Part shown: positions 1 to 64,000 of the stretch, piece by piece
Layout: each line of letters opens with the position of its first letter
Position numbering within the stretch: position 1 is the stretch's first letter
NCBI GenBank assembly: GCA_947475895.1
Contig: CANJMF010000014.1
Location: forward strand, 1-64,000
Direction: 5' to 3'
Source of the DNA: Fidelibacterota bacterium
Lineage (GTDB): Bacteria; Pseudomonadota; Alphaproteobacteria; Rhodospirillales; Rhodospirillaceae
Length of the DNA: 64,000 nucleotides
Translations under genes and position numbers: made by a program
The notes under the pieces: model-generated
What the model was told of the DNA's origin: nothing
Seen by the model: only the letters and a program-made list of their open reading frames with translations
Database searches by the model: none

Positions 1-83
1 GCAGTCTTGCCCTGCGCCATCAGCACCTCGATCTGCCTTAACTTGGAAACAATCTGCTCGGCACCAAATCCACGTTTCCCCAT
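1..83 (-). CDS. IS3-family transposase OrfA, N-terminal fragment (runs off left edge)
   Basis: Read on the minus strand, an ATG at 83-81 opens MGKRGFGAEQIVSKLRQIEV and continues to the window edge. An AGGAG ribosome site lies about 8 bases upstream of that ATG. The sequence matches the start of the helix-turn-helix OrfA of IS3-family insertion sequences, which binds the element ends. Only about 27 residues are visible, so I cannot tell whether the element is intact. The outer end of the element should lie between about 95 and 200, because IS3 elements usually start 60-100 bases before OrfA. I could not fix the terminal repeat from one end alone. Confidence 0.75.
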   Translation of the reverse strand, partial: MGKRGFGAEQIVSKLRQIEVLMAQGKT

Positions 84-402
84 CTTCAGCTCCTTCTGTC
101 AGGGTCAATTCTCTCAAATCGACCGGTACAAAAAAAGCCGTCAGGTCACCGGAACTCGCTGCTAACCGTTTAACAAGAGTAAAGGCTGCTGGGTAGGATC
201 TTCGCCTCCCGCACCGCACCTAAACCACGGAGCGCGCTTACATTTTTTCATTACACCCTGTCGGGTTGTTCGGCATGCCTGCGTAGAGGGGTTTTACGGG
301 GACTTAATTTACATCGAGACCAGTTTAGAAAAGAGACTAGACGAGAGTTTTCGCGTGCTCTCATATTTCACGTGCGAGAAATAACCCTGGGGAGGGACAA
401 CA
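84..402. other. Intergenic region: IS end plus leader of TonB receptor 1
   Basis: No credible gene is present. The left portion presumably holds the terminal repeat of the IS3-type element. The right portion is the leader of the receptor at 403 and contains a GGGGAGGG ribosome site just before its ATG. No sigma-70 promoter stood out with confidence. Confidence 0.5.
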
Positions 403-3400
403 ATGCGTTTCCAAAAATCGAATTCTATTGCCGCGACCGCGAGAATTTCTGCGGGGCTAAAGAGCAAGTGTCTGCGGACGCTGCTGATGTCCACAATCGC
501 TTTTTCTCCCGTACTTCTTGGGACGACTGCTTGGGCCGCTGAGTCGGGTCAGCGCTTCGATATCCAAATCGGCGCCACGACCGTTGCTGATGGACTGCGC
601 GCAATCGAAAACCGGACAGGCGTATCGCTCTCATTTTCAGAAGCGCAGATCGCCAATCTTCGGACGTCCGGTGTCATGGGACAAATGACCGTCGAAGAAG
701 CGCTGAACACGCTCATCGCCGGCACAGGACTGACAGTTAAAACAAACGGCCGGGGTGCTTATGTTATCGCGGCGCCCAAAAGAAGCGCCGAAACCTCGGG
801 CTTTATGAAGATTGCCGATACGACGATCGCGCCGCGCCAGATGGCGGCGGCGGAACCGGCACCTGCGCCCCAAGCGTCGCAGGCCCCCGTTGAAGAAATC
901 GTCGTGACCGGTACGCGCATCGTGCGCGAAGGTTATGAAGCTCCTACGCCGTTGTCGGTCATCGATACCGCCGCGTTGGAAAACCGGCCCGATTCAAACC
1001 TGGCGATTCTGATTGCCGAAATGCCCGCGTTCTCAGGCTCGGGCGTCGGCGCCACCCAGTCTGGCGGTCTTTCGTCATCCACGTCTGGTCAAAGCAATGC
1101 CAACCTCCGCAACCTCGGCATCAACAGAACGCTAGTCCTGCTCGATGGCCTGCGCACGGTCGGTTCGTCGGCCTCCGGCCAAGGCGTGGACATCAGCTCC
1201 TTCCCGCAACAGCTCGTTTCGCGCGTGGACGTGGTCACGGGCGGCGCTTCGGCCGTGTACGGCTCGGACGCGGTCGCCGGTGTCGTGAACTTCATTCTCG
1301 ATAAGAATTTCACCGGTGTTAAGGGCGACATCAGCGGCGGCATGACCAACTACGGCGACGGCAAGAACCTCTCGCTCAAGCTGTCGGCTGGTTTCGGTTT
1401 TGCCGACAACCGCGGTCACGTTTTGATTTCGGGTGAAGAAACGTACAACGCGGGCAGCAAAGGCGACGGCGGCCGCGAATGGAACCGCGTTAGCCAGCAA
1501 ATTATGAACAACCCGGCCTACGGCACCGGCGCGGGACAATCGACCAGCGTTCCGCAAACCCTCAACTTGCAACACGTTGGTATCACCGGCGCGATGCCGG
1601 GCGGCATCGTGATCTCTGGTCCGCTGAAAGGCTTGGCGTTCGGCCAAGGTGGCGTGCCGTTCCAAGTCAACTTCGGAAACCTCGTGTCTGCGTCGCAGTT
1701 CCAAGGTGGCGATTGGCAGGCCAATGACGTGCGCGCCCTCAACCAGCAAATCCAGAAAGAACACCGCCAGAACATATTCCTGCGCGCTTCTTATGAGGTC
1801 ACGGACAATATCAGCGTCTGGGCACAATCATTCTGGACCGCATCGCACGTCGAAAGCGTCGTGAGCCCTGCGTACCTGATCGGCGCGAACGGCCCGCAGG
1901 TTAAGATCGACAACGCCTTCTTGCCGGCGTCGGTTAGATTGGCCATGCAAACGGGCGGACTTACCCAAATTCAGGTGGGTTCGTGGAATCAGGACATGAG
2001 TTCGCAGTACGCCAACAATCTGCGTATCACCAACCAGAATTCGATGGGTTTCGAAGGCAACTTCGATGCGTTCAACTCGAACTGGAAATGGACGGCAACC
2101 GGCTCTTACGGTATCTCGCGCCCGATCCTGCACTTCTACAATACGTTTACGTTGGCCAAATACGCGCTTGCGGCGGATGCAGTCATCAGCCCGACGACAG
2201 GCGCTATCGTCTGCCGTATCAAGCTGACGGATCCGACGAACCCCTGTCAGCCCTATAATCCGATGGGTACAGGCGTTAATGATCAAAACCAGGCAGGACT
2301 CAATTATATTCGTGAAGGCTCCTCCGGCAGCTGGAATAAAATTGAACAAGGCGTACTCAACGCCGCGATCACCGGCGAGCCTTTCTCGGTTCCGGCCGGC
2401 CCGGTCTCGCTCGCGATCAGCGCCGAGCACCGCATTGAATCGGTCCACAACAATCCGGACGCCGTATCTCGGGCGAACGGTCACAACGTGGCTCAGCTCC
2501 CGGTTCTCGATGGTAAGCAGTCTGTGACCGAAGGCGCTTTGGAAACCGTGGTTCCACTCTTCAAGGGTGAGTCTTGGGTGGACAACTGGGACTTCAACAG
2601 CGCCGTTCGTTTCACCGGCTATGAGTTGGCTGGTTACGTGACGACTTGGAAATTGGGTACGACGTTCACGCCGATCCCGGATATCAAGTTCCGCGTTACG
2701 CGGTCTCGCGATATCCGCGCGCCGAACGTTCAAGAGCTGTTCCAACCATCGGCTTTCTCGCAAGGTACGGTGCGCGATCCTGTGACGGGCCAAACGCCTT
2801 CAACTCGACAGTTCCTGGCCGGCAATCCGAACCTGGTTCCGGAAAAAGCGAATGAGCTGGGCGCTGGCGTGGTGCTGGCGCCACGCTTCCTCGACGGTTT
2901 CACGGCCTCGGTCGACTATTGGAGCGTGAATCTCAGCGGCGCTATCGGCAGTGTCACGAGCCAAGACATTATCGATCAGTGCTATACCGGTGGTCACCCC
3001 GAGTTCTGCCCGCAAATCGTCCGCGTGGGCGGCGCAGCGAACGGCGCGATCATTCAGGTCAACCGGCAGTACTTCAACCTCGCCAAGCAGGAAATCCGTG
3101 GTCTCGACGTTGAAGCGACCTATCGTTTCCAGATGTCTGACTTGATCTCAAGCATGAACGGTAGCTTTACGCTGCATGGCAACGGCACGTTCTATCTGCG
3201 CAACTTCCAGGACGATACGATCACGCTGACGAGCAATCACGTTGGAGAGAACAACGGCAGCAACGGTCCGCCGAACTGGCGCATGACGGTGTCGATGAAC
3301 TATCAACTCGAGCCGGTGTCGGTCACGTTGACCAGCCGCATGGTTAGCTCGGGTGTCATCAACACCGACTGGATCGAATGTACGACGGGATGTCCGGTGT

Positions 3401-3651
3401 CGACACCCGCGCACTTGACGATCAACAACAGCCGTATGCCTGGAGCGATGTACTTCGACATGAACGTCAACTACTCGTTCGATATCGGCGATTCACCGTC
3501 GACCGCGTACTTCAGCGTCAAGAACATGTTCAACAAGAACCCGCCGCCGCTCCCAACATCGGCTAACTACAGCAACTTGGGGATCGGTGAAGCTGGTCTT
3601 TACGACATCAACGGCGCTGTGTTCCGCCTCGGCCTTCGCTTTAAGCTCTAA
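403..3651 (+). CDS. TonB-dependent receptor 1 with N-terminal STN signalling domain
   Basis: A 1082-residue outer membrane receptor that should import a ligand using TonB energy. A signal peptide covers about residues 1-46. An STN (secretin/TonB short N-terminal) domain covers about 51-124, followed by an Ala/Pro-rich linker and a Ton box-like EEIVVTGTRI at about 164-175. The plug carries LVLLDGLRTVGSSASG and VDVVTGGASAVYGSDAVAG. The rest is a beta-barrel ending in GLRFKL. STN domains normally signal to a FecR-type anti-sigma factor, but no such gene is in this window. It is closely related to the receptor at 34450, which lacks STN; the stretch around EPFSVPAGPVSLAISAEHRI is nearly identical. 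The ATG is preceded by GGGGAGGG. A propeller gene follows after a hairpin, so the two probably act together. The ligand is unknown. Confidence 0.93.
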   Translation: MRFQKSNSIAATARISAGLKSKCLRTLLMSTIAFSPVLLGTTAWAAESGQRFDIQIGATTVADGLRAIENRTGVSLSFSEAQIANLRTSGVMGQMTVEEALNTLIAGTGLTVKTNGRGAYVIAAPKRSAETSGFMKIADTTIAPRQMAAAEPAPAPQASQAPVEEIVVTGTRIVREGYEAPTPLSVIDTAALENRPDSNLAILIAEMPAFSGSGVGATQSGGLSSSTSGQSNANLRNLGINRTLVLLDGLRTVGSSASGQGVDISSFPQQLVSRVDVVTGGASAVYGSDAVAGVVNFILDKNFTGVKGDISGGMTNYGDGKNLSLKLSAGFGFADNRGHVLISGEETYNAGSKGDGGREWNRVSQQIMNNPAYGTGAGQSTSVPQTLNLQHVGITGAMPGGIVISGPLKGLAFGQGGVPFQVNFGNLVSASQFQGGDWQANDVRALNQQIQKEHRQNIFLRASYEVTDNISVWAQSFWTASHVESVVSPAYLIGANGPQVKIDNAFLPASVRLAMQTGGLTQIQVGSWNQDMSSQYANNLRITNQNSMGFEGNFDAFNSNWKWTATGSYGISRPILHFYNTFTLAKYALAADAVISPTTGAIVCRIKLTDPTNPCQPYNPMGTGVNDQNQAGLNYIREGSSGSWNKIEQGVLNAAITGEPFSVPAGPVSLAISAEHRIESVHNNPDAVSRANGHNVAQLPVLDGKQSVTEGALETVVPLFKGESWVDNWDFNSAVRFTGYELAGYVTTWKLGTTFTPIPDIKFRVTRSRDIRAPNVQELFQPSAFSQGTVRDPVTGQTPSTRQFLAGNPNLVPEKANELGAGVVLAPRFLDGFTASVDYWSVNLSGAIGSVTSQDIIDQCYTGGHPEFCPQIVRVGGAANGAIIQVNRQYFNLAKQEIRGLDVEATYRFQMSDLISSMNGSFTLHGNGTFYLRNFQDDTITLTSNHVGENNGSNGPPNWRMTVSMNYQLEPVSVTLTSRMVSSGVINTDWIECTTGCPVSTPAHLTINNSRMPGAMYFDMNVNYSFDIGDSPSTAYFSVKNMFNKNPPPLPTSANYSNLGIGEAGLYDINGAVFRLGLRFKL

Positions 3652-3676
3652 GGCCGCGCAATACTTACGTGCATAA

Positions 3677-3709
3677 CGCCCGGATCAGTGTTGATCACTG
3701 ATTCGGGCG
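3677..3709 (+). terminator. Intercistronic hairpin between receptor 1 and propeller 1
   Basis: A 14-bp stem (3677-3690 with 3696-3709, one G:U pair) with a TTGAT loop. There is no T-run after it, so it could be a weak attenuator or an mRNA-stabilising hairpin rather than a full terminator. It may set the receptor to propeller expression ratio. Confidence 0.6.
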
Positions 3710-3758
3710 CCGCCCCGCTGAGGGGCAAGAATTTCAAAATATTTCAGGGGAGGAATAC

Positions 3759-4844
3759 ATGAAGAAATTCCTATTATCGGCGCTTCCGGTTCTGGCGCTG
3801 ATGGCCGCGCCTGCGCTGGCGCAATCCGCGCCGCAGATTAAATTCACCTCGGTTCCGAATTTCCCCGATCTGCCGGAAGGCCGAAACCTTGGCGAAGTGC
3901 CAGGTGTGGCGGTTAATTCAAAGGGCCACGTCTTCGTGTTCTCTCGCTCCAACCCGGCTGTTGCAGGTCCGATTTTCGGCCAAGCGGCTGGCGAATTGTT
4001 CGAGTTCGACGCGGACGGCAAGTACATCCGCGAAATCGGCAAAGGCCTTTATGGTTTTGCCGAAGCGCACAGTGTGCGTATCGATAAAGACGACAACATT
4101 TGGGCCATCGACAAAGGCTCGAACATGATCATCAAGATGACCCCGGCGGGCCGCGTCGATATGGTGTTCGGCCGCAGAATAGAAGGGGTGGCGGAATTCG
4201 AAGGCGGCGGCATGGAACACCCGAAGCCGGGCGAACATCTGCCGGCAGCAGAGTCGAGCTACCGGTTGCCGACGGACGTGGCCTGGGATTCAAAGGGCAA
4301 CACGTACATCACCGACGGTTACGTCAACTCGCGCGTCGCGAAGTATGACAAGAACGGCGACTTCGTGAAGTCGTGGGGCGAGTTCGGCACGGGTGACGGG
4401 CAGTTCCGTACACCGCACTCGATCGTCATCGACAAGAAAGACAACATCTATGTCGGCGATCGTTCGAACCACCGCGTGCAGGTGTTCGACACGGACGGAA
4501 AATTCCTGCGCAAGTTCCAGATCGATGTGCCGCCTGATTTGACGACCAAGTCCGTCAATGGCAATACGCCGACGGGCGAGCGGCTCACCAGCCAGATCGG
4601 CGCGCCGAACTCGCTGTGCATTCCGCCCGATAATCCGAACGTGATTTTCCTGGGTGAATCGACGTTCCCGGGTCGCGTGTTCAAAATCGACTTGAACGGA
4701 AAAGTTCTTGGCGTCATCGGCAAGGCAGGCCGTAAGCTTGGATCATTCTCCGGCGCGCATGCGCTGGCGTGCCCCTCTGAGAATCTGATCTATGTTGCTG
4801 AGAGCTCTAACTGGCGCGTGCAGAAGTTGATCTTGCAGAAATAA
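3759..4844 (+). CDS. Secreted NHL/six-bladed propeller, PAL-like (propeller 1)
   Basis: A 361-residue exported beta-propeller with signal peptide MKKFLLSALPVLALMAAPALA. It resembles the lyase domain (PAL) of peptidylglycine amidating enzyme, which splits peptidyl-alpha-hydroxyglycine into a peptide amide and glyoxylate. Residues that line up with the PAL site as I recall it are R63 (VFSR), H104 (AHSVRID), Y188 (DGYVNSR), H220 (PHSIVID), R235 (GDRSNHR) and H334 (GAHALAC). The three His would bind zinc. The start follows AGGGGAGG. No hydroxylating (PHM) partner is visible. It sits 107 bases after receptor 1, so a periplasmic or surface role with that receptor is likely. The activity is inferred from family resemblance; bacterial relatives are often annotated only as NHL-repeat proteins. 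Confidence 0.85.
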   Translation: MKKFLLSALPVLALMAAPALAQSAPQIKFTSVPNFPDLPEGRNLGEVPGVAVNSKGHVFVFSRSNPAVAGPIFGQAAGELFEFDADGKYIREIGKGLYGFAEAHSVRIDKDDNIWAIDKGSNMIIKMTPAGRVDMVFGRRIEGVAEFEGGGMEHPKPGEHLPAAESSYRLPTDVAWDSKGNTYITDGYVNSRVAKYDKNGDFVKSWGEFGTGDGQFRTPHSIVIDKKDNIYVGDRSNHRVQVFDTDGKFLRKFQIDVPPDLTTKSVNGNTPTGERLTSQIGAPNSLCIPPDNPNVIFLGESTFPGRVFKIDLNGKVLGVIGKAGRKLGSFSGAHALACPSENLIYVAESSNWRVQKLILQK

Positions 4845-4855
4845 CGGGAAGCGCC

Positions 4856-4883
4856 GGGCCGCGACGCATTTTTGTCGCGGCCC
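4856..4883 (+). terminator. Hairpin after propeller 1
   Basis: Perfect 10-bp stem GGGCCGCGAC (4856-4865) with GTCGCGGCCC (4874-4883) and a T-rich loop. It lies 11 bases after the stop of propeller 1. No T-run follows, so termination is likely but not certain. Confidence 0.6.
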
Positions 4884-4980
4884 GATCTTCACGACGACCG
4901 TAAAACGGTGCAGGCGTTGATCTTACGGTGAACGAAGCGCCCAAGCGGAGACACATACAGCGCATTTTTGGGAAGACTTC

Positions 4981-6300
4981 GTGGACAACATCCAAGCCGT
5001 GAATGAAATTGATCTGGCCGATAAGCCGCGCACTTTAGCTTGGCGGATTAAGGCGATCTTCGGTGGATCGGTCGGTAACCTCGTCGAGTGGTACGACTGG
5101 TATGTCTACTCGTCATTCTCGCTGTATTTTGCCAAAGCTTTTTTCCCATCCACCGATCAAACCACCGAACTGCTGAACACGGCTGCCGTGTTTGCCGTTG
5201 GCTTCATCGTGCGGCCGCTGGGAAGCTGGATCATGGGGATTTACTGTGACAAGGCCGGGCGTCGCGCGGGTCTTGTTATGTCGATGGTGATCATGGGCTT
5301 CGGCTCGCTCGTGATCGCACTAACCCCGGGCTACGAAACCATCGGCGTCTTCGCGCCGATCTTGCTGATCCTTGCACGCCTTGCGCAGGGGATCTCCGTG
5401 GGCGGTGAGTACGCCGCCAGCGCGACTTATCTCAGCGAAATGGCCGGGAAAAAAATGCGCGGCTTTTTCGGCAGTTTCCAGTATGTGACTCTGATCATGG
5501 GCCAACTCATGGCGCTGGTGACGCTGGTGGTCATTCAAACATTCATGACGGGCGAGCAGATCACCTCTTGGGGCTGGCGCATACCTTTCGTCATTGGCGC
5601 GATACTGTCATTAGCCGCGCTTGGCGTCATGCTGCGGTTGGAAGAAACCCAGTCTTTTGAAAACGCGAAGCGACGCGCGGATAAAACCAGCTCATGGGAG
5701 TTGATGAAGCGTCATCCGCGCGAGTTGCTCATTGTGCTTGGTCTGACAATGGGCGGTTCACTGGGATTTTACACCTTCAGCACGTACATCCAGCAGTTCC
5801 TGGCGAACACGTCGGGCTTCTCAAAGGTCGATGCCACGAGCATTACGACGGCCGCGATGTTTGTGTTCATGCTGGTGCAGCCGCTGTTCGGATGGATTTC
5901 CGATAAGGTTGGCCGCCGTCCTCTGCTGATCACCTTCGGGATCGGGGCAACGGTTGCCACGGTGCCGATCATGACCACAATTTCCGGCACGCAGGATTGG
6001 GGATTGGCGTTCGGTCTGGTGGTGTTGGCCCTGGTGATTCAGAGCTGTTACACGTCCATCAGCGGGCTATACAAAGCCGAGCTGTTTCCTGCCGAAATAC
6101 GGGCGCTCGGGGTCGGCCTGCCTTATGCGATCGCGCTGGCTTTGATCGGCGGTACCGGCCCCATGGTGGCCCTGCAGTTCAAGCAAATGGGCCACGAGAG
6201 CCTGTACTACTGGTATGTCAGCTTTTTTATGCTGTTGTGCCTGATTACAGCGGTTTTCACGCATGAAACGAAAACCCACAGCAAAATCTTGGAAGACTAG
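4981..6300 (+). CDS. kgtP: MFS permease of the MHS family, 2-oxoglutarate permease-like
   Basis: A 439-residue, 12-helix proton symporter of the inner membrane. Long stretches match E. coli KgtP: GNLVEWYDWYVYSSFSLYF near the N-terminus, LLILARLAQGISVGGEY, GFFGSFQYVTLIMGQLMAL and WGWRIPF. KgtP imports 2-oxoglutarate; related MHS members carry shikimate, proline or citrate, so a dicarboxylate or 2-oxoacid substrate is favoured. The start is a GTG at 4981; no strong ribosome site is seen, only GGAAG. It stands after a hairpin and is not obviously in an operon with the propeller. Its position among receptor and hydroxyacid oxidase genes suggests it imports an oxidised product; that part is inference. 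Confidence 0.85.
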   Translation: MDNIQAVNEIDLADKPRTLAWRIKAIFGGSVGNLVEWYDWYVYSSFSLYFAKAFFPSTDQTTELLNTAAVFAVGFIVRPLGSWIMGIYCDKAGRRAGLVMSMVIMGFGSLVIALTPGYETIGVFAPILLILARLAQGISVGGEYAASATYLSEMAGKKMRGFFGSFQYVTLIMGQLMALVTLVVIQTFMTGEQITSWGWRIPFVIGAILSLAALGVMLRLEETQSFENAKRRADKTSSWELMKRHPRELLIVLGLTMGGSLGFYTFSTYIQQFLANTSGFSKVDATSITTAAMFVFMLVQPLFGWISDKVGRRPLLITFGIGATVATVPIMTTISGTQDWGLAFGLVVLALVIQSCYTSISGLYKAELFPAEIRALGVGLPYAIALALIGGTGPMVALQFKQMGHESLYYWYVSFFMLLCLITAVFTHETKTHSKILED

Positions 6301-6568
6301 AGGTCCGGCGGGCGTCGGGCAGGCAGGGCGCAGCCAGTTAGGTGCAATATTAACGCCTTAAGTGCCCAATAATTGCAGCGCTTGATCGATGCTGCGGTGC
6401 GGAAGCAAGTGGTTGTGAACAATGTAACAAATCGCCGTGTCGGGTCGGGTGGGGTGCTTGCGTAGAGGACTAGATAGGGGAAGGTTGCGGGCCTTTGCGT
6501 ACTCTCAATTCGACGGAAGAGAGAGACGCGCCTATCATCGTTCATTGGCATTCGTAGCGTGGTCGACC

Positions 6569-7957
6569 GTGCGAATTTTGCAAAACATTCTGTCTATTTC
6601 GTTCTTCACATTCACGGCTGTCGCGGGTGCTCAGGCATACGCCGCGGCTTCGAAAGAAGACTACCTTCGTGCGCCGATGCCTTTCGGTTTCCAGGTCGTC
6701 GTCTCCGAAGTCGAAGGCCCCGTTTTTGCGGATGCAAAAGGGCACACGCTCTATGTCTGGCCCAAGCGGTCGCTGCGCGCCGGAACGCAAGGCGAGGATG
6801 TCGGTAAGCCGACGTGCGGCAACGAAGTTGTTCGCGAGAGCAGCGGCACTCAGAGTCCTTACCCGGGTGGTTTTGAAATGCCCGAGCTGGAGACGCGGCC
6901 GGCTTGCACGCAAGTTTGGCCGCCGGTTTACGCTCCGGATGATGCGAAGCCTGTTGGAAAATGGTCCGTGCTCCAGCGCCTCGATGGACGCAAACAGTGG
7001 GCCTACGAAAGACGCGCGTTGTACACGTCCAATATGGACAAGGAGCCCGGCGACGTTCTGGGCGGGACCAAGCTTCCCGGCATCGGCGAGGGCAGTGCCG
7101 TGCGAATTCCGGTGGGACCGGAATCAAATGTGCCGGCGCAGTTCAATGTCATGGTGACCATGGCGGGGCGCCTCGTCACTTTGCGCGACAATTGGTCCGT
7201 CTATACCTACGACGGCGACGGCCGCAACAAATCCAATTGTAAAGACGCGTGTCTGGATGAGTGGTCGCCCGTGGTGGCACCGTTCTCATCTGCGACGGTA
7301 GGTGAATGGACCACCTTCGAGCGTTCGCCGGGCGTTCTGCAGTGGGCGTTCCGGGGCCGCCCTGTTTATCGCCATCCCACTGACCTGAAGTTGGGATCCC
7401 AGGACGGAGCCGACATCAAAGGCTGGCACAACGTCTATACGCAGATGACGCCTTCGCCCCCTGCGGGTTTCACCATGAAACCCACGATCGTTGGAATGGG
7501 CCTTGGCGATTCCAAGGGCATGACCATCTACCGCTATATTTGCACCGACGATGGGGCCGATCAGCAGTCCTGTGATTCGCCGGATCATCCGCAAATCTAT
7601 CGTTTCGCCGTGTGCGGCGGCGGCGACCCGGATCGTTGCGTGAAAACGTTCCCCTATCTTATCGCGCCAGCGGGCGCCAAAACCGGCAACAAGATGTGGG
7701 GCACGATGTATATCGATCCCAAAACCGGAAAGCGGGCGACAGCGACAACGCCCGGCGCGCTCAACGTTTGGACGTTGCGCGAGCGGCCGATTTACACATT
7801 TGCCGGATATCGAGGCTATGGCGACCAAAAGTCCTCCGACATAAAGGCAAACGGATGGGGCGAGGGCAACGCCGGACATAACGGCTATATGGCCATCATT
7901 TATCGCGACATTTCCGAAAACCGCGACGGCAATATCGCTCGCAGCGGCGAACGTTAG
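6569..7957 (+). CDS. Exported protein with three COG4315 (Lipoprotein_15-type) repeats
   Basis: About 462 residues if the start is the GTG at 6569. This start is chosen because a signal peptide follows at once (VRILQNILSISFFTFTAVAG...AYA); the frame is open back to 6437 and no good ribosome site marks either start. Three repeats each carry the pattern of an L/V-Y-x-Y/W strand, a Cys-containing loop and a W-x-P-V/L element: HTLYVWPKR with CTQVWPPVYAP, SVYTYDGDG with CKDACLDEWSPVVAP, and MTIYRYICTDDG with CVKTFPYLIAP. COG4315 proteins are secreted and of unknown function. It is the first gene of a tight set with 8005, 9273 and 11031 (gaps of 47, 56 and 18 bases), all exported. A smaller relative lies at 28282. 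Confidence 0.75.
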   Translation: MRILQNILSISFFTFTAVAGAQAYAAASKEDYLRAPMPFGFQVVVSEVEGPVFADAKGHTLYVWPKRSLRAGTQGEDVGKPTCGNEVVRESSGTQSPYPGGFEMPELETRPACTQVWPPVYAPDDAKPVGKWSVLQRLDGRKQWAYERRALYTSNMDKEPGDVLGGTKLPGIGEGSAVRIPVGPESNVPAQFNVMVTMAGRLVTLRDNWSVYTYDGDGRNKSNCKDACLDEWSPVVAPFSSATVGEWTTFERSPGVLQWAFRGRPVYRHPTDLKLGSQDGADIKGWHNVYTQMTPSPPAGFTMKPTIVGMGLGDSKGMTIYRYICTDDGADQQSCDSPDHPQIYRFAVCGGGDPDRCVKTFPYLIAPAGAKTGNKMWGTMYIDPKTGKRATATTPGALNVWTLRERPIYTFAGYRGYGDQKSSDIKANGWGEGNAGHNGYMAIIYRDISENRDGNIARSGER

Positions 7958-8004
7958 TAACGAACTCTAAGAGTTAGACGCGCGCGAAAATCAGGGAGAG
8001 AGAC

Positions 8005-9216
8005 GTGAAAACACAACGGTCGGTATTGCGGAAAGCGTGGCTTGGCAGCGCGGTCATCGCCGGGTTTGGTGTCGCGGCTTTGGGCGGCGCCAGCATTGCG
8101 GTCGGTGCGAGCGAAACGGCCACGGCCGAACATGCCGCTTTCCCCGACGTTGCTCCGCCGGATCGCACCATCGCGTATGCTTTCACCGAACGTATGGAAG
8201 CTGTATATCAAGCGAAGGATAAAGACGGCAAAGAAACCAGAGAGGAATGTGCGAACGGCCTCAATGAGAGCGGCGCACGTGAACAGTTTGCAGAATCGTT
8301 TCCTCAGACGGATGGCAAAAAGTGGAAATTGGCAGAGAGCCATGTTGCCCGCGAAGCCGAGATTTGGTTTCCGAACACCGGGCCGGATAAATTTCCGTTT
8401 AAAGAAGTGACCGGGAAACTTAGCTACGGCCTTAATCTTGATGGCAAGGTGAAGGCCTCAGACTTCACTTCGCCCGACGGCAAAGTCCAAGGCATCGACA
8501 ATCAGTTCTATCGCGCCGTCGGTTGCATTGCGAGCTACCGTGAAGGCTCGTCGCAGCTGCTGTTCTATGAAGAGTATTTAGAGGGTAAGCAGTTCAATCG
8601 GAACATCGTTGAATTGACGGATGTCGACAGCTTGCAAAACGATGATGACGTGACCGTGACGACGTACCGCGGTCTCGATCCGTTGGTTAAGGACGCGAAG
8701 GGCGATTTCGCGGCGAATGCGACTCAGCGCGTGGACGCGGTGTTCGGAAAAGACTTCATTCAAACGTTCAAAGGCAGGATCGTGAACGGCGTGCTGACAA
8801 CAGCACCGGGCCCCGATTTCGTCTGGGCGAACGAAAACCATACCGACGCATCAACCGAATTCATGCGTGCTGCGCGCTTTGAATTGCATCTGACCCCGGA
8901 GCGGATGGAAGGCGTCATCGGCGGCTATCTCGATGTGGAAACCGGCTACCGAGCCATGATTAAGCGCTACGGCACCCATCAGATCAGTTATGGCAAGCTA
9001 GCAGCCGGGTCCCTATATAAAGTTTTGCGCCGCTTGGCCGACGCTTATCCCGATCCCGTGACAGGCGAGAACACGGCGATCTCCAGTGCCTTGGAAGTCA
9101 AAGGCGCCAGCGTACACCTCGTTCATCCGGACAAGAAAGTCGCCGACGCGGACACGGGCACCCGGCCTAAACAAGTTGCTGCGAACAGCGAACAGGCAAC
9201 TATTGAGAAACGATAA
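8005..9216 (+). CDS. Exported protein of unknown family
   Basis: 403 residues from a GTG preceded by AGGGAGAG. Residues 1-35 look like a signal peptide (hydrophobic run WLGSAVIAGFGVAALGG). The mature part is acidic and soluble-looking with no membrane segment. I see only two cysteines (about C82 and one near 174), which could form a disulfide in the periplasm. I do not recognise the family. The C-terminal tail is polar and low in complexity. It lies between the COG4315-type gene and the DUF1592-type gene in what looks like one transcript, so it may be a subunit or substrate-binding part of that system. No function is assigned. Confidence 0.8.
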   Translation: MKTQRSVLRKAWLGSAVIAGFGVAALGGASIAVGASETATAEHAAFPDVAPPDRTIAYAFTERMEAVYQAKDKDGKETREECANGLNESGAREQFAESFPQTDGKKWKLAESHVAREAEIWFPNTGPDKFPFKEVTGKLSYGLNLDGKVKASDFTSPDGKVQGIDNQFYRAVGCIASYREGSSQLLFYEEYLEGKQFNRNIVELTDVDSLQNDDDVTVTTYRGLDPLVKDAKGDFAANATQRVDAVFGKDFIQTFKGRIVNGVLTTAPGPDFVWANENHTDASTEFMRAARFELHLTPERMEGVIGGYLDVETGYRAMIKRYGTHQISYGKLAAGSLYKVLRRLADAYPDPVTGENTAISSALEVKGASVHLVHPDKKVADADTGTRPKQVAANSEQATIEKR

Positions 9217-9272
9217 TTTTGAGATCCTGCCCGTGGAACGGGTGGTGATTTGCAAGGGAAGAGGATCTGCGT

Positions 9273-11012
9273 TTGTTTAGAAATTTAGTACAGTCGGGTT
9301 CTGAAAAACGCAGCGGCGCTGCGTCTAGACTTAGGACGACGTTGCTCGCGGCGGCGTTGCTTGTCGGCAGCGCCCTTGGTGTTTCTCATTCCACTTTTGC
9401 AGAACCGGCGAAAGACGCAGTTGCGGCGGATGTCGGAACGTCGAAGCGTCTGCGCTTGCTGACCACGCAACAGTACGTCAACACGATCCAATATTTCTTT
9501 GGCGCCGATATTAAAGTCGATGCGAAGTTCGCGCCGCTGACGCGTACCGATGGCGTGTTGATGGCGGGCACGTCCGTGGCCGGTGTTAGCGATGCACAAA
9601 TCGAGACTTACCAGAAAATTGCCAACATCGTTTCCACGCAAGTTGTCGACGCCCGGCACCGCGAGACACTGTTTCCATGCAAGCCGCTGGACGACAAAAC
9701 CGCCGATAATGCCTGCGCAACCAAGTTCCTGACGCGCGTCATCGATTATCTGTACTTCATTCCGCCGCCGAAAGAGCACTACGTAAAAATGGTGAACGAA
9801 GCCGGCGTGGCGGCAAAACGCCTCAACGATTTTTATGCCGGCATTCAAGTGGTGCTCGAAAGCGTCCTACTGAATCCCGACGTGCTTCTGGTCGTCGAAA
9901 GCGAAGAACCCGATCCCAGGCACCCGGGCCACATGCGCTTGGATTCATACTCACAAGCGTCGCGCTTGAGCCTGTTTTTGTGGAACGCGGCGCCGGACCC
10001 GGCTTTGCGCGCGGTCGCCAATCGCGGCGATTTGTTTGACAGCAAAAAACGCGCGCGTGTTGTCGACTCAATGCTCGCAAGCCCGCGCTTAGAGACGGGC
10101 GTGCGTGCGTTCTTCGACGACATGTTCGGCTTGGAAGGCACGGAGACGCTCAGCAAGGATGCAACTGTTTATCCGTATTTCTTGGGGGGCATCGCAGCTG
10201 AAGCGCGCGAACAGACGCTGCGAACGGTTGTCGATCAACTGCTTAAAAGAGACGGCGACTACCGTGACCTTTTCACGTCGCGCGAGACGTTTATGTCGCC
10301 GACGCTTGGAATTCTTTACGGCGTGAAGGCATTGCCGGGCTGGAGAGCTTACGAGTTTCCGCCCGAAGCGCATCGCGCCGGAATTCTAACGCAAGCGAGC
10401 TTCCTTGCACTCAACTCGCATTCAACCCGCAGCTCGGCGACGTTACGCGGTAAGGCGCTGCGCGAGTTGATCCTTTGCCAGAAGGTGCCGCCGCCGCCGG
10501 CCAATGTCGATTTCTCGGCTGTCGAGAATCCCGACCCGAAGCTGAAGACGGCACGGCAACGACTTGACCTTCACCGTCAGAACCCAGTGTGCGCAGGTTG
10601 CCATAAAATCACCGATCCGATGGGACTGGCGCTTGAGAATTTCGACGGCGCCGGCCGATATCGCACAGACGAGAAGGGCGCACCGATCGATGCAAGCGGC
10701 AGCCTCGACGGCAAAGCCTTCACGGATGTTGAGGGCCTGGGGCAGGCGCTCCATGACAGCCCGATCCTGCCCACATGCCTCGTGCGGCGCGCGTTCAGCT
10801 ATGCAACCGCGGGCGTCGTGCCGATGTCGGCCGATCCAGCCTTGGCTCAATTCAACAAGACGTTTGCGAGCGAAGGTTATCGTCTGCGTCCGCTGTTAAA
10901 GGCAATTACGCTGAACGATGCTTTCTCGAAGGTCATTGAACCCAGCGCCGCGCCGGCGGCGGAAAAAAGTGCGAGTATTCCGCATCCCGAAAAAGTCGCG
11001 TCGAACCCGTAA
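9273..11012 (+). CDS. DUF1592/DUF1588/DUF1585-type exported protein with one CxxCH
   Basis: 579 residues from a TTG start preceded by GGGAAGAGG. A signal peptide covers about residues 20-44. The N-terminal motif RLLTTQQYVNTIQYFFG resembles DUF1587. The middle (SRLSLFLWNAAPD) is DUF1592-like, HRAGILTQASFLALNSH and LILCQKVPPPP are DUF1588-like, and the end (LVRRAFSYATAG) is DUF1585-like. A single heme c attachment motif CAGCH lies at 440-444, followed by TDPMGLALENFD. Such proteins are common in planctomycetes and acidobacteria, often with an extra N-terminal cytochrome domain that is absent here. It is followed after 18 bases by its usual partner, a DUF1552 protein. The reaction is unknown; a periplasmic redox role is inferred from the heme motif. 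Confidence 0.88.
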   Translation: MFRNLVQSGSEKRSGAASRLRTTLLAAALLVGSALGVSHSTFAEPAKDAVAADVGTSKRLRLLTTQQYVNTIQYFFGADIKVDAKFAPLTRTDGVLMAGTSVAGVSDAQIETYQKIANIVSTQVVDARHRETLFPCKPLDDKTADNACATKFLTRVIDYLYFIPPPKEHYVKMVNEAGVAAKRLNDFYAGIQVVLESVLLNPDVLLVVESEEPDPRHPGHMRLDSYSQASRLSLFLWNAAPDPALRAVANRGDLFDSKKRARVVDSMLASPRLETGVRAFFDDMFGLEGTETLSKDATVYPYFLGGIAAEAREQTLRTVVDQLLKRDGDYRDLFTSRETFMSPTLGILYGVKALPGWRAYEFPPEAHRAGILTQASFLALNSHSTRSSATLRGKALRELILCQKVPPPPANVDFSAVENPDPKLKTARQRLDLHRQNPVCAGCHKITDPMGLALENFDGAGRYRTDEKGAPIDASGSLDGKAFTDVEGLGQALHDSPILPTCLVRRAFSYATAGVVPMSADPALAQFNKTFASEGYRLRPLLKAITLNDAFSKVIEPSAAPAAEKSASIPHPEKVASNP

Positions 11013-11030
11013 TTTGAGGAGAAGAACAAC

Positions 11031-12368
11031 ATGAAAAATTTCTCTCGCCGTCGCGTCCTTCGCGGCATGTTGAACGGTGGCGCGATTACGGTTGGATTGC
11101 CGCTTCTGGATGCTTTCCTGAACACCAACGGCACCGCCTTTGCCGACGGCAAGCCATTGCCGGTGCGCTTCGGCCTTTGGAGCTGGGGCCTTGGAATGAA
11201 TCACTCGATTTTCGTGCCGAAGAAGACCGGCAAGGATTTCGAGTTCCCGGAAGAAATCGCATGCCTCGCGCCGCTTAAGGATCAAATCAACCTGCTCACG
11301 AATTTCTCGGCGTTCCGTGATGCAGCAGGCTTGGTCGGTCACGTGACGGGCTGGATCATTTCGCGCACGGGCGCTCCGCCGTCCGGCAATAATCTCACCG
11401 CCGAAACGTGGGATATTAAGATCGCCAATCAGATCAGCCGTCAGCAGCGCTTTAAAACGCTGACGGCGACTGGCTCCGCAAACGCGCGAACCTCGTATTC
11501 GTACGAAGATCCGAATACGCCCAATCCGGCGGAATATTCGCCGCTCGATTTCTATGCCCGTTTGTTCGGGCCCGACTTTAACGATCCGAACGCCAAGGAG
11601 TTCAAGCCGAGCCCACGCATCATGTCGCGCAAAAGTGCGCTGTCGGCGGTCGTGGAAGATATGGCGTGGCTCAATAAACGCGTCGGCGCGGACGACAAAG
11701 CGCGTCTCGACAAGTACTTTACCGGCCTGCGTCACCTCGAGAAGCAGTTCGATCAACAGTTGACGAAGCCGGACCCCATTGCGGCTTGCCGCCCGGCGGC
11801 AAATCCAAAAGAAGCCGAAATGAAGATGGGCAATGAATCGCAGTATGTCGAACAACGGCATAAAATGATGGCGGACCTGCTGGCGATGGCAATCGCCTGC
11901 GATCAGACACGCGTCATCACCATGGCTTATGACGACATGTCGTCGAACACCGTTAAGCCGGGATATGAAAAACCGCACCACACAAGCACGCACGAGGAGC
12001 CGATCGACGAAAAACTCGGCTATCAGCCGACCTGTTCGTGGTTTACGCGTCGTTCCATGGAAGGGTTTGCCTATTTCGTGAAAGCCTTCGCAGACATCAA
12101 AGAAGGCGACGGCACGCTCCTCGACAACATGCTCGTCGTGGCCGACACCGATCACGGCGATGCGCGTGTGCACTCGTTGGAAAACATGCCCATGTTCACG
12201 GCCGGCCGCGCCGGCGGTAAATTCAAGACCGGATTGCACGTCGATATGAAGGGCGCCCCGTTGTCGCGGATGGCGCTCACGGCGATGCGCACGATGGGCA
12301 TGGATATTCAGAAGTTCGGCGGTGGCAGCAACCTGACGTCTGATTCTATCAGCGAAATTTTGGTGTAA
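11031..12368 (+). CDS. DUF1552-type Tat-exported protein
   Basis: 445 residues from an ATG preceded by GAGGAG. The N-terminus carries SRRRVLRGML followed by a hydrophobic segment, a Tat-type export signal. The body has family features such as RFGLWSWGLGMNHSIFVPK, DMAWLNKRVGADDKARLDKY and LVVADTDHGDARVHSLENMP. DUF1552 proteins are almost always encoded next to DUF1592 proteins, as here, and their function is unknown. They distantly resemble alkaline-phosphatase-fold or DUF1501-type exported proteins. Tat export suggests it folds, perhaps with a cofactor, before leaving the cytoplasm. It ends the four-gene operon; a hairpin with T-run follows. Confidence 0.88.
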   Translation: MKNFSRRRVLRGMLNGGAITVGLPLLDAFLNTNGTAFADGKPLPVRFGLWSWGLGMNHSIFVPKKTGKDFEFPEEIACLAPLKDQINLLTNFSAFRDAAGLVGHVTGWIISRTGAPPSGNNLTAETWDIKIANQISRQQRFKTLTATGSANARTSYSYEDPNTPNPAEYSPLDFYARLFGPDFNDPNAKEFKPSPRIMSRKSALSAVVEDMAWLNKRVGADDKARLDKYFTGLRHLEKQFDQQLTKPDPIAACRPAANPKEAEMKMGNESQYVEQRHKMMADLLAMAIACDQTRVITMAYDDMSSNTVKPGYEKPHHTSTHEEPIDEKLGYQPTCSWFTRRSMEGFAYFVKAFADIKEGDGTLLDNMLVVADTDHGDARVHSLENMPMFTAGRAGGKFKTGLHVDMKGAPLSRMALTAMRTMGMDIQKFGGGSNLTSDSISEILV

Positions 12369-12373
12369 TTGAT

Positions 12374-12408
12374 ATCGCGCGCGGGCAACTGCGCGCGATT
12401 TTCGTTTT
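12374..12408 (+). terminator. Rho-independent terminator after the DUF1592/DUF1552 operon
   Basis: Perfect 9-bp stem ATCGCGCGC (12374-12382) with GCGCGCGAT (12391-12399), followed by TTTTCGTTTT. It begins 5 bases after the DUF1552 stop codon. Confidence 0.8.
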
Positions 12409-12481
12409 GAAGCCGGGGATGATCATCATTTAACGCGCTCATGGAGCGTAAGAGTTTTTGAGTTTTATAGGGGAGGGGTCC

Positions 12482-13765
12482 GTGAATAATCCGACGAACG
12501 TCAATACGAGCCGCCGCAGGCTTCTGCAGTATCTTGCAGCAAGCCCGGTCGTTGCCGCAGGCACAAAAGAAGCAATCGCCGCGACAATGGCGGAGATGCA
12601 GACACGTTCGGACGACCCATATATTTGGCGTCCTTTCGATCCTAACTACTTAATTGAAAAGCCCGAAGACGCATTGGATGTCTTCGAATTTGAACCCGTC
12701 GCCCACAAAAATGTCGGGGCAGCTCACTGGGGCTTCATGTCCACCGGCGCTGATGGTGAAGGCACATATCGCGCCAACCGCCAGGACATTGCTAAATTCG
12801 CGATGCGTTCGCACCGTTTGCGCGATGTCACAAAGGTGGACCCCAGTGTGACGTTGTTCGGCCACACATGGTCGGCGCCTTTCTTGACCTGCCCGACAGG
12901 CCGAAACGGCATGTACCATCCGGACGGTGAGGCGGGTGTTGGCCGCGCGGCGGGACGGCATAATATTCCTCAGGGCCTTGCGACTAATGCGAACTTCTCG
13001 ATTACGGAAGTCAATAAAGCCCGCAACGGCACGCCTGTGCTGTTTCAGTTGTACCAGCAATCAAATTGGGAAATTTCAAAGTCGCTCATCGCACGCGCTG
13101 AACGTGAAGGCTGCAAAGCAATCCTCCTCACGGTCGACGGCTTGTCGGCGCGTAAGGATTTGCAGTTCAATCGCGCCGTGCGAGCAGATACGCGCCTCTG
13201 CGCGACTTGCCATGAAGTGCGGCCCAACAATCCCAAGAGTCCGATTCTCTCTTCCAAGAGCACAGCGAACTTCTCCGAGGTTCCTGCGGAACTTTGGGAT
13301 CAGAAGTTCACCCCGGACAAGATGACGTGGGAATACGTAAAGCGCGTGCGCGACTTCACGAAGATGGATATCTTTGTCAAAGGCATCACGGACGTCGATG
13401 ACGCTGTGCAGTGCGCCAAGCTGGGTTATGGCGTGTGGGTTTCCAACCATGGCGGCCGTAACGAAGACACCAATAGATCCTCGATCGCGTGTCTCGCGGA
13501 CATCGCGCCGGCAGTTAAGGGCAAAGTTCCCATCGTTATCGACAGCGGTTTCCGCCGCGGCATGGATATCGTGAAAGCCCTTTCGATGGGTGCGACGATG
13601 GTGGGTTTCGGCCGTCCCTACATTTGGGGCCTCGGCGCGTTCGGTGAAGCGGGCGTCGATAAGGTGATCCAAATCATGAAAGCGGAAGTGATCGCCGCCA
13701 TGCAGCAGGTTGGAGCCACCAGCGTGAAGGAATTGCGTCCCGACATGGTCATCCGCGCGCTCTAA
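12482..13765 (+). CDS. FMN-dependent 2-hydroxyacid oxidase/dehydrogenase, Tat-type, with CxxCH
   Basis: 427 residues. The GTG at 12482 is preferred over the in-frame TTG at 12458 because GGGGAGGGG lies 4 bases upstream. The fold is the TIM barrel of lactate/glycolate oxidases, which oxidise 2-hydroxyacids to 2-oxoacids. Family residues are present: Tyr in QLYQQ, Asp in LLTVDG, Lys in FVKGI, and the His/Arg pair in SNHGGR. The usual active-site Tyr of the first strand is Phe at about 85 (GFMSTGAD). The N-terminus has TSRRRLLQYLAASP, a Tat-like signal, so it may be periplasmic. A heme c motif CATCH lies at 240-244 in the variable loop, rare for this family. If heme is attached, it could pass electrons to a cytochrome instead of oxygen. 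It appears monocistronic, with a terminator after it. Confidence 0.88.
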   Translation: MNNPTNVNTSRRRLLQYLAASPVVAAGTKEAIAATMAEMQTRSDDPYIWRPFDPNYLIEKPEDALDVFEFEPVAHKNVGAAHWGFMSTGADGEGTYRANRQDIAKFAMRSHRLRDVTKVDPSVTLFGHTWSAPFLTCPTGRNGMYHPDGEAGVGRAAGRHNIPQGLATNANFSITEVNKARNGTPVLFQLYQQSNWEISKSLIARAEREGCKAILLTVDGLSARKDLQFNRAVRADTRLCATCHEVRPNNPKSPILSSKSTANFSEVPAELWDQKFTPDKMTWEYVKRVRDFTKMDIFVKGITDVDDAVQCAKLGYGVWVSNHGGRNEDTNRSSIACLADIAPAVKGKVPIVIDSGFRRGMDIVKALSMGATMVGFGRPYIWGLGAFGEAGVDKVIQIMKAEVIAAMQQVGATSVKELRPDMVIRAL

Positions 13766-13789
13766 ATAGAGTCAGGCTTCAGTAAGAAA

Positions 13790-13831
13790 CCCCTCGTATC
13801 GCCGCTGAGCGATGTGAGGGGTCTTGTTTTT
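13790..13831 (+). terminator. Rho-independent terminator after the hydroxyacid oxidase
   Basis: 13-bp stem with two G:U pairs (13790-13802 with 13809-13821), loop CGCTGA, then TCTTGTTTTT. Confidence 0.8.
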
Positions 13832-13962
13832 CCGCACCGGCGGTCGCGAATGCACGGGATGGCGTCCGACGCGCCTTTTTGTGCCGTCGATATACACATG
13901 CTTGTGGACATCGGTTTTAGACCCGACATAATTGGCGACCTGCACCAGCGAGGGAGCTTGTC

Positions 13963-14886
13963 ATGACGCAGACGAACGACCGGAAGAAAATTCCTGCGGA
14001 AGCGGTAGACCTCTATACGCAGTTTATTCATGGCGAGATTGGCCGCCGTGACTTCCTCGATGGCGTGAAACGTTTTGCAATCGGCGGCCTTTCCGCCACG
14101 GCCATTGTCGAAGCGTTGATGCCCAACTATGCATTGGGGCAACAGGTTCGTAAGGACGACGAGCGTATCAAAGCCAGTTACGAGACAGTGCCCTCACCAG
14201 ATGGTAACGGGTACATCAGGGGGTATCTCGTACGACCATTCAGCGCAGATTCGCGCTCTGCCACCCCAGCGAAGCTGCCCGGCATTATCGTCATTCACGA
14301 AAATCGGGGTTTGAACCCCCATACGGAAGACGTCGCGCGGCGCTTCGCGCTTGAGAACTTCATGGCATTTGCGCCGGACGCACTTTCGTCGGTCGGGGGC
14401 TATCCGGGCGATGACTTTAAGGGCGGCGAGCTTTTCAGCAAAATCGACCCTGCGAGGAGGACTCAAGATTTCGTCGCCGCTGCGCGATGGTTGAAAGCGC
14501 GGCCAGATTGCACGGGGAAAATTGGCGCAACGGGCTTTTGCTTCGGCGGCGGTTTGTCTAATACGTTGTCGACGCTACTCGGGCCGGAATTGGGAGCTGC
14601 TGCACCGTTCTACGGTACAGCCGCCAAACCAGAGGACGTTTCAAAAATCAGCGCGGCGATTCTTATTCATCACGGCGCGCTCGATAAGAATTTGTCGGCG
14701 GCCTATCCCGCCCAAGAGGCGGAGCTGAAAAAGAACAAAATCCGGTACGAAGGCCATGTCTATCCGGATTCGGTCCATGGCTTCTTCAATGACGCCACAC
14801 CGGAGCGCTACAACAAGGTCACGGCCTCACAGGCATGGGCGCGCACGATCGAGTGGTTCAATAAGTACGTTCGCGAATCGGCGTAA
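13963..14886 (+). CDS. Dienelactone hydrolase family protein, Tat-type signal
   Basis: 307 residues from an ATG preceded by GAGGGAG. The core is an alpha/beta hydrolase of the dienelactone hydrolase family. The nucleophile is Cys in ATGFCFGGGLS, the acid is Asp in HHGALDKN and the base is His in SVHGFFND. Near residue 29 the motif GRRDFLDGVKRFAIGGLSA, followed by EALMPNYALG, looks like a Tat export signal with a long N-region. Typical cytoplasmic enzymes of about 235 residues lack this extension. It probably hydrolyses an ester or lactone in the periplasm; the substrate is not known. It follows the hydroxyacid oxidase after a terminator and has its own leader. It converges on the MFS gene at 14920. 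Confidence 0.87.
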   Translation: MTQTNDRKKIPAEAVDLYTQFIHGEIGRRDFLDGVKRFAIGGLSATAIVEALMPNYALGQQVRKDDERIKASYETVPSPDGNGYIRGYLVRPFSADSRSATPAKLPGIIVIHENRGLNPHTEDVARRFALENFMAFAPDALSSVGGYPGDDFKGGELFSKIDPARRTQDFVAAARWLKARPDCTGKIGATGFCFGGGLSNTLSTLLGPELGAAAPFYGTAAKPEDVSKISAAILIHHGALDKNLSAAYPAQEAELKKNKIRYEGHVYPDSVHGFFNDATPERYNKVTASQAWARTIEWFNKYVRESA

Positions 14887-14919
14887 GACCAATAACTCGG
14901 TAAGGTGTGGCGGCTAAGC

Positions 14920-16242
14920 CTAATGCGCTTCTTTTTTTGGTCGCACGCTGTAAACCAAGAAGCAGCCCACCAAGAATAAAGTCGCCGTATACCAAAGCCC
15001 GGCGGTAAAGTTGTTCGTCATATCCTTCAGATTGCCCACAATAATTGGGCTGACGAGCGTGGATATCAAACCCAGGGAACTGACAGTCGCGAGACCAGCA
15101 GCTTGGCCCGCGAGGGACAGCAGTTGCGAAACCATCGCGAAGAAAATCCCAAATGAAGCGTAAGTGCCAATCGCTGCGAGCGACAAACCAATGAGCCGCA
15201 AGACGGGAGACGTCGCGGTCGCCGTAAGCACCCAGCCCAAAGTACCGACCGCGAATAAAACAATCGTGTGCCACGCGCGATCGCCTGTGCGATCGGAGTT
15301 GGCAGTGACGAAGGCCATAACGATAAGAGCCGCCAAGGGCGGGATCGCAGACGTCAGGCCAATCGTCATAAGTTGCGTGGTGTCACCTAAAAGCTCTCTA
15401 ACAATTTGGGGAAGCCAAACCGCCAACATATTGAGCGAGGCCGCTAGGCAGAAATAGGTACCCGACAGAATCAGTACCTTTGAGCCAAGCATCTCTTTCC
15501 ATACCGTTTTACTTTTTGTGGCCGGCTGTGCGGCGGCTTTTTCTGCGTCCAATCGACGGCGTAAGTCGATTTTGTCGCCAGCCGTAAGCCAGGGCGCCTC
15601 CTCGACGGTCGCTGGCAAAAGTCGCCGTGCGAAGACAGCTAAAAGAATGGCGGGCGCGGCCTCGATGATAAACAACCATCGCCAGCCACTTAAACCCCAT
15701 GCGCCGTCCATCTGCATAATTGCGGCCGACAACGGTGAGCCGACCATGAGTGAAACGGGAAGGGCCGCCAGAAAGATTGCATTGGCACGCGCGCGATAAG
15801 CTTTCGGTATCCAGAGTCCGAGATAGAAAAGAATGCCAGGCATAATGCCAGCTTCGGCAATTCCCAGTAGAAACCGCGTTGTGTAAAGCGTGTAAGGCCC
15901 GTCGGCAAAAACGGTCGCTGCCGAGACCAATCCCCAAACGAACATGATGATTGGAATCCATCTATGCGCACCAATACGCTCCAGAACAATGTTGCTGGGG
16001 ACTTGGAACGCAGCGTAACTAAAGTAATACGCAGTGTTGGCGATTCCGAACATGGCGGCGCTTAAACCGAGATCACGATTCATGTGCAAGGCTGCAAAGC
16101 CAATGTTTGTGCGATCGATAAATGCGATCACATAAATCAACATGCAGAGCGGAACCAGCCGTGCGAGCGCCTTGGAGACGGCGTTTTCAGCGCCGGAGTT
16201 CGTCGCCGACGTCGTCATAGCGGGCAGGACTTGCTCGGTCAT
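14920..16242 (-). CDS. MFS transporter, anion:cation symporter (ACS) family
   Basis: 440 residues, 12 predicted helices, inner membrane. ACS features are the N-terminal YVIAFIDRTNIGFAALHM, FQVPSNIVLERIGAHRWI, RFLLGIAEAGIMPGILFYL and SGWRWLFIIEAAPA. ACS members import organic anions such as sugar acids, phthalate, 4-hydroxyphenylacetate or tartrate with protons. It is divergent from the acyl-CoA dehydrogenase at 16782 across an AT-rich region, so it is the likely uptake system for the substrate handled by the 16782-20752 genes, under the nearby IclR regulator. The exact substrate cannot be read from the sequence. Confidence 0.85.
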   Translation of the reverse strand: MTEQVLPAMTTSATNSGAENAVSKALARLVPLCMLIYVIAFIDRTNIGFAALHMNRDLGLSAAMFGIANTAYYFSYAAFQVPSNIVLERIGAHRWIPIIMFVWGLVSAATVFADGPYTLYTTRFLLGIAEAGIMPGILFYLGLWIPKAYRARANAIFLAALPVSLMVGSPLSAAIMQMDGAWGLSGWRWLFIIEAAPAILLAVFARRLLPATVEEAPWLTAGDKIDLRRRLDAEKAAAQPATKSKTVWKEMLGSKVLILSGTYFCLAASLNMLAVWLPQIVRELLGDTTQLMTIGLTSAIPPLAALIVMAFVTANSDRTGDRAWHTIVLFAVGTLGWVLTATATSPVLRLIGLSLAAIGTYASFGIFFAMVSQLLSLAGQAAGLATVSSLGLISTLVSPIIVGNLKDMTNNFTAGLWYTATLFLVGCFLVYSVRPKKEAH

Positions 16243-16781
16243 GAATCGGGCCTTCTTCTACAAAGGGAGTTGTCGGACGAGGCGGGAGCGCTGATTGAAC
16301 GAGGGAATCATGTGCGCTTATGGAGCGTTGCGAAATGCTTGCCGTGACGGCTTCCATCGCTCCCCCCGAAGCAACGCGTGCTGAAAATCAGGCTATCAGG
16401 TCTGAAAAGGTACGATAGTAAAATATCGATAAATATGTGGATTTCGAAATATATATGCTAATAAAATGACGTGTATATGTCTTATGTAGTATATTAAATT
16501 GCAAATTGTACTGGGAACGAGCGCTTGATCTCCAATACACAAATAATACATTTCATATCAATGCTTTAGAGCCAACGCCCTTGGCGCGTAAGTGCGATTA
16601 GATTCGACATTTTTTTTTCAATATGTGATACGCATTGTGCGGGGTGACGTGACCTTAAAACGGCTTTTTTATCGGCCGTCGGGCGTTTTTGGCCACTCAC
16701 TGGCTCGTGTCTAGAACGGGTCAGGCGAGAATCGGTGAACGTGATTGCGCAATGTAATGGTGCCCCGCCCACAGGTGTTAA
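16243..16781. promoter_or_regulatory. Divergent AT-rich regulatory region between MFS and acyl-CoA dehydrogenase genes
   Basis: About 540 bases without a credible gene. The stretch 16405-16560 is visibly far more AT-rich than its neighbours. It includes an inverted repeat CGATA (16413-16417) with TATCG (16424-16428) and several TATAAT-like and TATATG-like boxes. It must contain promoters in both directions and is the natural place for IclR (19182) to bind. I could not assign a single operator. Confidence 0.5.
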
Positions 16782-17966
16782 ATGGATAAAATTCTTGAAA
16801 AAAATGGCGTGAATTTCGATCTGTCCGCAGATCAACGCGCCTTGCAGGACACCGCTAAGCGATTTGCCGAAAATGAGCTGGGGCCCTTAGCAAAGGAATT
16901 GGAAGAGTCAGGCGAACCCGTTCCACATGCGTGGCTCAAGAAATATGCCGAAAACGGATTTCTGGGTTGCAACCTCCCGCTTGCGGACGGTGGTCTCGGG
17001 ATCAGTAATCTTGATGCAATGATCGTGCTGGAAGAGTTCGCCAAGATTTCGGTCGCTGTCGCATTTCCCGTCTTTGAAAGCGTCGCCGGCCCGATTCATG
17101 TCATCTCACGCTTTGCCAAACCTTATATCGCCAAACCACTCGTGCAGGCCGTCTGTCGGGGAGAAAAAGTTGTCGCCGTCAGCATGTCGGAACCGGACGC
17201 CGGGACCGCGCTCACAGATCTGACAACCCGGGGGCGGGTTGAGGGCGATCAAATTGTTCTGAACGGTCAAAAGCGCTGGTGCAGCGGGGCCGGTCATGCA
17301 GATGCCTATCTCGTTTACTGCAGAATGTCCGACGATCCCGGCGCCAAAGGCATCGGCGCTGTTTTGGTGGATAAAGAGACGCCCGGCCTTACTTTCGGTC
17401 CGCCGGAAAAGCTTATGGGTTTTCGCGGCGTTCCGAGCGCGGACATATTTCTCGATGATGTCAGGCTGCCGCTCGACAACATTGTCGTTCCTGCTGGCGG
17501 CTTTCGTCTGCTGATGGAGGCATTCGATCTTGAGCGCTGCGGGAATGCGACGATGAGTCTTGGCTTGGCAGCTGCAGCTCTGGGTCAAAGCCTCAGTTAT
17601 GTCGAGACGCGCAAACAGTTTGGAAAGCCGATTGCTGATTTCCAAGCTGTTCAGATTCGCATTGCTGGAATGGCCATGAAAGTGGAGGCGGCGCGGCTTC
17701 TGGTTTGGCGCGCGTTGGCGCGGAATCCCGATCTGCCGTCACTGGCCGACACGTCGATTGCGAAGTGTTTCGCGAATGAAATCGTGCGCGAGGTGTGTGG
17801 CGACGCAGTTCAGCTTATGGGCGGGTACGGCTACCATAAAGAGTTCGGCGCGGAGCAGAGATTTCGCGACGCCTGGGGGTGGGGAATTGCGGGAGGCACC
17901 ATCGATATCCAGAAGATCAATATAGCTGGCAGCCTCCTCCAGCGCAGATTCAATCAGCGGACTTAA
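16782..17966 (+). CDS. Acyl-CoA dehydrogenase
   Basis: 394 residues, FAD-dependent, expected to introduce an alpha-beta double bond into an acyl-CoA. Family marks are SMSEPDAGTALTDLTTR (flavin and substrate loop), KRWCSGAGHADAYLVY, ETRKQFGKPIADFQAVQ and QLMGGYGYHKEF. The usual C-terminal catalytic Glu is replaced by Gly at about 371 (GIAGGTIDI). A Glu at 251 (DLERCG) sits where isovaleryl-CoA dehydrogenase has its base, so the enzyme is probably active with that geometry. A CoA-transferase begins 2 bases after its stop, so the two work as a pair: activation to the CoA ester, then oxidation. Start ATG with AGGTG upstream. Confidence 0.9.
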   Translation: MDKILEKNGVNFDLSADQRALQDTAKRFAENELGPLAKELEESGEPVPHAWLKKYAENGFLGCNLPLADGGLGISNLDAMIVLEEFAKISVAVAFPVFESVAGPIHVISRFAKPYIAKPLVQAVCRGEKVVAVSMSEPDAGTALTDLTTRGRVEGDQIVLNGQKRWCSGAGHADAYLVYCRMSDDPGAKGIGAVLVDKETPGLTFGPPEKLMGFRGVPSADIFLDDVRLPLDNIVVPAGGFRLLMEAFDLERCGNATMSLGLAAAALGQSLSYVETRKQFGKPIADFQAVQIRIAGMAMKVEAARLLVWRALARNPDLPSLADTSIAKCFANEIVREVCGDAVQLMGGYGYHKEFGAEQRFRDAWGWGIAGGTIDIQKINIAGSLLQRRFNQRT

Positions 17967-17968
17967 AG

Positions 17969-19165
17969 ATGGACGGAAGTGCTCCTCACGTCGGTGCTGG
18001 AACGGGTATCGGACCGCTGAGCGGCTTACGGGTGTTGGATATGTCTAGGGTCCTGGCCGGCCCCTGGTGCACACAGTGTCTTGCGGATTTGGGCGCTGAA
18101 GTCTTGAAGATTGAAGCTCCGGGCGAGGGTGACGAAACCCGCACGTGGGGCCCTCCTTCCATGGGCGGCGTATCGGCTTATTTCGCATGTGCTAATCGTG
18201 CGAAGCAGAGCTTAATCGTCGACCTCAAGAGTGAGGCGGGACGCGATATGATCCGTGGCCTCGCAGCGAAGGCCGACATCCTCGTCGAGAACTTTAAAGG
18301 CGGCACCATGGAGCGCATGGGGCTGAGCTACGACGAACTCACGAAAATTAATCCGCGCCTGATATATTGCGCCATATCCGGTTATGGGCGCACGGGGCCG
18401 AATTCCGAACGCGCCGGGTATGACTTCGTCATTCAGGCTGAAACGGGGTTGATGTCCGTAACGGGTTTTCCCGACGGCGCGCCCACGAAAGTGGGTGTAG
18501 CTGTTTCCGATTTATTTTCGGGTCTTTATGCGTCTCAAGCCATTCTTGCCGCTGTCGTCGGCCGGGCGCGTACAGGACGCGGCACATTTATCGATGTGGC
18601 GCTGTTCGACTGCCAACTTGCGGCACTTGCTAACGTCGCGGCCAATGTGTTGGCGACGGGAGGAAGGCCAAAACGATACGGCAACGCGCATCCCAATGTA
18701 GTGCCGTATGAACTTTTTGATGCCGCTGATGGACCCATCGCGCTTGCGATCGGTAACGACCGGCAATTCCGGACCCTGTGCAATCGTGTGCTGGACCTGC
18801 CGGAACTTGTCACCGATCCTGATTTTTCCACCAACGCTTTGCGCGTTGTGAATCGCGTGCGGCTTCGCCCGCTCTTGGCGGACCGCATATTGAGCGCCCC
18901 CCGAAGCCATTGGCTCGCCCGCTTAAAGGCCGAGAGTCTTCCAGGAGGCGAACTGTTTTCCGTTGATGAAGCCTTGCAGTCGCCCCAAGCTGTTGAACGT
19001 GGCCTCGTGAAATGTTTCGATAGCGAGAATGGCGCCGACGCAGGTAGAATTAAGGTCGTTCGTTATCCAGTGAATTTTGGAGACGGGCTCCCCGATCCAA
19101 CACCGCCGCCGGCATTGGGAGAGGGCGGAGAAGAACTTGCTAACCGGTGGATGAAGAACGACTGA
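17969..19165 (+). CDS. CaiB/BaiF family (class III) CoA-transferase
   Basis: 398 residues from the ATG at 17969, two bases after the preceding stop. Class III CoA-transferases move CoA from a donor CoA ester to a carboxylic acid. Seen here: LRVLDMSRVLAGPWCTQ near the N-terminus, LGAEVLKIEAPG, DILVENFKGG, ISGYGRTGP and the catalytic Asp at about 152 in GYDFVIQAETGLM. The length is normal for the family. With the acyl-CoA dehydrogenase upstream, the IclR regulator 16 bases downstream and the MFS carrier, it forms an organic acid catabolic unit. It probably activates the imported acid. The donor and acceptor are unknown. Confidence 0.9.
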   Translation: MDGSAPHVGAGTGIGPLSGLRVLDMSRVLAGPWCTQCLADLGAEVLKIEAPGEGDETRTWGPPSMGGVSAYFACANRAKQSLIVDLKSEAGRDMIRGLAAKADILVENFKGGTMERMGLSYDELTKINPRLIYCAISGYGRTGPNSERAGYDFVIQAETGLMSVTGFPDGAPTKVGVAVSDLFSGLYASQAILAAVVGRARTGRGTFIDVALFDCQLAALANVAANVLATGGRPKRYGNAHPNVVPYELFDAADGPIALAIGNDRQFRTLCNRVLDLPELVTDPDFSTNALRVVNRVRLRPLLADRILSAPRSHWLARLKAESLPGGELFSVDEALQSPQAVERGLVKCFDSENGADAGRIKVVRYPVNFGDGLPDPTPPPALGEGGEELANRWMKND

Positions 19166-19181
19166 ACTACAGGAATATAAA

Positions 19182-20042
19182 ATGCCAAGACAAAGCGCGA
19201 AGGTGGTGAAGCTTGAGGATCCGGAAAAGAGCCAGGTAAGCGGCGCACTGGCCCGCGGCCTCGCCATACTCGACGTGCTGGTTGATACGCCGCAATCCTT
19301 ATCCTTGGCAGAAGTTGCCAAACGCGCGAGCTTGGATCTCAGCACCACGATGCGCCTTCTTCGTACGCTTGAAGAAGCGCGTTACGTTCTGCGCGTAGAC
19401 AATGGCAAGCGGTACATCGGCTCGCCGCGCGCAACGTTGCCGTTGCCGATCCTTCATCCCCTCAGACAGTTTTGTCGGGAAGCTTTTCCAAATCTGAGCG
19501 AGCTCTCAGCTTCTGTAAAAGCCACCGTGGTGTTGGTGGCGTTCATCGAGCACGAGCGCATGGCAATCGACATCGCTCAGGTGTCGGGCTCGCTCGCACC
19601 CTACTATCGCACCTGGTTGGATGGCCCTTTGCATGCTTCGGGATCTGGCAAAGCGCTGCTGGCCACGCTTCCGGCTTCACGGCGCGAGGCGCTGATCGGG
19701 CGGGGGCCTTATCCCGCCATAACGGAATTCTCGATCACTGACCCCGCGAAATTGACTGACGATATCGAGAAAGGCACCGAGCGAGGTTATTACGTGGCTC
19801 GCGACGAGCACATCGTCGGTTTGACCGCGATATCCGCCAATATTCCGACGTGGCAGGGCGTCAATGTCGGTTGCTTTGTCATGACGGGTCACACGCGTGA
19901 CTGCACGGAAGCTCACACCGCCACGGCGGGCGCGCAGCTTCAGCGCGCCGCGCAACTGTTTCGTCATCAAGTTCCCAGTATCAGTGCTTTTAGCCAGTAT
20001 GTTGGAAGCGCATCTGGTCGCGGCGAGGGCGGTCGGGGTTAA
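19182..20042 (+). CDS. IclR family transcriptional regulator
   Basis: 286 residues. The N-terminal winged helix-turn-helix is seen as GALARGLAILDVLVDTPQSL, LAEVAKRASLDLSTTMRLLRTLEEARYV in sequence order. The C-terminal effector domain has GPLHASGSGKALLATLP and RGYYVARDEHIVGLTAISA, as in other IclR proteins. These act as repressors or activators of catabolic genes in response to the substrate or an intermediate. It lies in the same transcript direction between the CoA-transferase and RraA-like genes, so it probably controls this operon and the divergent MFS gene from the AT-rich region before 16782. ATG start with AGGAA upstream. Confidence 0.92.
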   Translation: MPRQSAKVVKLEDPEKSQVSGALARGLAILDVLVDTPQSLSLAEVAKRASLDLSTTMRLLRTLEEARYVLRVDNGKRYIGSPRATLPLPILHPLRQFCREAFPNLSELSASVKATVVLVAFIEHERMAIDIAQVSGSLAPYYRTWLDGPLHASGSGKALLATLPASRREALIGRGPYPAITEFSITDPAKLTDDIEKGTERGYYVARDEHIVGLTAISANIPTWQGVNVGCFVMTGHTRDCTEAHTATAGAQLQRAAQLFRHQVPSISAFSQYVGSASGRGEGGRG

Positions 20043-20098
20043 ACACTTCGCGCGACAGCACGCAGGACGCGGCCTTAAGGGTCAAATGGAGGTGATCT

Positions 20099-20752
20099 GT
20101 GTTAAGTGATCCATTGGCTTTTTTGAACCGCTGCAAGGCACTAAGCGTCTGCATGTGGTCTGATGCGCTCGATGAATGCGGGCTATCCGGTGTCATTTTA
20201 GATCTTTCGCAAAGAAGTGGAGGCCATCGTTTCGCCGGCTATGCTGTCACGGCCCGTCACCAAATGGGCCCTCATGGGCATTGTTCCGGCGCCGACCTTG
20301 GCGTTACCCAAATGTTGGAAGCCACAGGACGGGGCCAAGTTCTTTTGGTGGAGATGGGCGGCGTAAAGGTATCGACCTTTGGCGGCCTTGCTGCCGCGAC
20401 GGCCGTGGCAAACGGAGCGGTGGCCGTCATTATCGACGGTGGCTGCCGGGATCTGGGAGAAATTCAAGCGACTGGTCTTTGGCTCGCGAGCCGACATGTC
20501 GTGCCCACCTCGGGTAAGAAGCGGGCAAAAATGGTGGCCTTGGGCGAGCGCATTATGATCTCGGGAATTTCAGTCGCGGCCGGTGATCTGGTGGTCGGCG
20601 ATGAAACCGGAATCGCGGTTGTTCCAAGTGCGGACATCCAACGCGTACTGGAAATCGCCGAGGGCAAGCTGGCTCAAGATCTGCAAATGGAACACGCGCT
20701 CAAGGCCGGGCGCACTTTCGCGGAAGCAGCGTCCGAAGCGAAATATTTCTAG
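20099..20752 (+). CDS. RraA-like protein (HMG/CHA-type class II aldolase family)
   Basis: 217 residues from a GTG preceded by GGAGGTGA. The fold is the RraA/demethylmenaquinone methyltransferase-like family. The conserved segment STFGGLAAATAVANGAVAV and IIDGGCRDLGEI holds the Arg-Asp pair that binds pyruvate and metal in HMG/CHA aldolases, and GDETGIAVVP is the family's C-terminal mark. A catabolic setting (CoA-transferase, dehydrogenase, IclR) makes a role in cleaving a hydroxy-oxoacid, or decarboxylating oxaloacetate, more likely than the RNase E inhibitor role of E. coli RraA. The substrate is not known. Confidence 0.87.
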   Translation: MLSDPLAFLNRCKALSVCMWSDALDECGLSGVILDLSQRSGGHRFAGYAVTARHQMGPHGHCSGADLGVTQMLEATGRGQVLLVEMGGVKVSTFGGLAAATAVANGAVAVIIDGGCRDLGEIQATGLWLASRHVVPTSGKKRAKMVALGERIMISGISVAAGDLVVGDETGIAVVPSADIQRVLEIAEGKLAQDLQMEHALKAGRTFAEAASEAKYF

Positions 20753-21056
20753 TTTCGGTCGTGCGCCTTAAGCAATCGGACGCAGTCAATACGGCCACAA
20801 TTCACACGCGTCGCCACAGGCGTTCACGTTGCCGGCTATTCAGTCAGCTGGGCTGTCTCCTTTAGTCAGGACGACGAGCCGCCCCTTTTGCCTGACCTCA
20901 CGCGAGCCAAAGCCCCGAAATCGCAGTAATTCCCTCGGTCATCCTCTTTGCCGCACCGCACGCTATGCGGGAAGGGCGCTTGCAATGAGAATATCAAAAA
21001 CATTTAGTTAAAGTACCAATAAAAAGTAGTTACAATATCAATAACGGGGGGATTCT
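20753..21056. promoter_or_regulatory. Leader region of TonB receptor 2
   Basis: About 300 bases with no credible gene. The last 70 bases (from about 20985) are AT-rich and should carry the promoter of receptor 2. A GGGGGG ribosome site stands 6 bases before its ATG. Confidence 0.45.
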
Positions 21057-23837
21057 ATGCTCAATAAAGAGAAGCTTTTTGATTCGGTATCGCAAGTCGC
21101 GCTGACGGCTTTTGCGGTGACCGCGCTCGGCGCGCTTACTCCTGCCTTTGCAGCGCAGACCGCCGCAACTACCGCCAATACCACTGAAGTCGAAGAAGTC
21201 GTCGTCACCGGATCGCGCGTTGTTCGCGACGGATATGAAGCGCCGACGCCTGTCACCGTGGTTGGGCTAGAAGCGATTGAGCAAAACGCACCTGCAGTTC
21301 TCGCCGACGCACTTACTAAACTTCCGCAATTTGCCGGCACCATTTCTGCAGCGACCGCGCCTTTCTCGTCGCGCACCGCTGGTACCGCCATTCTCAATCT
21401 TCGCAATTTGGGCACAAAGCGTACGCTGGTACTGGTTGATGGCCAGCGCTACGCCCCAGGTAATACGGACGGCAGTGTCGACGTTAATACCGTTCCATCC
21501 GCGCTGATTCAGCGCATCGATATCGTGACCGGGGGTGCGTCCGCTGCGTGGGGTTCGGACGCCGTCGCGGGCGTTGTAAACTTTGTGCTGGATTCAAATT
21601 TCACCGGCCTTAAAGGGCAAGTTCAGGGTGGTGTGTCGGAACATGGCGACAACGGCCAGTTCGGCACGACACTGAGTTACGGCATGCCGGTGGGCGACCG
21701 CGGCCATATTATTTTGAGCGCTGAGTATTTTACCAGCCCGGGCATTCGCACCATTCAAGACCGCGATTGGTCGAAAGATCCGCGGCAGAATACGCTCTTC
21801 ACCAATCCAACCTACACGGCGACCAATGGTCAGCCGCGCTTTATGCTGATCCCATACGTTTATCAGACGGATATCGCATACAACGGCTTGATCTATTCCG
21901 GACCACTGAAAGGCACCACGTTCACCGACGACGGCAGGCCGACGCCATATCAGTACGGCAGACTGGTCTCGGGCACGTTTCAGGCGTTTGATCGTCCCAC
22001 AGAGAATTATTTCTCCGGCCGAGAAGAGCCGCTAGTCAACGCTTTAACGCGCGGTTCGTTCTTCTTCCGCGGGAGCTACGAACTGACCGATTCACTTACG
22101 GCGCGGTTCACCGCCCTGTATAACGAGACCACCGTTTCCGACCATTTCAACGCGATCAATTATCTGTCTGCGCCGCGCGCAACCAACATGGTGATCCAAC
22201 GCGATAACGCATTTCTGGATGCGACAACGCGGGCACGGATGGTGACGGCAAATGTCACGAACTTCGTCCTCGCGAAAGGTTTCCGCGAGTTGCCGGCACA
22301 GCGCGTCTTTAACCGGAACGACGTCTCTAGCTTTACGCCGAGCCTAGAAGGCAAGTTCGAAAACGGCTGGACGTGGAGCGCTTACTTCACGCATTCCAAT
22401 AACCAGTACAAATTGGAACTGAGAGACACCGTGAATTACCCGCGTGTGACTCTTGCGACGGATGCCGTCTTTAATTCGGCCGGTAGCATTGTCTGCCGTT
22501 CGACGCTGACCAATCCGACCAATGGGTGCATACCGATCGATCCCTTTGGAACTGGCGGCGTCAGTCAGGCCGCATTTAATTGGATGTCGGGTGTGTCGTA
22601 TCAAAAAGGCGATATGTCGCGTAATGCGGCCGGCGCTCAGATGCACGGCGATATGTTCTCGACCTGGGCCGGTCCGATTTCGTTCGCGGTCGGCGGCGAA
22701 TGGCGCGTAGACGAAGCCAACTTCACCTCCGATTTGTCGTCGCAAAACAATGAATGGCTGTCCGGGAACTACAAACCCATCGCCGGCAAATTTAGTGTGT
22801 GGGAAGGGTTCGGTGAAGTTGTCGTACCCCTCGCAAAAGATGAGACGTGGGCTAAGGCATTAGATCTCAATGCGGCGGCGCGTTTCACGGACTATAATCT
22901 CGCGGGGTCGGTCGCGACCTGGAAGATCGGCGCCACGTATGCCCCGATTGATGACATTCACTTCCGTGTGACCCGCTCACGCGACATCCGTGCTCCAAAC
23001 ATCAACGAGCTCTTTACAGGTGCCGAGCAAACGATTGCGACGGTAAGAGATCCTTTCGACCCGGTCTCGCCGAATGCTTCGAAAACGATCCTTCAATTTG
23101 CCGGCGGCAACACAAAGCTTACGCCTGAAAAGGCCGATACGACCTCGTTCGGCGTCGTACTTCAGCCAACATTCTTGCCGGGTTTCAGCGCATCGATCGA
23201 CTACTACAACATCGATGTTAAGGACACGATTGGGCAGCTAACGCTTCAGGACGAAGTCGACCGCTGCGTAGCCGGCAATCAGGCCCTATGCGCGCTCTTT
23301 ACGCGGACTGCGAACGGGTCGCTTGCGACGATTACGCGGCCGTTCCTGAACCTGGCGTTTGCGACGAACCGGGGTATCGACTTCGACGCACGGTATACGA
23401 CGCCGCTCTTTGGCGGCGACATCAGTGTTCAATTCCTCGCCACGTATCTTGCCGAAAATTCCACCTCAGACGGCACGAAGAAAATCGACCGCGCCGGCGA
23501 TGCGGGTGTTGGTTACACGCCTCATTGGAGGGGAGACTTGATATTCACCTATAGCCTTGAACCCGCCACGGTGTTTACGACCCTTCATTACGTGGGTGCT
23601 GGCAATTACGACAATACTCTTAAGGAAGGCACGGATCTTGTCGGCAACCACATTCCGAGCCGCTTGTATGTAAACATCGGCGGTACGTGGAAAATTGAAA
23701 CGTCTTCGGTCAACTACGAAGTCTATTTGAACATGGACAACGTCGCGGACGTGACGCCGCCGTTCCCGATGTTGCTCAATCCAAACTACGATCGTATCGG
23801 GCGTATGTTCAGAGGCGGGCTCCGCTTCAAGTACTAA
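21057..23837 (+). CDS. TonB-dependent receptor 2
   Basis: 926 residues. A signal peptide covers about 1-32 (ending PAFAAQ), followed by Ton box-like EEVVVTGSRVVRDGYEAP. The plug is LVLVDGQRYAPG with IDIVTGGASAAWGSDAVAG. The barrel ends GGLRFKY with a C-terminal aromatic, as outer membrane proteins do. There is no STN domain. It is a more distant relative of receptors 1 and 3 but shares their loop cysteines (CRSTLTNPTNGC) and the VTRSRDIRAPN segment. A PAL-like propeller gene follows at 24017 after a hairpin, repeating the receptor-propeller pairing. The ligand is unknown. Confidence 0.92.
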   Translation: MLNKEKLFDSVSQVALTAFAVTALGALTPAFAAQTAATTANTTEVEEVVVTGSRVVRDGYEAPTPVTVVGLEAIEQNAPAVLADALTKLPQFAGTISAATAPFSSRTAGTAILNLRNLGTKRTLVLVDGQRYAPGNTDGSVDVNTVPSALIQRIDIVTGGASAAWGSDAVAGVVNFVLDSNFTGLKGQVQGGVSEHGDNGQFGTTLSYGMPVGDRGHIILSAEYFTSPGIRTIQDRDWSKDPRQNTLFTNPTYTATNGQPRFMLIPYVYQTDIAYNGLIYSGPLKGTTFTDDGRPTPYQYGRLVSGTFQAFDRPTENYFSGREEPLVNALTRGSFFFRGSYELTDSLTARFTALYNETTVSDHFNAINYLSAPRATNMVIQRDNAFLDATTRARMVTANVTNFVLAKGFRELPAQRVFNRNDVSSFTPSLEGKFENGWTWSAYFTHSNNQYKLELRDTVNYPRVTLATDAVFNSAGSIVCRSTLTNPTNGCIPIDPFGTGGVSQAAFNWMSGVSYQKGDMSRNAAGAQMHGDMFSTWAGPISFAVGGEWRVDEANFTSDLSSQNNEWLSGNYKPIAGKFSVWEGFGEVVVPLAKDETWAKALDLNAAARFTDYNLAGSVATWKIGATYAPIDDIHFRVTRSRDIRAPNINELFTGAEQTIATVRDPFDPVSPNASKTILQFAGGNTKLTPEKADTTSFGVVLQPTFLPGFSASIDYYNIDVKDTIGQLTLQDEVDRCVAGNQALCALFTRTANGSLATITRPFLNLAFATNRGIDFDARYTTPLFGGDISVQFLATYLAENSTSDGTKKIDRAGDAGVGYTPHWRGDLIFTYSLEPATVFTTLHYVGAGNYDNTLKEGTDLVGNHIPSRLYVNIGGTWKIETSSVNYEVYLNMDNVADVTPPFPMLLNPNYDRIGRMFRGGLRFKY

Positions 23838-23849
23838 CATGTGCTTCCG

Positions 23850-23874
23850 GGTGGCGTGATTGACTCACGCCACC
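23850..23874 (+). terminator. Intercistronic hairpin between receptor 2 and propeller 2
   Basis: Perfect 10-bp stem GGTGGCGTGA (23850-23859) with TCACGCCACC (23865-23874), loop TTGAC, no T-run. It occupies the same place, with a similar loop, as the hairpin between receptor 1 and propeller 1. Confidence 0.6.
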
Positions 23875-24016
23875 TCAAAGCTTCGCAGGTGTCTTCGATA
23901 TAATGACTGCTTATGGCCTCGCGCGACGCTTTCGCCCAGTGTCGATCGTGATTAATTGAGGCCTGTCGCTGATAACGCATCTTCAAAATTAATTTTTCCC
24001 TGGGGAGGGATGAGCG

Positions 24017-25108
24017 ATGTTTAGGAATTTTCCGGTAGCCGTTACTTCGCGATTTGTCGCCGCTGCATTGGCAGCCTGCCTTCTGGGCAGCACGAGCCTC
24101 TCCGCATCTGCACAGCAGGTTCCGGAACTTCCATACGAAGTTGATTCGAATGTGATCAAGATTCCCAAGGGCCTTTACATGGGGGAACAACCCTCTGTAG
24201 CGATTAACTCAAAAGGCCACATCTTCATTTACCCGCGCGCGGGAAGCCCGGGCTCGAACCCGTTGTATCATTTTAAAGCTGCGCGGTTGTTTGAATTTGG
24301 TGCCGACGGCACGTTCATTCGTGAAATTGGTGAGAATCTGATCAGCATGAATTGGGCGCACTCTGTCCGTATCGACAAGTACGACAACATTTGGATCGTC
24401 GACGCCGGGACGAGCATGGTGACGAAGTTCAATCCGGAAGGCGAAGTCATGATGGTCCTCGGCCGCCGTCAAGAATCGATGCAAGAGGCGCTTCCTGAGG
24501 ACGCGCCGCCACGTCAATACGCCTTCCACGAGCCGACCGGTATCGCATTTGACTCGAAAGACAATATTTATGTCTCCGACGGGTACAAGAATTCACGTGT
24601 GGCGAAATTCGATAAAGATGGCGCATGGGTGAAAGCTTGGGGCGAGAAGGGTAGCGGTCCGGGTCAATTCAAGACGCCGCACGGCATCGCTATCGATGCC
24701 AAGGACAACGTTTATGTGGCCGATCGCGGCAATAATCGCATTCAGATTTTCAACGCTGATGGAAAATTCTTACGGCAGATTACCGAAAATGTTCCAGAAG
24801 CGCCGGGCACAATTCCCAGCAAAATGTATCAATACAATAAGCCGGGCGGCAGTTACGATTCGTTGTTTCCGATGGATGTTTGCATCACGCAAGGCACAAC
24901 GCAGTATCTCTACGCGGTTGACCATACGCCGGGTCGAATTTTCAAATTTACGTTAGAGGGCAAGCTTCTCGGTGTATTCGGCCGACCGGGATTGAAGCCA
25001 GGTCAATTGGCTCACGTACATGGAATCAACTGCACCACTGAAAACGTCGTCTACACCGCCGAGCGCGCTGGTTGGCGCATTCAGAAGTTCACGGTGAAAA
25101 GCAAATAA
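24017..25108 (+). CDS. Secreted NHL/six-bladed propeller, PAL-like (propeller 2)
   Basis: 363 residues with a signal peptide ending near residue 32 (SLSASAQQ). PAL-site equivalents are R74 (FIYPR), H115 (WAHSVRID), Y190 (DGYKNSR), H222 (PHGIAID), R237 (ADRGNNR) and H335 (HVHGINC). The start ATG is preceded by GGGGAGGG. It differs from propellers 3 and 4 more than they differ from each other, but the order of motifs is the same. It probably acts in the periplasm or at the surface with receptor 2. Catalysis (alpha-hydroxyglycine cleavage or another zinc-dependent lyase reaction) is inferred, not shown. A long perfect hairpin follows the gene. Confidence 0.85.
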   Translation: MFRNFPVAVTSRFVAAALAACLLGSTSLSASAQQVPELPYEVDSNVIKIPKGLYMGEQPSVAINSKGHIFIYPRAGSPGSNPLYHFKAARLFEFGADGTFIREIGENLISMNWAHSVRIDKYDNIWIVDAGTSMVTKFNPEGEVMMVLGRRQESMQEALPEDAPPRQYAFHEPTGIAFDSKDNIYVSDGYKNSRVAKFDKDGAWVKAWGEKGSGPGQFKTPHGIAIDAKDNVYVADRGNNRIQIFNADGKFLRQITENVPEAPGTIPSKMYQYNKPGGSYDSLFPMDVCITQGTTQYLYAVDHTPGRIFKFTLEGKLLGVFGRPGLKPGQLAHVHGINCTTENVVYTAERAGWRIQKFTVKSK

Positions 25109-25121
25109 AGCGGATCCGATC

Positions 25122-25155
25122 CTTTGACGGCGGTCCCGCGCGGCCGCCGTCAAAG
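25122..25155 (+). terminator. Hairpin after propeller 2
   Basis: Perfect 12-bp stem CTTTGACGGCGG (25122-25133) with CCGCCGTCAAAG (25144-25155). A run of T appears only 40 bases later, at about 25194. It lies between convergent genes. Confidence 0.65.
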
Positions 25156-25245
25156 CCGATTTCGGAGGAAGCGCGGCTCAATCGTGCCGGGTCTTTTTTT
25201 TGAAAAATGGGCAACTGAACAATAAAGTTCATTTAGCCGCATACG

Positions 25246-27171
25246 CTAAAAATCCGTCACCCATTGTGCGGTAAAGCGGCGCGGTAGGGTCGGCGTATAC
25301 GCACCCGATCCAGAAACACTCCAGCCATAAGCGTCAGTTACGTTTAGCACGCGCGCTCTCAAAGATCCCGACGTCCCGAAAATTTTAAAAACATAGCGCG
25401 CGCCAAGATCGAGCGTTGTGTTGGCGCCAAGGTGAACAGTATTTGTTCTCGTAGCGTAGACCGAACCGTCCTGGTTTATCTGGCCGTCTACTGAAAAGCC
25501 CTGCCATGCGGACGGGCCATACTGCATGTTCAAGCGAATGTTGCGATTGGGTCGTCCTACAGGAACTGGAGCGATAAAACTCGCGACGGCAGCATTTGCT
25601 TCGATTCGTGCCTTTAAGAACATGGCGCCTGCAACTACCGTTAATCCGGGCGCAAGTTGCCCAGAGAGCGAGAGCTCAGCGCCGCGGTGACTTAAGCTGC
25701 CGACATGGGTAAAAAGATTGGTGGCGTTGCGGTCGAAGTAAGGCTTCTTCACTTCAAATAAGCCCGCGATCAAAGTCAGGCGTGGGTTGAGGCGGTAACG
25801 AATTCCAGCATCGACCTGCTCAGTAAGGCTGGCGGGCATAGCTTCGCCGCGATTAGTGGCGGTTTCCGGTGCGATGCCGGACTCTTCCAGGCCGCGTGTA
25901 TAGCTGCCGTAGAGCGCTAAGTTAGGACTCAGATACGCGGCCACAGTTCCGTTATAGAGCCATGGTTGAGACTCTGTGCGCGCCGGCGGCAATCCGGTCT
26001 GAGTGACCTCGCGGCTATAAATGCTTTTCTGCGCGCCAACGCTGATCTCACCGATATCGCGCCAACGGCCAACGTAGGAAACGCCGGGCGTGACCTGCGT
26101 AATCTGGTCAAGTCCCGCATCGGCGATGACGAAGGGGGGCGCGGGCCGTGGATCATAAACACCGATCTGCGCGGGCCCGAATGCGTATGCACCCCCGCCT
26201 CCAAAAACGTGCTCGGCGTCCCGGCCGCGAACCGCGATGTGAAGCGTATGCTGGCGTGGGCCGTCGATGAACGTGCGTGTAAGGCGCACTTCTCCGGAAT
26301 TCGAGAGGTCACGGTTCGGCGCGCTGCGTAACACGTCAAGATCTCCAGAGCCGTCGGGTTTGACGTTGCGATAAAACGTAAAATATTCAGCGGATAGATG
26401 ATGTGTCGAGCGGAAGATACCGGCGCGAAGCAGCCAGTCGTCATACAGGCGTGCGGACACGATCGCGCCATAGTGATCCGTATTGCGATGGCGGCGCGCC
26501 CAAGGCTGACCGAAATAGAAGGTGCGATCGAACTCCGGAGGCACGACGCCTCCGGCCGTGAAGATAAGGGGCGAAATCTCGCCACGCATTTCGTGCCCTT
26601 GCTTGAACACGATAACGTCAACGGTTTCGCTGGGCGTCCAGTTCAGCAAGCCGCCGTAAACCACACGCGTTAGGTCAGCTCCGAAATCGCTTTTGAGGTT
26701 GTAGCCCGTCGCGGTCAGAAGGCCGCTCAGTTTGCCGGGCACGATCGGCGCCGCGACCTCTACATCGCCCTGAAAGCTCCCGCTATATGGTCCGTATGTG
26801 AGGGCGACGCTGCCGCCGAAATGATCTCCTGGTCGCCGTAGTTTGATGTCCACGATGCCCGTCGGAGCGGGGAAGGGATATGACTGCGCGCTCATGCCGA
26901 CACGCATTGAGGTCTCGGCATAGATCCGGCCTTGCGTGATATTTTGTTGATCGAAGTAAAGGCCGTTCAGGCGAATGTTGCCGGCTTGGCCGGGATTGAA
27001 ACCGCGCGCGCTATTTGAGCTATATAGACCGACCGTCTCGTTCCCGACCGAAACCCCAAATGCGTCTTCGGCGGCGTTCACGGCGTTTTCTGCCGCGCGC
27101 TGCGCCTGTACAGACGCTCCCACAACCGTCATCGCGACGGTAACGGCCGCGCATAACAATATCCGTCTCAT
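25246..27171 (-). CDS. TonB-dependent receptor 4 (siderophore-receptor-like, short plug)
   Basis: 641 residues from the ATG at 27171, chosen because GGGGG precedes it and the signal peptide MRRILLCAAVTVAMTVVGA follows at once; the frame stays open to 27222. The plug region is recognisable (SARGFNPGQAGNIRLNGLYF) but short, and no clear Ton box was seen. The barrel has repeats typical of FhuA/FpvA-type receptors (LYGSYTRGLEESG, RLTLIAGLFEVKKPYF, VGRPNRNIRLNMQY) and ends in VTDF. It belongs to a different branch from receptors 1-3. It lies 53 bases after the MDR gene on the same strand and converges on propeller 2. Confidence 0.85.
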   Translation of the reverse strand: MRRILLCAAVTVAMTVVGASVQAQRAAENAVNAAEDAFGVSVGNETVGLYSSNSARGFNPGQAGNIRLNGLYFDQQNITQGRIYAETSMRVGMSAQSYPFPAPTGIVDIKLRRPGDHFGGSVALTYGPYSGSFQGDVEVAAPIVPGKLSGLLTATGYNLKSDFGADLTRVVYGGLLNWTPSETVDVIVFKQGHEMRGEISPLIFTAGGVVPPEFDRTFYFGQPWARRHRNTDHYGAIVSARLYDDWLLRAGIFRSTHHLSAEYFTFYRNVKPDGSGDLDVLRSAPNRDLSNSGEVRLTRTFIDGPRQHTLHIAVRGRDAEHVFGGGGAYAFGPAQIGVYDPRPAPPFVIADAGLDQITQVTPGVSYVGRWRDIGEISVGAQKSIYSREVTQTGLPPARTESQPWLYNGTVAAYLSPNLALYGSYTRGLEESGIAPETATNRGEAMPASLTEQVDAGIRYRLNPRLTLIAGLFEVKKPYFDRNATNLFTHVGSLSHRGAELSLSGQLAPGLTVVAGAMFLKARIEANAAVASFIAPVPVGRPNRNIRLNMQYGPSAWQGFSVDGQINQDGSVYATRTNTVHLGANTTLDLGARYVFKIFGTSGSLRARVLNVTDAYGWSVSGSGAYTPTLPRRFTAQWVTDF

Positions 27172-27224
27172 TTTACCCCCGACGCGTCCGTGTCTATCAC
27201 ACGACACTTTTAACGGCCGCACCT

Positions 27225-28199
27225 TCAGATGCTGAGCACGATTTTCCCGAACTGACCGTTGGAGCTCATCAACGCATGCGCTGCCGCGGCATCTTCGAGT
27301 TTGAACGTCCGATCAATAGGCAGTGCGAGGCGCCCATCGCGTATTGCCGGCGCGAGATCAGCCTGAACTTTTGTCACGATATCGCTGATTTCCTCTGTCG
27401 TGCGCGTGCGAAACGTAACGCCAATGTAGTTGATGCGCTTTGCCGCATGCTGATCGAAATTGAATTCAGCCGTTGCGCCACCCAGGCGTCCGACATTGAC
27501 CATGCGCCCCAGCACGGCCATCGCCTTTATGCTGCCGTTGACAGTTGGTCCCGACACGAAATCGACGACAACGTCGACGCCCTTATTACTTGTTGCTTCC
27601 AAAAGCTTATCGGCCCAATCGGGAGTGCTGGAATTCAGCATTAAGGTGGCGCCCATTGCTTGAAGTTTCGGATATTTTTCCGCATCGCGCGACGTACCAA
27701 CGACAAGTGACGCACCTTTTAGGCGGGCGACTTGTAAAGTCATCATGCCCACCGCGGAACTTGCGCCTTGGACGAGCACGCTCTGGCCCGATTGCAATTG
27801 GCCGCGCGTGACCAGCGCATCGTGGGCCGTCAGCAAAGCCAAGGGCAACACAGCCGCTTGTTCTGTTTTGAGTTCACGCGGATTAAAGCGCATGACCCAG
27901 CCGGCTTCAGTGACGGCGTATTCGGCATAGCCGCCGTTTCGCCCGAAGCACATGACGTGATCGCCGGCTTTGACATTAGTCACGCCCGATCCCACTTCCA
28001 CGATCTCGCCGGCCCACTCCTGACCGACGATTGTGAAGGGTGTATTCGCGGTTAAGCGGGCTGAGTTGAGATCGGCATGATTAAGTCCTGCATCGCTAAC
28101 CCGCACGAGAACCTGACCGGCGGCCGGCGCGGGGCGCGGAATATCGCTATGAAAAGCCACGCCATCGGCGGTGGCAATTCCGGCTCGCATCGTCGGCAT
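27225..28199 (-). CDS. MDR-family oxidoreductase, quinone reductase-like
   Basis: 324 residues. The GroES-like N-terminal domain has AGLNHADLNSARL and VGQEWAGEIVEVGSGVTNVKAGDHV; the Rossmann part has LVQGASSAVGMMTLQVARLKG for NAD(P)H binding. The zinc-binding Cys cluster of alcohol dehydrogenases is absent, so this belongs with the zinc-free quinone oxidoreductase or enoyl reductase type of MDR enzymes. It probably reduces an alpha-beta-unsaturated carbonyl or quinone in the cytoplasm. ATG at 28199. It sits between a COG4315-like gene upstream and the receptor 4 gene downstream, all on the minus strand. Confidence 0.87.
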   Translation of the reverse strand: MPTMRAGIATADGVAFHSDIPRPAPAAGQVLVRVSDAGLNHADLNSARLTANTPFTIVGQEWAGEIVEVGSGVTNVKAGDHVMCFGRNGGYAEYAVTEAGWVMRFNPRELKTEQAAVLPLALLTAHDALVTRGQLQSGQSVLVQGASSAVGMMTLQVARLKGASLVVGTSRDAEKYPKLQAMGATLMLNSSTPDWADKLLEATSNKGVDVVVDFVSGPTVNGSIKAMAVLGRMVNVGRLGGATAEFNFDQHAAKRINYIGVTFRTRTTEEISDIVTKVQADLAPAIRDGRLALPIDRTFKLEDAAAAHALMSSNGQFGKIVLSI

Positions 28200-28281
28200 T
28201 GAAGATCTCCCTCAGTGTCCGCGTCCTGCGTTCGTAATTGGCAGGCTTTGCTGCGGGTTCGCTCAATGCGGCGTACGCGTA

Positions 28282-28800
28282 TCAGGGTTGCAGGAGCTTG
28301 GCCTTTGCTTTGTTGTCCGTGCCGGTTTTGTGCTCCGCCGGTGTCGTAGAAGCGGGGAGTTGAACGCCGGCCGCCGTCAGATACGCAAGCGCGCCTTCTT
28401 CAAGATACCAGCTCATATTTTTTCCGGCGCCCCGTGGATCGTTCGGGTTGTCCTCGAAGTACATGTAAACCGGCTTGTTCCTGAACGCCCATTGGTAGCG
28501 GCCATCGTCGCGCTTCACGATTGTCCACACACCCATTGGCTTGTCGGTCTTTTCAGCCTGAATGATCGGCCACACCGCAGCACATACGTTATCGCACGTG
28601 GATTTGCCCGCCGGCTCGCCGTCGAAGATATAAAGCGGTAAAAACCGGGGGAAGGATTTATAAATCCATTGCCCGGGACGTTCCTGCGACATGGCGACCA
28701 CGCCTGGATAGGGCATCTTTTCAATCGCCGTCTCGGCCGCAAAGGCCGCCCCGGCGATCGCCACCAGCATCGCGCTTAGCGCTATATGTAATGTCCGCAT
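28282..28800 (-). CDS. Small exported COG4315-like protein
   Basis: 172 residues from the ATG at 28800, which has GGAGG 6 bases upstream and a signal peptide right after it (MRTLHIALSAMLVAIAGAA). One repeat of the Lipoprotein_15 type is seen: LYIFDGEPAGKSTC, a second Cys, WPIIQAEK, and YQWAFRNKPVYMYFED. The RYQWAFRNKPVY element matches LQWAFRGRPVYR in the three-repeat protein at 6569. Function unknown; a periplasmic location is likely. It lies upstream of the quinone reductase-like gene (82-base gap). Confidence 0.8.
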   Translation of the reverse strand: MRTLHIALSAMLVAIAGAAFAAETAIEKMPYPGVVAMSQERPGQWIYKSFPRFLPLYIFDGEPAGKSTCDNVCAAVWPIIQAEKTDKPMGVWTIVKRDDGRYQWAFRNKPVYMYFEDNPNDPRGAGKNMSWYLEEGALAYLTAAGVQLPASTTPAEHKTGTDNKAKAKLLQP

Positions 28801-28937
28801 TTTTTGCCTCCGCAGCTCCGCGACCGGAGCCATGATCGAATGGAATGACTGGCAAGACTCTATGCGCGTCCCTGGTCACCAAGCAACCCAGAACCTTTCC
28901 GGCACAAATATGTAATAGCAGAAAAACGTCTTTTTTT

Positions 28938-29729
28938 TCAGTCGTTTGCCCAAACCGGGTTGCGTTTGGCGAGGAAGGCGTCGATCCCCTCCGTGGCGTC
29001 ACCTTCCATCATGTTTTTGGTCATGACGGCGGCGGCGTATGTATAGGACTCCGCGAGGCCCATTTCGATCTGCTCATAAAAGGCGCGTTTTCCAATCGCC
29101 AGAACGCGCCGTGACTTGCTGGCGATGACCCCGGCCAGACCATAAACGGCCTCGTCCAATTTTTCCGGCGCCACCACCATATTTACCAGGCCGGCCGCTT
29201 CGGCTTCGTTGGCGCTCATGGGGCGCCCGGTTAGAAGCATCTCCATAGCTTTCTTCCGTCCGACATTACGGCTCAGTGCGACCATGGGCGTGGAACAAAA
29301 CAAACCAATGTTGACCCCGGGCGTGGCGAACGACGCATCGGAAGATGCAACGGCCAAATCGGCCGTGGCAACCAGCTGACACCCTGCGGCGGTCGCGACG
29401 CCGTGAACGCGCGCGATGATTGGCTGCGGCGCGCGCGTCATCGCGAGCATCATGGCGCTGCAGGCCTCAAACATTTCTCGCGTCCAGGCGGAGTCCGGGT
29501 GAGCGCGCAATTCCTTTAAGTCGTGGCCTGCGCAAAAAACCGTCCCGGCCGCGGCCAGCACGACCACTTTGACGCGGGTGTCCGTAGCAATTTTACCCAG
29601 TTCATCCGTCAACGCTGCAATGCAGTTGCGCGACAGCGAATTGCGAGAGTCAGGACGATTTAACGTGAGTGTCGTGATGCCGCTATCGTCGCGGCGCGTG
29701 ACGTCTATGTTTTCGGCTCCGGGGTTCAC
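28938..29729 (-). CDS. Enoyl-CoA hydratase/isomerase family protein, ECHDC3-like
   Basis: 263 residues from a GTG that directly abuts the stop codon of the ActP-like gene. The crotonase fold is clear: TLNRPDSRNSLSRN, TVFCAGHDLKEL (oxyanion hole) and ATAAGCQLVATADLAVASSD. Where hydratases have two catalytic Glu there are Gln (AGCQLV) and Gly (ATPGVNIGLF). This substitution pattern, and the whole stretch around FATPGVNIGLFCSTP, match the ECHDC3 branch, whose reaction is not well defined. So it should not be called a crotonyl-CoA hydratase without evidence. It is co-transcribed with the symporter genes upstream. Confidence 0.87.
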   Translation of the reverse strand: MNPGAENIDVTRRDDSGITTLTLNRPDSRNSLSRNCIAALTDELGKIATDTRVKVVVLAAAGTVFCAGHDLKELRAHPDSAWTREMFEACSAMMLAMTRAPQPIIARVHGVATAAGCQLVATADLAVASSDASFATPGVNIGLFCSTPMVALSRNVGRKKAMEMLLTGRPMSANEAEAAGLVNMVVAPEKLDEAVYGLAGVIASKSRRVLAIGKRAFYEQIEMGLAESYTYAAAVMTKNMMEGDATEGIDAFLAKRNPVWAND

Positions 29730-31274
29730 TTATTTCCCTTCGACACCAAGAATCATTTGTCGCTCCTTGGCATCATACCCATCGAAGGCACTCTTTTCGG
29801 GAGTCAAAAGTGACACGATAATTCCAACCAAGAACGACAAGGGAATTGTCACCAAGGCGGGGTTTTTCAACGGAAACCACGCATCGGAATGCTTTAGAAT
29901 GTCGACCTGGATTGTCGGGGAAAAATAAATGAAGGCTAGTGAGGTGACCGTACCCACAATCATCGACGCGACCATGCCGGCGGTGGTGGCGCGACGCCAA
30001 AAAATAGCGAGCACGAGTGCCGGAAAATTTCCGCTGGCAGCAACGGCGAAGGCGAGCCCCACCATGAACGCGACGTTTTGACCTTTGAAAATGATTCCGA
30101 GTGCGATCGCTAATAAGCCCAGGAGGATGGTGGCCGCGCGTGCGACACGCAGTTGCTCTTTATGATCGGCGTGGCCCTTGCGTACGACCGACACCCACAA
30201 GTCATGACTCAAGGCAGCTGCACCTGAAAGCGTAAGGCCGGCAACCACCGCGAGGATGGTGGCAAAAGCCACCGCCGCGATGAAGCCTAAAAGGCCTTTA
30301 CCGCCGAGGACTTCGGCGAGCAAGGGGGCGGCCATGTTGCCGCCTTTGTCGATATCTAAGATGACATCCCGGCCGACCAACACCATGGCCCCGAACCCGA
30401 GAATGAAGGTCATCAAATAAAAGAGTCCAATAAGGCCGGTGGCCCAGAACACCGACTGACGCGCGGCTTTCGCATCGGGCACCGTATAAAAACGCATAAG
30501 GACGTGAGGCAACCCGGCAGTGCCAAACATCAATGCGAGGCCGAGAGAGACAGCGTCCCAAGGATTGGAGACCTGTGATCCCGGCGCTAACACGGCATCG
30601 CCATATTTATCCGCCGCAGCGCGAAACAGGGCGACAGGGTTCATATCGAACTGAGCGAGAACCATGATCGATAACAAAAGCGCGCCGCCCATGAGTAAGG
30701 CGGCTTTTACAATTTGTACCCATGTGGTGGCGATCATGCCGCCGAACAATACATATACCAGCATGACGATTCCGACGATCACGACCGCGGTTTCGTAGGA
30801 CAAGCCGAACATGAGTTTGAAGAGATTCCCCGCACCGACCATCTGCGCGATCAAATAGAACATGACCACCGCCAAAGTGCCGAGGGCCGCCGCAAGGCGC
30901 ACAGGGGTCTGCTTAAGGCGGAACGAAACCACGTCGGCGAAGGTGTATTTGCCAAGATTGCGCAAAGGCTCGGCGATCATGACAAGAACGATGGGCCATC
31001 CCACCAGCCATCCGGTGGAGTAGATCAAACCATCGAATCCTGACAGAGCCACAAGCCCAGCGATGCCGAGAAAGCTGGCGGCGCTCATAAAATCGCCGGC
31101 GAGCGCAAAGCCGTTCTGTCGACCTGAAATTGCGCGGCCCGCAGCGAAGTACTCTTCCGTCGTCTTCGTGCGACGTGCCGCCCAATACGTAATGACCAGG
31201 GTAAAGGCGACAAAGATGAAGAAGAATATGATCGCGACGGTATTCGGTTCGCCGATGGTCGTGGTGCTATTCAT
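29730..31274 (-). CDS. actP: Sodium:solute symporter, acetate permease ActP-like
   Basis: 514 residues with about 13 membrane helices. SSS-family marks of the acetate permease branch are seen: YWAARRTKTTEEYFAAGR, GFALAGDFMSAASFLGIAGL, TFADVVSFRLKQTPVRLAA, and LTLSGAAALSHDLWVSVVRK. Related proteins import acetate, propionate, pyruvate or other short monocarboxylates with sodium. As in E. coli, a small DUF485 membrane gene lies directly upstream and its stop overlaps this ATG by 4 bases. The crotonase-like gene follows without a gap, so the three genes form one operon. Confidence 0.9.
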   Translation of the reverse strand: MNSTTTIGEPNTVAIIFFFIFVAFTLVITYWAARRTKTTEEYFAAGRAISGRQNGFALAGDFMSAASFLGIAGLVALSGFDGLIYSTGWLVGWPIVLVMIAEPLRNLGKYTFADVVSFRLKQTPVRLAAALGTLAVVMFYLIAQMVGAGNLFKLMFGLSYETAVVIVGIVMLVYVLFGGMIATTWVQIVKAALLMGGALLLSIMVLAQFDMNPVALFRAAADKYGDAVLAPGSQVSNPWDAVSLGLALMFGTAGLPHVLMRFYTVPDAKAARQSVFWATGLIGLFYLMTFILGFGAMVLVGRDVILDIDKGGNMAAPLLAEVLGGKGLLGFIAAVAFATILAVVAGLTLSGAAALSHDLWVSVVRKGHADHKEQLRVARAATILLGLLAIALGIIFKGQNVAFMVGLAFAVAASGNFPALVLAIFWRRATTAGMVASMIVGTVTSLAFIYFSPTIQVDILKHSDAWFPLKNPALVTIPLSFLVGIIVSLLTPEKSAFDGYDAKERQMILGVEGK

Positions 31275-31540
31275 GGCGCACCCGTTTGCGAAAACTTGCT
31301 ATCTACATGCCGGTTTGCCCAGCGCACGTAAAACCATGTGACGAGCCAGGCCGCCAAGATGACGAGCGCGCCTAAAACAATTCCGACAGACAATCCGGGT
31401 ACGATCAGCGCTCCGATGGCTTCCTTATTGAAAGCGATCAAAAGAATAAAACCAAAATAGATCACGACCATCAGCACGCTCAGGGTAATAGCCATGCGCC
31501 ACCGCGCGCGCGCAAGCTGACGTAATGCATCTTGTTCCAT
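31271..31540 (-). CDS. DUF485 membrane protein (YjcH-like)
   Basis: 89 residues from the ATG at 31540, which is preceded by GGAGGGC. Two membrane segments are seen (ITLSVLMVVIYFGFILLIAF and VGIVLGALVILAAWLVTWFY), with a basic end after the second. DUF485 proteins accompany ActP-type symporters; E. coli YjcH-ActP is the model. The role may be assembly or regulation of the carrier. The ATGA overlap with the symporter gene indicates translational coupling. The frame is open upstream of 31540 but that part has no coding character. Confidence 0.9.
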   Translation of the reverse strand: MEQDALRQLARARWRMAITLSVLMVVIYFGFILLIAFNKEAIGALIVPGLSVGIVLGALVILAAWLVTWFYVRWANRHVDSKFSQTGAP

Positions 31541-31610
31541 GGGTGCCCTCCGATTGCGTCTGTAACTGTACTCGGTGTTCTCGAGCAGGGCCAGGACGCG
31601 CGCCAGGAAT

Positions 31611-32492
31611 TCAGAGTGTAGGCGCGACGTAAGCCGCCATTTCATTGATGGCGAGGTCGAACTGGGGTGGAGGTGGCGCCAGCGTCGGCACGCCTGCGAA
31701 AACGTTCTCGCCGGCGAGCCAGCGTGCTTCAGCGTTCTCCTGCGATAAGATCGCGGCCAAGGCGGCATTCATTTCATAGGAGGAATCGTTAAGCCTCAAA
31801 AGCCGAAGGGCGGCCATTAACAACATTCGGCACGCGTAAAGGACCGTGGCGTATTCACTGGGCATTGGAATGTCGGGAGGCGCACCGTTGACAAAAGCAG
31901 CGATGCAAGCGTCGAGATTTACCGAGACAAAGCCGTGACAACCCAAAGGACGCGCCGGATAGATCGAGCATACCTTCTCGTCCAATAACGCGCACATGAT
32001 ACCGCTTCGTAGGCGCTGTTCCAAAGTCAGCTCGCGAGTCTTGTTGTGGACTTCGTTAATGGCCGCCACAACGCGCGCGTTCTTGCGAACGCGCGCCGCG
32101 ACCAGGAACGCCTCGGGTGCGGTGAGGGCCACCATCTGTGTACAGCAATGAGAGCATCCCCGACCGCAAGCGAGTATTTTGTGAGCCGAGGCCGGAACAG
32201 TGCGATCCAGCAACGCAGCGACGTGCATCACGGCATCAGAATTCGGCGACGGAGATTTTGAGCTTTGCAGTAATCGCACAACATGGCGCAGATGCGCTGC
32301 CATAGGACGTGGATCTCCGCTCAAGCTTAGCGGAAGTGCCAACAACTCGGCTTCTTGCCGTTGCATGGTGCGGCGGTCGGCACGTGACAATCTAACGTTC
32401 ATCTTAAAATTCGCTCTGGTGAGCACTGCTTTTGCATATTCTACCCGGGCCCGGCAGATTTCGCAGCGATGGCATCTACCCAAATTCGACAT
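31611..32492 (-). CDS. YkgJ-family cysteine cluster protein (putative Zn/Fe-binding)
   Basis: 293 residues if the ATG at 32492 is used; an ATG at 32402 is an alternative and neither has a strong ribosome site. The cluster CGRGCSHCC, followed later by MCALLDEKVCSIYPARPLGC, matches the UPF0153/YkgJ family, thought to bind zinc or an iron-sulfur centre. The extra N-terminal CHRCEICRAR would add three cysteines if the longer start is right. The function of the family is not established. It is upstream of the DUF485/ActP operon with a 70-base gap, so co-transcription is possible. Confidence 0.75.
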   Translation of the reverse strand: MSNLGRCHRCEICRARVEYAKAVLTRANFKMNVRLSRADRRTMQRQEAELLALPLSLSGDPRPMAAHLRHVVRLLQSSKSPSPNSDAVMHVAALLDRTVPASAHKILACGRGCSHCCTQMVALTAPEAFLVAARVRKNARVVAAINEVHNKTRELTLEQRLRSGIMCALLDEKVCSIYPARPLGCHGFVSVNLDACIAAFVNGAPPDIPMPSEYATVLYACRMLLMAALRLLRLNDSSYEMNAALAAILSQENAEARWLAGENVFAGVPTLAPPPPQFDLAINEMAAYVAPTL

Positions 32493-33171
32493 GCAGGGAG
32501 CGCGCCCTGCACGTCTAGCCGTACGGCATAGGGCATCGCGGAAGGCACGCGAAGGAGCAATTTCATAGGCTGTTGCTTGCCGGCCACACAGGAGAGCGTT
32601 TTGTTGCGAGTGCGAAAAGCAAAAACATGTCTTTGTGGCGTGGGCTAAAACGTCCCGTTACTGGCGCAAAAGGCGTCTTTGCGAGAACGTTGCGTCGCAA
32701 TAACAGATCGGCAATTCGCATCTATGGGGCTTTATTTGTTGATGTATTGGACGATTGGCTAACTAAAAAGCATTAGCTATGCCAAACACCGCGTGTTAAT
32801 AATTTTTTAAGAGGGCGATTGTGCGCCGCGGCATAAAAAGCAGCGCCAGTCGTATGTGGGAGTGCCAAGCACTCAGAGCGGATTTCGAAGTTCGGGGAGG
32901 AACGATGAAATTTTCGCCTAGCGTACGTGGTGACGTGTGCCTTGTTTGCGCGCGTTGTCTCAAGTCTTTCGAAAAAATCTAAGCAGTTCTCTGTCTCGCT
33001 ATGAATGGCAGCGCGCTCCATCCGCGTTGCGTTGAGCACGATTGTCGCCGCTTAGACAGAGAGTGTTTGGATTGCACGCTAAACGCTGTTCGCAACCAGA
33101 TCGGAAAATAGCGGGTGATCCGTCGATCCTAAGAAAACGCGGTAGTTCCGCAAAAATATCCGGGAGGTCAT
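32493..33171. other. Long intergenic region between YkgJ-like gene and propeller 3
   Basis: About 680 bases with no gene I can support. Short open frames exist but lack ribosome sites and family resemblance. The region must contain divergent promoters for the YkgJ-like gene and for propeller 3. The last bases hold the GGGAGGT ribosome site of propeller 3. Confidence 0.5.
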
Positions 33172-34332
33172 ATGAAACGGAAAGCATTTATTCTCGCGCT
33201 TCTTGCCGCCACCGGCATCGTTGGCGTTAGCCAGGCGGCAGAACCAAATCCGCCGCGTATTAAATTTAAAGCGGAAGCTCCGCTGACACTGCCGGCCGAC
33301 ATTCACTTCGGTGAAGTCGCGGGTCTCGCCGTTAATTCGAAAAAACACGTTTTCATCTTCTCGCGCGGCAACAGCACAGGCCCGGCCTACGCTTCATCGG
33401 CAGCTCAATTGCTGGAATTTGACGAAGCGGGAAAATTCGTTCGCGAGATCGGACACAATTTGTATTCGTGGTCGTTCGCTCACGCAGTTCGCGTCGATAA
33501 GCAAGATAACGTGTGGATTGTCGACAAGGGCTCCAACACGGTCATTAAATTCAACCCCGACGGCCGCGTCGTCGATGTCTTCGGTCGCAAGGATGAGGCG
33601 AGCGATTACCGTCCGCCGCCGTCGCGCGACCATCCTCACGACCCCAAAGCTCCTACGCATCGCCTTGGTACCTTCGATCAGCCCACGGACGTCGCTTGGG
33701 ATTCTCAGGGGAACGCATATGTCTCCGACGGTTACGAGAACTCGCGCGTCGCAAAGATCGACAAGAACGGCGGTTGGGTGAAGTCATGGGGTGAACGCGG
33801 AACAGGCCCCGGCCAGTTCCTCACGCCGCACGGCATCGCTGTCGATACGAAAGATAACGTGTATGTCGCCGACCGCGGCAACGCGCGTGTTCAGGTGTTC
33901 GACACCAACGGCAAGTTCTTGCGTCAGTTTACTTTGATGGGACAAATACCCTTCTATGAAGTGAAGGAAGGCCAGTCCAACCCGCTGCCCATGTTCATCA
34001 AAGGCGGACCGCTCGTACCGCGTGGCGACGATCCGAAAGCCGCGAAAGCCTATCCGGACGCGCCGCCGCGCAACCTGTCGCTTGAAAATGGTTCACCTGA
34101 TGCCATGTGCATCTCGCCTCCCGGACCAAACCAAGTGCTGTATATCGCCGACGTCAATCCGTCGCGAGTCTACAAAGTCAGCTTGGAAGGCAAAGTGCTT
34201 GGCATGCTTGGTGATCCGGGTGGAAAGCTCGGTGAGTTCCGCGCCATCCACGGGTTATCTTGCCAGGACGATAAAACGATCTGGGTCGCCGACATGTTTA
34301 ACTGGCGCGCTCAGAAGATAACGATGGAGTAA
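33172..34332 (+). CDS. Secreted NHL/six-bladed propeller, PAL-like (propeller 3)
   Basis: 386 residues with signal peptide MKRKAFILALLAATGIVGVS..AA. PAL-site equivalents are R65 (IFSR), H104 (FAHAVRVD), Y188 (DGYENSR), H220 (PHGIAVD), R235 (ADRGNAR) and H360 (AIHGLSC). Compared with propellers 1 and 2 it has a longer insert after the fourth blade (PFYEVKEGQSNPLPMF and the PRGDDP loop). It is nearly identical to propeller 4 over almost the whole length, so the two arose by a recent duplication around receptor 3. The ATG follows GGGAGGT. A hairpin separates it from the receptor gene. The lyase function is inferred. Confidence 0.86.
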   Translation: MKRKAFILALLAATGIVGVSQAAEPNPPRIKFKAEAPLTLPADIHFGEVAGLAVNSKKHVFIFSRGNSTGPAYASSAAQLLEFDEAGKFVREIGHNLYSWSFAHAVRVDKQDNVWIVDKGSNTVIKFNPDGRVVDVFGRKDEASDYRPPPSRDHPHDPKAPTHRLGTFDQPTDVAWDSQGNAYVSDGYENSRVAKIDKNGGWVKSWGERGTGPGQFLTPHGIAVDTKDNVYVADRGNARVQVFDTNGKFLRQFTLMGQIPFYEVKEGQSNPLPMFIKGGPLVPRGDDPKAAKAYPDAPPRNLSLENGSPDAMCISPPGPNQVLYIADVNPSRVYKVSLEGKVLGMLGDPGGKLGEFRAIHGLSCQDDKTIWVADMFNWRAQKITME

Positions 34333-34362
34333 GACCGAAACGAGGAGAGGCTCCGATCTAAA

Positions 34363-34404
34363 GATGTCTGCGCATCGTTGCCGTTGGCACGGCGCGCGGA
34401 CATC
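34363..34404 (+). terminator. Hairpin between propeller 3 and receptor 3
   Basis: 11-bp stem GATGTCTGCGC (34363-34373) with GCGCGGACATC (34394-34404), one G:U pair and a 20-base loop. It is followed by an AT-rich stretch that may be a separate receptor promoter. Confidence 0.5.
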
Positions 34405-34449
34405 GATCGGGGAGTTTATTTTTATTCATTTATTTATATTGAGGGAACT

Positions 34450-37365
34450 ATGAATTCGCCATACACCAGTATCAAACACGCCTATCTCATGAAATCGTCG
34501 ACCGCGCTGTCGACAGCGTTCGCGTTAATGTTCGCTTTGCCCGCGCCAGTTTTGGCGCAAAGCGCGAAGTCCGCGCAGTCCGCCGAACAAGCGCCGGTGG
34601 AAGAAATCGTCGTTACCGGTTCGCGCATTATCCGTGAAGGCTATGAAGCGCCCACGCCTTTGTCGGTCATTGACACGGCCGCACTCGAAAACAAGGCTGA
34701 TGGGAACATCGCAAACCTTCTGGCACAAATGCCCGCCTTTTCGGGTTCCGGTCTCGGCTCCACCAACTCCATCAGTCTTTCGAGCGGAAACAGCGGTCAA
34801 AATAACTTAAACCTGCGCGCCATGGGCGTAACGCGCACCCTGGTTCTGCTCGATGGTCAGCGGACCGTAGGTTCATCCGCGTCGGGCCAGACGGTGGACG
34901 TTAACTCTTACCCGCAGCAGCTTGTCTCGCGCGTCGACGTCGTGACCGGCGGCGCATCCGCCGTGTACGGTTCGGATGCCGTGGCCGGTGTTGTGAACTT
35001 TGTTCTCGACAAGCAATTCACGGGTGTCAAAGGCGAGATCAGCGGCGGCCTCACCAACTACGGCGACGGAAAGAATTTTTCTGTTAAGTTGTCGGCCGGT
35101 ATTCCGTTTGCCGGCGGTCGCGGTCACATCCTGCTATCGGGTGAAGAAGCGTTCAACGGCGGGAGTAACGGTGACGGTGGTCGCGAATGGAACCGCACCG
35201 GTACGCAAATCATGGTGAACCCGGCCTACGGCACGGGCGCGGGGCAAACGACCAATGTGCCCGCTCAGCTTATTTTGAACCACGTGGGCGTGGTCAGCAT
35301 GTCTTACGGCGGTATCGTCAATTCGGGTCCATTGAAGGGCGTAGCCTTCGGTCAGGGCGGCACGCCTTATCAATTCAATTACGGCACCCTTACGAACTCA
35401 ACGCAAACACAAGGCGGCGATTGGGCGTCGACCGAAGTGCGGCAGGGCTACGACATTATTCAGAAGGAACATCGTCAGAACGTGTTCCTGCGCGCCGCAT
35501 ATGACGTCACCGATAGCTTGAATGTTTTCGTTCAATCTTCGTGGACTCAATCTCGGGATGAGGGCGAGGTCGATCCGCCATTCGCACCTTCGCCTGGGGG
35601 CAATGCACCGATTATAAAATTGGACAACGCATTTCTGCCGGGGTCGGTCCGCACGCGAATGGTCGCTGCTGGTGTGACGCAGATTGCGGTCGGTGTCTGG
35701 AATACCGAACTGGGTTGGGTCTATGCCGATAACGTCCGCATCACGAACCAGAACTCCGTAGGCGTCGAAGGCAACTTCGATGCGTTCGGCACGAACTGGA
35801 AGTGGAATGCGTACGGTGCCTACGGGATCACGCGCGCCATCCTGCATTACTACAACACGTACCAGACGGCGCGCTTCCGTGACGCGATCGATTCTGTTGT
35901 CAATCCAGCGACCGGCGGCATCGTTTGCCGCGTTAAACTCGCCGATCAGAACAACCCGTGCTCACCGTGGAATCCTTTGGGCATCGGCGTAAATGCCAAC
36001 AACTCGGCCGGCCGCGCTTTCATCATCGGCGATCCGTCCGCGAGCCATGGCAAAGTCGAGCAGGGTGTGTTTGCTGCCTCTGCGACCGGCGAGCCGTTCT
36101 CGGTTCCGGCCGGTCCGGTTTCCTTGGCCATCAGCGCCGAACACCGGATTGAGTCGGTCCACAATAATCCCGACACAGTGTCTCTCACCATCGGCCATAT
36201 CCAGGGCAACCCGGGCATCCTTCACGGTAAACAGTCCGTCACCGAAGGTGCTTTGGAAACCGTGGTGCCGATCGTGAAGGGCCTATCGTGGGCAGACAGC
36301 TGGGACCTCAATGGCGCGGTTCGCTTCACCGGCTATGAGCTTGCCGGTTATGTGACCACGTGGAAAGTCGGCACGACGTTCACGCCGGTTCCGGATATCA
36401 AGTTCCGCGTCACACGGTCTCGTGACATCCGTGCGCCAAACCTTGCGGAATTGTTCCAGCCAACGAGCGTCGGGTTCGGGGTGCTTCAAGATCCATTCAC
36501 CAATACGAACCCGAGCCCCACAAGCATCACGACGGGCAATCCCGCCTTAAGCCCGGAAAAAGCTGATACGACCGGCATCGGCGCAGTGCTCGCGCCGCGC
36601 TTCCTCGATGGTTTCACGGCGTCTGTCGACTATTGGCGCGTGAATCTCAAAGGCGGCATCGGCGCGGTCTCTACTCAGAATATCATCAACCTCTGCTACA
36701 ACGGTTCGCATCCTGAGTTTTGCCCTCGCATCACGCGTGTCAACGGCGTCATTACGTCGGTGACGACGGGGCAGATCAACATTGCACAGCAAGATATGCG
36801 CGGCTTGGACGTCGAAGCCACGTATCGCTTCAAAATGGCGGATGTGCTCTCAAGCATGAACGGCGATTTCACGTTGCATGGCAACGCTACGTTCTATCTA
36901 AAGAACTATCAGGACGACGGGCTTACCTCCCCAACTAATCACGTTGGTGAAAACGGAGGTGGTGGTGGTACCTCGGGTGGCCCGCCGGATTTCCGCCTAA
37001 CGATGTCGGCCACGTATCAGCTTGATCCCGTTACGTTCACGCTGACCGGCCGTGCCATCAGCTCAGGCGTGATCAACAGCGAATACATCGAGTGTTCGAC
37101 GGCGTGCCCTGTGTCGACGGCAGCTCATATCACCGTGAACAAAAACCGTCTGCCGAGTGCGTTCTATCTCGATATGAACGTCAATTACGCATTCGATGTC
37201 GCGGGAGCGCAATCGACGGCGTACTTCAGCGTTCGCAATCTGCTCAACCACAATCCGCCGGGCGTCGCGACTTCGCCTAACTATGCGAACTTGGCAATTC
37301 AGGCCTCTGGTCTGTATGACATCCAAGGCGCCGTGTTCCGCGCGGGTCTACGCTTTAAAATGTAA
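34450..37365 (+). CDS. TonB-dependent receptor 3
   Basis: 971 residues. The ATG at 34450 is chosen for its GAGGGA ribosome site; an ATG 13 codons later also fits the signal peptide (MKSSTALSTAFALMFALPAP). Ton box-like EEIVVTGSRIIREGYEAPTP follows the signal peptide directly, without an STN domain. Plug: LVLLDGQRTVGSSASG and VDVVTGGASAVYGSDAVAG; the barrel ends in GLRFKM. The sequence is a close paralogue of receptor 1, with identical runs such as EPFSVPAGPVSLAISAEHRI and KQSVTEGALETVVP. It is flanked by two PAL-like propellers. Same or related ligand as receptor 1 is likely. Confidence 0.92.
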   Translation: MNSPYTSIKHAYLMKSSTALSTAFALMFALPAPVLAQSAKSAQSAEQAPVEEIVVTGSRIIREGYEAPTPLSVIDTAALENKADGNIANLLAQMPAFSGSGLGSTNSISLSSGNSGQNNLNLRAMGVTRTLVLLDGQRTVGSSASGQTVDVNSYPQQLVSRVDVVTGGASAVYGSDAVAGVVNFVLDKQFTGVKGEISGGLTNYGDGKNFSVKLSAGIPFAGGRGHILLSGEEAFNGGSNGDGGREWNRTGTQIMVNPAYGTGAGQTTNVPAQLILNHVGVVSMSYGGIVNSGPLKGVAFGQGGTPYQFNYGTLTNSTQTQGGDWASTEVRQGYDIIQKEHRQNVFLRAAYDVTDSLNVFVQSSWTQSRDEGEVDPPFAPSPGGNAPIIKLDNAFLPGSVRTRMVAAGVTQIAVGVWNTELGWVYADNVRITNQNSVGVEGNFDAFGTNWKWNAYGAYGITRAILHYYNTYQTARFRDAIDSVVNPATGGIVCRVKLADQNNPCSPWNPLGIGVNANNSAGRAFIIGDPSASHGKVEQGVFAASATGEPFSVPAGPVSLAISAEHRIESVHNNPDTVSLTIGHIQGNPGILHGKQSVTEGALETVVPIVKGLSWADSWDLNGAVRFTGYELAGYVTTWKVGTTFTPVPDIKFRVTRSRDIRAPNLAELFQPTSVGFGVLQDPFTNTNPSPTSITTGNPALSPEKADTTGIGAVLAPRFLDGFTASVDYWRVNLKGGIGAVSTQNIINLCYNGSHPEFCPRITRVNGVITSVTTGQINIAQQDMRGLDVEATYRFKMADVLSSMNGDFTLHGNATFYLKNYQDDGLTSPTNHVGENGGGGGTSGGPPDFRLTMSATYQLDPVTFTLTGRAISSGVINSEYIECSTACPVSTAAHITVNKNRLPSAFYLDMNVNYAFDVAGAQSTAYFSVRNLLNHNPPGVATSPNYANLAIQASGLYDIQGAVFRAGLRFKM

Positions 37366-37386
37366 CTGACGGCGTTCTTGTGCAGG

Positions 37387-37419
37387 ACGGCCAGGATGAT
37401 GTTTAATCCGGGCCGTTTT
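37387..37419 (+). terminator. Terminator-like hairpin after receptor 3
   Basis: Stem ACGGCC + GGAT (37387-37397) pairs with ATCC + GGCCGT (37406-37416) around a single A/G mismatch, and TTT follows. It lies between receptor 3 and propeller 4 and could lower read-through into the propeller. Confidence 0.65.
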
Positions 37420-37463
37420 GCATAAAAACGAAAGTGGGAAGCTATTACTTTTTTGGAGGTACG

Positions 37464-38618
37464 ATGAAACGGAAAGCAGTCGTTCTTGCAATCCTCGCGG
37501 TTTGCGGAACCAACACAGCCAGTCAGGCGGCAGAGCCGCCGCGCATCAAATTTAAGGCAGAAGCCCCCTTGCAATTGCCGGCCGACATTCACTTCGGTGA
37601 AGTGGCAGCGGTTACGACGAACTCAAAAGGCCATGTTTTCGTCTTCTCGCGTGGAAACAGCGTAGGCCCGGCTTACGCCGCCTCGGCGGCGCAAGTGCTG
37701 GAGTTCGACAATACCGGTAAGTTCGTTCGCGAAATCGGCCACAATTTATATTCGTTTTCGTTTGCGCACGGCATCCGCGCCGACAAGCAAGACAATATTT
37801 GGATCGTGGATAAAGGTTCGAACACGGTTGTGAAGTTTAATCCGGAAGGCCGCGTCGTCGACGTCTTCGGTCGTAAGGATGAAGCCAGCGACTATCGGCC
37901 GCCGCCGGATCGTGAAAAACCGCACGATATGAAAGCGCCGACTCATCGTTTGGGTACGTTCGATCAGCCGACGGACGTAGCTTGGGATTCACAAGGCAAT
38001 GCCTATGTCTCCGATGGTTATGAGAATTCGCGCGTCGCCAAGATCGATAAGAACGGTTTCTGGGTGAAGTCTTGGGGCGAGCGCGGCACGGGTCCGGGCC
38101 AGTTCCGGACACCGCACGGCATTGCTGTCGATAGCAAGGACAACATCTATGTCGCCGACCGTGGCAATGCGCGTATTCAGGTGTTCAACACCGATGGCAA
38201 GTTCCTGCGCCAATTTACCTTGATGGGGCAGGTGCCTTTCTACGAACTGAAGGAAGGTCAACCCAACCCGCTGCCGATGTTTATCTCAGGCAAGGCGCCG
38301 GTGCCGCGCGGTGATGATCCGAACGTTCCGAAGGCTTACCCCGATGTGCCGCCTGCAGGACTCACAGGTGTCCCCGGTGCGCCTGATGCAATGTGCATTA
38401 CGCCCGCGGGTCCAAACCAGGTGCTGTATGTCGCCGACGTAAATCCGTCACGCGTCTATAAAGTCAGCCTGGAAGGCAAAGTGCTCGGCATACTCGGAAA
38501 TCCGGGTGGTAAGCTCGGTGAGTTCCGTGCCATCCACGGCCTTTCATGCCAAGACGACAAGACGATCTGGGTCGCCGACATGTTCAACTGGCGTGCGCAG
38601 AAAATCACGATGGAGTAA
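37464..38618 (+). CDS. Secreted NHL/six-bladed propeller, PAL-like (propeller 4)
   Basis: 384 residues from the ATG at 37464, preceded by GGAGGT; the frame is open to 37434 but the signal peptide starts at this ATG (MKRKAVVLAILAVCGTNTAS). PAL-site equivalents are R63, H102, Y186, H218, R233 and H358. It is a near copy of propeller 3: the run GTFDQPTDVAWDSQGNAY and the final GEFRAIHGLSCQDDKTI are the same in both. Differences cluster in the signal peptide and in the loop after PVPRGDDP, where substrate contacts may differ. The position right after receptor 3 makes a receptor-propeller pair. Confidence 0.87.
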   Translation: MKRKAVVLAILAVCGTNTASQAAEPPRIKFKAEAPLQLPADIHFGEVAAVTTNSKGHVFVFSRGNSVGPAYAASAAQVLEFDNTGKFVREIGHNLYSFSFAHGIRADKQDNIWIVDKGSNTVVKFNPEGRVVDVFGRKDEASDYRPPPDREKPHDMKAPTHRLGTFDQPTDVAWDSQGNAYVSDGYENSRVAKIDKNGFWVKSWGERGTGPGQFRTPHGIAVDSKDNIYVADRGNARIQVFNTDGKFLRQFTLMGQVPFYELKEGQPNPLPMFISGKAPVPRGDDPNVPKAYPDVPPAGLTGVPGAPDAMCITPAGPNQVLYVADVNPSRVYKVSLEGKVLGILGNPGGKLGEFRAIHGLSCQDDKTIWVADMFNWRAQKITME

Positions 38619-38670
38619 GTCCGTGCGGCCTGCCTAAGGCTGGCTGAGCGTCTTACTTTTGAATACCGAC

Positions 38671-38705
38671 TTGGGGCCGTTGCGTAACTCACGCGACGGC
38701 CCCAA
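38671..38705 (+). terminator. Strong hairpin after propeller 4
   Basis: 15-bp stem TTGGGGCCGTTGCGT (38671-38685) with ACGCGACGGCCCCAA (38691-38705), one G:U pair, loop AACTC. No T-run follows. It ends the propeller 3-receptor 3-propeller 4 unit. Confidence 0.7.
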
Positions 38706-38754
38706 ACTACGTTAGGGCCGTAACGATCACGTCGCGGCGAAATGAGAATGGACA

Positions 38755-39531
38755 ATGCCGAAGTTTGCCGCAAACCTGACCTTGATGTTCACTGAAGTGC
38801 CGTTTCCGGAACGTTTCGCGCGTGCGCGTAAAGCGGGGTTTCGTGCGGTTGAGTTTCAGTTTCCCTATGATCACGATCCAAACGACGTCGCGCGCTGGCA
38901 AGATGAAAGCGGTCTCGAGACCGTGCTCTTCAATATGCCCCCGGGAGACTGGAAAGCCGGCGAGCGCGGCATCGCCAGCATACCGGGCCGGGAAGCCGAG
39001 TTCCGTGAGAGCGTGGATCACGCCATTGTGTACGCGCTCGCGCTCAAGGCGCCGCGTATTCATACGCTGGCGGGTTGTCCACCGGCTGCCGCCGATAAGC
39101 AAAAATGCCGCGACGTCTACGTCGCGAATTTACGTTATGCCGCGCGAAAGCTGCAGGATCATAACCGTACGCTCATGATCGAGCCCGTAAATACACGCGA
39201 CATCCCTGGATTTTTTCTGAACCGGCAAGACGATGCCCACGACATCCGCGAGGAGGTCGGTGAACCGAACCTCAAAGTTCAGATGGATTTTTATCACGCC
39301 CAAATCGTCGAAGGCGATTTGTCGATGACGTTCAAAAAGTACCTGCCGCACATAGGTCACATTCAAATCGCAAGCGTTCCGGAGCGCCAGGAGCCGGATT
39401 TGGGTGAAGTGAACTACGCGCATATATTCGATTTGATCGATGCCTCTGGTTACGACGGCTGGATCGGGTGCGAGTATCGTCCTAAGGCCGGCACGGAAAA
39501 CGGCTTAGGCTGGTTCAAGAAATTCCTGTAG
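38755..39531 (+). CDS. hyi: Hydroxypyruvate isomerase
   Basis: 258 residues, a TIM-barrel isomerase that interconverts hydroxypyruvate and tartronate semialdehyde in glyoxylate assimilation. The match to E. coli Hyi is strong: FANLTLMF-type start (AANLTLMFTEVPFPERF), GDWKAGERGIASIPGREAEF, IEPVNTRDIPGFFL, GEVNYAHIFDLID and GWIGCEYRPKAGTENGLGW. Metal and substrate residues fall in these stretches. It is the first of three close genes (18 and 6 base gaps) with an Old Yellow Enzyme and a methyltransferase. Its place after the PAL-like propeller unit is notable because PAL produces glyoxylate. No glyoxylate carboligase or tartronate semialdehyde reductase gene is in the window. Confidence 0.9.
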   Translation: MPKFAANLTLMFTEVPFPERFARARKAGFRAVEFQFPYDHDPNDVARWQDESGLETVLFNMPPGDWKAGERGIASIPGREAEFRESVDHAIVYALALKAPRIHTLAGCPPAAADKQKCRDVYVANLRYAARKLQDHNRTLMIEPVNTRDIPGFFLNRQDDAHDIREEVGEPNLKVQMDFYHAQIVEGDLSMTFKKYLPHIGHIQIASVPERQEPDLGEVNYAHIFDLIDASGYDGWIGCEYRPKAGTENGLGWFKKFL

Positions 39532-39549
39532 CAATTCTGGTAAGCATCC

Positions 39550-40641
39550 ATGCCCGATCTTTTCACGCCGCTTCGTCTTGGCGCACTTACTGTGCCGAAC
39601 CGCATTTTTCTTGCTCCACTCACGCGATGCCGGGCAGGGGTTGAGCACATTCCAAACCCACTTATGGCGGAATACTACGCCCAACGGGCGAGCGGCGGTT
39701 TGCTCATCGCCGAGGCGACAATGATTATGGAGGGAAACTCCGCCTTCCATTCCGAGCCTGGAATATATTCGCAAGCATGCGTCGATGGATGGAAATTGAT
39801 CACCGACGCCGTGCACGCCAAGGGCGGGCACATTTTTCTGCAAATCTGGCATGGTGGCCGCGCCTGCCATCCTGCATTGAATAACGGAGCGCAAACTGTG
39901 AGCGCGAGCGCAATCGCGATTGCGGGCGAGGTGCAAACGCCCGAAGGCAAGCGTCCGCATGTGACCCCGCACGCGCTGACGATCGCTGAAATTCCCGGCA
40001 TTGTCGCCGGGTTTAAGAAAGCGGCCGCCAACGCAAAATCGGCCGGCTTCGATGGCGTCGAGGTTCACGGCGCTAACGGCTATCTCATTGATCAATTCCT
40101 GCGCGACGGTGCAAACAAACGCGATGATGCATATGGCGGGCCCCGCGAAAATCGCGCCCGCCTGTTGTTTGAAATACTCACAGCCGTAAGCGACGTATTG
40201 GGCAGCGATCGCGTGGGCCTGCGAAGCTCGCCGCTCAATAGCTATAACGATATGGTCGATAGCGATCCCGTGGGCCTTGCGACGTGGCTCGCGGGCGAAC
40301 TCAACGCATTTAACTTGGCCTATTGGCACGTCATGCGCGGCGACTTTGCCGGCAAGCAGGCGGGCGATATCATGACGCCGTCGCGGGCGATCTATAAAGG
40401 CACACTCATCGGCAACATGGGCTATACGCCGGATGAGGCGCAAGCCGCCGTCGCGGAAGGAAAGGTCGACGCGGTTGCCTTTGGCTCACCGTTCCTCGCC
40501 AATCCGGATTTGCCCGAGCGTATTAAAGCGCGGGCGCCGTTGAATGCGGTGAACCAATCAACGGTCTACGGAGGCGGTCCCGAAGGTTATTCCGACTATC
40601 CGGTGTTGGACCTCGCGGCAACTCCGGCGCTGGCTTCGTAG
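39550..40641 (+). CDS. Alkene reductase, Old Yellow Enzyme family (NemA-like)
   Basis: 363 residues, FMN-dependent TIM barrel that reduces activated C=C bonds with NAD(P)H. Seen: LFTPLRLGALTVPNRIFLAP at the start, LQIWHGGRACHP, GVEVHGANGYLIDQFLRDG (His/Asn pair that binds the substrate carbonyl), YGGPRENRARLLFEI, and VAFGSPFLANPDLPERI near the end. The length fits the NemA/OPR class. It lies 18 bases after hyi. It may reduce enones, nitro compounds or maleimides; no specific substrate is indicated by the context. Confidence 0.92.
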   Translation: MPDLFTPLRLGALTVPNRIFLAPLTRCRAGVEHIPNPLMAEYYAQRASGGLLIAEATMIMEGNSAFHSEPGIYSQACVDGWKLITDAVHAKGGHIFLQIWHGGRACHPALNNGAQTVSASAIAIAGEVQTPEGKRPHVTPHALTIAEIPGIVAGFKKAAANAKSAGFDGVEVHGANGYLIDQFLRDGANKRDDAYGGPRENRARLLFEILTAVSDVLGSDRVGLRSSPLNSYNDMVDSDPVGLATWLAGELNAFNLAYWHVMRGDFAGKQAGDIMTPSRAIYKGTLIGNMGYTPDEAQAAVAEGKVDAVAFGSPFLANPDLPERIKARAPLNAVNQSTVYGGGPEGYSDYPVLDLAATPALAS

Positions 40642-40647
40642 GCCAAC

Positions 40648-41172
40648 ATGATCAAACTCAATATCGGGTCACGCGAGCGAGCCGAGGGTTGGAAAACCCT
40701 CGATATCGATCCGGGCCCCGAAGTCGATTATGTCGGCGACTGCGGAGATCTGGTGGCGTTCAAAGACAACTCTATCGACACAATTTATGCCAGCCACGTC
40801 CTTGAACACGTCTCTTATCACGAGGATATGCAGACGACGTTGAAGGAGTGGTTTCGCGTTCTGTTGCCCGGCGGCACCGTCATGATCAGCGTTCCTGACT
40901 TCGAGACACTTTGCCGCCTGTTCCTCCATAAAGAGCTGTCGGGTGAGGAGCGCTTCCATGTGATGAGGATCATATTTGGCGGCCAGGTCGACCCTTACGA
41001 TTTCCATTCCGTAGGGTTAACGTGGGAGTTTCTTGGCTCTTACCTGAACGATGTTGGGTTTCAAAACATCGAGCGCGTAGATGACTTCCAGCTTTTTCAA
41101 GATTCCAGCGTTTTGAAATTCGGCAATATCGCTATCAGCCTCAATGTAAAGGCGCAAAAGCCCGCGCCCTAA
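40648..41172 (+). CDS. Small class I SAM-dependent methyltransferase-like protein
   Basis: 174 residues from an ATG 6 bases after the OYE stop. Seen: KLNIGSRERAEGWKTLDIDPG, then ASHVLEHVSYHEDMQTTLKEW and LLPGGTVMISVPDFETLC. This is the COG4627 type, in which the usual glycine-rich SAM motif is reduced to LNIGS. Relatives often sit in polysaccharide loci, so it may belong functionally with the glycan genes further right (44457-51279) rather than with hyi. The acceptor is unknown. Confidence 0.82.
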   Translation: MIKLNIGSRERAEGWKTLDIDPGPEVDYVGDCGDLVAFKDNSIDTIYASHVLEHVSYHEDMQTTLKEWFRVLLPGGTVMISVPDFETLCRLFLHKELSGEERFHVMRIIFGGQVDPYDFHSVGLTWEFLGSYLNDVGFQNIERVDDFQLFQDSSVLKFGNIAISLNVKAQKPAP

Positions 41173-41179
41173 GCGTCGC

Positions 41180-42319
41180 TCATTTCAGCTTCACCTTGCT
41201 CGCGACGGCAGCAGCCATATCCAAAAGCAAAAAATCCGGAGACTTCTCACACGCTCGCGCAATCGCACCTAGCAATTGCGGCCGGGCATCGACGGGTATT
41301 TCAATACTCGGCTGCGCGAGATTTTTGTATCCTTGAATAACGGCGAATGACCACAGGTCTGCCAGTTCGCTTTCAATTTTGTTCGCGCTATTGCGCGCGG
41401 CCACGAATTGCTTGCAGCTATATGTGTTCGCTGCGAACGCATCATTGGACGCAGGCAAGTCGCGGGGCATTTTCGCTATCTGCTGTGATGCGTTGAGCAG
41501 AAATAAAGCGGGAGATGTCGTGCACGTTGCTAGTATGCCGCTGTCGGATGTGTCGTTTGTGAACGTGATTTTTCCCTGGGCTTTATAAAACCCCGCCAGA
41601 TATCCGTGCGCCCACAGCCGCGCGAGTGCGGCTTGCGTTGCGCTCCCCGGATGATCGACCATAGCGGTGCAGCGGAACTCACTCGCGCTGAAATCGGCGG
41701 CCAAGATAACGGCGTCAGGTTTTTTCAACGCGTCTATCGTGCTTTCGGCGGGACGGCCTGCATCGGCCATCACTTGCATTTTCACGACGCGGTCAGGGTT
41801 TGTGACCTTACCAACGGTCTTGTCGCCCTTTTTGATCATGTCGACAAATTCCATTCCCGACATGACCTCGCCCCAAACAGTGTATTGTCCGTCGAGCGAT
41901 GAGCGATTGTTGTCGGTTAGCACGAAGAAAAATTGACTGTCGGCGCTGTCTTTTTTGCTTCCTCGCGCCATGGACACGATGCCGCGCGTTTGGGGCGTGC
42001 GCGTGAATTCGGGTTTCAGTTTGCGTTCCGTGCCACCGCTGCCTTTCCCGGTTGGATCTCCGGTCTGAGCCACAAATCCGTCCACCACGCGGTGAAACAC
42101 GGTGCCGTCGTAAAAGCCATCGCGCACCAGATTCTTAATACGCGCGACGTGCTGTGGGGCGAGGTCAGGGCGCATGCGAATCACGACGCGCCCGTAATCA
42201 AGATCTAGATAGAGCGTATTTTCTGGATCCGGCTGCAGCTCGCTTGCGGCGAAGGCGCAAGACCCGGTCAACAAACCCAACGCCAGAACGACGCCGAAAA
42301 CGCCACTCATACGCTTCAT
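41180..42319 (-). CDS. Periplasmic cyclophilin-type PPIase fused to two HdeA-like domains
   Basis: 379 residues. Signal peptide 1-25 (SCAFAAS). A cyclophilin domain covers about 33-188 with DGTVFHRVVDGFVAQTGDP (catalytic Arg about 77), GIVSMARG and SQFFFVLTDN, so it should isomerise proline peptide bonds in the periplasm. The C-terminal part (about 208-375) has two repeats, each with Cys, a W/F-A-x-x-x-GY segment and a second Cys before SP: C217...LWAHGYLAGF...C266, and C302...LWSFAVIQGY...C357. This is the pattern of HdeA/HdeB acid-stress chaperones, which carry one disulfide. A combined foldase-chaperone is the likely function. It converges on the methyltransferase gene at 40648. I do not recall this fusion as standard. 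Confidence 0.85.
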   Translation of the reverse strand: MKRMSGVFGVVLALGLLTGSCAFAASELQPDPENTLYLDLDYGRVVIRMRPDLAPQHVARIKNLVRDGFYDGTVFHRVVDGFVAQTGDPTGKGSGGTERKLKPEFTRTPQTRGIVSMARGSKKDSADSQFFFVLTDNNRSSLDGQYTVWGEVMSGMEFVDMIKKGDKTVGKVTNPDRVVKMQVMADAGRPAESTIDALKKPDAVILAADFSASEFRCTAMVDHPGSATQAALARLWAHGYLAGFYKAQGKITFTNDTSDSGILATCTTSPALFLLNASQQIAKMPRDLPASNDAFAANTYSCKQFVAARNSANKIESELADLWSFAVIQGYKNLAQPSIEIPVDARPQLLGAIARACEKSPDFLLLDMAAAVASKVKLK

Positions 42320-42458
42320 AATTCAGGCTCCGAAACAAAAAACCTCGTAGATTTTGGGGTCACTATAGCGCGCGAGGAGGCGCTTACGAATGGCCTAAAC
42401 GCGATGCAAGCCTTATACTTAAGTTAGGCGGCCCGAGGGTTGCTGCGTTGGGGGTCGG

Positions 42459-44384
42459 GTGCGGTTTTTCATTCTTTTTCTGGCACTTATTTTCACGTCG
42501 CCACGCGCAATGGCGGCGGACACGAACGAATGTCCAACGCCGATTAACGGCCCCTTAAAGGGTGAGGCGGGCAACAATCAAGATACGCCGTTCCATTCGC
42601 TCGCGATCGACCCAACCAACCCTAGCGTTGCCTATGTGGGCACCGAGGGCGACGGCATTTTTAAAACCAGCGACGGGGGTGTGAACTGGACGCGCCTGCG
42701 CACCGGCTTGAAGTGCACCATCGCCCATACATTCTATTCGCAAATTTTCGACATCGCGATCGATCCGAATAATACACAGACGCTCTATGCATCCGCGATC
42801 AATGGACCTGGACCGTCATCCCCGGCCACCTATCCAAGCGCTTCAGGCGGCGTTTATAAAAGTACCGACGGCGGCGCCACGTGGACTCAGAAAAACCAGG
42901 GTCTCGCCAGCACGTATGTGACCTATGTTCTCGTCGACGCGAAAACACCAGGTCGTGTGTATGCAGTCGTTGGCGGGCTCACTGCAACATATCCCACGTA
43001 CCCGGGGGCGTTCGTCAACGGCGGCGTTTATGTAAGCAACGATGCCGCCGAAACGTGGGCACCTCTGACTCTTCCCTCGGGCGTTGAGAGCAATATCTTT
43101 ATTGATGCCGTCTTGCGTGGCGGCGATCAGCGCACGCTGTATCTTTCGGGCCAGGTGCACAAAGGCGAGGCGCCCACGGCGTATGGCTTTATTCGCAGCG
43201 CCGACGGAGGAGCGACGTGGAGCATATCGAATCCCGCGGGCGAGACCGTCTCTGGGTTTGATGCCTTCAAGGGCGACCCAAGCATTATTTACGCCAATGT
43301 CGCCAGCGGCCATCGGGCCTATAAATCTGTCGATGGTGGTGCGACGTGGGCAGCTGTGGGTCCGCAGATCTTTTATGGAGTCACGCGCATTCATCCGACC
43401 ATTAGCCAAACCGCGTACTTCACCGCGGCCGGCATCTGGAAAACCACCGACGGTTTCGCAACCGTTCAGCAAGTTTATAACGATACGACGCTCGCCAACG
43501 ATCAGTCCATCACCGACATCAAGATCGCTCCTTCCAACGGCAATGTGATCTGGGCTGCCGCAAAAGGCTATTACCTCTACCGTAGCGTCGATGGCGGCGC
43601 GAGTTGGACAAAGTTCACGGGCGTCCGCGATCTTGTCTATGGCAAGAACAGCGTCGACCTGGGCAATGCGCCGGTGACATCGATTGCGCCGGTAAGGTTT
43701 TCAGCGCCGGGCCCGGTAAACTCGTTTTTGCGCGTCTATAACCCCAATGGCGTCGAGGGGCAGCTGCAGATCGACGTGCGAGACGATCTCGGAACCGTGC
43801 TTGGCACGTTTAACAAAGTCATCGCGGCGAACACCGCGCCCCAGTTCATCATGAAAACGATTGAGCAGGAGGCGGGCGTAATTGTGCCGACGCGCACCGG
43901 CGCTTTTGCACAGCTAGATGTGAAAGCCAACTTCAATGGTTTTGCCCAGCATGTCACTTATGATTCGTCGCAGAACGTGATTCTCAATCTGTCCAGTTGC
44001 AGCCACGCGGGCGCGAGCGCGGCCGGCGTCAGCGGCAAGACGGCCATGAATGTACACAGCAGTGTGCTCGGCTTTCTTCCCAGTGTGATTGTTCTGGCAA
44101 ACGGCGATAGCGCGTCCGGAACAGTGAACGTGGACGTGCGCGACGCAGGGACCGGCATACTGATTGGCCGTTGGCCATCCCCGGCTATTCCGGGGCATGG
44201 TGCAGTGACTGTGGCAATCTCGAAGATTCAAAGTGAACTGGGTTTCACACCAACAGATGCGCAATATCACCTGATTTTGACGATCTCCGACGCCAGCCTG
44301 ATCACGCTTGGCCACTACAATGATAATCCGTCAGGCATTAAGGCCGATATGGGCACGCGCTGCGAGTTCCGAGCAGTTCCTTAG
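42459..44384 (+). CDS. Exported BNR/sialidase-type beta-propeller protein
   Basis: 641 residues from a GTG; a signal peptide follows (VRFFILFLALIFTSPRAMAA). Residues of about 40-390 hold repeated Asp-box motifs of the S-x-D-x-G-x-x-W form: TSDGGVNWTRL, STDGGATWTQK, SADGGATWSIS, SVDGGATWAAV and SVDGGASWTKF, which mark a sialidase/sortilin-like propeller. The C-terminal 250 residues look like two beta-sandwich units (SFLRVYNPNGVEGQL and VDVRDAGTGILIGRWP). No sialidase catalytic triad was recognised, so hydrolase activity should not be assumed. It is probably secreted or surface bound. It lies just before the polysaccharide genes but has its own leader. Confidence 0.82.
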   Translation: MRFFILFLALIFTSPRAMAADTNECPTPINGPLKGEAGNNQDTPFHSLAIDPTNPSVAYVGTEGDGIFKTSDGGVNWTRLRTGLKCTIAHTFYSQIFDIAIDPNNTQTLYASAINGPGPSSPATYPSASGGVYKSTDGGATWTQKNQGLASTYVTYVLVDAKTPGRVYAVVGGLTATYPTYPGAFVNGGVYVSNDAAETWAPLTLPSGVESNIFIDAVLRGGDQRTLYLSGQVHKGEAPTAYGFIRSADGGATWSISNPAGETVSGFDAFKGDPSIIYANVASGHRAYKSVDGGATWAAVGPQIFYGVTRIHPTISQTAYFTAAGIWKTTDGFATVQQVYNDTTLANDQSITDIKIAPSNGNVIWAAAKGYYLYRSVDGGASWTKFTGVRDLVYGKNSVDLGNAPVTSIAPVRFSAPGPVNSFLRVYNPNGVEGQLQIDVRDDLGTVLGTFNKVIAANTAPQFIMKTIEQEAGVIVPTRTGAFAQLDVKANFNGFAQHVTYDSSQNVILNLSSCSHAGASAAGVSGKTAMNVHSSVLGFLPSVIVLANGDSASGTVNVDVRDAGTGILIGRWPSPAIPGHGAVTVAISKIQSELGFTPTDAQYHLILTISDASLITLGHYNDNPSGIKADMGTRCEFRAVP

Positions 44385-44456
44385 AGTGCGCCGCGGATAA
44401 AAAAATTGCCGCAAATCCGGCGGTTAAGGTAAGTTTCGGTCCCGCCTTCACCCTTC

Positions 44457-45488
44457 ATGCATGGCCGCGCTTCTGTGTTTTTGTCTGTGTTAAGGAAAGT
44501 TCGACATGCAATGCGTCGGCTTCAGGGCGATGTTAGGCGCGGCGTGAATACGATTGTCGTACGTGCAGGGGGGACTTCGGCCATTCATATCGACGTTATT
44601 GAAGGACATCCGCTTCCGATCTTGCTCGTGCGAGGATGGAGCGATTCTGACGGTGAACTGGCTATCGCACTGGAGATGGCGGATGGTCGCACGCAATCGC
44701 CCGCTTATATCTTCAGAGTCCCGCGTCCCGATGTCGTGAATGCTAAACTATCGCGGAACCGGTACGCCGGCTTTGTGGCTGAGTTTCAGCTCAGTGCAAA
44801 ACCCGCTTTCGTTTGTGCTGGTCAAGAGCGTGTTGCTATCGGTAATGCGCAACTTTACGCAACAGTTGAACCGCACTACGCCGAACTCTTGTCGACCAAG
44901 CGCATTTTGCGCCGCGAGGACGTTTACGGCTTTGGTCCCCCGCAGGATGCCAACGAAGAGGTTGTCGCCGTCGCGGCGGCGTTGCCGTCCAATGTTTTGG
45001 ATTTCGGATGCGGTAACGGTGATCTCGTCGACCAACTGCGTGCGCAAGGGAAGGACGCTTTTGGCATCGAGATTGATCGGGCGCCTATTCGTAATGGTCT
45101 TAAGCCGGGGGCGGCGCCATTTGTGAAATTGTACCAGGGCGGCCTGCCGTTACCTTACGAGGACGGGGCCTTCGCATCCACGGTTTCCTCCGAAGTTCTC
45201 GAGCATATCGACGGTGTGGAGCCCTACGCGGCCGAAATTGCCCGGATTACCCGCCAGTCTTTGTTTGTCACGGTTCCCGACATGATCAGCATTCCGCTGT
45301 CCCATTTAACTGGGACCGTGCCCTGGCATCTCCTCGAGAGCACCCACGTCAATTTCTTCACGGCCAAAAGCATCACGGCCCTGTTCAGCGCGTGGTTTCG
45401 GCCGGTTCGGTATTACCGCTTCGGCAATAGCGAAGTGAACGGTCGCTTTATCCCAGGGTCCGTGGGTGTGCTTTTCGAGCGCCTTTAA
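44457..45488 (+). CDS. Class I SAM-dependent methyltransferase
   Basis: 343 residues from the ATG at 44457; an in-frame ATG at 44511 with AAGGAAAG upstream is an equal candidate. The first 150 residues are an unrecognised beta-rich region (GHPLPILLVRGWSDSDGEL). The methyltransferase domain follows with NVLDFGCGNGDLVDQL (SAM motif I), FGIEID (acidic motif II), LPYEDGAFASTVSSEVLEHI and TRQSLFVTVPD. Such proteins in glycan loci methylate sugars or modify lipid carriers. The giant GT/methyltransferase gene follows after about 160 bases on the same strand, so it is probably part of the polysaccharide cluster. Confidence 0.82.
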   Translation: MHGRASVFLSVLRKVRHAMRRLQGDVRRGVNTIVVRAGGTSAIHIDVIEGHPLPILLVRGWSDSDGELAIALEMADGRTQSPAYIFRVPRPDVVNAKLSRNRYAGFVAEFQLSAKPAFVCAGQERVAIGNAQLYATVEPHYAELLSTKRILRREDVYGFGPPQDANEEVVAVAAALPSNVLDFGCGNGDLVDQLRAQGKDAFGIEIDRAPIRNGLKPGAAPFVKLYQGGLPLPYEDGAFASTVSSEVLEHIDGVEPYAAEIARITRQSLFVTVPDMISIPLSHLTGTVPWHLLESTHVNFFTAKSITALFSAWFRPVRYYRFGNSEVNGRFIPGSVGVLFERL

Positions 45489-45651
45489 GGCCTATTTCGC
45501 GCGCGCGCGGCACAAAAAATTTGCGCCTTTTCCGTGGGTTAGAGTAAGTTCCGGGCATCCGTTTCAGGCATACTGTCACCGTGACCCAGGTTCCTAAATT
45601 GTTTGGCCTTTTCAAATACGCTCTAGCTTCGGACATCAACGGAGCTCGCGC

Positions 45652-48600
45652 GTGAATTCTTTCACAGAAGCGGCGCGCATTCTTCATCGTCCGATTGTGT
45701 TCGCGGCGCCGGATAAAATTCCCGCGACGTTGAACTGGACCGGCCACATTCCTTTCGCTTTCTGGCTGATCGACGTGATGCGGCCCAAAGTTCTGGTTGA
45801 ACTTGGCACCCATATGGGCAGTTCGTACCTGGCGCTCTGCCAGGCTGTCGCCCAATTGGAATCGCCCACGCAATGCTATGCCGTCGATACATGGCGCGGC
45901 GATGAGCATGCGGGATTTTACGACGAAACGGTTTTGCGTGAGCTGCGCGCCTATCACGATCCGCGCTACGCAAAGTTCTCGCATCTCGTGCAATCGACAT
46001 TCGACGATGCGGTTGGTCGGTTCACCGACGGCTCTATCGACCTTTTACATATCGACGGCATGCACACGTACGAGGCCGTGAAGCACGATTTCGAAACGTG
46101 GTTGCCGAAGTTGAGCCCGCGCGGTGTTGTCCTTTTCCACGATATGGCCGTGCGAGCGCGCGGGTTCGGCGTGTGGCGTTTTTGGGATGAGATTTCCACG
46201 CGCTACCCGTCATTCAGCTTTCCGCACAGCAATGGATTGGGTGTTATCGCGGTCGGCAATCCTGTGACGGAGGTCGCTTGGTTGACCGGCGCTGCCAGCC
46301 AGAACCCGGAATTGACAGAGCACGTAAGGGCATTTTTTGGTGTTACCGGTGGCAATCTGGTCGCCACAGCCGAGCTTGCAAACATGACGGCGAAAGCGGA
46401 AGAGCTGCAGGCAACGCTCAACGTACGTGAAACGCGCATAGCCGCATTGGATCAGGCAATTCCGGAGATCCATCAGCGCGCCGAAGCCGCAGAAGCCGCC
46501 GTGGTTGAGCGCGATGGCATGATCCGCGCGCGGGACTTTGAAATTGTCGAGTTTGATAAAAAAGTATTTGAGCTGAATTCTAGCGTGATCGAGCGCGATG
46601 CAATCGTCGAACATTTAAACGCGACCATCAACCATTTAAACGCGACCATCAACCATTTAAACGCGACCATCAACCATTTAAACGCGACCATCAACCATTT
46701 GCAGGCAAGACTCGCAGGTGTGTTTGCCTCGCACTCATGGCGCATAACGAGGCCTTTGCGGGTCGCGACGCGGCTCATCAAGTTGCTTTTCGCGCCAGGT
46801 CGCCTCAAACACACGATGTTGCCGCGTGCCGGTCACCAAGCCGAGGAAATGGAGGGCCGCCGCTTTCGCACACTTGGCGCCAGTCCCCAACTTTGGTTGG
46901 ACAGCAGCGCGGGGCGCGCGCCAACGGGATGGGGGCTGTTGCGTTTCGAGGTGCGGGAGGCGACAGCCCAGTTCCGCCCAGTTCTGAATGCTCTGAGCGC
47001 CGCTAATCCACAATGGCTTGCCAGTATTCCGCTGCCGGCAATTACCAGCGGTGCCGCGGAAGTGCTGATCAAATTGCCCCCTGAAACGGGTTTGCTGCGC
47101 CTCGATCCCAGTAATCGGCCCGGCGAATATGCCTTCGGCGCTATCGTGATTCAGGAGGTGAGCCCCTTTGGCCTCATGTGGCGCGCTGCACTTCGTCATC
47201 CTTTCGGATTTTTGCGCGCTTTGCGTGGGCTGCGGCGGGGCGTGACCGAGTTCCGTAATCGTGTAGCGCGTCTCTTCGCGTCGGGCCCTAGCGGGTACAG
47301 TTACTGGACTGATTTCTTTGATATGCGCAGTTCGGAGGACGATACCGCGATCCTTCGGCATATGGACTTGCTCGCCACGAAACCGAAAATTTCCATTGTT
47401 ATGCCGGTATGGAACACGCCGGAACCTTATTTGCGTGCGGCGATTGAGTCCGTTCTTGCCCAGAATTATCCGAACTGGGAGCTATGTATTGCCGATGACG
47501 CCTCAACGGCTTCTCATGTCGCGCGCGTGCTACGGCAGTTCGCCGAACGCGACCCGCGCATTAAGGTCGTAACCCGCCCAGAGAATGGCCGCATTGCCCG
47601 CGCCAGCAATGCGGCGCTCGATCTCGCGACGGGCGATTTTATTGCCCTTATGGATCATGACGACGTGCTCCCTAATCACGCGCTCTACATGATCGCAGTG
47701 GAGATAAACGCGCATCCCGATGTCGATGTGATCTACTCGGATGAAGACAAGATTGACGAACGGGGCAATCGCTTTGAACCGTTCTTCAAGCCGGATTGGG
47801 ATCCGGAACGGTTCTATGCTCAAAACTATATCAACCATCTTGGGGTCTATCGCACGTCACTTGTCAAAGCCGTCGGGGGATTTAGGGAAGGGTTTGAGGG
47901 GAGTCAGGATTATGACCTGGCGCTCAGAGTCATCGCAAAGAGCGACCACACCCGCATTCGCCATATTCCGTTTGTGCTTTATCACTGGCGTATCTTTCCG
48001 GGCGCGCAGACGTTCTCATCCACCCAGAAAGACACCGCGCGTGAATCAGCGCGCCGCGCCTTGCTGGATCATTTCGCGTCCAAGGGTGAGGCGGTCGATA
48101 TCGTCGCTGGCCGCATTAAGTCCTGGAACCGCATTATTCGCAAAGTCCCGGCGCCTGCGCCGCGCGTTTCGCTGATCATTCCGACGCGCGACCGCGTGGG
48201 CCTTCTCAAGGCCTGCGTCGAAGGCATCTTGAAGGAAACAGACTATCCGGATCTTGAAGTTATCATCGTCGATAACGAAAGCAGCGAACCCGCAACGCTG
48301 CGGTATTTCACTGACATTGTTTCTGATTCGCGCGTGCGCGTATTACGCATCGAAGGGGCATTCAATTTCTCGGCTTTGAACAACCAGGCTGCCCGTATCG
48401 CTTCGGGATCAATTCTGGGCTTCATCAATAACGATATCGAAGTCATCGAGCCGGGTTGGCTCACCGAAATGGTCGCGCAATTGATACCCAAGGACGTGGG
48501 GGCTGTCGGCGCCAAACTCTATTATGGCGACGACACCATTCAGCATGGCGGCGTGATCCTCGGCGTCGGCGGCGTTGCGGGCCACGCCGAAAAACGCGCG

Positions 48601-49077
48601 CAGCGATCGGAGACAGGCTATTTCGGGCAATTGCAGCTCGCACGCAGCGTTTCCGTCGTCACCGCGGCCTGCATGCTGATGAAGCGCGACGTTTTCGACT
48701 CTATCGGCGGCTTTGATGAGGTCAATCTCGCCATTGCCTTCAATGATGTCGATTTGTGTCTACGCATACGGGCAGCCGGATACCGCATCGTTTGGACGCC
48801 GTACGCCGAGCTTTATCACCTTGAATCCGCGTCGCGTGGCTCCGATCAAATCGACCCTGCGAAGGCGCTACGCTTCCAGCGCGAAGCCGAATACATGTTG
48901 GGTCGCTACGGCGCGGGCCTCAAGCAAGATCCCTATTTCAACCCGAACTTGTCGTTAACGACCGAGGACGTCGCTTTGTCATATCCGCCGCGTGTCGTGC
49001 GGCCCTGGATCGGGAAGGCCATGGATGAGGCGGACATCGGGGCGCCGCCATCCATCTCAGGGAGCCTTCGCGCGTGA
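45652..49077 (+). CDS. Methyltransferase-coiled coil-GT2-GT2 fusion protein
   Basis: 1141 residues from a GTG with GGAG upstream. About 15-200: SAM-dependent methyltransferase ([37 protein letters not shown]). About 235-360: coiled coil, containing four identical heptads HLNATIN at 321-348. About 360-570: linker of unclear fold. About 578-800: GT2 glycosyltransferase ([28 protein letters not shown]). About 838-1100: second GT2 domain ([39 protein letters not shown]). GT2 domains extend the glycan; a methyltransferase joined to a coiled coil recalls WbdD, which caps O-antigen and measures chain length. The stop overlaps the Wzm start (GTGA), so they are coupled. Sugar specificity is unknown. 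Confidence 0.9.
46612..46695 (+). repeat. Four perfect 21-bp tandem repeats inside the coiled coil
   Basis: The unit starts CATTTAAACGCG and is repeated four times without a change; a degenerate fifth copy begins CATTTG. Each unit is in frame and encodes HLNATIN, exactly one heptad with Ile and Leu at a/d positions. Copy number changes would lengthen or shorten the coil without a frameshift. Confidence 0.97.
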
Positions 49078-49928
49078 ATAATTTGCACGCCACCACAACA
49101 CCGCGCCGCGACCTTTTGGAATTTCTGTTACCGGTTCTGGTCGTGGTCCGCTGGCGGGTAGCGTTTTGGCAATTTCTGTTGCGGGCTATCACACGGCGCT
49201 ACCGCGCCAGTGCGCTCGGTTTGCTGTGGACGCTCATCGTTCCGCTGTTCACTTTAGGTGTCTACACGTTCGTCTTCGGCGTCATCATGCAAAGCCGCTG
49301 GGACGCGGGCGGTGCAGGCCCCGGCGGCACGGCGGGCTACAGCCTTCAATTGTTCGCCGGCTTGACGATTTTCTGGCTCATGGCCGACGTGCTCACGGAA
49401 TCTCCGGGTGCCATTGTCCAGCACGCCAACCTCGTCAAAAAAGCCGTCTTTCCGCTCGAGATCATTCCCATAACGGTTGTCGGCAGCGCGCTGTTTCAAA
49501 CGCTGATCAACACCGCCATTTTGCTAGCCGCCACGCTGCTCCTCAGCGGCCACCTGCCGCTGACCACGTTGCTCTATCCCCTCATTTTGCTGCCGTTCGT
49601 ACTGTTACTCTGCGGCTTTGCCTGGTTCATGTCGGCGTTTGGCGTTTATGTCCGCGACCTGACGCACGTCATCGGCTTGCTCATGACCGTGCTGCTGTTC
49701 ATTTCTCCGATCTTTTATTCGGGCGATCGGGTCAGCCCTAAACTCCAGCCGTTTCTTTTTCTGAACCCGATTAGTTTCATCGTTGTACAAAGCCGCCGCG
49801 TTTTACTTGATGGGCAACTTCCAGATTGGCGCGGCCTGGTGATCTATCTTGCCGTCGCGTGTGTGGCGATTTCCCTCGGCTATTTGTTCTTCCGTAAAGC
49901 ACGCAGGAACTTCGCCGATGTCGTCTGA
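49074..49928 (+). CDS. wzm: ABC-2 type polysaccharide exporter permease (Wzm-like)
   Basis: 284 residues from a GTG that overlaps the TGA of the preceding gene. Six membrane helices are likely. Wzm/TagG marks: [56 protein letters not shown] and [20 protein letters not shown]. Together with the ATPase gene that overlaps its 3' end by 11 bases, it exports an undecaprenyl-linked polysaccharide (O-antigen, capsule or similar) across the inner membrane. Synteny with the glycosyltransferase giant supports this. The length is usual for the family. Confidence 0.92.
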
Positions 49929-51279
49929 AATCCTGCCTAACTTGGCCAGCGCCCCCGACGACATCGTCGTCGTGCGCGATTTAACCAAGCACTTCACGCT
50001 CTATAACGCGCCGTCCGACCGCCTCCTGCACATGCTCATGCCCAAGCGGGTGTATCCGCGGTTTGAAGCGCTCAAGGGCATTTCGTTCACCGTAAAACGC
50101 GGCGAGACCGTCGGCATCATCGGCCGCAACGGAGCAGGTAAATCGACGCTGCTGCAGCTCATCACCGGCGTGGCGCCGCCAAGCTCCGGCACCCTGCAAG
50201 TCAAAGGCCGGGTCGCGGCATTGCTGGAGTTAGGGGCGGGGTTTGAGCCCGACTTTACAGGCCGCGAAAATATCGTGCTGAACGGCACGATCCTGGGCCT
50301 TACGGGCGGCGAACTCAAAGAACGCATGGATGCGATAATCGCATTCTCCGAGTTGGCGGAATTTATCGACAGGCCTGTCCGCACCTATTCCACCGGCATG
50401 TTCATGCGCCTCGCATTTTCGGTGGCGGCGCACGTGGACGCTGATTTGCTCATCATCGATGAAGCCTTGTCCGTCGGCGACGCGCGCTTCATGCAAAAGT
50501 GCATGCGTTATCTCCATGCCTTCAAGCAAAGAGGATCGATCCTGTTCGTCAGCCACGATCTCGGCGCGGTGACGGGGTTATGCGATCGGGCGATCTGGCT
50601 CGAACAGGGCATGGTCCGCAGCGAAGGAACGCCGGTACGTGTCTGCGAGCAATACGTCGCCGCGCTGTTCGACGACAAACAAACCGAAGCGCCGAAGCCG
50701 GCAGCGATCGAGCGCCCGCGCAAAGCCGCCAAGAGCATTGGCGATACGACAGTCCTCTTCGATTCTGAGTCAACGACCCAGGAGACGTTGACGACATGCT
50801 CAGCCTTCAATGCAGCGGCTAGTTCCTTCGGCAGCGGGGGCGCCAAAATCGTCGATACGGGCTTGTTCGATCCGGTCGACGGCCATCGCCTCGATCGTGT
50901 CGTCGAAGGGCAGGAGGTCGATCTGCGCATCGCTGTGACGGCCGAGGTCGACGTCGCGCGGCCGATCTTTGGCTTCTATATCAAAGACCGCCTGGGACAA
51001 TTGCTATTGGGCGACAACACCTATCGCGATCACTATCCGCAAGTGTCGATCCCAAAAGGCGAGGGGGCGGCCGCGCGGTTCCGGTTCAAGTGGCCCGCAC
51101 TCGTGCGCGGCTCATATACGCTAACCGTCGCTATCGCCGAAGGCACAATGGAAGATCACATCCAGCGGCACTGGATGCATGACGCGGTATTGTTCGAAGT
51201 GCTGGCGACCTCGGCCACGCTTTCGCTCGTGGGGCTAAACTTCAGCCTTGTCGCCGTGGATCGTATCCCCGCGCCTTAG
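49918..51279 (+). CDS. wzt: ABC polysaccharide exporter ATPase with C-terminal recognition domain (Wzt-like)
   Basis: 453 residues from the ATG at 49918 within the end of wzm. The ATPase domain has Walker A GRNGAGKST, Q-loop region, signature YSTGMFMRLAFSVA and Walker B LLIIDEALSVGD. After about residue 250 comes a linker, then a Wzt-C type beta-sandwich (about 305-450: VEGQEVDLRIAVTAEV, GFYIKDRLGQLLLGDNTY, VRGSYTLTVAIAEG). In O8/O9a systems this domain binds the modified chain terminus before export. Here the terminal modification would come from the methyltransferase domain(s) encoded just upstream. The stop codon overlaps that of the convergent M20 peptidase gene. Confidence 0.93.
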   Translation: MSSEILPNLASAPDDIVVVRDLTKHFTLYNAPSDRLLHMLMPKRVYPRFEALKGISFTVKRGETVGIIGRNGAGKSTLLQLITGVAPPSSGTLQVKGRVAALLELGAGFEPDFTGRENIVLNGTILGLTGGELKERMDAIIAFSELAEFIDRPVRTYSTGMFMRLAFSVAAHVDADLLIIDEALSVGDARFMQKCMRYLHAFKQRGSILFVSHDLGAVTGLCDRAIWLEQGMVRSEGTPVRVCEQYVAALFDDKQTEAPKPAAIERPRKAAKSIGDTTVLFDSESTTQETLTTCSAFNAAASSFGSGGAKIVDTGLFDPVDGHRLDRVVEGQEVDLRIAVTAEVDVARPIFGFYIKDRLGQLLLGDNTYRDHYPQVSIPKGEGAAARFRFKWPALVRGSYTLTVAIAEGTMEDHIQRHWMHDAVLFEVLATSATLSLVGLNFSLVAVDRIPAP

Positions 51280-52685
51280 CCTTCCGTCGCGTAGATTTTC
51301 ACCAGCTTGAACAGAAAATCCCGGCCGTCATAAAGCGCCTTTACGCCGATGCGCTCGTTCAGGCCATGGATGTTGCCGTTGTCAGGATCGGTAAACGTGC
51401 CTTCGATGCCATAGGTGGGAATGCCTGCTGCGGTCAGATGGTTGCCGTCGGTGGCGCCCGTCGTCAGCACCGGGACAATGGGCGTGCCGGGGTAGATCTC
51501 GCGTGCGACGGCTTCAACCGGACCCATGATCGCTTTGGTCAGGGGCGGTGCGGGCGCGCCGACGTTCACGGGCAAGACAGGCTTTACACTCACTGCGCCG
51601 TCATTGACGACTTTGGTCAGCGTTTGAAGCACGGCGTCTACGGTCGTCCCCGGAAAGATGCGGCAATTGACGTTGGCGCGCGCTCGTTGCGGCAGGGCAT
51701 TCACGGCGTGCCCAGCATCGACCATGGTGGCGACGCACGTTGTCCGCAACATGCTGTGCCACTGCTTATCTTGCGAGACTTCCGCGTCGGCCGCGGCGTC
51801 GTGTGGATTTTTCAAAAGCGCCCGTATGGCGTCGGCGGCCTTGCCGCCTTTGATCTCGGCCAGCTTGGTAAAATACGCCCGCGTCGTGTCGTTTAGCTGA
51901 ACGGGAAACTCGTGACCGCCCACGCGCGTGAGTGCGCCCGCCAGACGATAAATCGCATTTTCCTTAACGGGCTGCGAGCTGTGGCCGCCGGGGTTAGTCA
52001 CTTCGAGATGAAAGTCCTGATAAAGCTTTTCGCCCGCTTCAACTTCAAGCGTCACGCGCTTGCCGTTCTCGTCCAGCGACCCGCCAGCGCCTTCATTGAT
52101 GGCGAAGGCCGCGTCGATGAGTTTGCGCTCGTGGGCGATGAGATATTCCACGCCGTTGACGGCCGTTTCGGTTTCTTCACCGCACGTCAGCGCCAATTTC
52201 AGATCGCGCTTAGGCACGAATTTTTCCTGACGGTAACGGATTAAAGTATCGACCCAAATCGCTGCCATGGCTTTGTCGTCCGAGGCTCCGCGCGCATAGA
52301 AATAGCCGCCTTCTTCCACCAGCGTGAAAGGATCGCGCTGCCAGTCCTCGCGTTTGGCTTCCACCACGTCGATGTGCGCCAGCAAGAGGATGGCTTTTTG
52401 CTTTGGATCAGATCCGTGAAGGATCGCCACCAGTCCGCCTTCCTTTGGATGATCGGGCGGTGTGTAAATGTGAAGATCGCTGTCTGCGAAGCCGGCGGCT
52501 TTTAGACGCTGCGCCATTCGCTTGGCCGCGAGTGTACAATCACCTACGGACAAGGTCGTATTGGTCTCCACCAGTTCCTTATAGGTGTCGCGGAACGCCG
52601 CGCGGTCCGGCGTCAGCGTTGCTTCGGCCGCTAAGCCCGGCGTAGCAAAAAGCGCAATCGCGGCAGCGAGGGAAAACCGAAACAT
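51276..52685 (-). CDS. M20 family metallopeptidase, exported
   Basis: 469 residues with a signal peptide (MFRFSLAAAIALFATPGLAA). M20 marks with metal ligands: LLLAHIDVVEAKREDW (His and following Asp region), YARGASDDKAMAA (Asp) and TCGEETETAVNG (Glu-Glu), plus a distal His near the end in NGNIHGLNERIG. A dimerisation domain lies between (NPGGHSSQP). Such dizinc enzymes hydrolyse dipeptides, N-acyl amino acids or peptide ends. Export suggests periplasmic peptide scavenging. It converges on wzt with overlapping stop codons and appears to be monocistronic. Confidence 0.92.
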   Translation of the reverse strand: MFRFSLAAAIALFATPGLAAEATLTPDRAAFRDTYKELVETNTTLSVGDCTLAAKRMAQRLKAAGFADSDLHIYTPPDHPKEGGLVAILHGSDPKQKAILLLAHIDVVEAKREDWQRDPFTLVEEGGYFYARGASDDKAMAAIWVDTLIRYRQEKFVPKRDLKLALTCGEETETAVNGVEYLIAHERKLIDAAFAINEGAGGSLDENGKRVTLEVEAGEKLYQDFHLEVTNPGGHSSQPVKENAIYRLAGALTRVGGHEFPVQLNDTTRAYFTKLAEIKGGKAADAIRALLKNPHDAAADAEVSQDKQWHSMLRTTCVATMVDAGHAVNALPQRARANVNCRIFPGTTVDAVLQTLTKVVNDGAVSVKPVLPVNVGAPAPPLTKAIMGPVEAVAREIYPGTPIVPVLTTGATDGNHLTAAGIPTYGIEGTFTDPDNGNIHGLNERIGVKALYDGRDFLFKLVKIYATEG

Positions 52686-52763
52686 GACGGGCCTTTCAAG
52701 AAGACTTGAATGACCGTCAGGTTAGTCTTTTTTTTCGGCCTCCGGATAGCGAGAAACAGGCCC

Positions 52764-53633
52764 TTAGTTCTGCTTACGGAAGCGCAGTGTCATCCGGTCG
52801 CTTTCGCCAATGGCCTGGTAGGCTTCCGGTGCGCGTAATTTATCGGCACCCGGACGGCCGGCCCAGGAAACTTGCATGGCTGGAAAGTCTTTCCGGTTTG
52901 TGGGGGGCAGGGTCCAGACACCGAAAGGATGGTCTTTCGTGTCCTTCGGATTGGCGTTCGCCTCGGACGATGCCTCGAGCTTGAAGCCGGCTTTCTCTGC
53001 TGCGGCGATGATGAAGGCCGTGCTGACATAACCGTCGCGGGCTTCTGGCACCTGCTGGCGCGGGTCGGCGCGGTGATCTTCCACGGCGAGAATGCCGCCC
53101 GGCTTCAAGACGGCGTTGAAGTCCTTCAACAGTCCGTCGAGCAGACCGGGGGTCCACATCCAGTTGTGAAGGTTGCGGGCGGTAATCACGATATCGACGG
53201 AGCCTGCCGCGCCCAACGCGCCGCTTTTTCCATTCCACGTTTGCCAACGCACTTTTCCGTATTTGGTCTCATCGGCAAATCGTGCCTTGAAGGACTCAGT
53301 ACCTTTGACGGCTTGTTCCGAAGCGCCGGTCAAATCGGGAACGGTGGCAGCGTAAGTTCCGCCCGAAGCTTTCGCGTAGGGCGCTAGGATTTCGCTCCAG
53401 TAACCGCCGCCCGGATAGATCTCCAGCACGGTCTGACGCGGCTTCAATCCCCAAAAACTCAGGGTTTCATATGGATGGCGATATTGGTCGCGCGCAGCAC
53501 TTTGCGGCGCGCGCGCAGTATCGGCCACCGCGGCTTTCAAAGCTGTGTCTTCAGGTGCGGCCGTTGCTGCGGTTAGGGTGAAAAGCGCCATCAAAGGCAC
53601 CACGAAAGTCATAGGCGCGCGCAAAACCTGCAT
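52764..53633 (-). CDS. Exported methyltransferase-like protein (COG4798 type)
   Basis: 289 residues. The N-terminus is a signal peptide (MTFVVPLMALFTLTAATAA). The rest has a Rossmann methyltransferase fold: TVLEIYPGGGYWSEILAPY (motif I), IVITARNLHNWMW and LKPGGILAVEDHRADP. COG4798 proteins are commonly annotated as predicted methyltransferases although they carry signal peptides, and SAM is not known to be available in the periplasm. They may bind another ligand. It lies 78 bases upstream of the M20 gene on the same strand, so the two could be co-transcribed. Confidence 0.85.
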   Translation of the reverse strand: MQVLRAPMTFVVPLMALFTLTAATAAPEDTALKAAVADTARAPQSAARDQYRHPYETLSFWGLKPRQTVLEIYPGGGYWSEILAPYAKASGGTYAATVPDLTGASEQAVKGTESFKARFADETKYGKVRWQTWNGKSGALGAAGSVDIVITARNLHNWMWTPGLLDGLLKDFNAVLKPGGILAVEDHRADPRQQVPEARDGYVSTAFIIAAAEKAGFKLEASSEANANPKDTKDHPFGVWTLPPTNRKDFPAMQVSWAGRPGADKLRAPEAYQAIGESDRMTLRFRKQN

Positions 53634-53805
53634 GAGAACTCCTCCCAGAATTCGCTGTGGATGCGAAAGGCTAAAGAGCGGCCTTTCTAAAGACCAGCCC
53701 TCGCGAGTGTCGTGTCCTTCAACACTTAGTGATCGCGCGGGTAGGGGCCCGTCTCCGGCGTGGCGTCTCTTTGTCGGGGACTAAATAGGCGGGAGGCGTT
53801 ACCCG

Positions 53806-55491
53806 GTGCAGCGGCTATATGCGTTGGCGACAGGCGGTGTGTCGCTGGTTAAAGGCCTGCCGGCGTCTTGGAATGCTGGTGTGGCTGCGCCCACCATATC
53901 CGCGACGACCGCGCGCATTGTCGGGCTCATCCTTCTCGCCGTTATTCTTTTTCGCCTTCCGACGCTCGGCTTCGGCATTCTGAATCCCGATGAGTCCGTT
54001 TACATCCTGCTCGCGTCCGGCTGGAAAACCGGTTTGCTGCCTTATGTCGATTTGATCGACCGCAAGCCGCTCGGCATCTTCATGATCTACGGTTTGGCGG
54101 AAGGCGTGTTTCACAATGGCGTTGTCGGCCCCCGCATCTTTGCGCTGCTGGCGACTTTCGCGACATCCTTCATGCTCTTCGCTTTTGCGCGAAAGCATCT
54201 CAAAGTTTCCGTGGAATCTGCCGCCGTCGGCGGCGTGCTGTTCTCTGCCTACGGCATGTTGTTTGGCGGCGACGCCGCGCAAGCGCCGGTTTTCTACATG
54301 CCACTTATCGCTGGCGCAGCACTGCTTGTGACCGACGCGTTGACGGACCTTGTGTCGGGGCGTCCAGCAGGCGCAACGCGCTTGGGCGCGACCGGGCTTC
54401 TGTTGGGCCTCGCGCTACAGATTAAGTACTCAGTGGTTATCGAATGCATTGGCTTCGGCGGCGTGATCATGGCTTACGGCGCACTCGCGTGGCCGCGGCT
54501 CGCACGCATCACCCGACAAGACCTCGTGGCCGGACTCGCGTTGATGATCTGTGGCGGTCTCGCGCCGACAATCGTTGTCGGCGCGGGTTACGCGGCCATC
54601 GGTCAATTCGACGCCTGGTACTTTTGCAATTTCACCTCAAACTTTCAGCGCCAGTCGACCGATCATTCGCTCTTTCACACGATGCGTAGCGCGATGCTCC
54701 TTTCATTGGCCGCCTTGCCGCTGATGGTTGCGGCGGGACTTTATATCGCCGCCCGTCGCCGTGATCGGTTCAGAGATATCCGCCCCGCCGCCGGATGGGT
54801 TCATGGCCTTCTGGTGATCTGGTTTGTGACCGCGATGCTCGATGGCTTCATGCTGCGCCAAGCGTACTCGCACTATTTTTACGGCGCGATTGCGCCCTTG
54901 GCGGTTCTTGCCGGAGCGTCATTGCATCGCTCCTTCGTCAATGGTTTGCGGTCCGCGCGTATTGTGGTTGCGATTTTGCTTGGACTTGCCGGCGCGGGTT
55001 ACGCGGGCGGATGGGTTCACGAAATCGATAATTACGGCTCGCCTTATCTTGCCTATCGCATGGCGAACGATTTGCGGGCCGACCGTCCGCAGTCCCTCTA
55101 TGTCTTCAACAAGTACGGCATCCTTTATTATCTCGCCGGGCAAAAACTCCCGACAAAATACCCCATGCCGGAACATGTGTTGCGCGACCTTGAAGCGCGG
55201 TCGTTTGGTTTCGATGGCAACACCGAATTGACGCGCATGCTCGACGCGCGACCTACTGTGATCGCGGTCGCGCTGCCGTTCCCGGAAAACGTGGGCGCGG
55301 ATCGCATCGCGACACTCAACGCGACACTCGCCGCGAATTATTGCGCTTGGCGCACGTACGAGGCGGGTGAGCACGAGGTCACGCTTTATCGCGACATCAC
55401 CTCGAAAGAGTGTGGCGCTTTCGAAATCGGAAATTTGGCGCTCGATAATTCCGCGACGTTGCTGCGGATCGGAACGGCTCATGGCAGCTAA
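53806..55491 (+). CDS. GT-C fold glycosyltransferase, ArnT/PMT-like membrane protein
   Basis: 561 residues from a GTG preceded by GGGAGG. About 10-11 membrane helices. The first periplasmic loop carries GILNPDESVYILLASGWKTG, with the Asp-Glu pair typical of GT-C enzymes using lipid-linked sugars, followed by YVDLIDRKPLGIFMIYGLAE. The C-terminal third is soluble. It should transfer a sugar from a polyprenyl phosphate donor to a lipid, glycan or protein on the outer face of the inner membrane. The neighbouring polysaccharide cluster suggests a glycan role. It has its own leader and ends before a bidirectional terminator. Confidence 0.83.
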   Translation: MQRLYALATGGVSLVKGLPASWNAGVAAPTISATTARIVGLILLAVILFRLPTLGFGILNPDESVYILLASGWKTGLLPYVDLIDRKPLGIFMIYGLAEGVFHNGVVGPRIFALLATFATSFMLFAFARKHLKVSVESAAVGGVLFSAYGMLFGGDAAQAPVFYMPLIAGAALLVTDALTDLVSGRPAGATRLGATGLLLGLALQIKYSVVIECIGFGGVIMAYGALAWPRLARITRQDLVAGLALMICGGLAPTIVVGAGYAAIGQFDAWYFCNFTSNFQRQSTDHSLFHTMRSAMLLSLAALPLMVAAGLYIAARRRDRFRDIRPAAGWVHGLLVIWFVTAMLDGFMLRQAYSHYFYGAIAPLAVLAGASLHRSFVNGLRSARIVVAILLGLAGAGYAGGWVHEIDNYGSPYLAYRMANDLRADRPQSLYVFNKYGILYYLAGQKLPTKYPMPEHVLRDLEARSFGFDGNTELTRMLDARPTVIAVALPFPENVGADRIATLNATLAANYCAWRTYEAGEHEVTLYRDITSKECGAFEIGNLALDNSATLLRIGTAHGS

Positions 55492-55821
55492 AGCTGTCTT
55501 TTTGGTTCTGTAACAAAAGCGCGAAAATCCGCGAAACCTAGCCAATTCCCGAGAAAATAGGCTTTTGGCGGACCGGATGGATATTATCCGATTTTCGTCA
55601 ATTGAAACAAAAAGCTAGCATTCAGGCGGCAGTTCGTTTTAGCGTCGGTCCGTTACGGTACCTTCAACCCAGGACTGCAGTGCCTGGCCATTAGGGTACC
55701 TGCCAGTCTCGAGACCGCTGGGCGCGGTGTGGTCTCTTTAACCGGGGCACAGCTCGCCTTTGCTAAAAAAATCCGCGAACTCCGTCCCGTCAGGCGAGGT
55801 TCGCGGATTTTGATTCTGGGC
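55492..55821. other. Intergenic region between convergent genes
   Basis: About 330 bases without a credible gene. The right end holds a bidirectional terminator (55768-55811). The rest, including AT-rich 55500-55620, shows nothing I can name. Confidence 0.5.
55768..55811. terminator. Bidirectional terminator
   Basis: Perfect 13-bp stem AAAATCCGCGAAC (55768-55780) with GTTCGCGGATTTT (55799-55811). An A-run precedes it and T-rich sequence ends it, so it can serve both the GT-C gene and the minus-strand reductase gene. Confidence 0.85.
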
Positions 55822-56490
55822 TTAGTGCTCGACGTCTTTGACGCCGGTAATGCGAAATCCCGTATCCCAGTTTTTATATTTACGACTGATAGCGATCAGC
55901 ACCGACGTCAGGGCTTCCGCTGCGGCGGAGTTCTCGATGGGGCCCGCGTGATAGCCGCGCATTCCGAGCGCCGCTATAAGTTCGATGATGGTATTGCAGG
56001 CATCATCATCGTTGCCGCAAACGAGGATGTCGCAACCGATCTCACGATCGAGGTCCTGCAATTGCACATGCGAAACGTTTTGAAAGGCCGAGACGACCTT
56101 GGTCTGGGGAAGGGCGGTTTGCAGGGCCGCTACGGCCGAGCCCGCGTTCGGAAGTTGGACTTTGCCGATGTCACTGGCAACGAGCGGGACCGTGGCATCC
56201 ACGAGGATCTTGTTTGCGAGCGCGGCCGCGATTTCGCGGGCCGTTTCTTGCTGACCTGCAAAGGGAACCGTCAAAATCACAATGTCGGCTTGCGCCGCCG
56301 CAGTCTTATTGTCGGCCCCGGTTACGAGTGAACCGCCTGTTTTTACATTTAGGGCGTCGGCGACCGCTTCGGCCTTTGCCGGGTTGCGTGAGCCGATCAC
56401 GACGCGAAACCCGGCCCTTGCCAGCCGCCCGGCCAAACCCCCGCCTTGCTGTCCCGTACCCCCAATAACCGCGATGGTGGGCTTCGTCAT
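55822..56490 (-). CDS. NADPH-dependent F420 reductase-like / NADP-binding oxidoreductase
   Basis: 222 residues. The N-terminal Rossmann motif is IAVIGGTGQQGGGLAGRLARAG, with SRNP as the NADP-phosphate binding turn. Further marks are ADIVILTVPFAGQQE and LVDATVPLV, and VCGNDDDACNTIIELIAALG near the end. This is the COG2085/NpdG family. In organisms without F420 the partner is unknown, and no F420 biosynthesis gene is visible here. Cytoplasmic, probably monocistronic, ending at the bidirectional terminator. Confidence 0.87.
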   Translation of the reverse strand: MTKPTIAVIGGTGQQGGGLAGRLARAGFRVVIGSRNPAKAEAVADALNVKTGGSLVTGADNKTAAAQADIVILTVPFAGQQETAREIAAALANKILVDATVPLVASDIGKVQLPNAGSAVAALQTALPQTKVVSAFQNVSHVQLQDLDREIGCDILVCGNDDDACNTIIELIAALGMRGYHAGPIENSAAAEALTSVLIAISRKYKNWDTGFRITGVKDVEH

Positions 56491-56755
56491 TTCGTATGCC
56501 TTTGGTGAGAAAAGAGCCGATTCTTTGAGCTATTGGCCGGAAAACTGCTCTAGCCCGTTCATCCCGTCAATCTCTCGAATGGTACGAACAGATATATCGA
56601 TAAAGCGAGTTACACAAACCGACGCGTCGTCATAACCCTTACATTTCAAGCATATGTGAACAGCATCGGCGCGGGTTAGACACGCGTTCGCTTGCTGAAC
56701 ACGCCGTTTTTGGCATATATCTAAGGTATCGAATTCAGCCATCGGGAGGATACGC

Positions 56756-57220
56756 ATGGTGAAGCTAACCGTGAACGGCGTTGAGCGGGCGCTGGATAAC
56801 GTCGATCCATCTACGCCATTGTTGTGGGTCCTGCGCGATACGCTGGGTCTCGTCGGTACGAAGTTCGGTTGCGGCATCGCCCAATGCGGTGCGTGCACCG
56901 TTCATCTCGATGGGCAGCCGGCCCGCGCATGCTCGGTTCCGGTCGGCAGCATCGGTACCCAAGCGGTGACCACCATCGAAGGCCTGGGTACGGAAAGTAA
57001 GCTTCACGCGCTCCAGCAAGCCTGGATCGATCACGACGTTCCGCAATGCGGTTACTGCCAAGCGGGCCAGCTGATGTCAGCTGCGGCGCTCCTGAAGGAC
57101 AAACCGGCGCCCACTGACGCCGACATCGACACGGCCATGGCCGGCAACCTGTGCCGCTGCGGCACCTATATCCGGATCCGCCAAGCCATCCACTCTGTTG
57201 CGAAGGGAGGCGTGGCATGA
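56756..57220 (+). CDS. iorA: 2Fe-2S subunit of molybdenum hydroxylase (IorA-like)
   Basis: 154 residues from an ATG with GGGAGGA upstream. It carries two [2Fe-2S] clusters: a plant ferredoxin-type set in [20 protein letters not shown] with a following Cys in PARACSVP, and the C-terminal set CGYCQAG ... NLCRCGTY. This is the small electron-transfer subunit of isoquinoline 1-oxidoreductase/aldehyde oxidoreductase-type enzymes. Its stop overlaps the start of the large subunit (ATGA), so the two are translated together. No FAD subunit is present, as expected for the IorAB type. Confidence 0.92.
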
Positions 57221-59481
57221 ACTTCATTCCCGCAGATCGCTACATCGCCGACCTGATGGCGGAATTCGACTACGCCATGGACTCGCAAAAAGCTTCCGCG
57301 CGCACGGAACCCAGCCGCCGCTCGATCCTGAAATTCGGCGTTGCTGGAGCCGGCTTGATGCTCGCGTTCCAACTCCCGACAGATGCGAAAGCCGCACCTG
57401 CCGCAAAAGGCAGCAAAGAATTCGCGCCGAACGTCTACGTGCGCGTGGCGCCAGATGGCGCCATCGTCATTGTCTCGAAGGGCCCCGAAATCGGCCAAGG
57501 CCTCAAGACCGCGTTCCCGATGATCATCGCCGAAGAACTCGATGCCAATTGGGACGATATCAAGGTCGAGCAGGCCATGATCAATCAGAAGCTTTACGGC
57601 ACCCAAGGCGCCGGTGGCTCCACGTCCATTCCCCTGAATTGGGATCTGTTGCGTAAAGCGGGTGCGACCGCGCGCGCGATGTTGGTCAGTGCGGCTGCTC
57701 AGCAATGGAAAGTGCCAGCCTCCGAGTGCGTCACAGACGCGAGCGTTGTCACGCATACGCCGACCAAGCGCACGCTGAAGTACGGTGAGCTTGCGAACTT
57801 GGCCGCGACCCAACCGATCCCCGACGAAAAGACGCTGAAGCTGAAGCCGCGCGCCGAATACAAATTGATCGGCACGCGCAAAGGCGGCGTCGACAACGTC
57901 AAGGTCGTCACCGGCGAGCCGTTGTTCGGCATCGACGTGGTGCTTCCGGACATGGTCTACGCGGCCTACGAAAAATGCCCGGCCACGGGCGGCAAGGCTG
58001 TCAGCTTCAACGAAGCGCAGATCAAAGCCATGCCCGGCATCAAGGACGCCTTCATCGTTGACGGCAACGGCATCGTGACGGAAGTCATGTCCGGTGTTGC
58101 GATTATCGCCGACTCAACCTGGAACGCTTTCAAGGCCAAGAATGCTTTGCGCGTTGTTTGGGACGAAAGCACCGCGTCCAAGGATAGCTGGACCGGCAGC
58201 CGGGCCAAAGCCCACGAGTTGTTGAAGAAAACGCCTGAGAAGTTTCCTGAAAAGAACGGCGACGTCGACGCCACCTTGAAGACGGCCGCGAAAGTCGTCG
58301 AAAGCTCTTACGAATACGCGTTCGTCTCACATCAACCGCTCGAGCCGCAAAATTGCACGGCTTGGTTCCGCGGTGACGAAATCGAGATGTGGGCCCCGAC
58401 GCAGCAACCGACGCGCGGCCAATTGGCCGTGGCCAAGATGCTCGGTCTGCCCGAAGAGAAAGTTCTCGTTCACCAAACGCGTTGCGGCGGCGGCTTCGGC
58501 CGTCGTCTCATGGACGACTACATGTCCGAAGTGGCGGCGATTGCCACGCGCGTAAAAGGTCCGGTGAAACTGACTTGGACGCGTGAAGACGATTTCAAGC
58601 ACGACTTCCTGCGCGCGGGCGGCTTCCACCAAATGACGGCTGGTTTGGATGCGAACGGCAAACTGATCGCCTGGCGCAATCACAACGTCACATACACCGC
58701 CGACAACAAGGCGCCGGTCGCGGGCAGCATGCGCGCGGGCGAATTCCCCGTGTTGCTGATGGCCAACGCCGAGAATGGTCAAACGATGATGCCGCTCGTG
58801 GTTCCGTGCGGACCCTGGCGCGCGCCGGGCTCTAACGTGACGGCCTTCGCCAACCAGAGCTTCTTCCATGAGTTGTCGGTTGCCGCCGGCCGCGATCACG
58901 TCGAGTTCCTGCTTGAGGTTCTTGGCGAACGGCGTCACTTGGCGCCGCAAACATCGGGCGCGCTCAACACCGGTCGTGCCGCCGACGTCATCAAAGCTGC
59001 GGCCGAGCGCATCGGCTGGGGCAAGGCGCAGCCGAAAGGCCGCGGTCTTGGTCTTGCGTTCTTCTTCTGCCACGCCGGTCACTTCGCCGCCGCGGCTGAT
59101 GTGAGCGTGGATGCGAATAAGCGCATTACCATCCACAAAGTGGCGGTGGTGGGCGACATCGGTCCCATCGTGAACATGAGCGGCTCCGAAGCACAATGCC
59201 AAGGCGCTGTGACCGACGCCGTCAGCACTATGATGGACCTGAAGATTGGCTTCGAAAACGGCCGCGTGCGTGAATCCAATCTGCACGAATATCCGATCGT
59301 TCGCATGGACAAGGCGCCGATGAATATCGAGGTGCACTTCATCCAATCCGAAAACAGCCCGACGGGCGTGGGCGAACCGGCGCTGCCGCCGATCGCGCCT
59401 GCCTTCGCGAATGCAATCTTCGCGGCCACCGGTGAACGCGTCCGCCAGATGCCGTTCAGCGCGCAAGGCTTCTCGATCTAA
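57217..59481 (+). CDS. iorB: Molybdopterin-binding large subunit of IorAB-type hydroxylase
   Basis: 754 residues from the ATG at 57217, which overlaps the iorA stop and has GGGAGG upstream. A Tat signal is present but unusually deep: [19 protein letters not shown] begins near residue 33, and an ATG at residue 21 is an alternative start. Family marks: [60 protein letters not shown] and the catalytic Glu in [14 protein letters not shown]. It hydroxylates an N-heterocycle or oxidises an aldehyde using water, probably in the periplasm, passing electrons to the 2Fe-2S subunit and on to a cytochrome. No cytochrome subunit or CoxI/XdhC maturation factor lies next to it. A strong terminator follows. 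Confidence 0.92.
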
Positions 59482-59499
59482 CTAAAGGCTACCCATACC

Positions 59500-59542
59500 C
59501 GGCCCGCAGACCCCCAACGGGGACTGCGGGCCGACGCTTTTT
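59500..59542 (+). terminator. Rho-independent terminator after iorB
   Basis: Stem CGGCCCGCAG (59500-59509) with CTGCGGGCCG (59524-59533), extended inside by CCCC/GGGG after an A/A mismatch, then ACGCTTTTT. Confidence 0.88.
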
Positions 59543-59610
59543 CCGGTCCCGCCGTCTGGCCGAATGTTTCGCTGCGGGAACGCGCATGAAATTGGACTGA
59601 GGAGAGACCT

Positions 59611-60306
59611 ATGACGCTCACGCTTTATTACCACCCGTTTTCGTCTTACTGCCAAAAGGCGGTCATTGCGCTCTATGAGAACGACACGCCGTTCACGCCG
59701 CGCCACATTAATCTGGGCGACGAGGCGCAAGCGGCGGAACTAAAACGCCTGTGGCCCATGCGCAAGTTTCCGGTCTTGCGCGACGACGCCCGCAACCAGA
59801 CGGTCGTGGAATCGAGCATCATTGTCGAATATTTGGCACAGCATTATCCCGGCCAATCGCAGCTGATCCCCAGCGATCCCGACCTCGCGCGTGAAGCGCG
59901 TTTCAAAGATCGTTTTTTCGATTTCTACATCATGGACCAAGCCAGCAAGGCTGTGACCGATCACTTCCGACCTGCGGGAAAGAATGATTCCTTCGGCGTT
60001 GAATCCGCAAAGGCAACGCTGCGCACAGCGTATGACGTTGTCGAAAAAGAGATCGCCGGAAAAACCTGGGCGGTCGGCGATCAATTCACCATGGCCGATA
60101 TCGCCGCGTTTCCGGCTTTATTTTATGGCGATTTTATTGTTCCGCTCGCCGATGGCCACAAAAACACGGCGGCGTATTTTGAACGTCTTTTGAAACGCCC
60201 CTCCATCGCGCGCACCCTGAAAGAAGGGGCGCAGGCGCTGATGCAAGGCTTTCCCTACTATGACCAATACCGCGCGCGTATGGCGCGCATCGCCACAAGC
60301 GGCTAA
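59611..60306 (+). CDS. Glutathione S-transferase family protein
   Basis: 231 residues from an ATG with GAGGAGAG upstream. N-terminal thioredoxin-like domain: LTLYYHPFSSYCQKAVIALY, MRKFPVLRDD (cis-Pro) and VVESSIIVEYLAQHYPG (Glu-Ser pair that binds the gamma-glutamyl group). The C-terminal helical domain has TWAVGDQFTMADIAAFPALF (N-capping box). It probably conjugates or reduces electrophiles with glutathione. Ser or Cys in SSYC would be the activating residue. The DUF1428 gene follows after 28 bases, so the three genes 59611-61896 probably form an operon. Confidence 0.9.
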   Translation: MTLTLYYHPFSSYCQKAVIALYENDTPFTPRHINLGDEAQAAELKRLWPMRKFPVLRDDARNQTVVESSIIVEYLAQHYPGQSQLIPSDPDLAREARFKDRFFDFYIMDQASKAVTDHFRPAGKNDSFGVESAKATLRTAYDVVEKEIAGKTWAVGDQFTMADIAAFPALFYGDFIVPLADGHKNTAAYFERLLKRPSIARTLKEGAQALMQGFPYYDQYRARMARIATSG

Positions 60307-60334
60307 TAAAGAGCACTCACAACAGGAGAGACGC

Positions 60335-60694
60335 ATGTCGTACGTCGATGGCTTCGTGATCCCGGTTCCTAAGAAAAAATTGGCGGTCTATAAAAAAATG
60401 GCTGCTAAGGCGGGTAAGGTATGGATGGACCACGGCGCGCTGCAATATTTCGAATGCGTCGCCGACGATGTGAAGAAGGGCAAGCTCACCTCTTTTCCGC
60501 GCAGCGTTCATCTAAAGGCCACCGAAACCGTGATCTTCTCCTTCATCGTTTATAAGTCGCGCAAACAGCGCGACCAGGTGAATGCCAAAGTCATGGCCGA
60601 TCCGCGTCTGAATAGCATGATGGACATCACCAAGATGCCCTTCGACGGCAAGCGCATGATTTACGGCGGTTTCAAAACGTTTGTGAGCCGTTGA
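60335..60694 (+). CDS. DUF1428 family protein (YbaA-like)
   Basis: 119 residues from the ATG at 60335, with AGGAGAG upstream. The start MSYVDGFVIPVPKKKLAVYK and the middle HGALQYFECVADDV are characteristic of DUF1428, a dimeric alpha-beta (ferredoxin-like) family found in E. coli as YbaA. The segment RSVHLKATETVIFSFIVYKS and PFDGKRMIYGGF complete it. The function of the family is unknown. It sits between a GST gene and a flavoprotein gene; its last bases overlap the TTG start of the flavoprotein. Confidence 0.92.
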   Translation: MSYVDGFVIPVPKKKLAVYKKMAAKAGKVWMDHGALQYFECVADDVKKGKLTSFPRSVHLKATETVIFSFIVYKSRKQRDQVNAKVMADPRLNSMMDITKMPFDGKRMIYGGFKTFVSR

Positions 60695-61896
60695 GCCATA
60701 CGGCGGTCATCGGCGGCGGGCCGGCCGGACTGATGGCGGCGGAGGTGATCTCCGCCGCGGGGCTTGCTGTCGATGTCTATGACGCCATGCCTTCGGTAGG
60801 CCGTAAGTTTTTGATGGCGGGCAAGGGGGGGCTCAACCTGACCCACTCCGAGCCGCTACCGGCGTTTCTGAAGCGCTACGGAAATGCCGCAAACATCGAA
60901 CTGCTTTTGCGCCAATTTGGCCCCGCCGAGTTGCAAGCGTGGGCCAGCGGGCTCGGTGTCGAAACGTTTGTCGGCACATCGGGACGCGTGTTTCCCAAAG
61001 AAATGAAAGCCGCACCTTTGCTACGCGCATGGGTGAAACGTTTGCGCGAGGCCGGTGTGCGCTTTCATATGCGTCATCGCTGGCAAGGTTGGCAAAACGG
61101 CGACCTATTGTTTGAAACGCCTCAGGGCGCGATCACCGTGAAACCTTCCGCCTCCGTTCTCGCGCTTGGCGGTGGAAGTTGGCCGCAATTAGGCTCAGAT
61201 GCAGCTTGGGTACCGGTTATGCGCGCGGCCGACGTCGATGTTCGCCCGCTCCAGCCATCCAACTGCGGGTTCGACGTGGCCTGGAGCGATCATTTTCGCG
61301 AACGGTTCGCCGGCGAGCCGGTCAAGTTCGTGTCGGTCAACACTGAGGGCACGTCGCCGCGCCGGGGCGAATTTGTCATCACCGACACAGGTATAGAAGG
61401 CGGCGCCATCTATGCGCTATCGGCTCCGGCACGTGAGAACCTCGCAGCCAAAGGCAAAGCGACGGTGTTCGTGGACTTGCGCCCCGACCGCACCGAAGCC
61501 GCATTGACTGGCGACCTCGCCCGCCCGCGCGGCAAGAACTCGCTTTCCAATCATCTGCGCAAAGTCGTCGAGATCGCGGGCGTCAAAGCCGGTCTCTTGC
61601 GCGAATTTCTACCAGCGGCGGATTTTGAAAAACCCGCGTTGCTGGCCCGCGCCATCAAAGCGTTGCCGATCCCCTTGATTGCGCCCCGGCCCATGGCGGA
61701 ATCCATCAGCACGGCCGGCGGGGTTGCCTTCACGGCGCTCGATGCGCATTTGATGCTGCGCGATCATCCCGGCGTTTTCTGTGCGGGTGAAATGCTCGAC
61801 TGGGACGCGCCCACGGGTGGTTATTTGCTAACCGCCTGTTTTGCCAGCGGCTACGTGGCCGGAAAGGGTGTCGCCGCTACCGTACGGAAAAGTTGA
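60691..61896 (+). CDS. FAD-dependent oxidoreductase, TIGR03862-type flavoprotein
   Basis: 401 residues from a TTG that overlaps the TGA of the DUF1428 gene. The dinucleotide-binding motif starts almost at once: AVIGGGPAGLMAAEVISAAG, then DAMPSVGRKFLMAGKGGLNL, typical of the HI0933/BaiN-like flavoproteins. The end has GVFCAGEMLDWDAPTGGYLL, the second FAD contact. The family's physiological reaction is not known. There is no ATG nearby that would keep the Rossmann motif, so the TTG start is credible. It converges on the copper chaperone gene with a 20-base overlap. Confidence 0.88.
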   Translation: MSHTAVIGGGPAGLMAAEVISAAGLAVDVYDAMPSVGRKFLMAGKGGLNLTHSEPLPAFLKRYGNAANIELLLRQFGPAELQAWASGLGVETFVGTSGRVFPKEMKAAPLLRAWVKRLREAGVRFHMRHRWQGWQNGDLLFETPQGAITVKPSASVLALGGGSWPQLGSDAAWVPVMRAADVDVRPLQPSNCGFDVAWSDHFRERFAGEPVKFVSVNTEGTSPRRGEFVITDTGIEGGAIYALSAPARENLAAKGKATVFVDLRPDRTEAALTGDLARPRGKNSLSNHLRKVVEIAGVKAGLLREFLPAADFEKPALLARAIKALPIPLIAPRPMAESISTAGGVAFTALDAHLMLRDHPGVFCAGEMLDWDAPTGGYLLTACFASGYVAGKGVAATVRKS

Positions 61897-62296
61897 TCAC
61901 CACGTCGCCCTGACGTTTGAAGCGTAGGCGCAGGGGCAGGGTGTCGCCTTTCCTTAAACCGCTCGGCACATCCATCAGCATGATGTGTATTCCGCCCGGT
62001 TTCAGCGCAACTTCGCCCCCGGCCGGAATCGACAGAGTTTCGACGCTCCGCATCCGCATAATGCCGTTGTCGCTGGTGGTTTCATGAAGGCTGGCCGTGC
62101 CGCCATTGACCGGCTCGACCGCCGTTAGGGTGTCACCCTGGCCCGATACGTCGCTCAAAACGCCGTAAGCCGTCGTGACGCTGGCCTTGCCGATGGGTGC
62201 GCGCATCCACGGCTCTTTCACGTCGACGCTGGGCTGCGCTGCCTGAAGTTGTACGGCGTACAGCAAAATCCCAATAAAAAGGGCAATTTTCCGCAT
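61877..62296 (-). CDS. Periplasmic copper chaperone PCuAC family
   Basis: 139 residues with signal peptide MRKIALFIGILLYAVQLQAA. The copper-binding pattern H-x(n)-M-x(n)-H-x-M is present: LHETTSDNGIMRM followed by GGIHIMLMDV. PCuAC proteins deliver Cu(I) to cytochrome c oxidase in the periplasm, usually with a SCO protein, which is not seen here. The C-terminal LPLRLRFKRQGDVVINFSVR fits the family's last strands. It is divergent from the ABC-F gene at 62347 across only about 50 bases. Confidence 0.93.
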   Translation of the reverse strand: MRKIALFIGILLYAVQLQAAQPSVDVKEPWMRAPIGKASVTTAYGVLSDVSGQGDTLTAVEPVNGGTASLHETTSDNGIMRMRSVETLSIPAGGEVALKPGGIHIMLMDVPSGLRKGDTLPLRLRFKRQGDVVINFSVR

Positions 62297-62346
62297 CGAA
62301 CTTCGTCCAATTTGCGCTGCGCCAATAACATGATAAACCGCGCGCC

Positions 62347-64000
62347 ATGTTGCGTATCGATAATCTCACTTACCGCATTGGTCCACGGGTTCTTCTCGAT
62401 GGCGCCAGCGCCTCTATCGACGCCGGTCATAAGGTCGGCCTGGTGGGGCGCAATGGCACCGGCAAGACTACGTTGTTGAAGCTCATCACCCGCTCGTTGC
62501 AATCGGATGGCGGCGAGATCGAGCTTCCATCGCGGTGGCAGATCGGAATCACCAGCCAGGAAGCGCCGGGCGGGGCCGACAATCTGATTGAAACCGTGCT
62601 CAAGGCTGACCTTGAGCTGGCGGCGTTGAATGCCGAGGCCCAGACGGCCACCGATGCCGACCGCATTGCCGCCATTTATACGCGGCTCCATGACAAGGAC
62701 GCCTACACCGCCGAAGCACGTGCCGCACGCATTCTTGCTGGTCTCGGATTCGATGATGAAGCCCAGCTGCGCCCTTGCAGCGATTACTCCGGCGGCTGGC
62801 GCATGCGCGTGGCGCTGGCAGGGTTGCTGTTTACCCAGCCCGAATTGCTGCTGCTCGACGAACCCACCAACCACCTCGACCTCGAAGCCACCATCTGGCT
62901 CGAGGATTATTTGAAGAATTATCCGGGCACGATTTTGCTGGTCAGCCACGACCGCGATCTTCTGAACCGCGTACCCGATGAGATTCTGCATCTCGAGAAC
63001 GGTAAGCTCACGCTTTATCGTGGCGGCTATGACCGTTTTGAAGAAACGCGCCGCATGCGCATCGAGCACGGTGAAAAGCAGCGCCAGAAGCAAGACGCGC
63101 GCCGGGCCGAACTGCAAGCCTTCGTCGACCGCTTCCGCGCCAAAGCCAGCAAGGCCAAGCAAGCGCAATCACGCCTTCGCATGATCGAGCGCATGCCGCC
63201 CATTGTCGAGCATAGCGAAGAGGGCGGCGTTCGCCTGACGTTCCCCGAAACCGAAAGCCTCGCGCCGCCATTGTTCAACATGGATCGCGTGACCGTTGGT
63301 TATGACGGCAAGCCGGTCTTAAAAGACGTCTCGCTACGCCTGGATGAAGACGATCGCATTGCTTTGCTCGGCGCAAACGGCAACGGTAAGTCGACTTTCG
63401 TCAAATTGTTGGCGGGAAAATTGCAACCCATGGTCGGCGAAGTCAGCCGGTCGGGAAAATTGCGCATCGGCTATTTCGCCCAACATCAGACCGATGAGTT
63501 GGACGTCACCGTAACGCCGCTCATGCAGTTGGGACGCAAGCGTCCGCAAGACAGCGAATTGCAGCTCCGCAGCCACTTGGGAAGTTTCAGCTTCACGAAG
63601 CAGCGCGCGGAAACCATCATCGGCAAGCTCTCGGGCGGTGAAAAGGCGCGGTTGCTGTTCGCGCTCATGGCGGTCGACAAGCCGCACATCTTGCTGTTGG
63701 ACGAGCCCACCAACCATCTCGACATCGCGTCACGCGAGGCGTTGATTGAAGCGATCAACACCTTCAAGGGCGCAGTCGTGCTCATCAGTCACGATCCGCA
63801 CATTCTCGAACTCACGGTCGATCAGTTCTGGTTGGTGGAGAAAGGCAAGATTGAGCCCTACGACGGCGATATGGACGACTACCGCCAAAAACTCTTGCAA
63901 CGCGACACCTTCAGCAAGGGAAAGCGTGCGCCGGCCGCGCAGCCGAAAGTCGTGCAGGCAGAACCTGCTCAAAAGCGCGTGGCGCTCGGTCCACTGAAAA
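62347..64000 (+). CDS. ABC-F family ATPase, partial at right edge
   Basis: 551 residues visible from the ATG at 62347, with no stop before the edge. Two ABC domains: Walker A GRNGTGKTT and GANGNGKST; signatures YSGGWRMRVALAGLL and LSGGEKARLLFALM; Walker B LLLLDEPTNHLD in both. Between them is the charged linker (MRIEHGEKQRQKQDARRAEL), and there is no membrane domain, so this is a soluble ABC-F protein acting at the ribosome. The match is to the Uup/YheS-type housekeeping members rather than to antibiotic resistance forms. The tail after the second domain is Lys/Ala/Pro-rich and continues beyond the window. Confidence 0.92.
   Translation, partial: MLRIDNLTYRIGPRVLLDGASASIDAGHKVGLVGRNGTGKTTLLKLITRSLQSDGGEIELPSRWQIGITSQEAPGGADNLIETVLKADLELAALNAEAQTATDADRIAAIYTRLHDKDAYTAEARAARILAGLGFDDEAQLRPCSDYSGGWRMRVALAGLLFTQPELLLLDEPTNHLDLEATIWLEDYLKNYPGTILLVSHDRDLLNRVPDEILHLENGKLTLYRGGYDRFEETRRMRIEHGEKQRQKQDARRAELQAFVDRFRAKASKAKQAQSRLRMIERMPPIVEHSEEGGVRLTFPETESLAPPLFNMDRVTVGYDGKPVLKDVSLRLDEDDRIALLGANGNGKSTFVKLLAGKLQPMVGEVSRSGKLRIGYFAQHQTDELDVTVTPLMQLGRKRPQDSELQLRSHLGSFSFTKQRAETIIGKLSGGEKARLLFALMAVDKPHILLLDEPTNHLDIASREALIEAINTFKGAVVLISHDPHILELTVDQFWLVEKGKIEPYDGDMDDYRQKLLQRDTFSKGKRAPAAQPKVVQAEPAQKRVALGPLK

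Follow-up and report, generated by a model that had tools for sequence, protein, structure and literature searches.

A gene in the stretch of DNA analysed here (the window, 64,000 nucleotides in length) encodes a protein that is best read, from its sequence, as a Tat-exported, single-domain FMN 2-hydroxyacid dehydrogenase of the FMN_dh family that would bear a single covalently attached heme c on the flexible lid of its active site, loop 4; we put the probability of this reading at roughly 78%. The sequence-only reading had proposed such a single-domain flavocytochrome c, and this proposal continues to account best for the data because the Tat-type signal and the CxxCH motif occur together, because the CxxCH is conserved, and because the genome holds genes for cytochrome c assembly and for TatC. 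The new element is a predicted heme c motif within the lid of an FMN_dh 2-hydroxyacid dehydrogenase. If this reading is true, one domain does the work for which yeast flavocytochrome b2 uses two, and there is a second, simpler route from the lactate/glycolate oxidase fold to a cytochrome-linked dehydrogenase, by gain of a heme c site in the lid as opposed to domain fusion. It would also raise the question of how the cytochrome c maturation system deals with a protein that is folded before Tat exports it. How the heme site was gained can be approached by experiment, as a near relative lacks the heme motif, and a small enzyme with a built-in heme could conceivably serve direct electron transfer electrodes for hydroxyacids.

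The gene product and its relation to known flavoenzymes

The open frame encodes 427 aa from a GTG start (Table 1). The Pfam family FMN_dh (PF01070) matches residues 74-423 with an E-value of 2.4e-100 (336.4 bits against a curated cut-off of 24.9); at E-values up to 0.001, the only other Pfam match is a sub-threshold match to IMPDH, and neither a cytochrome b5 domain (PF00173) nor a cytochrome c domain (PF00034 or like) is found in the protein. Asp219, Lys300, His323, and Arg326 are kept in all 81 FMN_dh proteins that were aligned, and the last three are presumably the catalytic residues of FMN_dh enzymes. With regard to a more specific assignment, the protein falls below all NCBIfam cut-offs, including that of its best match, NF008398 (L-lactate dehydrogenase; 200.8 of 376 bits), as well as those of L-lactate oxidase TIGR02708 (173.5 of 645.5), LldD NF033901 (176.4 of 550), and MftD TIGR03966 (167.8 of 470.85). 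PDB relatives by sequence are lactate oxidases, HAO1, HAO2, glycolate oxidases, mandelate dehydrogenase, and flavocytochrome b2, and the likeliest substrate is an L-2-hydroxyacid such as lactate or glycolate. A structure prediction from two sequences (P0001 and L001) had a mean pLDDT of 33.6.

Table 1. Features of the FMN_dh gene, its product and its surroundings, by position in the window
Feature	Position	Strand	Basis or remark
Neighbour, Lipoprotein_15 (secreted repeat) protein	6437..7957	+	Pfam
Neighbour, 403-aa protein, no Pfam match (E up to 0.1)	8005..9216	+	
Neighbour, DUF1587/1592/1588/1585 (PSD3/PSD4/PSCyt3/PSD2) protein, CAGCH at 10590-10604	9273..11012	+	partner by proximity only
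Neighbour, DUF1552 protein (HXXSHH), SRRR near N-terminus	11031..12368	+	
Terminator-like hairpin between DUF1552 and FMN_dh genes, 11 pairs, T-rich tail	12374..12399	+	consensus match
Shine-Dalgarno-like GGGGAGGGG ahead of GTG start	12470..12478	+	
FMN_dh protein with Tat-type signal and CxxCH, proposed single-domain flavocytochrome c 2-hydroxyacid dehydrogenase	12482..13765	+	open frame, PF01070
Tat-type motif SRRRLLQ, residues 10-16	12509..12529	+	RR in 28/28 members
His82, clade-specific invariant, candidate distal heme ligand	12725..12727	+	28/28 members, 0/53 non-members
Phe85 at active-site Tyr position	12734..12736	+	
Asp236 and Arg238 of loop-4 motif DxRxCxxCH, invariant in 28 members	13187..13195	+	
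CATCH, residues 240-244, loop-4 segment	13199..13213	+	
Lys300, His323, Arg326 stretch, invariant in 81 aligned FMN_dh proteins	13379..13459	+	
Terminator-like hairpin 3' of FMN_dh gene, 14 pairs	13789..13822	+	consensus match

The protein resembles flavocytochrome b2 in its FMN_dh barrel (profile match to 1fcb with an E-value of 2.9e-79) and, as proposed, in having one heme close to the FMN and cytochrome c as acceptor. However, the heme b of flavocytochrome b2 sits in a separate domain, whereas the window protein lacks a cytochrome b5 domain and has its CxxCH in the barrel's own loop 4; flavocytochrome b2 is also imported into mitochondria, whereas the window protein has a Tat-type signal. 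Tyr143 of flavocytochrome b2 contacts a heme propionate. Glycolate oxidase, HAO1, and lactate oxidase, which are soluble intracellular oxidases, have the fold, the catalytic-type residues, and loop 4 in common with the window protein, but their aligned chains have no CxxCH, and HAO1 has Ile in the place of His82. (S)-Mandelate dehydrogenase is likewise an FMN_dh member and is not known to have a heme motif or a Tat signal. p-Cresol methylhydroxylase, flavocytochrome c sulfide dehydrogenase, and flavocytochrome c3 have other flavin folds with separate cytochrome c subunits or domains, and none of them is an FMN 2-hydroxyacid dehydrogenase.

In its available text, a review of cytochrome-carrying flavoenzymes describes these last three as flavoenzymes with heme c, places the FMN and heme b of flavocytochrome b2 in two hinge-joined domains at an edge distance of 0.53 nm, gives flavocytochrome b2 as the lactate enzyme, with cytochrome c as its acceptor, and lists no heme c FMN 2-hydroxyacid dehydrogenase (PMC6472588). 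A survey of EC 1.1.3.15, as far as its accessible portion goes, attributes a quinone acceptor and a longer loop 4 to (S)-mandelate dehydrogenase and reports, for an FMN_dh cluster of 230 sequences, a cytochrome b5 heme-binding domain in six and an extended loop 4 in 50; no mention of CxxCH was found in that portion (PMC8491902). Finally, no report of heme c in an FMN 2-hydroxyacid dehydrogenase was found in searches of open-licence PMC text.

A conserved CxxCH in the active-site lid, a putative export signal and a candidate second heme ligand

Both sequence elements from which the idea of a flavocytochrome c had started, an RRRLL-type N-terminus and a CATCH motif at residues 240-244, were borne out. 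The Tat consensus is an S/T-R-R-x-F-L-K-like motif at the N-terminus, and the SRRRLLQ of the window protein is a match by our criterion for a Tat-like motif. In a profile alignment to human HAO1, the CxxCH follows the TVD motif and hence falls in loop 4, which joins strand 4 to helix 4. The window contains 57 stop-to-stop frames of at least 200 aa, 24,036 residues in all, and just two of them have a CxxCH, namely the FMN_dh protein and the neighbouring DUF1592/DUF1588 protein.

An alignment of 81 FMN_dh proteins was used to follow these elements through the family; its rows were frames of at least 350 aa that scored at least 100 bits and had a distinct C-terminal part, and they comprised 28 members of the clade to which the window protein belongs and 53 other proteins. 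R11, R12, H82, D236, R238, C240, C243, and H244 are present in all 28 clade members; the CxxCH lies at the same loop-4 place in each of them and was found in none of the 53 aligned non-members. The two residues between the cysteines form 14 different pairs among the 28 members, so the conserved part is the cysteines and the histidine, and a chance CxxCH, kept in every member with that many different fillings, can be ruled out. Nine further members, all from genus g56 (that of Methylobacterium bullatum), without exception have the CxxCH, the P-A-H motif of His82, and the RR motif. Lack of conservation in close homologues had been named beforehand as what would refute a heme; the motif is kept in close and in distant members alike. 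Co-occurrence of CxxCH and RRxLL, also suggested in advance, holds in one direction: it is seen in 28/28 clade members and 9/9 further members, but two of the 53 non-members, here called L118 and L116, match the RR pattern (RRx[FLIVM][LMIV], sought among residues 1-150) without a CxxCH. Strict two-way co-occurrence is hence ruled out; the CxxCH goes with a Tat-type signal, and the signal does not require a CxxCH.

When His, Met, Lys, and Cys positions were scanned for residues invariant in the members and rare elsewhere, H82, C240, C243, and H244 were the only ones; the next residue, Lys294, is present in 26 of the 28 members and also in L118. His82, a feature beyond those that the sequence-only reading had noted, lies three residues before the active-site Tyr position and aligns with Ile23 of human HAO1, three residues before HAO1 Tyr26; as judged from conservation, it is the strongest candidate to be the distal ligand of the heme. 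We take the Tyr at aligned position 85 (HAO1 Tyr26) to be the active-site Tyr of GOX and HAO1. The replacement of this Tyr, which GOX/HAO1-type enzymes have, by Phe had been regarded as a peculiarity of the window protein; Phe85 is indeed present, but it is not a family hallmark, as position 85 is Tyr in 19 members, Phe in 6, and Trp, His, and Ser in one each. As a separate observation, a tandem clade member in genome G009 (L004, 2437-3741) has Ala at the Tyr191 position, with the adjoining copy keeping Tyr, and is possibly a diverged paralogue.

From this pattern we infer a covalent heme on the window protein, and the following course of events is proposed. The enzyme would fold around FMN in the cytoplasm and then cross the membrane by Tat; in the periplasm, the maturation machinery would attach heme c to the still accessible loop 4, with His244 as the proximal and probably His82 as the distal ligand. 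The FMN would be reduced by a 2-hydroxyacid and would hand its electrons singly to the adjacent heme, from which they would pass to a soluble cytochrome c and on to the respiratory chain. The genome of the window encodes TatC (C2:401067-401726) and has two matches over the cut-off to the cytochrome c assembly family PF01578 (G000:C1:170822-171334 and 172440-173063). Tat carries folded proteins, and heme attachment requires accessible cysteines; the order of export and heme attachment is thus a difficulty, which the flexibility of loop 4 eases and does not remove. According to the available text of two papers on relatives, this loop is flexible, sometimes invisible in crystals, and contributes to catalysis (PMC10153336), and it could serve as a lid (PMC4908395). 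A more specific form of the proposal, to which we give slightly less than even odds, is that ligation of the loop-4 heme c by both His244 and His82 would close the lid and put the heme near the place where the heme domain of flavocytochrome b2 docks, in a folded Tat cargo that would be given its heme c after export.

The same residues can be explained differently. C240, C243, H244, and H82 are invariant and could hold a metal, and the CxxCH might form a disulfide or bind a metal (Zn, Cu, Fe-S) so as to stiffen or regulate loop 4, with His82 as a further metal ligand or a substrate-binding residue. We regard this as distinctly unlikely, since the exact CxxCH spacing with variable intervening residues, the combination of a Tat-type signal with cytochrome c assembly genes in the genome, and the cytochrome c genes beside some members (see below) all fit heme c better, and since the family already has a cytochrome c reductase, flavocytochrome b2, in the accessible portion of the EC 1.1.3.15 survey (PMC8491902). 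Alternatively, heme may be attached and the enzyme be a periplasmic oxidase that forms hydrogen peroxide, with the heme having a structural role or disposing of peroxide; many PDB relatives are oxidases, but a heme on the active-site lid would suggest an electron relay, and we consider this explanation highly improbable.

Distribution of the clade and its nearest outsiders

To define the distribution of the clade, profile A1 (20 rows, of which one, L001, was the single locus given by a search of genome contigs for related loci, and the others came from a protein search of 61 genomes) was run on 73 genomes of the window's family, 398 of its phylum, 385 of its class, and 297 of its order, as well as on three more sets, of 116, 119, and 115 genomes, each built around a different genome; these sets overlap, and all genome searches were confined to the window's phylum. 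At most four candidates per genome were scored in the phylum and class sets and at most six in the order set, and counts from these sets are lower bounds. The window's genome has six clade members, on C14 (the window), C16, C21, and C7 and, in tandem, two on C6; C9 encodes one FMN_dh protein from outside the clade, and C16 also has a short fragment (C16:340-471). A member is present in 9 of 19 genomes of the window's genus, and within the family also in G020, G035, and G090; outside the family, members were found in f22 (same order) and in f27, f33, f40, and f117 (same class). No member-level score was found outside the class in the phylum sample (398 genomes, up to four candidates scored in each). 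The member gene of G124, which is Methylobacterium bullatum or very near it, differs from NZ_LR743510 at 2 of 1527 bases; accordingly, the class to which the window's genome belongs is probably Alphaproteobacteria. A contig titled as a Bacteroidetes MAG (L001, CANJZE010000054.1) encodes FMN_dh, DUF1552, and DUF1592 proteins that are 84%, 77%, and 71% identical, respectively, to those of the window, and is probably mislabelled.

The tree was built from the aligned proteins without loop 4, the N-terminal part, and column 82, and was rooted at its midpoint; the window is represented by copy L002, the G124 gene (alike in 1525 of 1527 bases) stands in for L115, and L120-L128 are not included. All 28 members lie on one side of a branch with support 100/98, and L118 adjoins this clade with support 100/99. 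Bit scores follow the same division, with members at 491 or more, L118 at 384-389, and other FMN_dh proteins at 294 or less. L118 is an FMN_dh protein of genome G669 (1492-2697) with a Tat-type signal, no CxxCH, and Ile for His82. It has R11, R12, S21, A64, F68, R112, W382, and F387 in common with the members, but has Asn for Asp236, Lys for Arg238, and gaps at Cys240, Cys243, and His244, and it differs from them also at A81 and R288. The cysteines and His82 thus change on one and the same branch, and their association in the 28 members counts as a single event; it is suggestive of a functional link, not proof of one. L118 is a possible 'before' state of the heme clade. Like the window protein, L118 and L116 are FMN_dh proteins with an RR-type N-terminus, but both lack the CxxCH and His82. 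L116 (NZ_CP072497.1, 43048-44235), annotated as an alpha-hydroxy-acid oxidizing protein, is encoded on a conjugative Klebsiella pneumoniae plasmid and has a Tat-like N-terminus and no heme motif. It was among the matches listed in a plasmid protein search in which 821 records had a match, and matches of its extent are found on many Klebsiella plasmid records, among those listed.

Genomic context and possible electron partners

The FMN_dh gene follows the four plus-strand neighbours of Table 1, from the Lipoprotein_15 gene to the DUF1552 gene, with successive genes separated by 47, 56, 18, and 113 bases. The last of these gaps contains a terminator-like hairpin and another such hairpin follows the FMN_dh gene, which may hence be a transcription unit of its own; 6 of 200 shuffles fold as well as the hairpin in the gap, and the scan for terminators returned 8 such sites against a mean of 2.3 in shuffles.

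Electron exchange in the periplasm between the FMN_dh protein and the neighbouring DUF1592 protein had been suggested in the sequence-only reading. The single CxxCH of this neighbour is confirmed, but the link between the two proteins is weak. DUF1592 and DUF1552 genes are found beside a member in the window and, in varying order, at 5 of 26 other member loci (L001, L032, L033, L037, and L039), of which four are in the window's genus and one is the MAG contig L001. These 26 remain of 27 loci after L118 is set aside; some of the contigs are short, L111 is a near-copy of L115, and L120-L128 are outside the count. We consider it doubtful that the FMN_dh protein and the DUF1592/PSCyt3 cytochrome act as a pair in a shared periplasmic pathway, a notion that is compatible with the heme c reading: no other long frame of the window has a CxxCH and the neighbourhood recurs with changed gene order at the five loci, but it is absent at the other 21 of 26 (some on short contigs), and in the window the hairpin separates the genes. 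In the window's genome, DUF1592-type proteins are the only other CxxCH-bearing frames at the member loci. Nothing was known about the function of PSCyt-encoding genes, according to the available text of one source (PMC5615132).

Elsewhere, some members adjoin a cytochrome c gene or another CxxCH-bearing frame. In G124 and G1056 the member has a PF00034 cytochrome c gene immediately upstream, and in G1085 and G1057 a CAACH-bearing frame takes this place; such an upstream gene or frame was thus seen in 4 of the 12 member-holding genomes of genus g56, in two cases with Pfam confirmation. Beside the members of the other eight, no further CxxCH frame of at least 90 aa was found in flanks of about 1.5 kb (six genomes) or about 7 kb (two genomes). 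A partner gene conserved across the whole family was not found among the neighbours looked at. Ten neighbours picked by hand at nine loci, which do not constitute a census, comprised two NHL-repeat proteins, glyoxalase-like, ChrB_C, DUF1554, and polyketide-cyclase-like proteins, sub-threshold matches to cupin and carboxypeptidase-regulatory families, one cytochrome c, and one protein without a match.

Further neighbours were seen more than once. The 403-aa protein is an unnamed member of the cassette, with relatives (35-60% identity) adjoining members at four other loci (L032, L033, L035, with three frames, and L039). Relatives of the window's Lipoprotein_15 protein adjoin clade members at L001, L032, L033, L035, and L039. 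NHL-repeat proteins adjoin clade members in two different genomes (L032, 3686-4852; L040, 3694-4941) and are a possible recurrent neighbour. Finally, downstream of the FMN_dh gene in the window (13963-14886, plus strand), a YghX-like dienelactone hydrolase is encoded, which scores below the NCBIfam cut-off and has an RR-type segment near its N-terminus.
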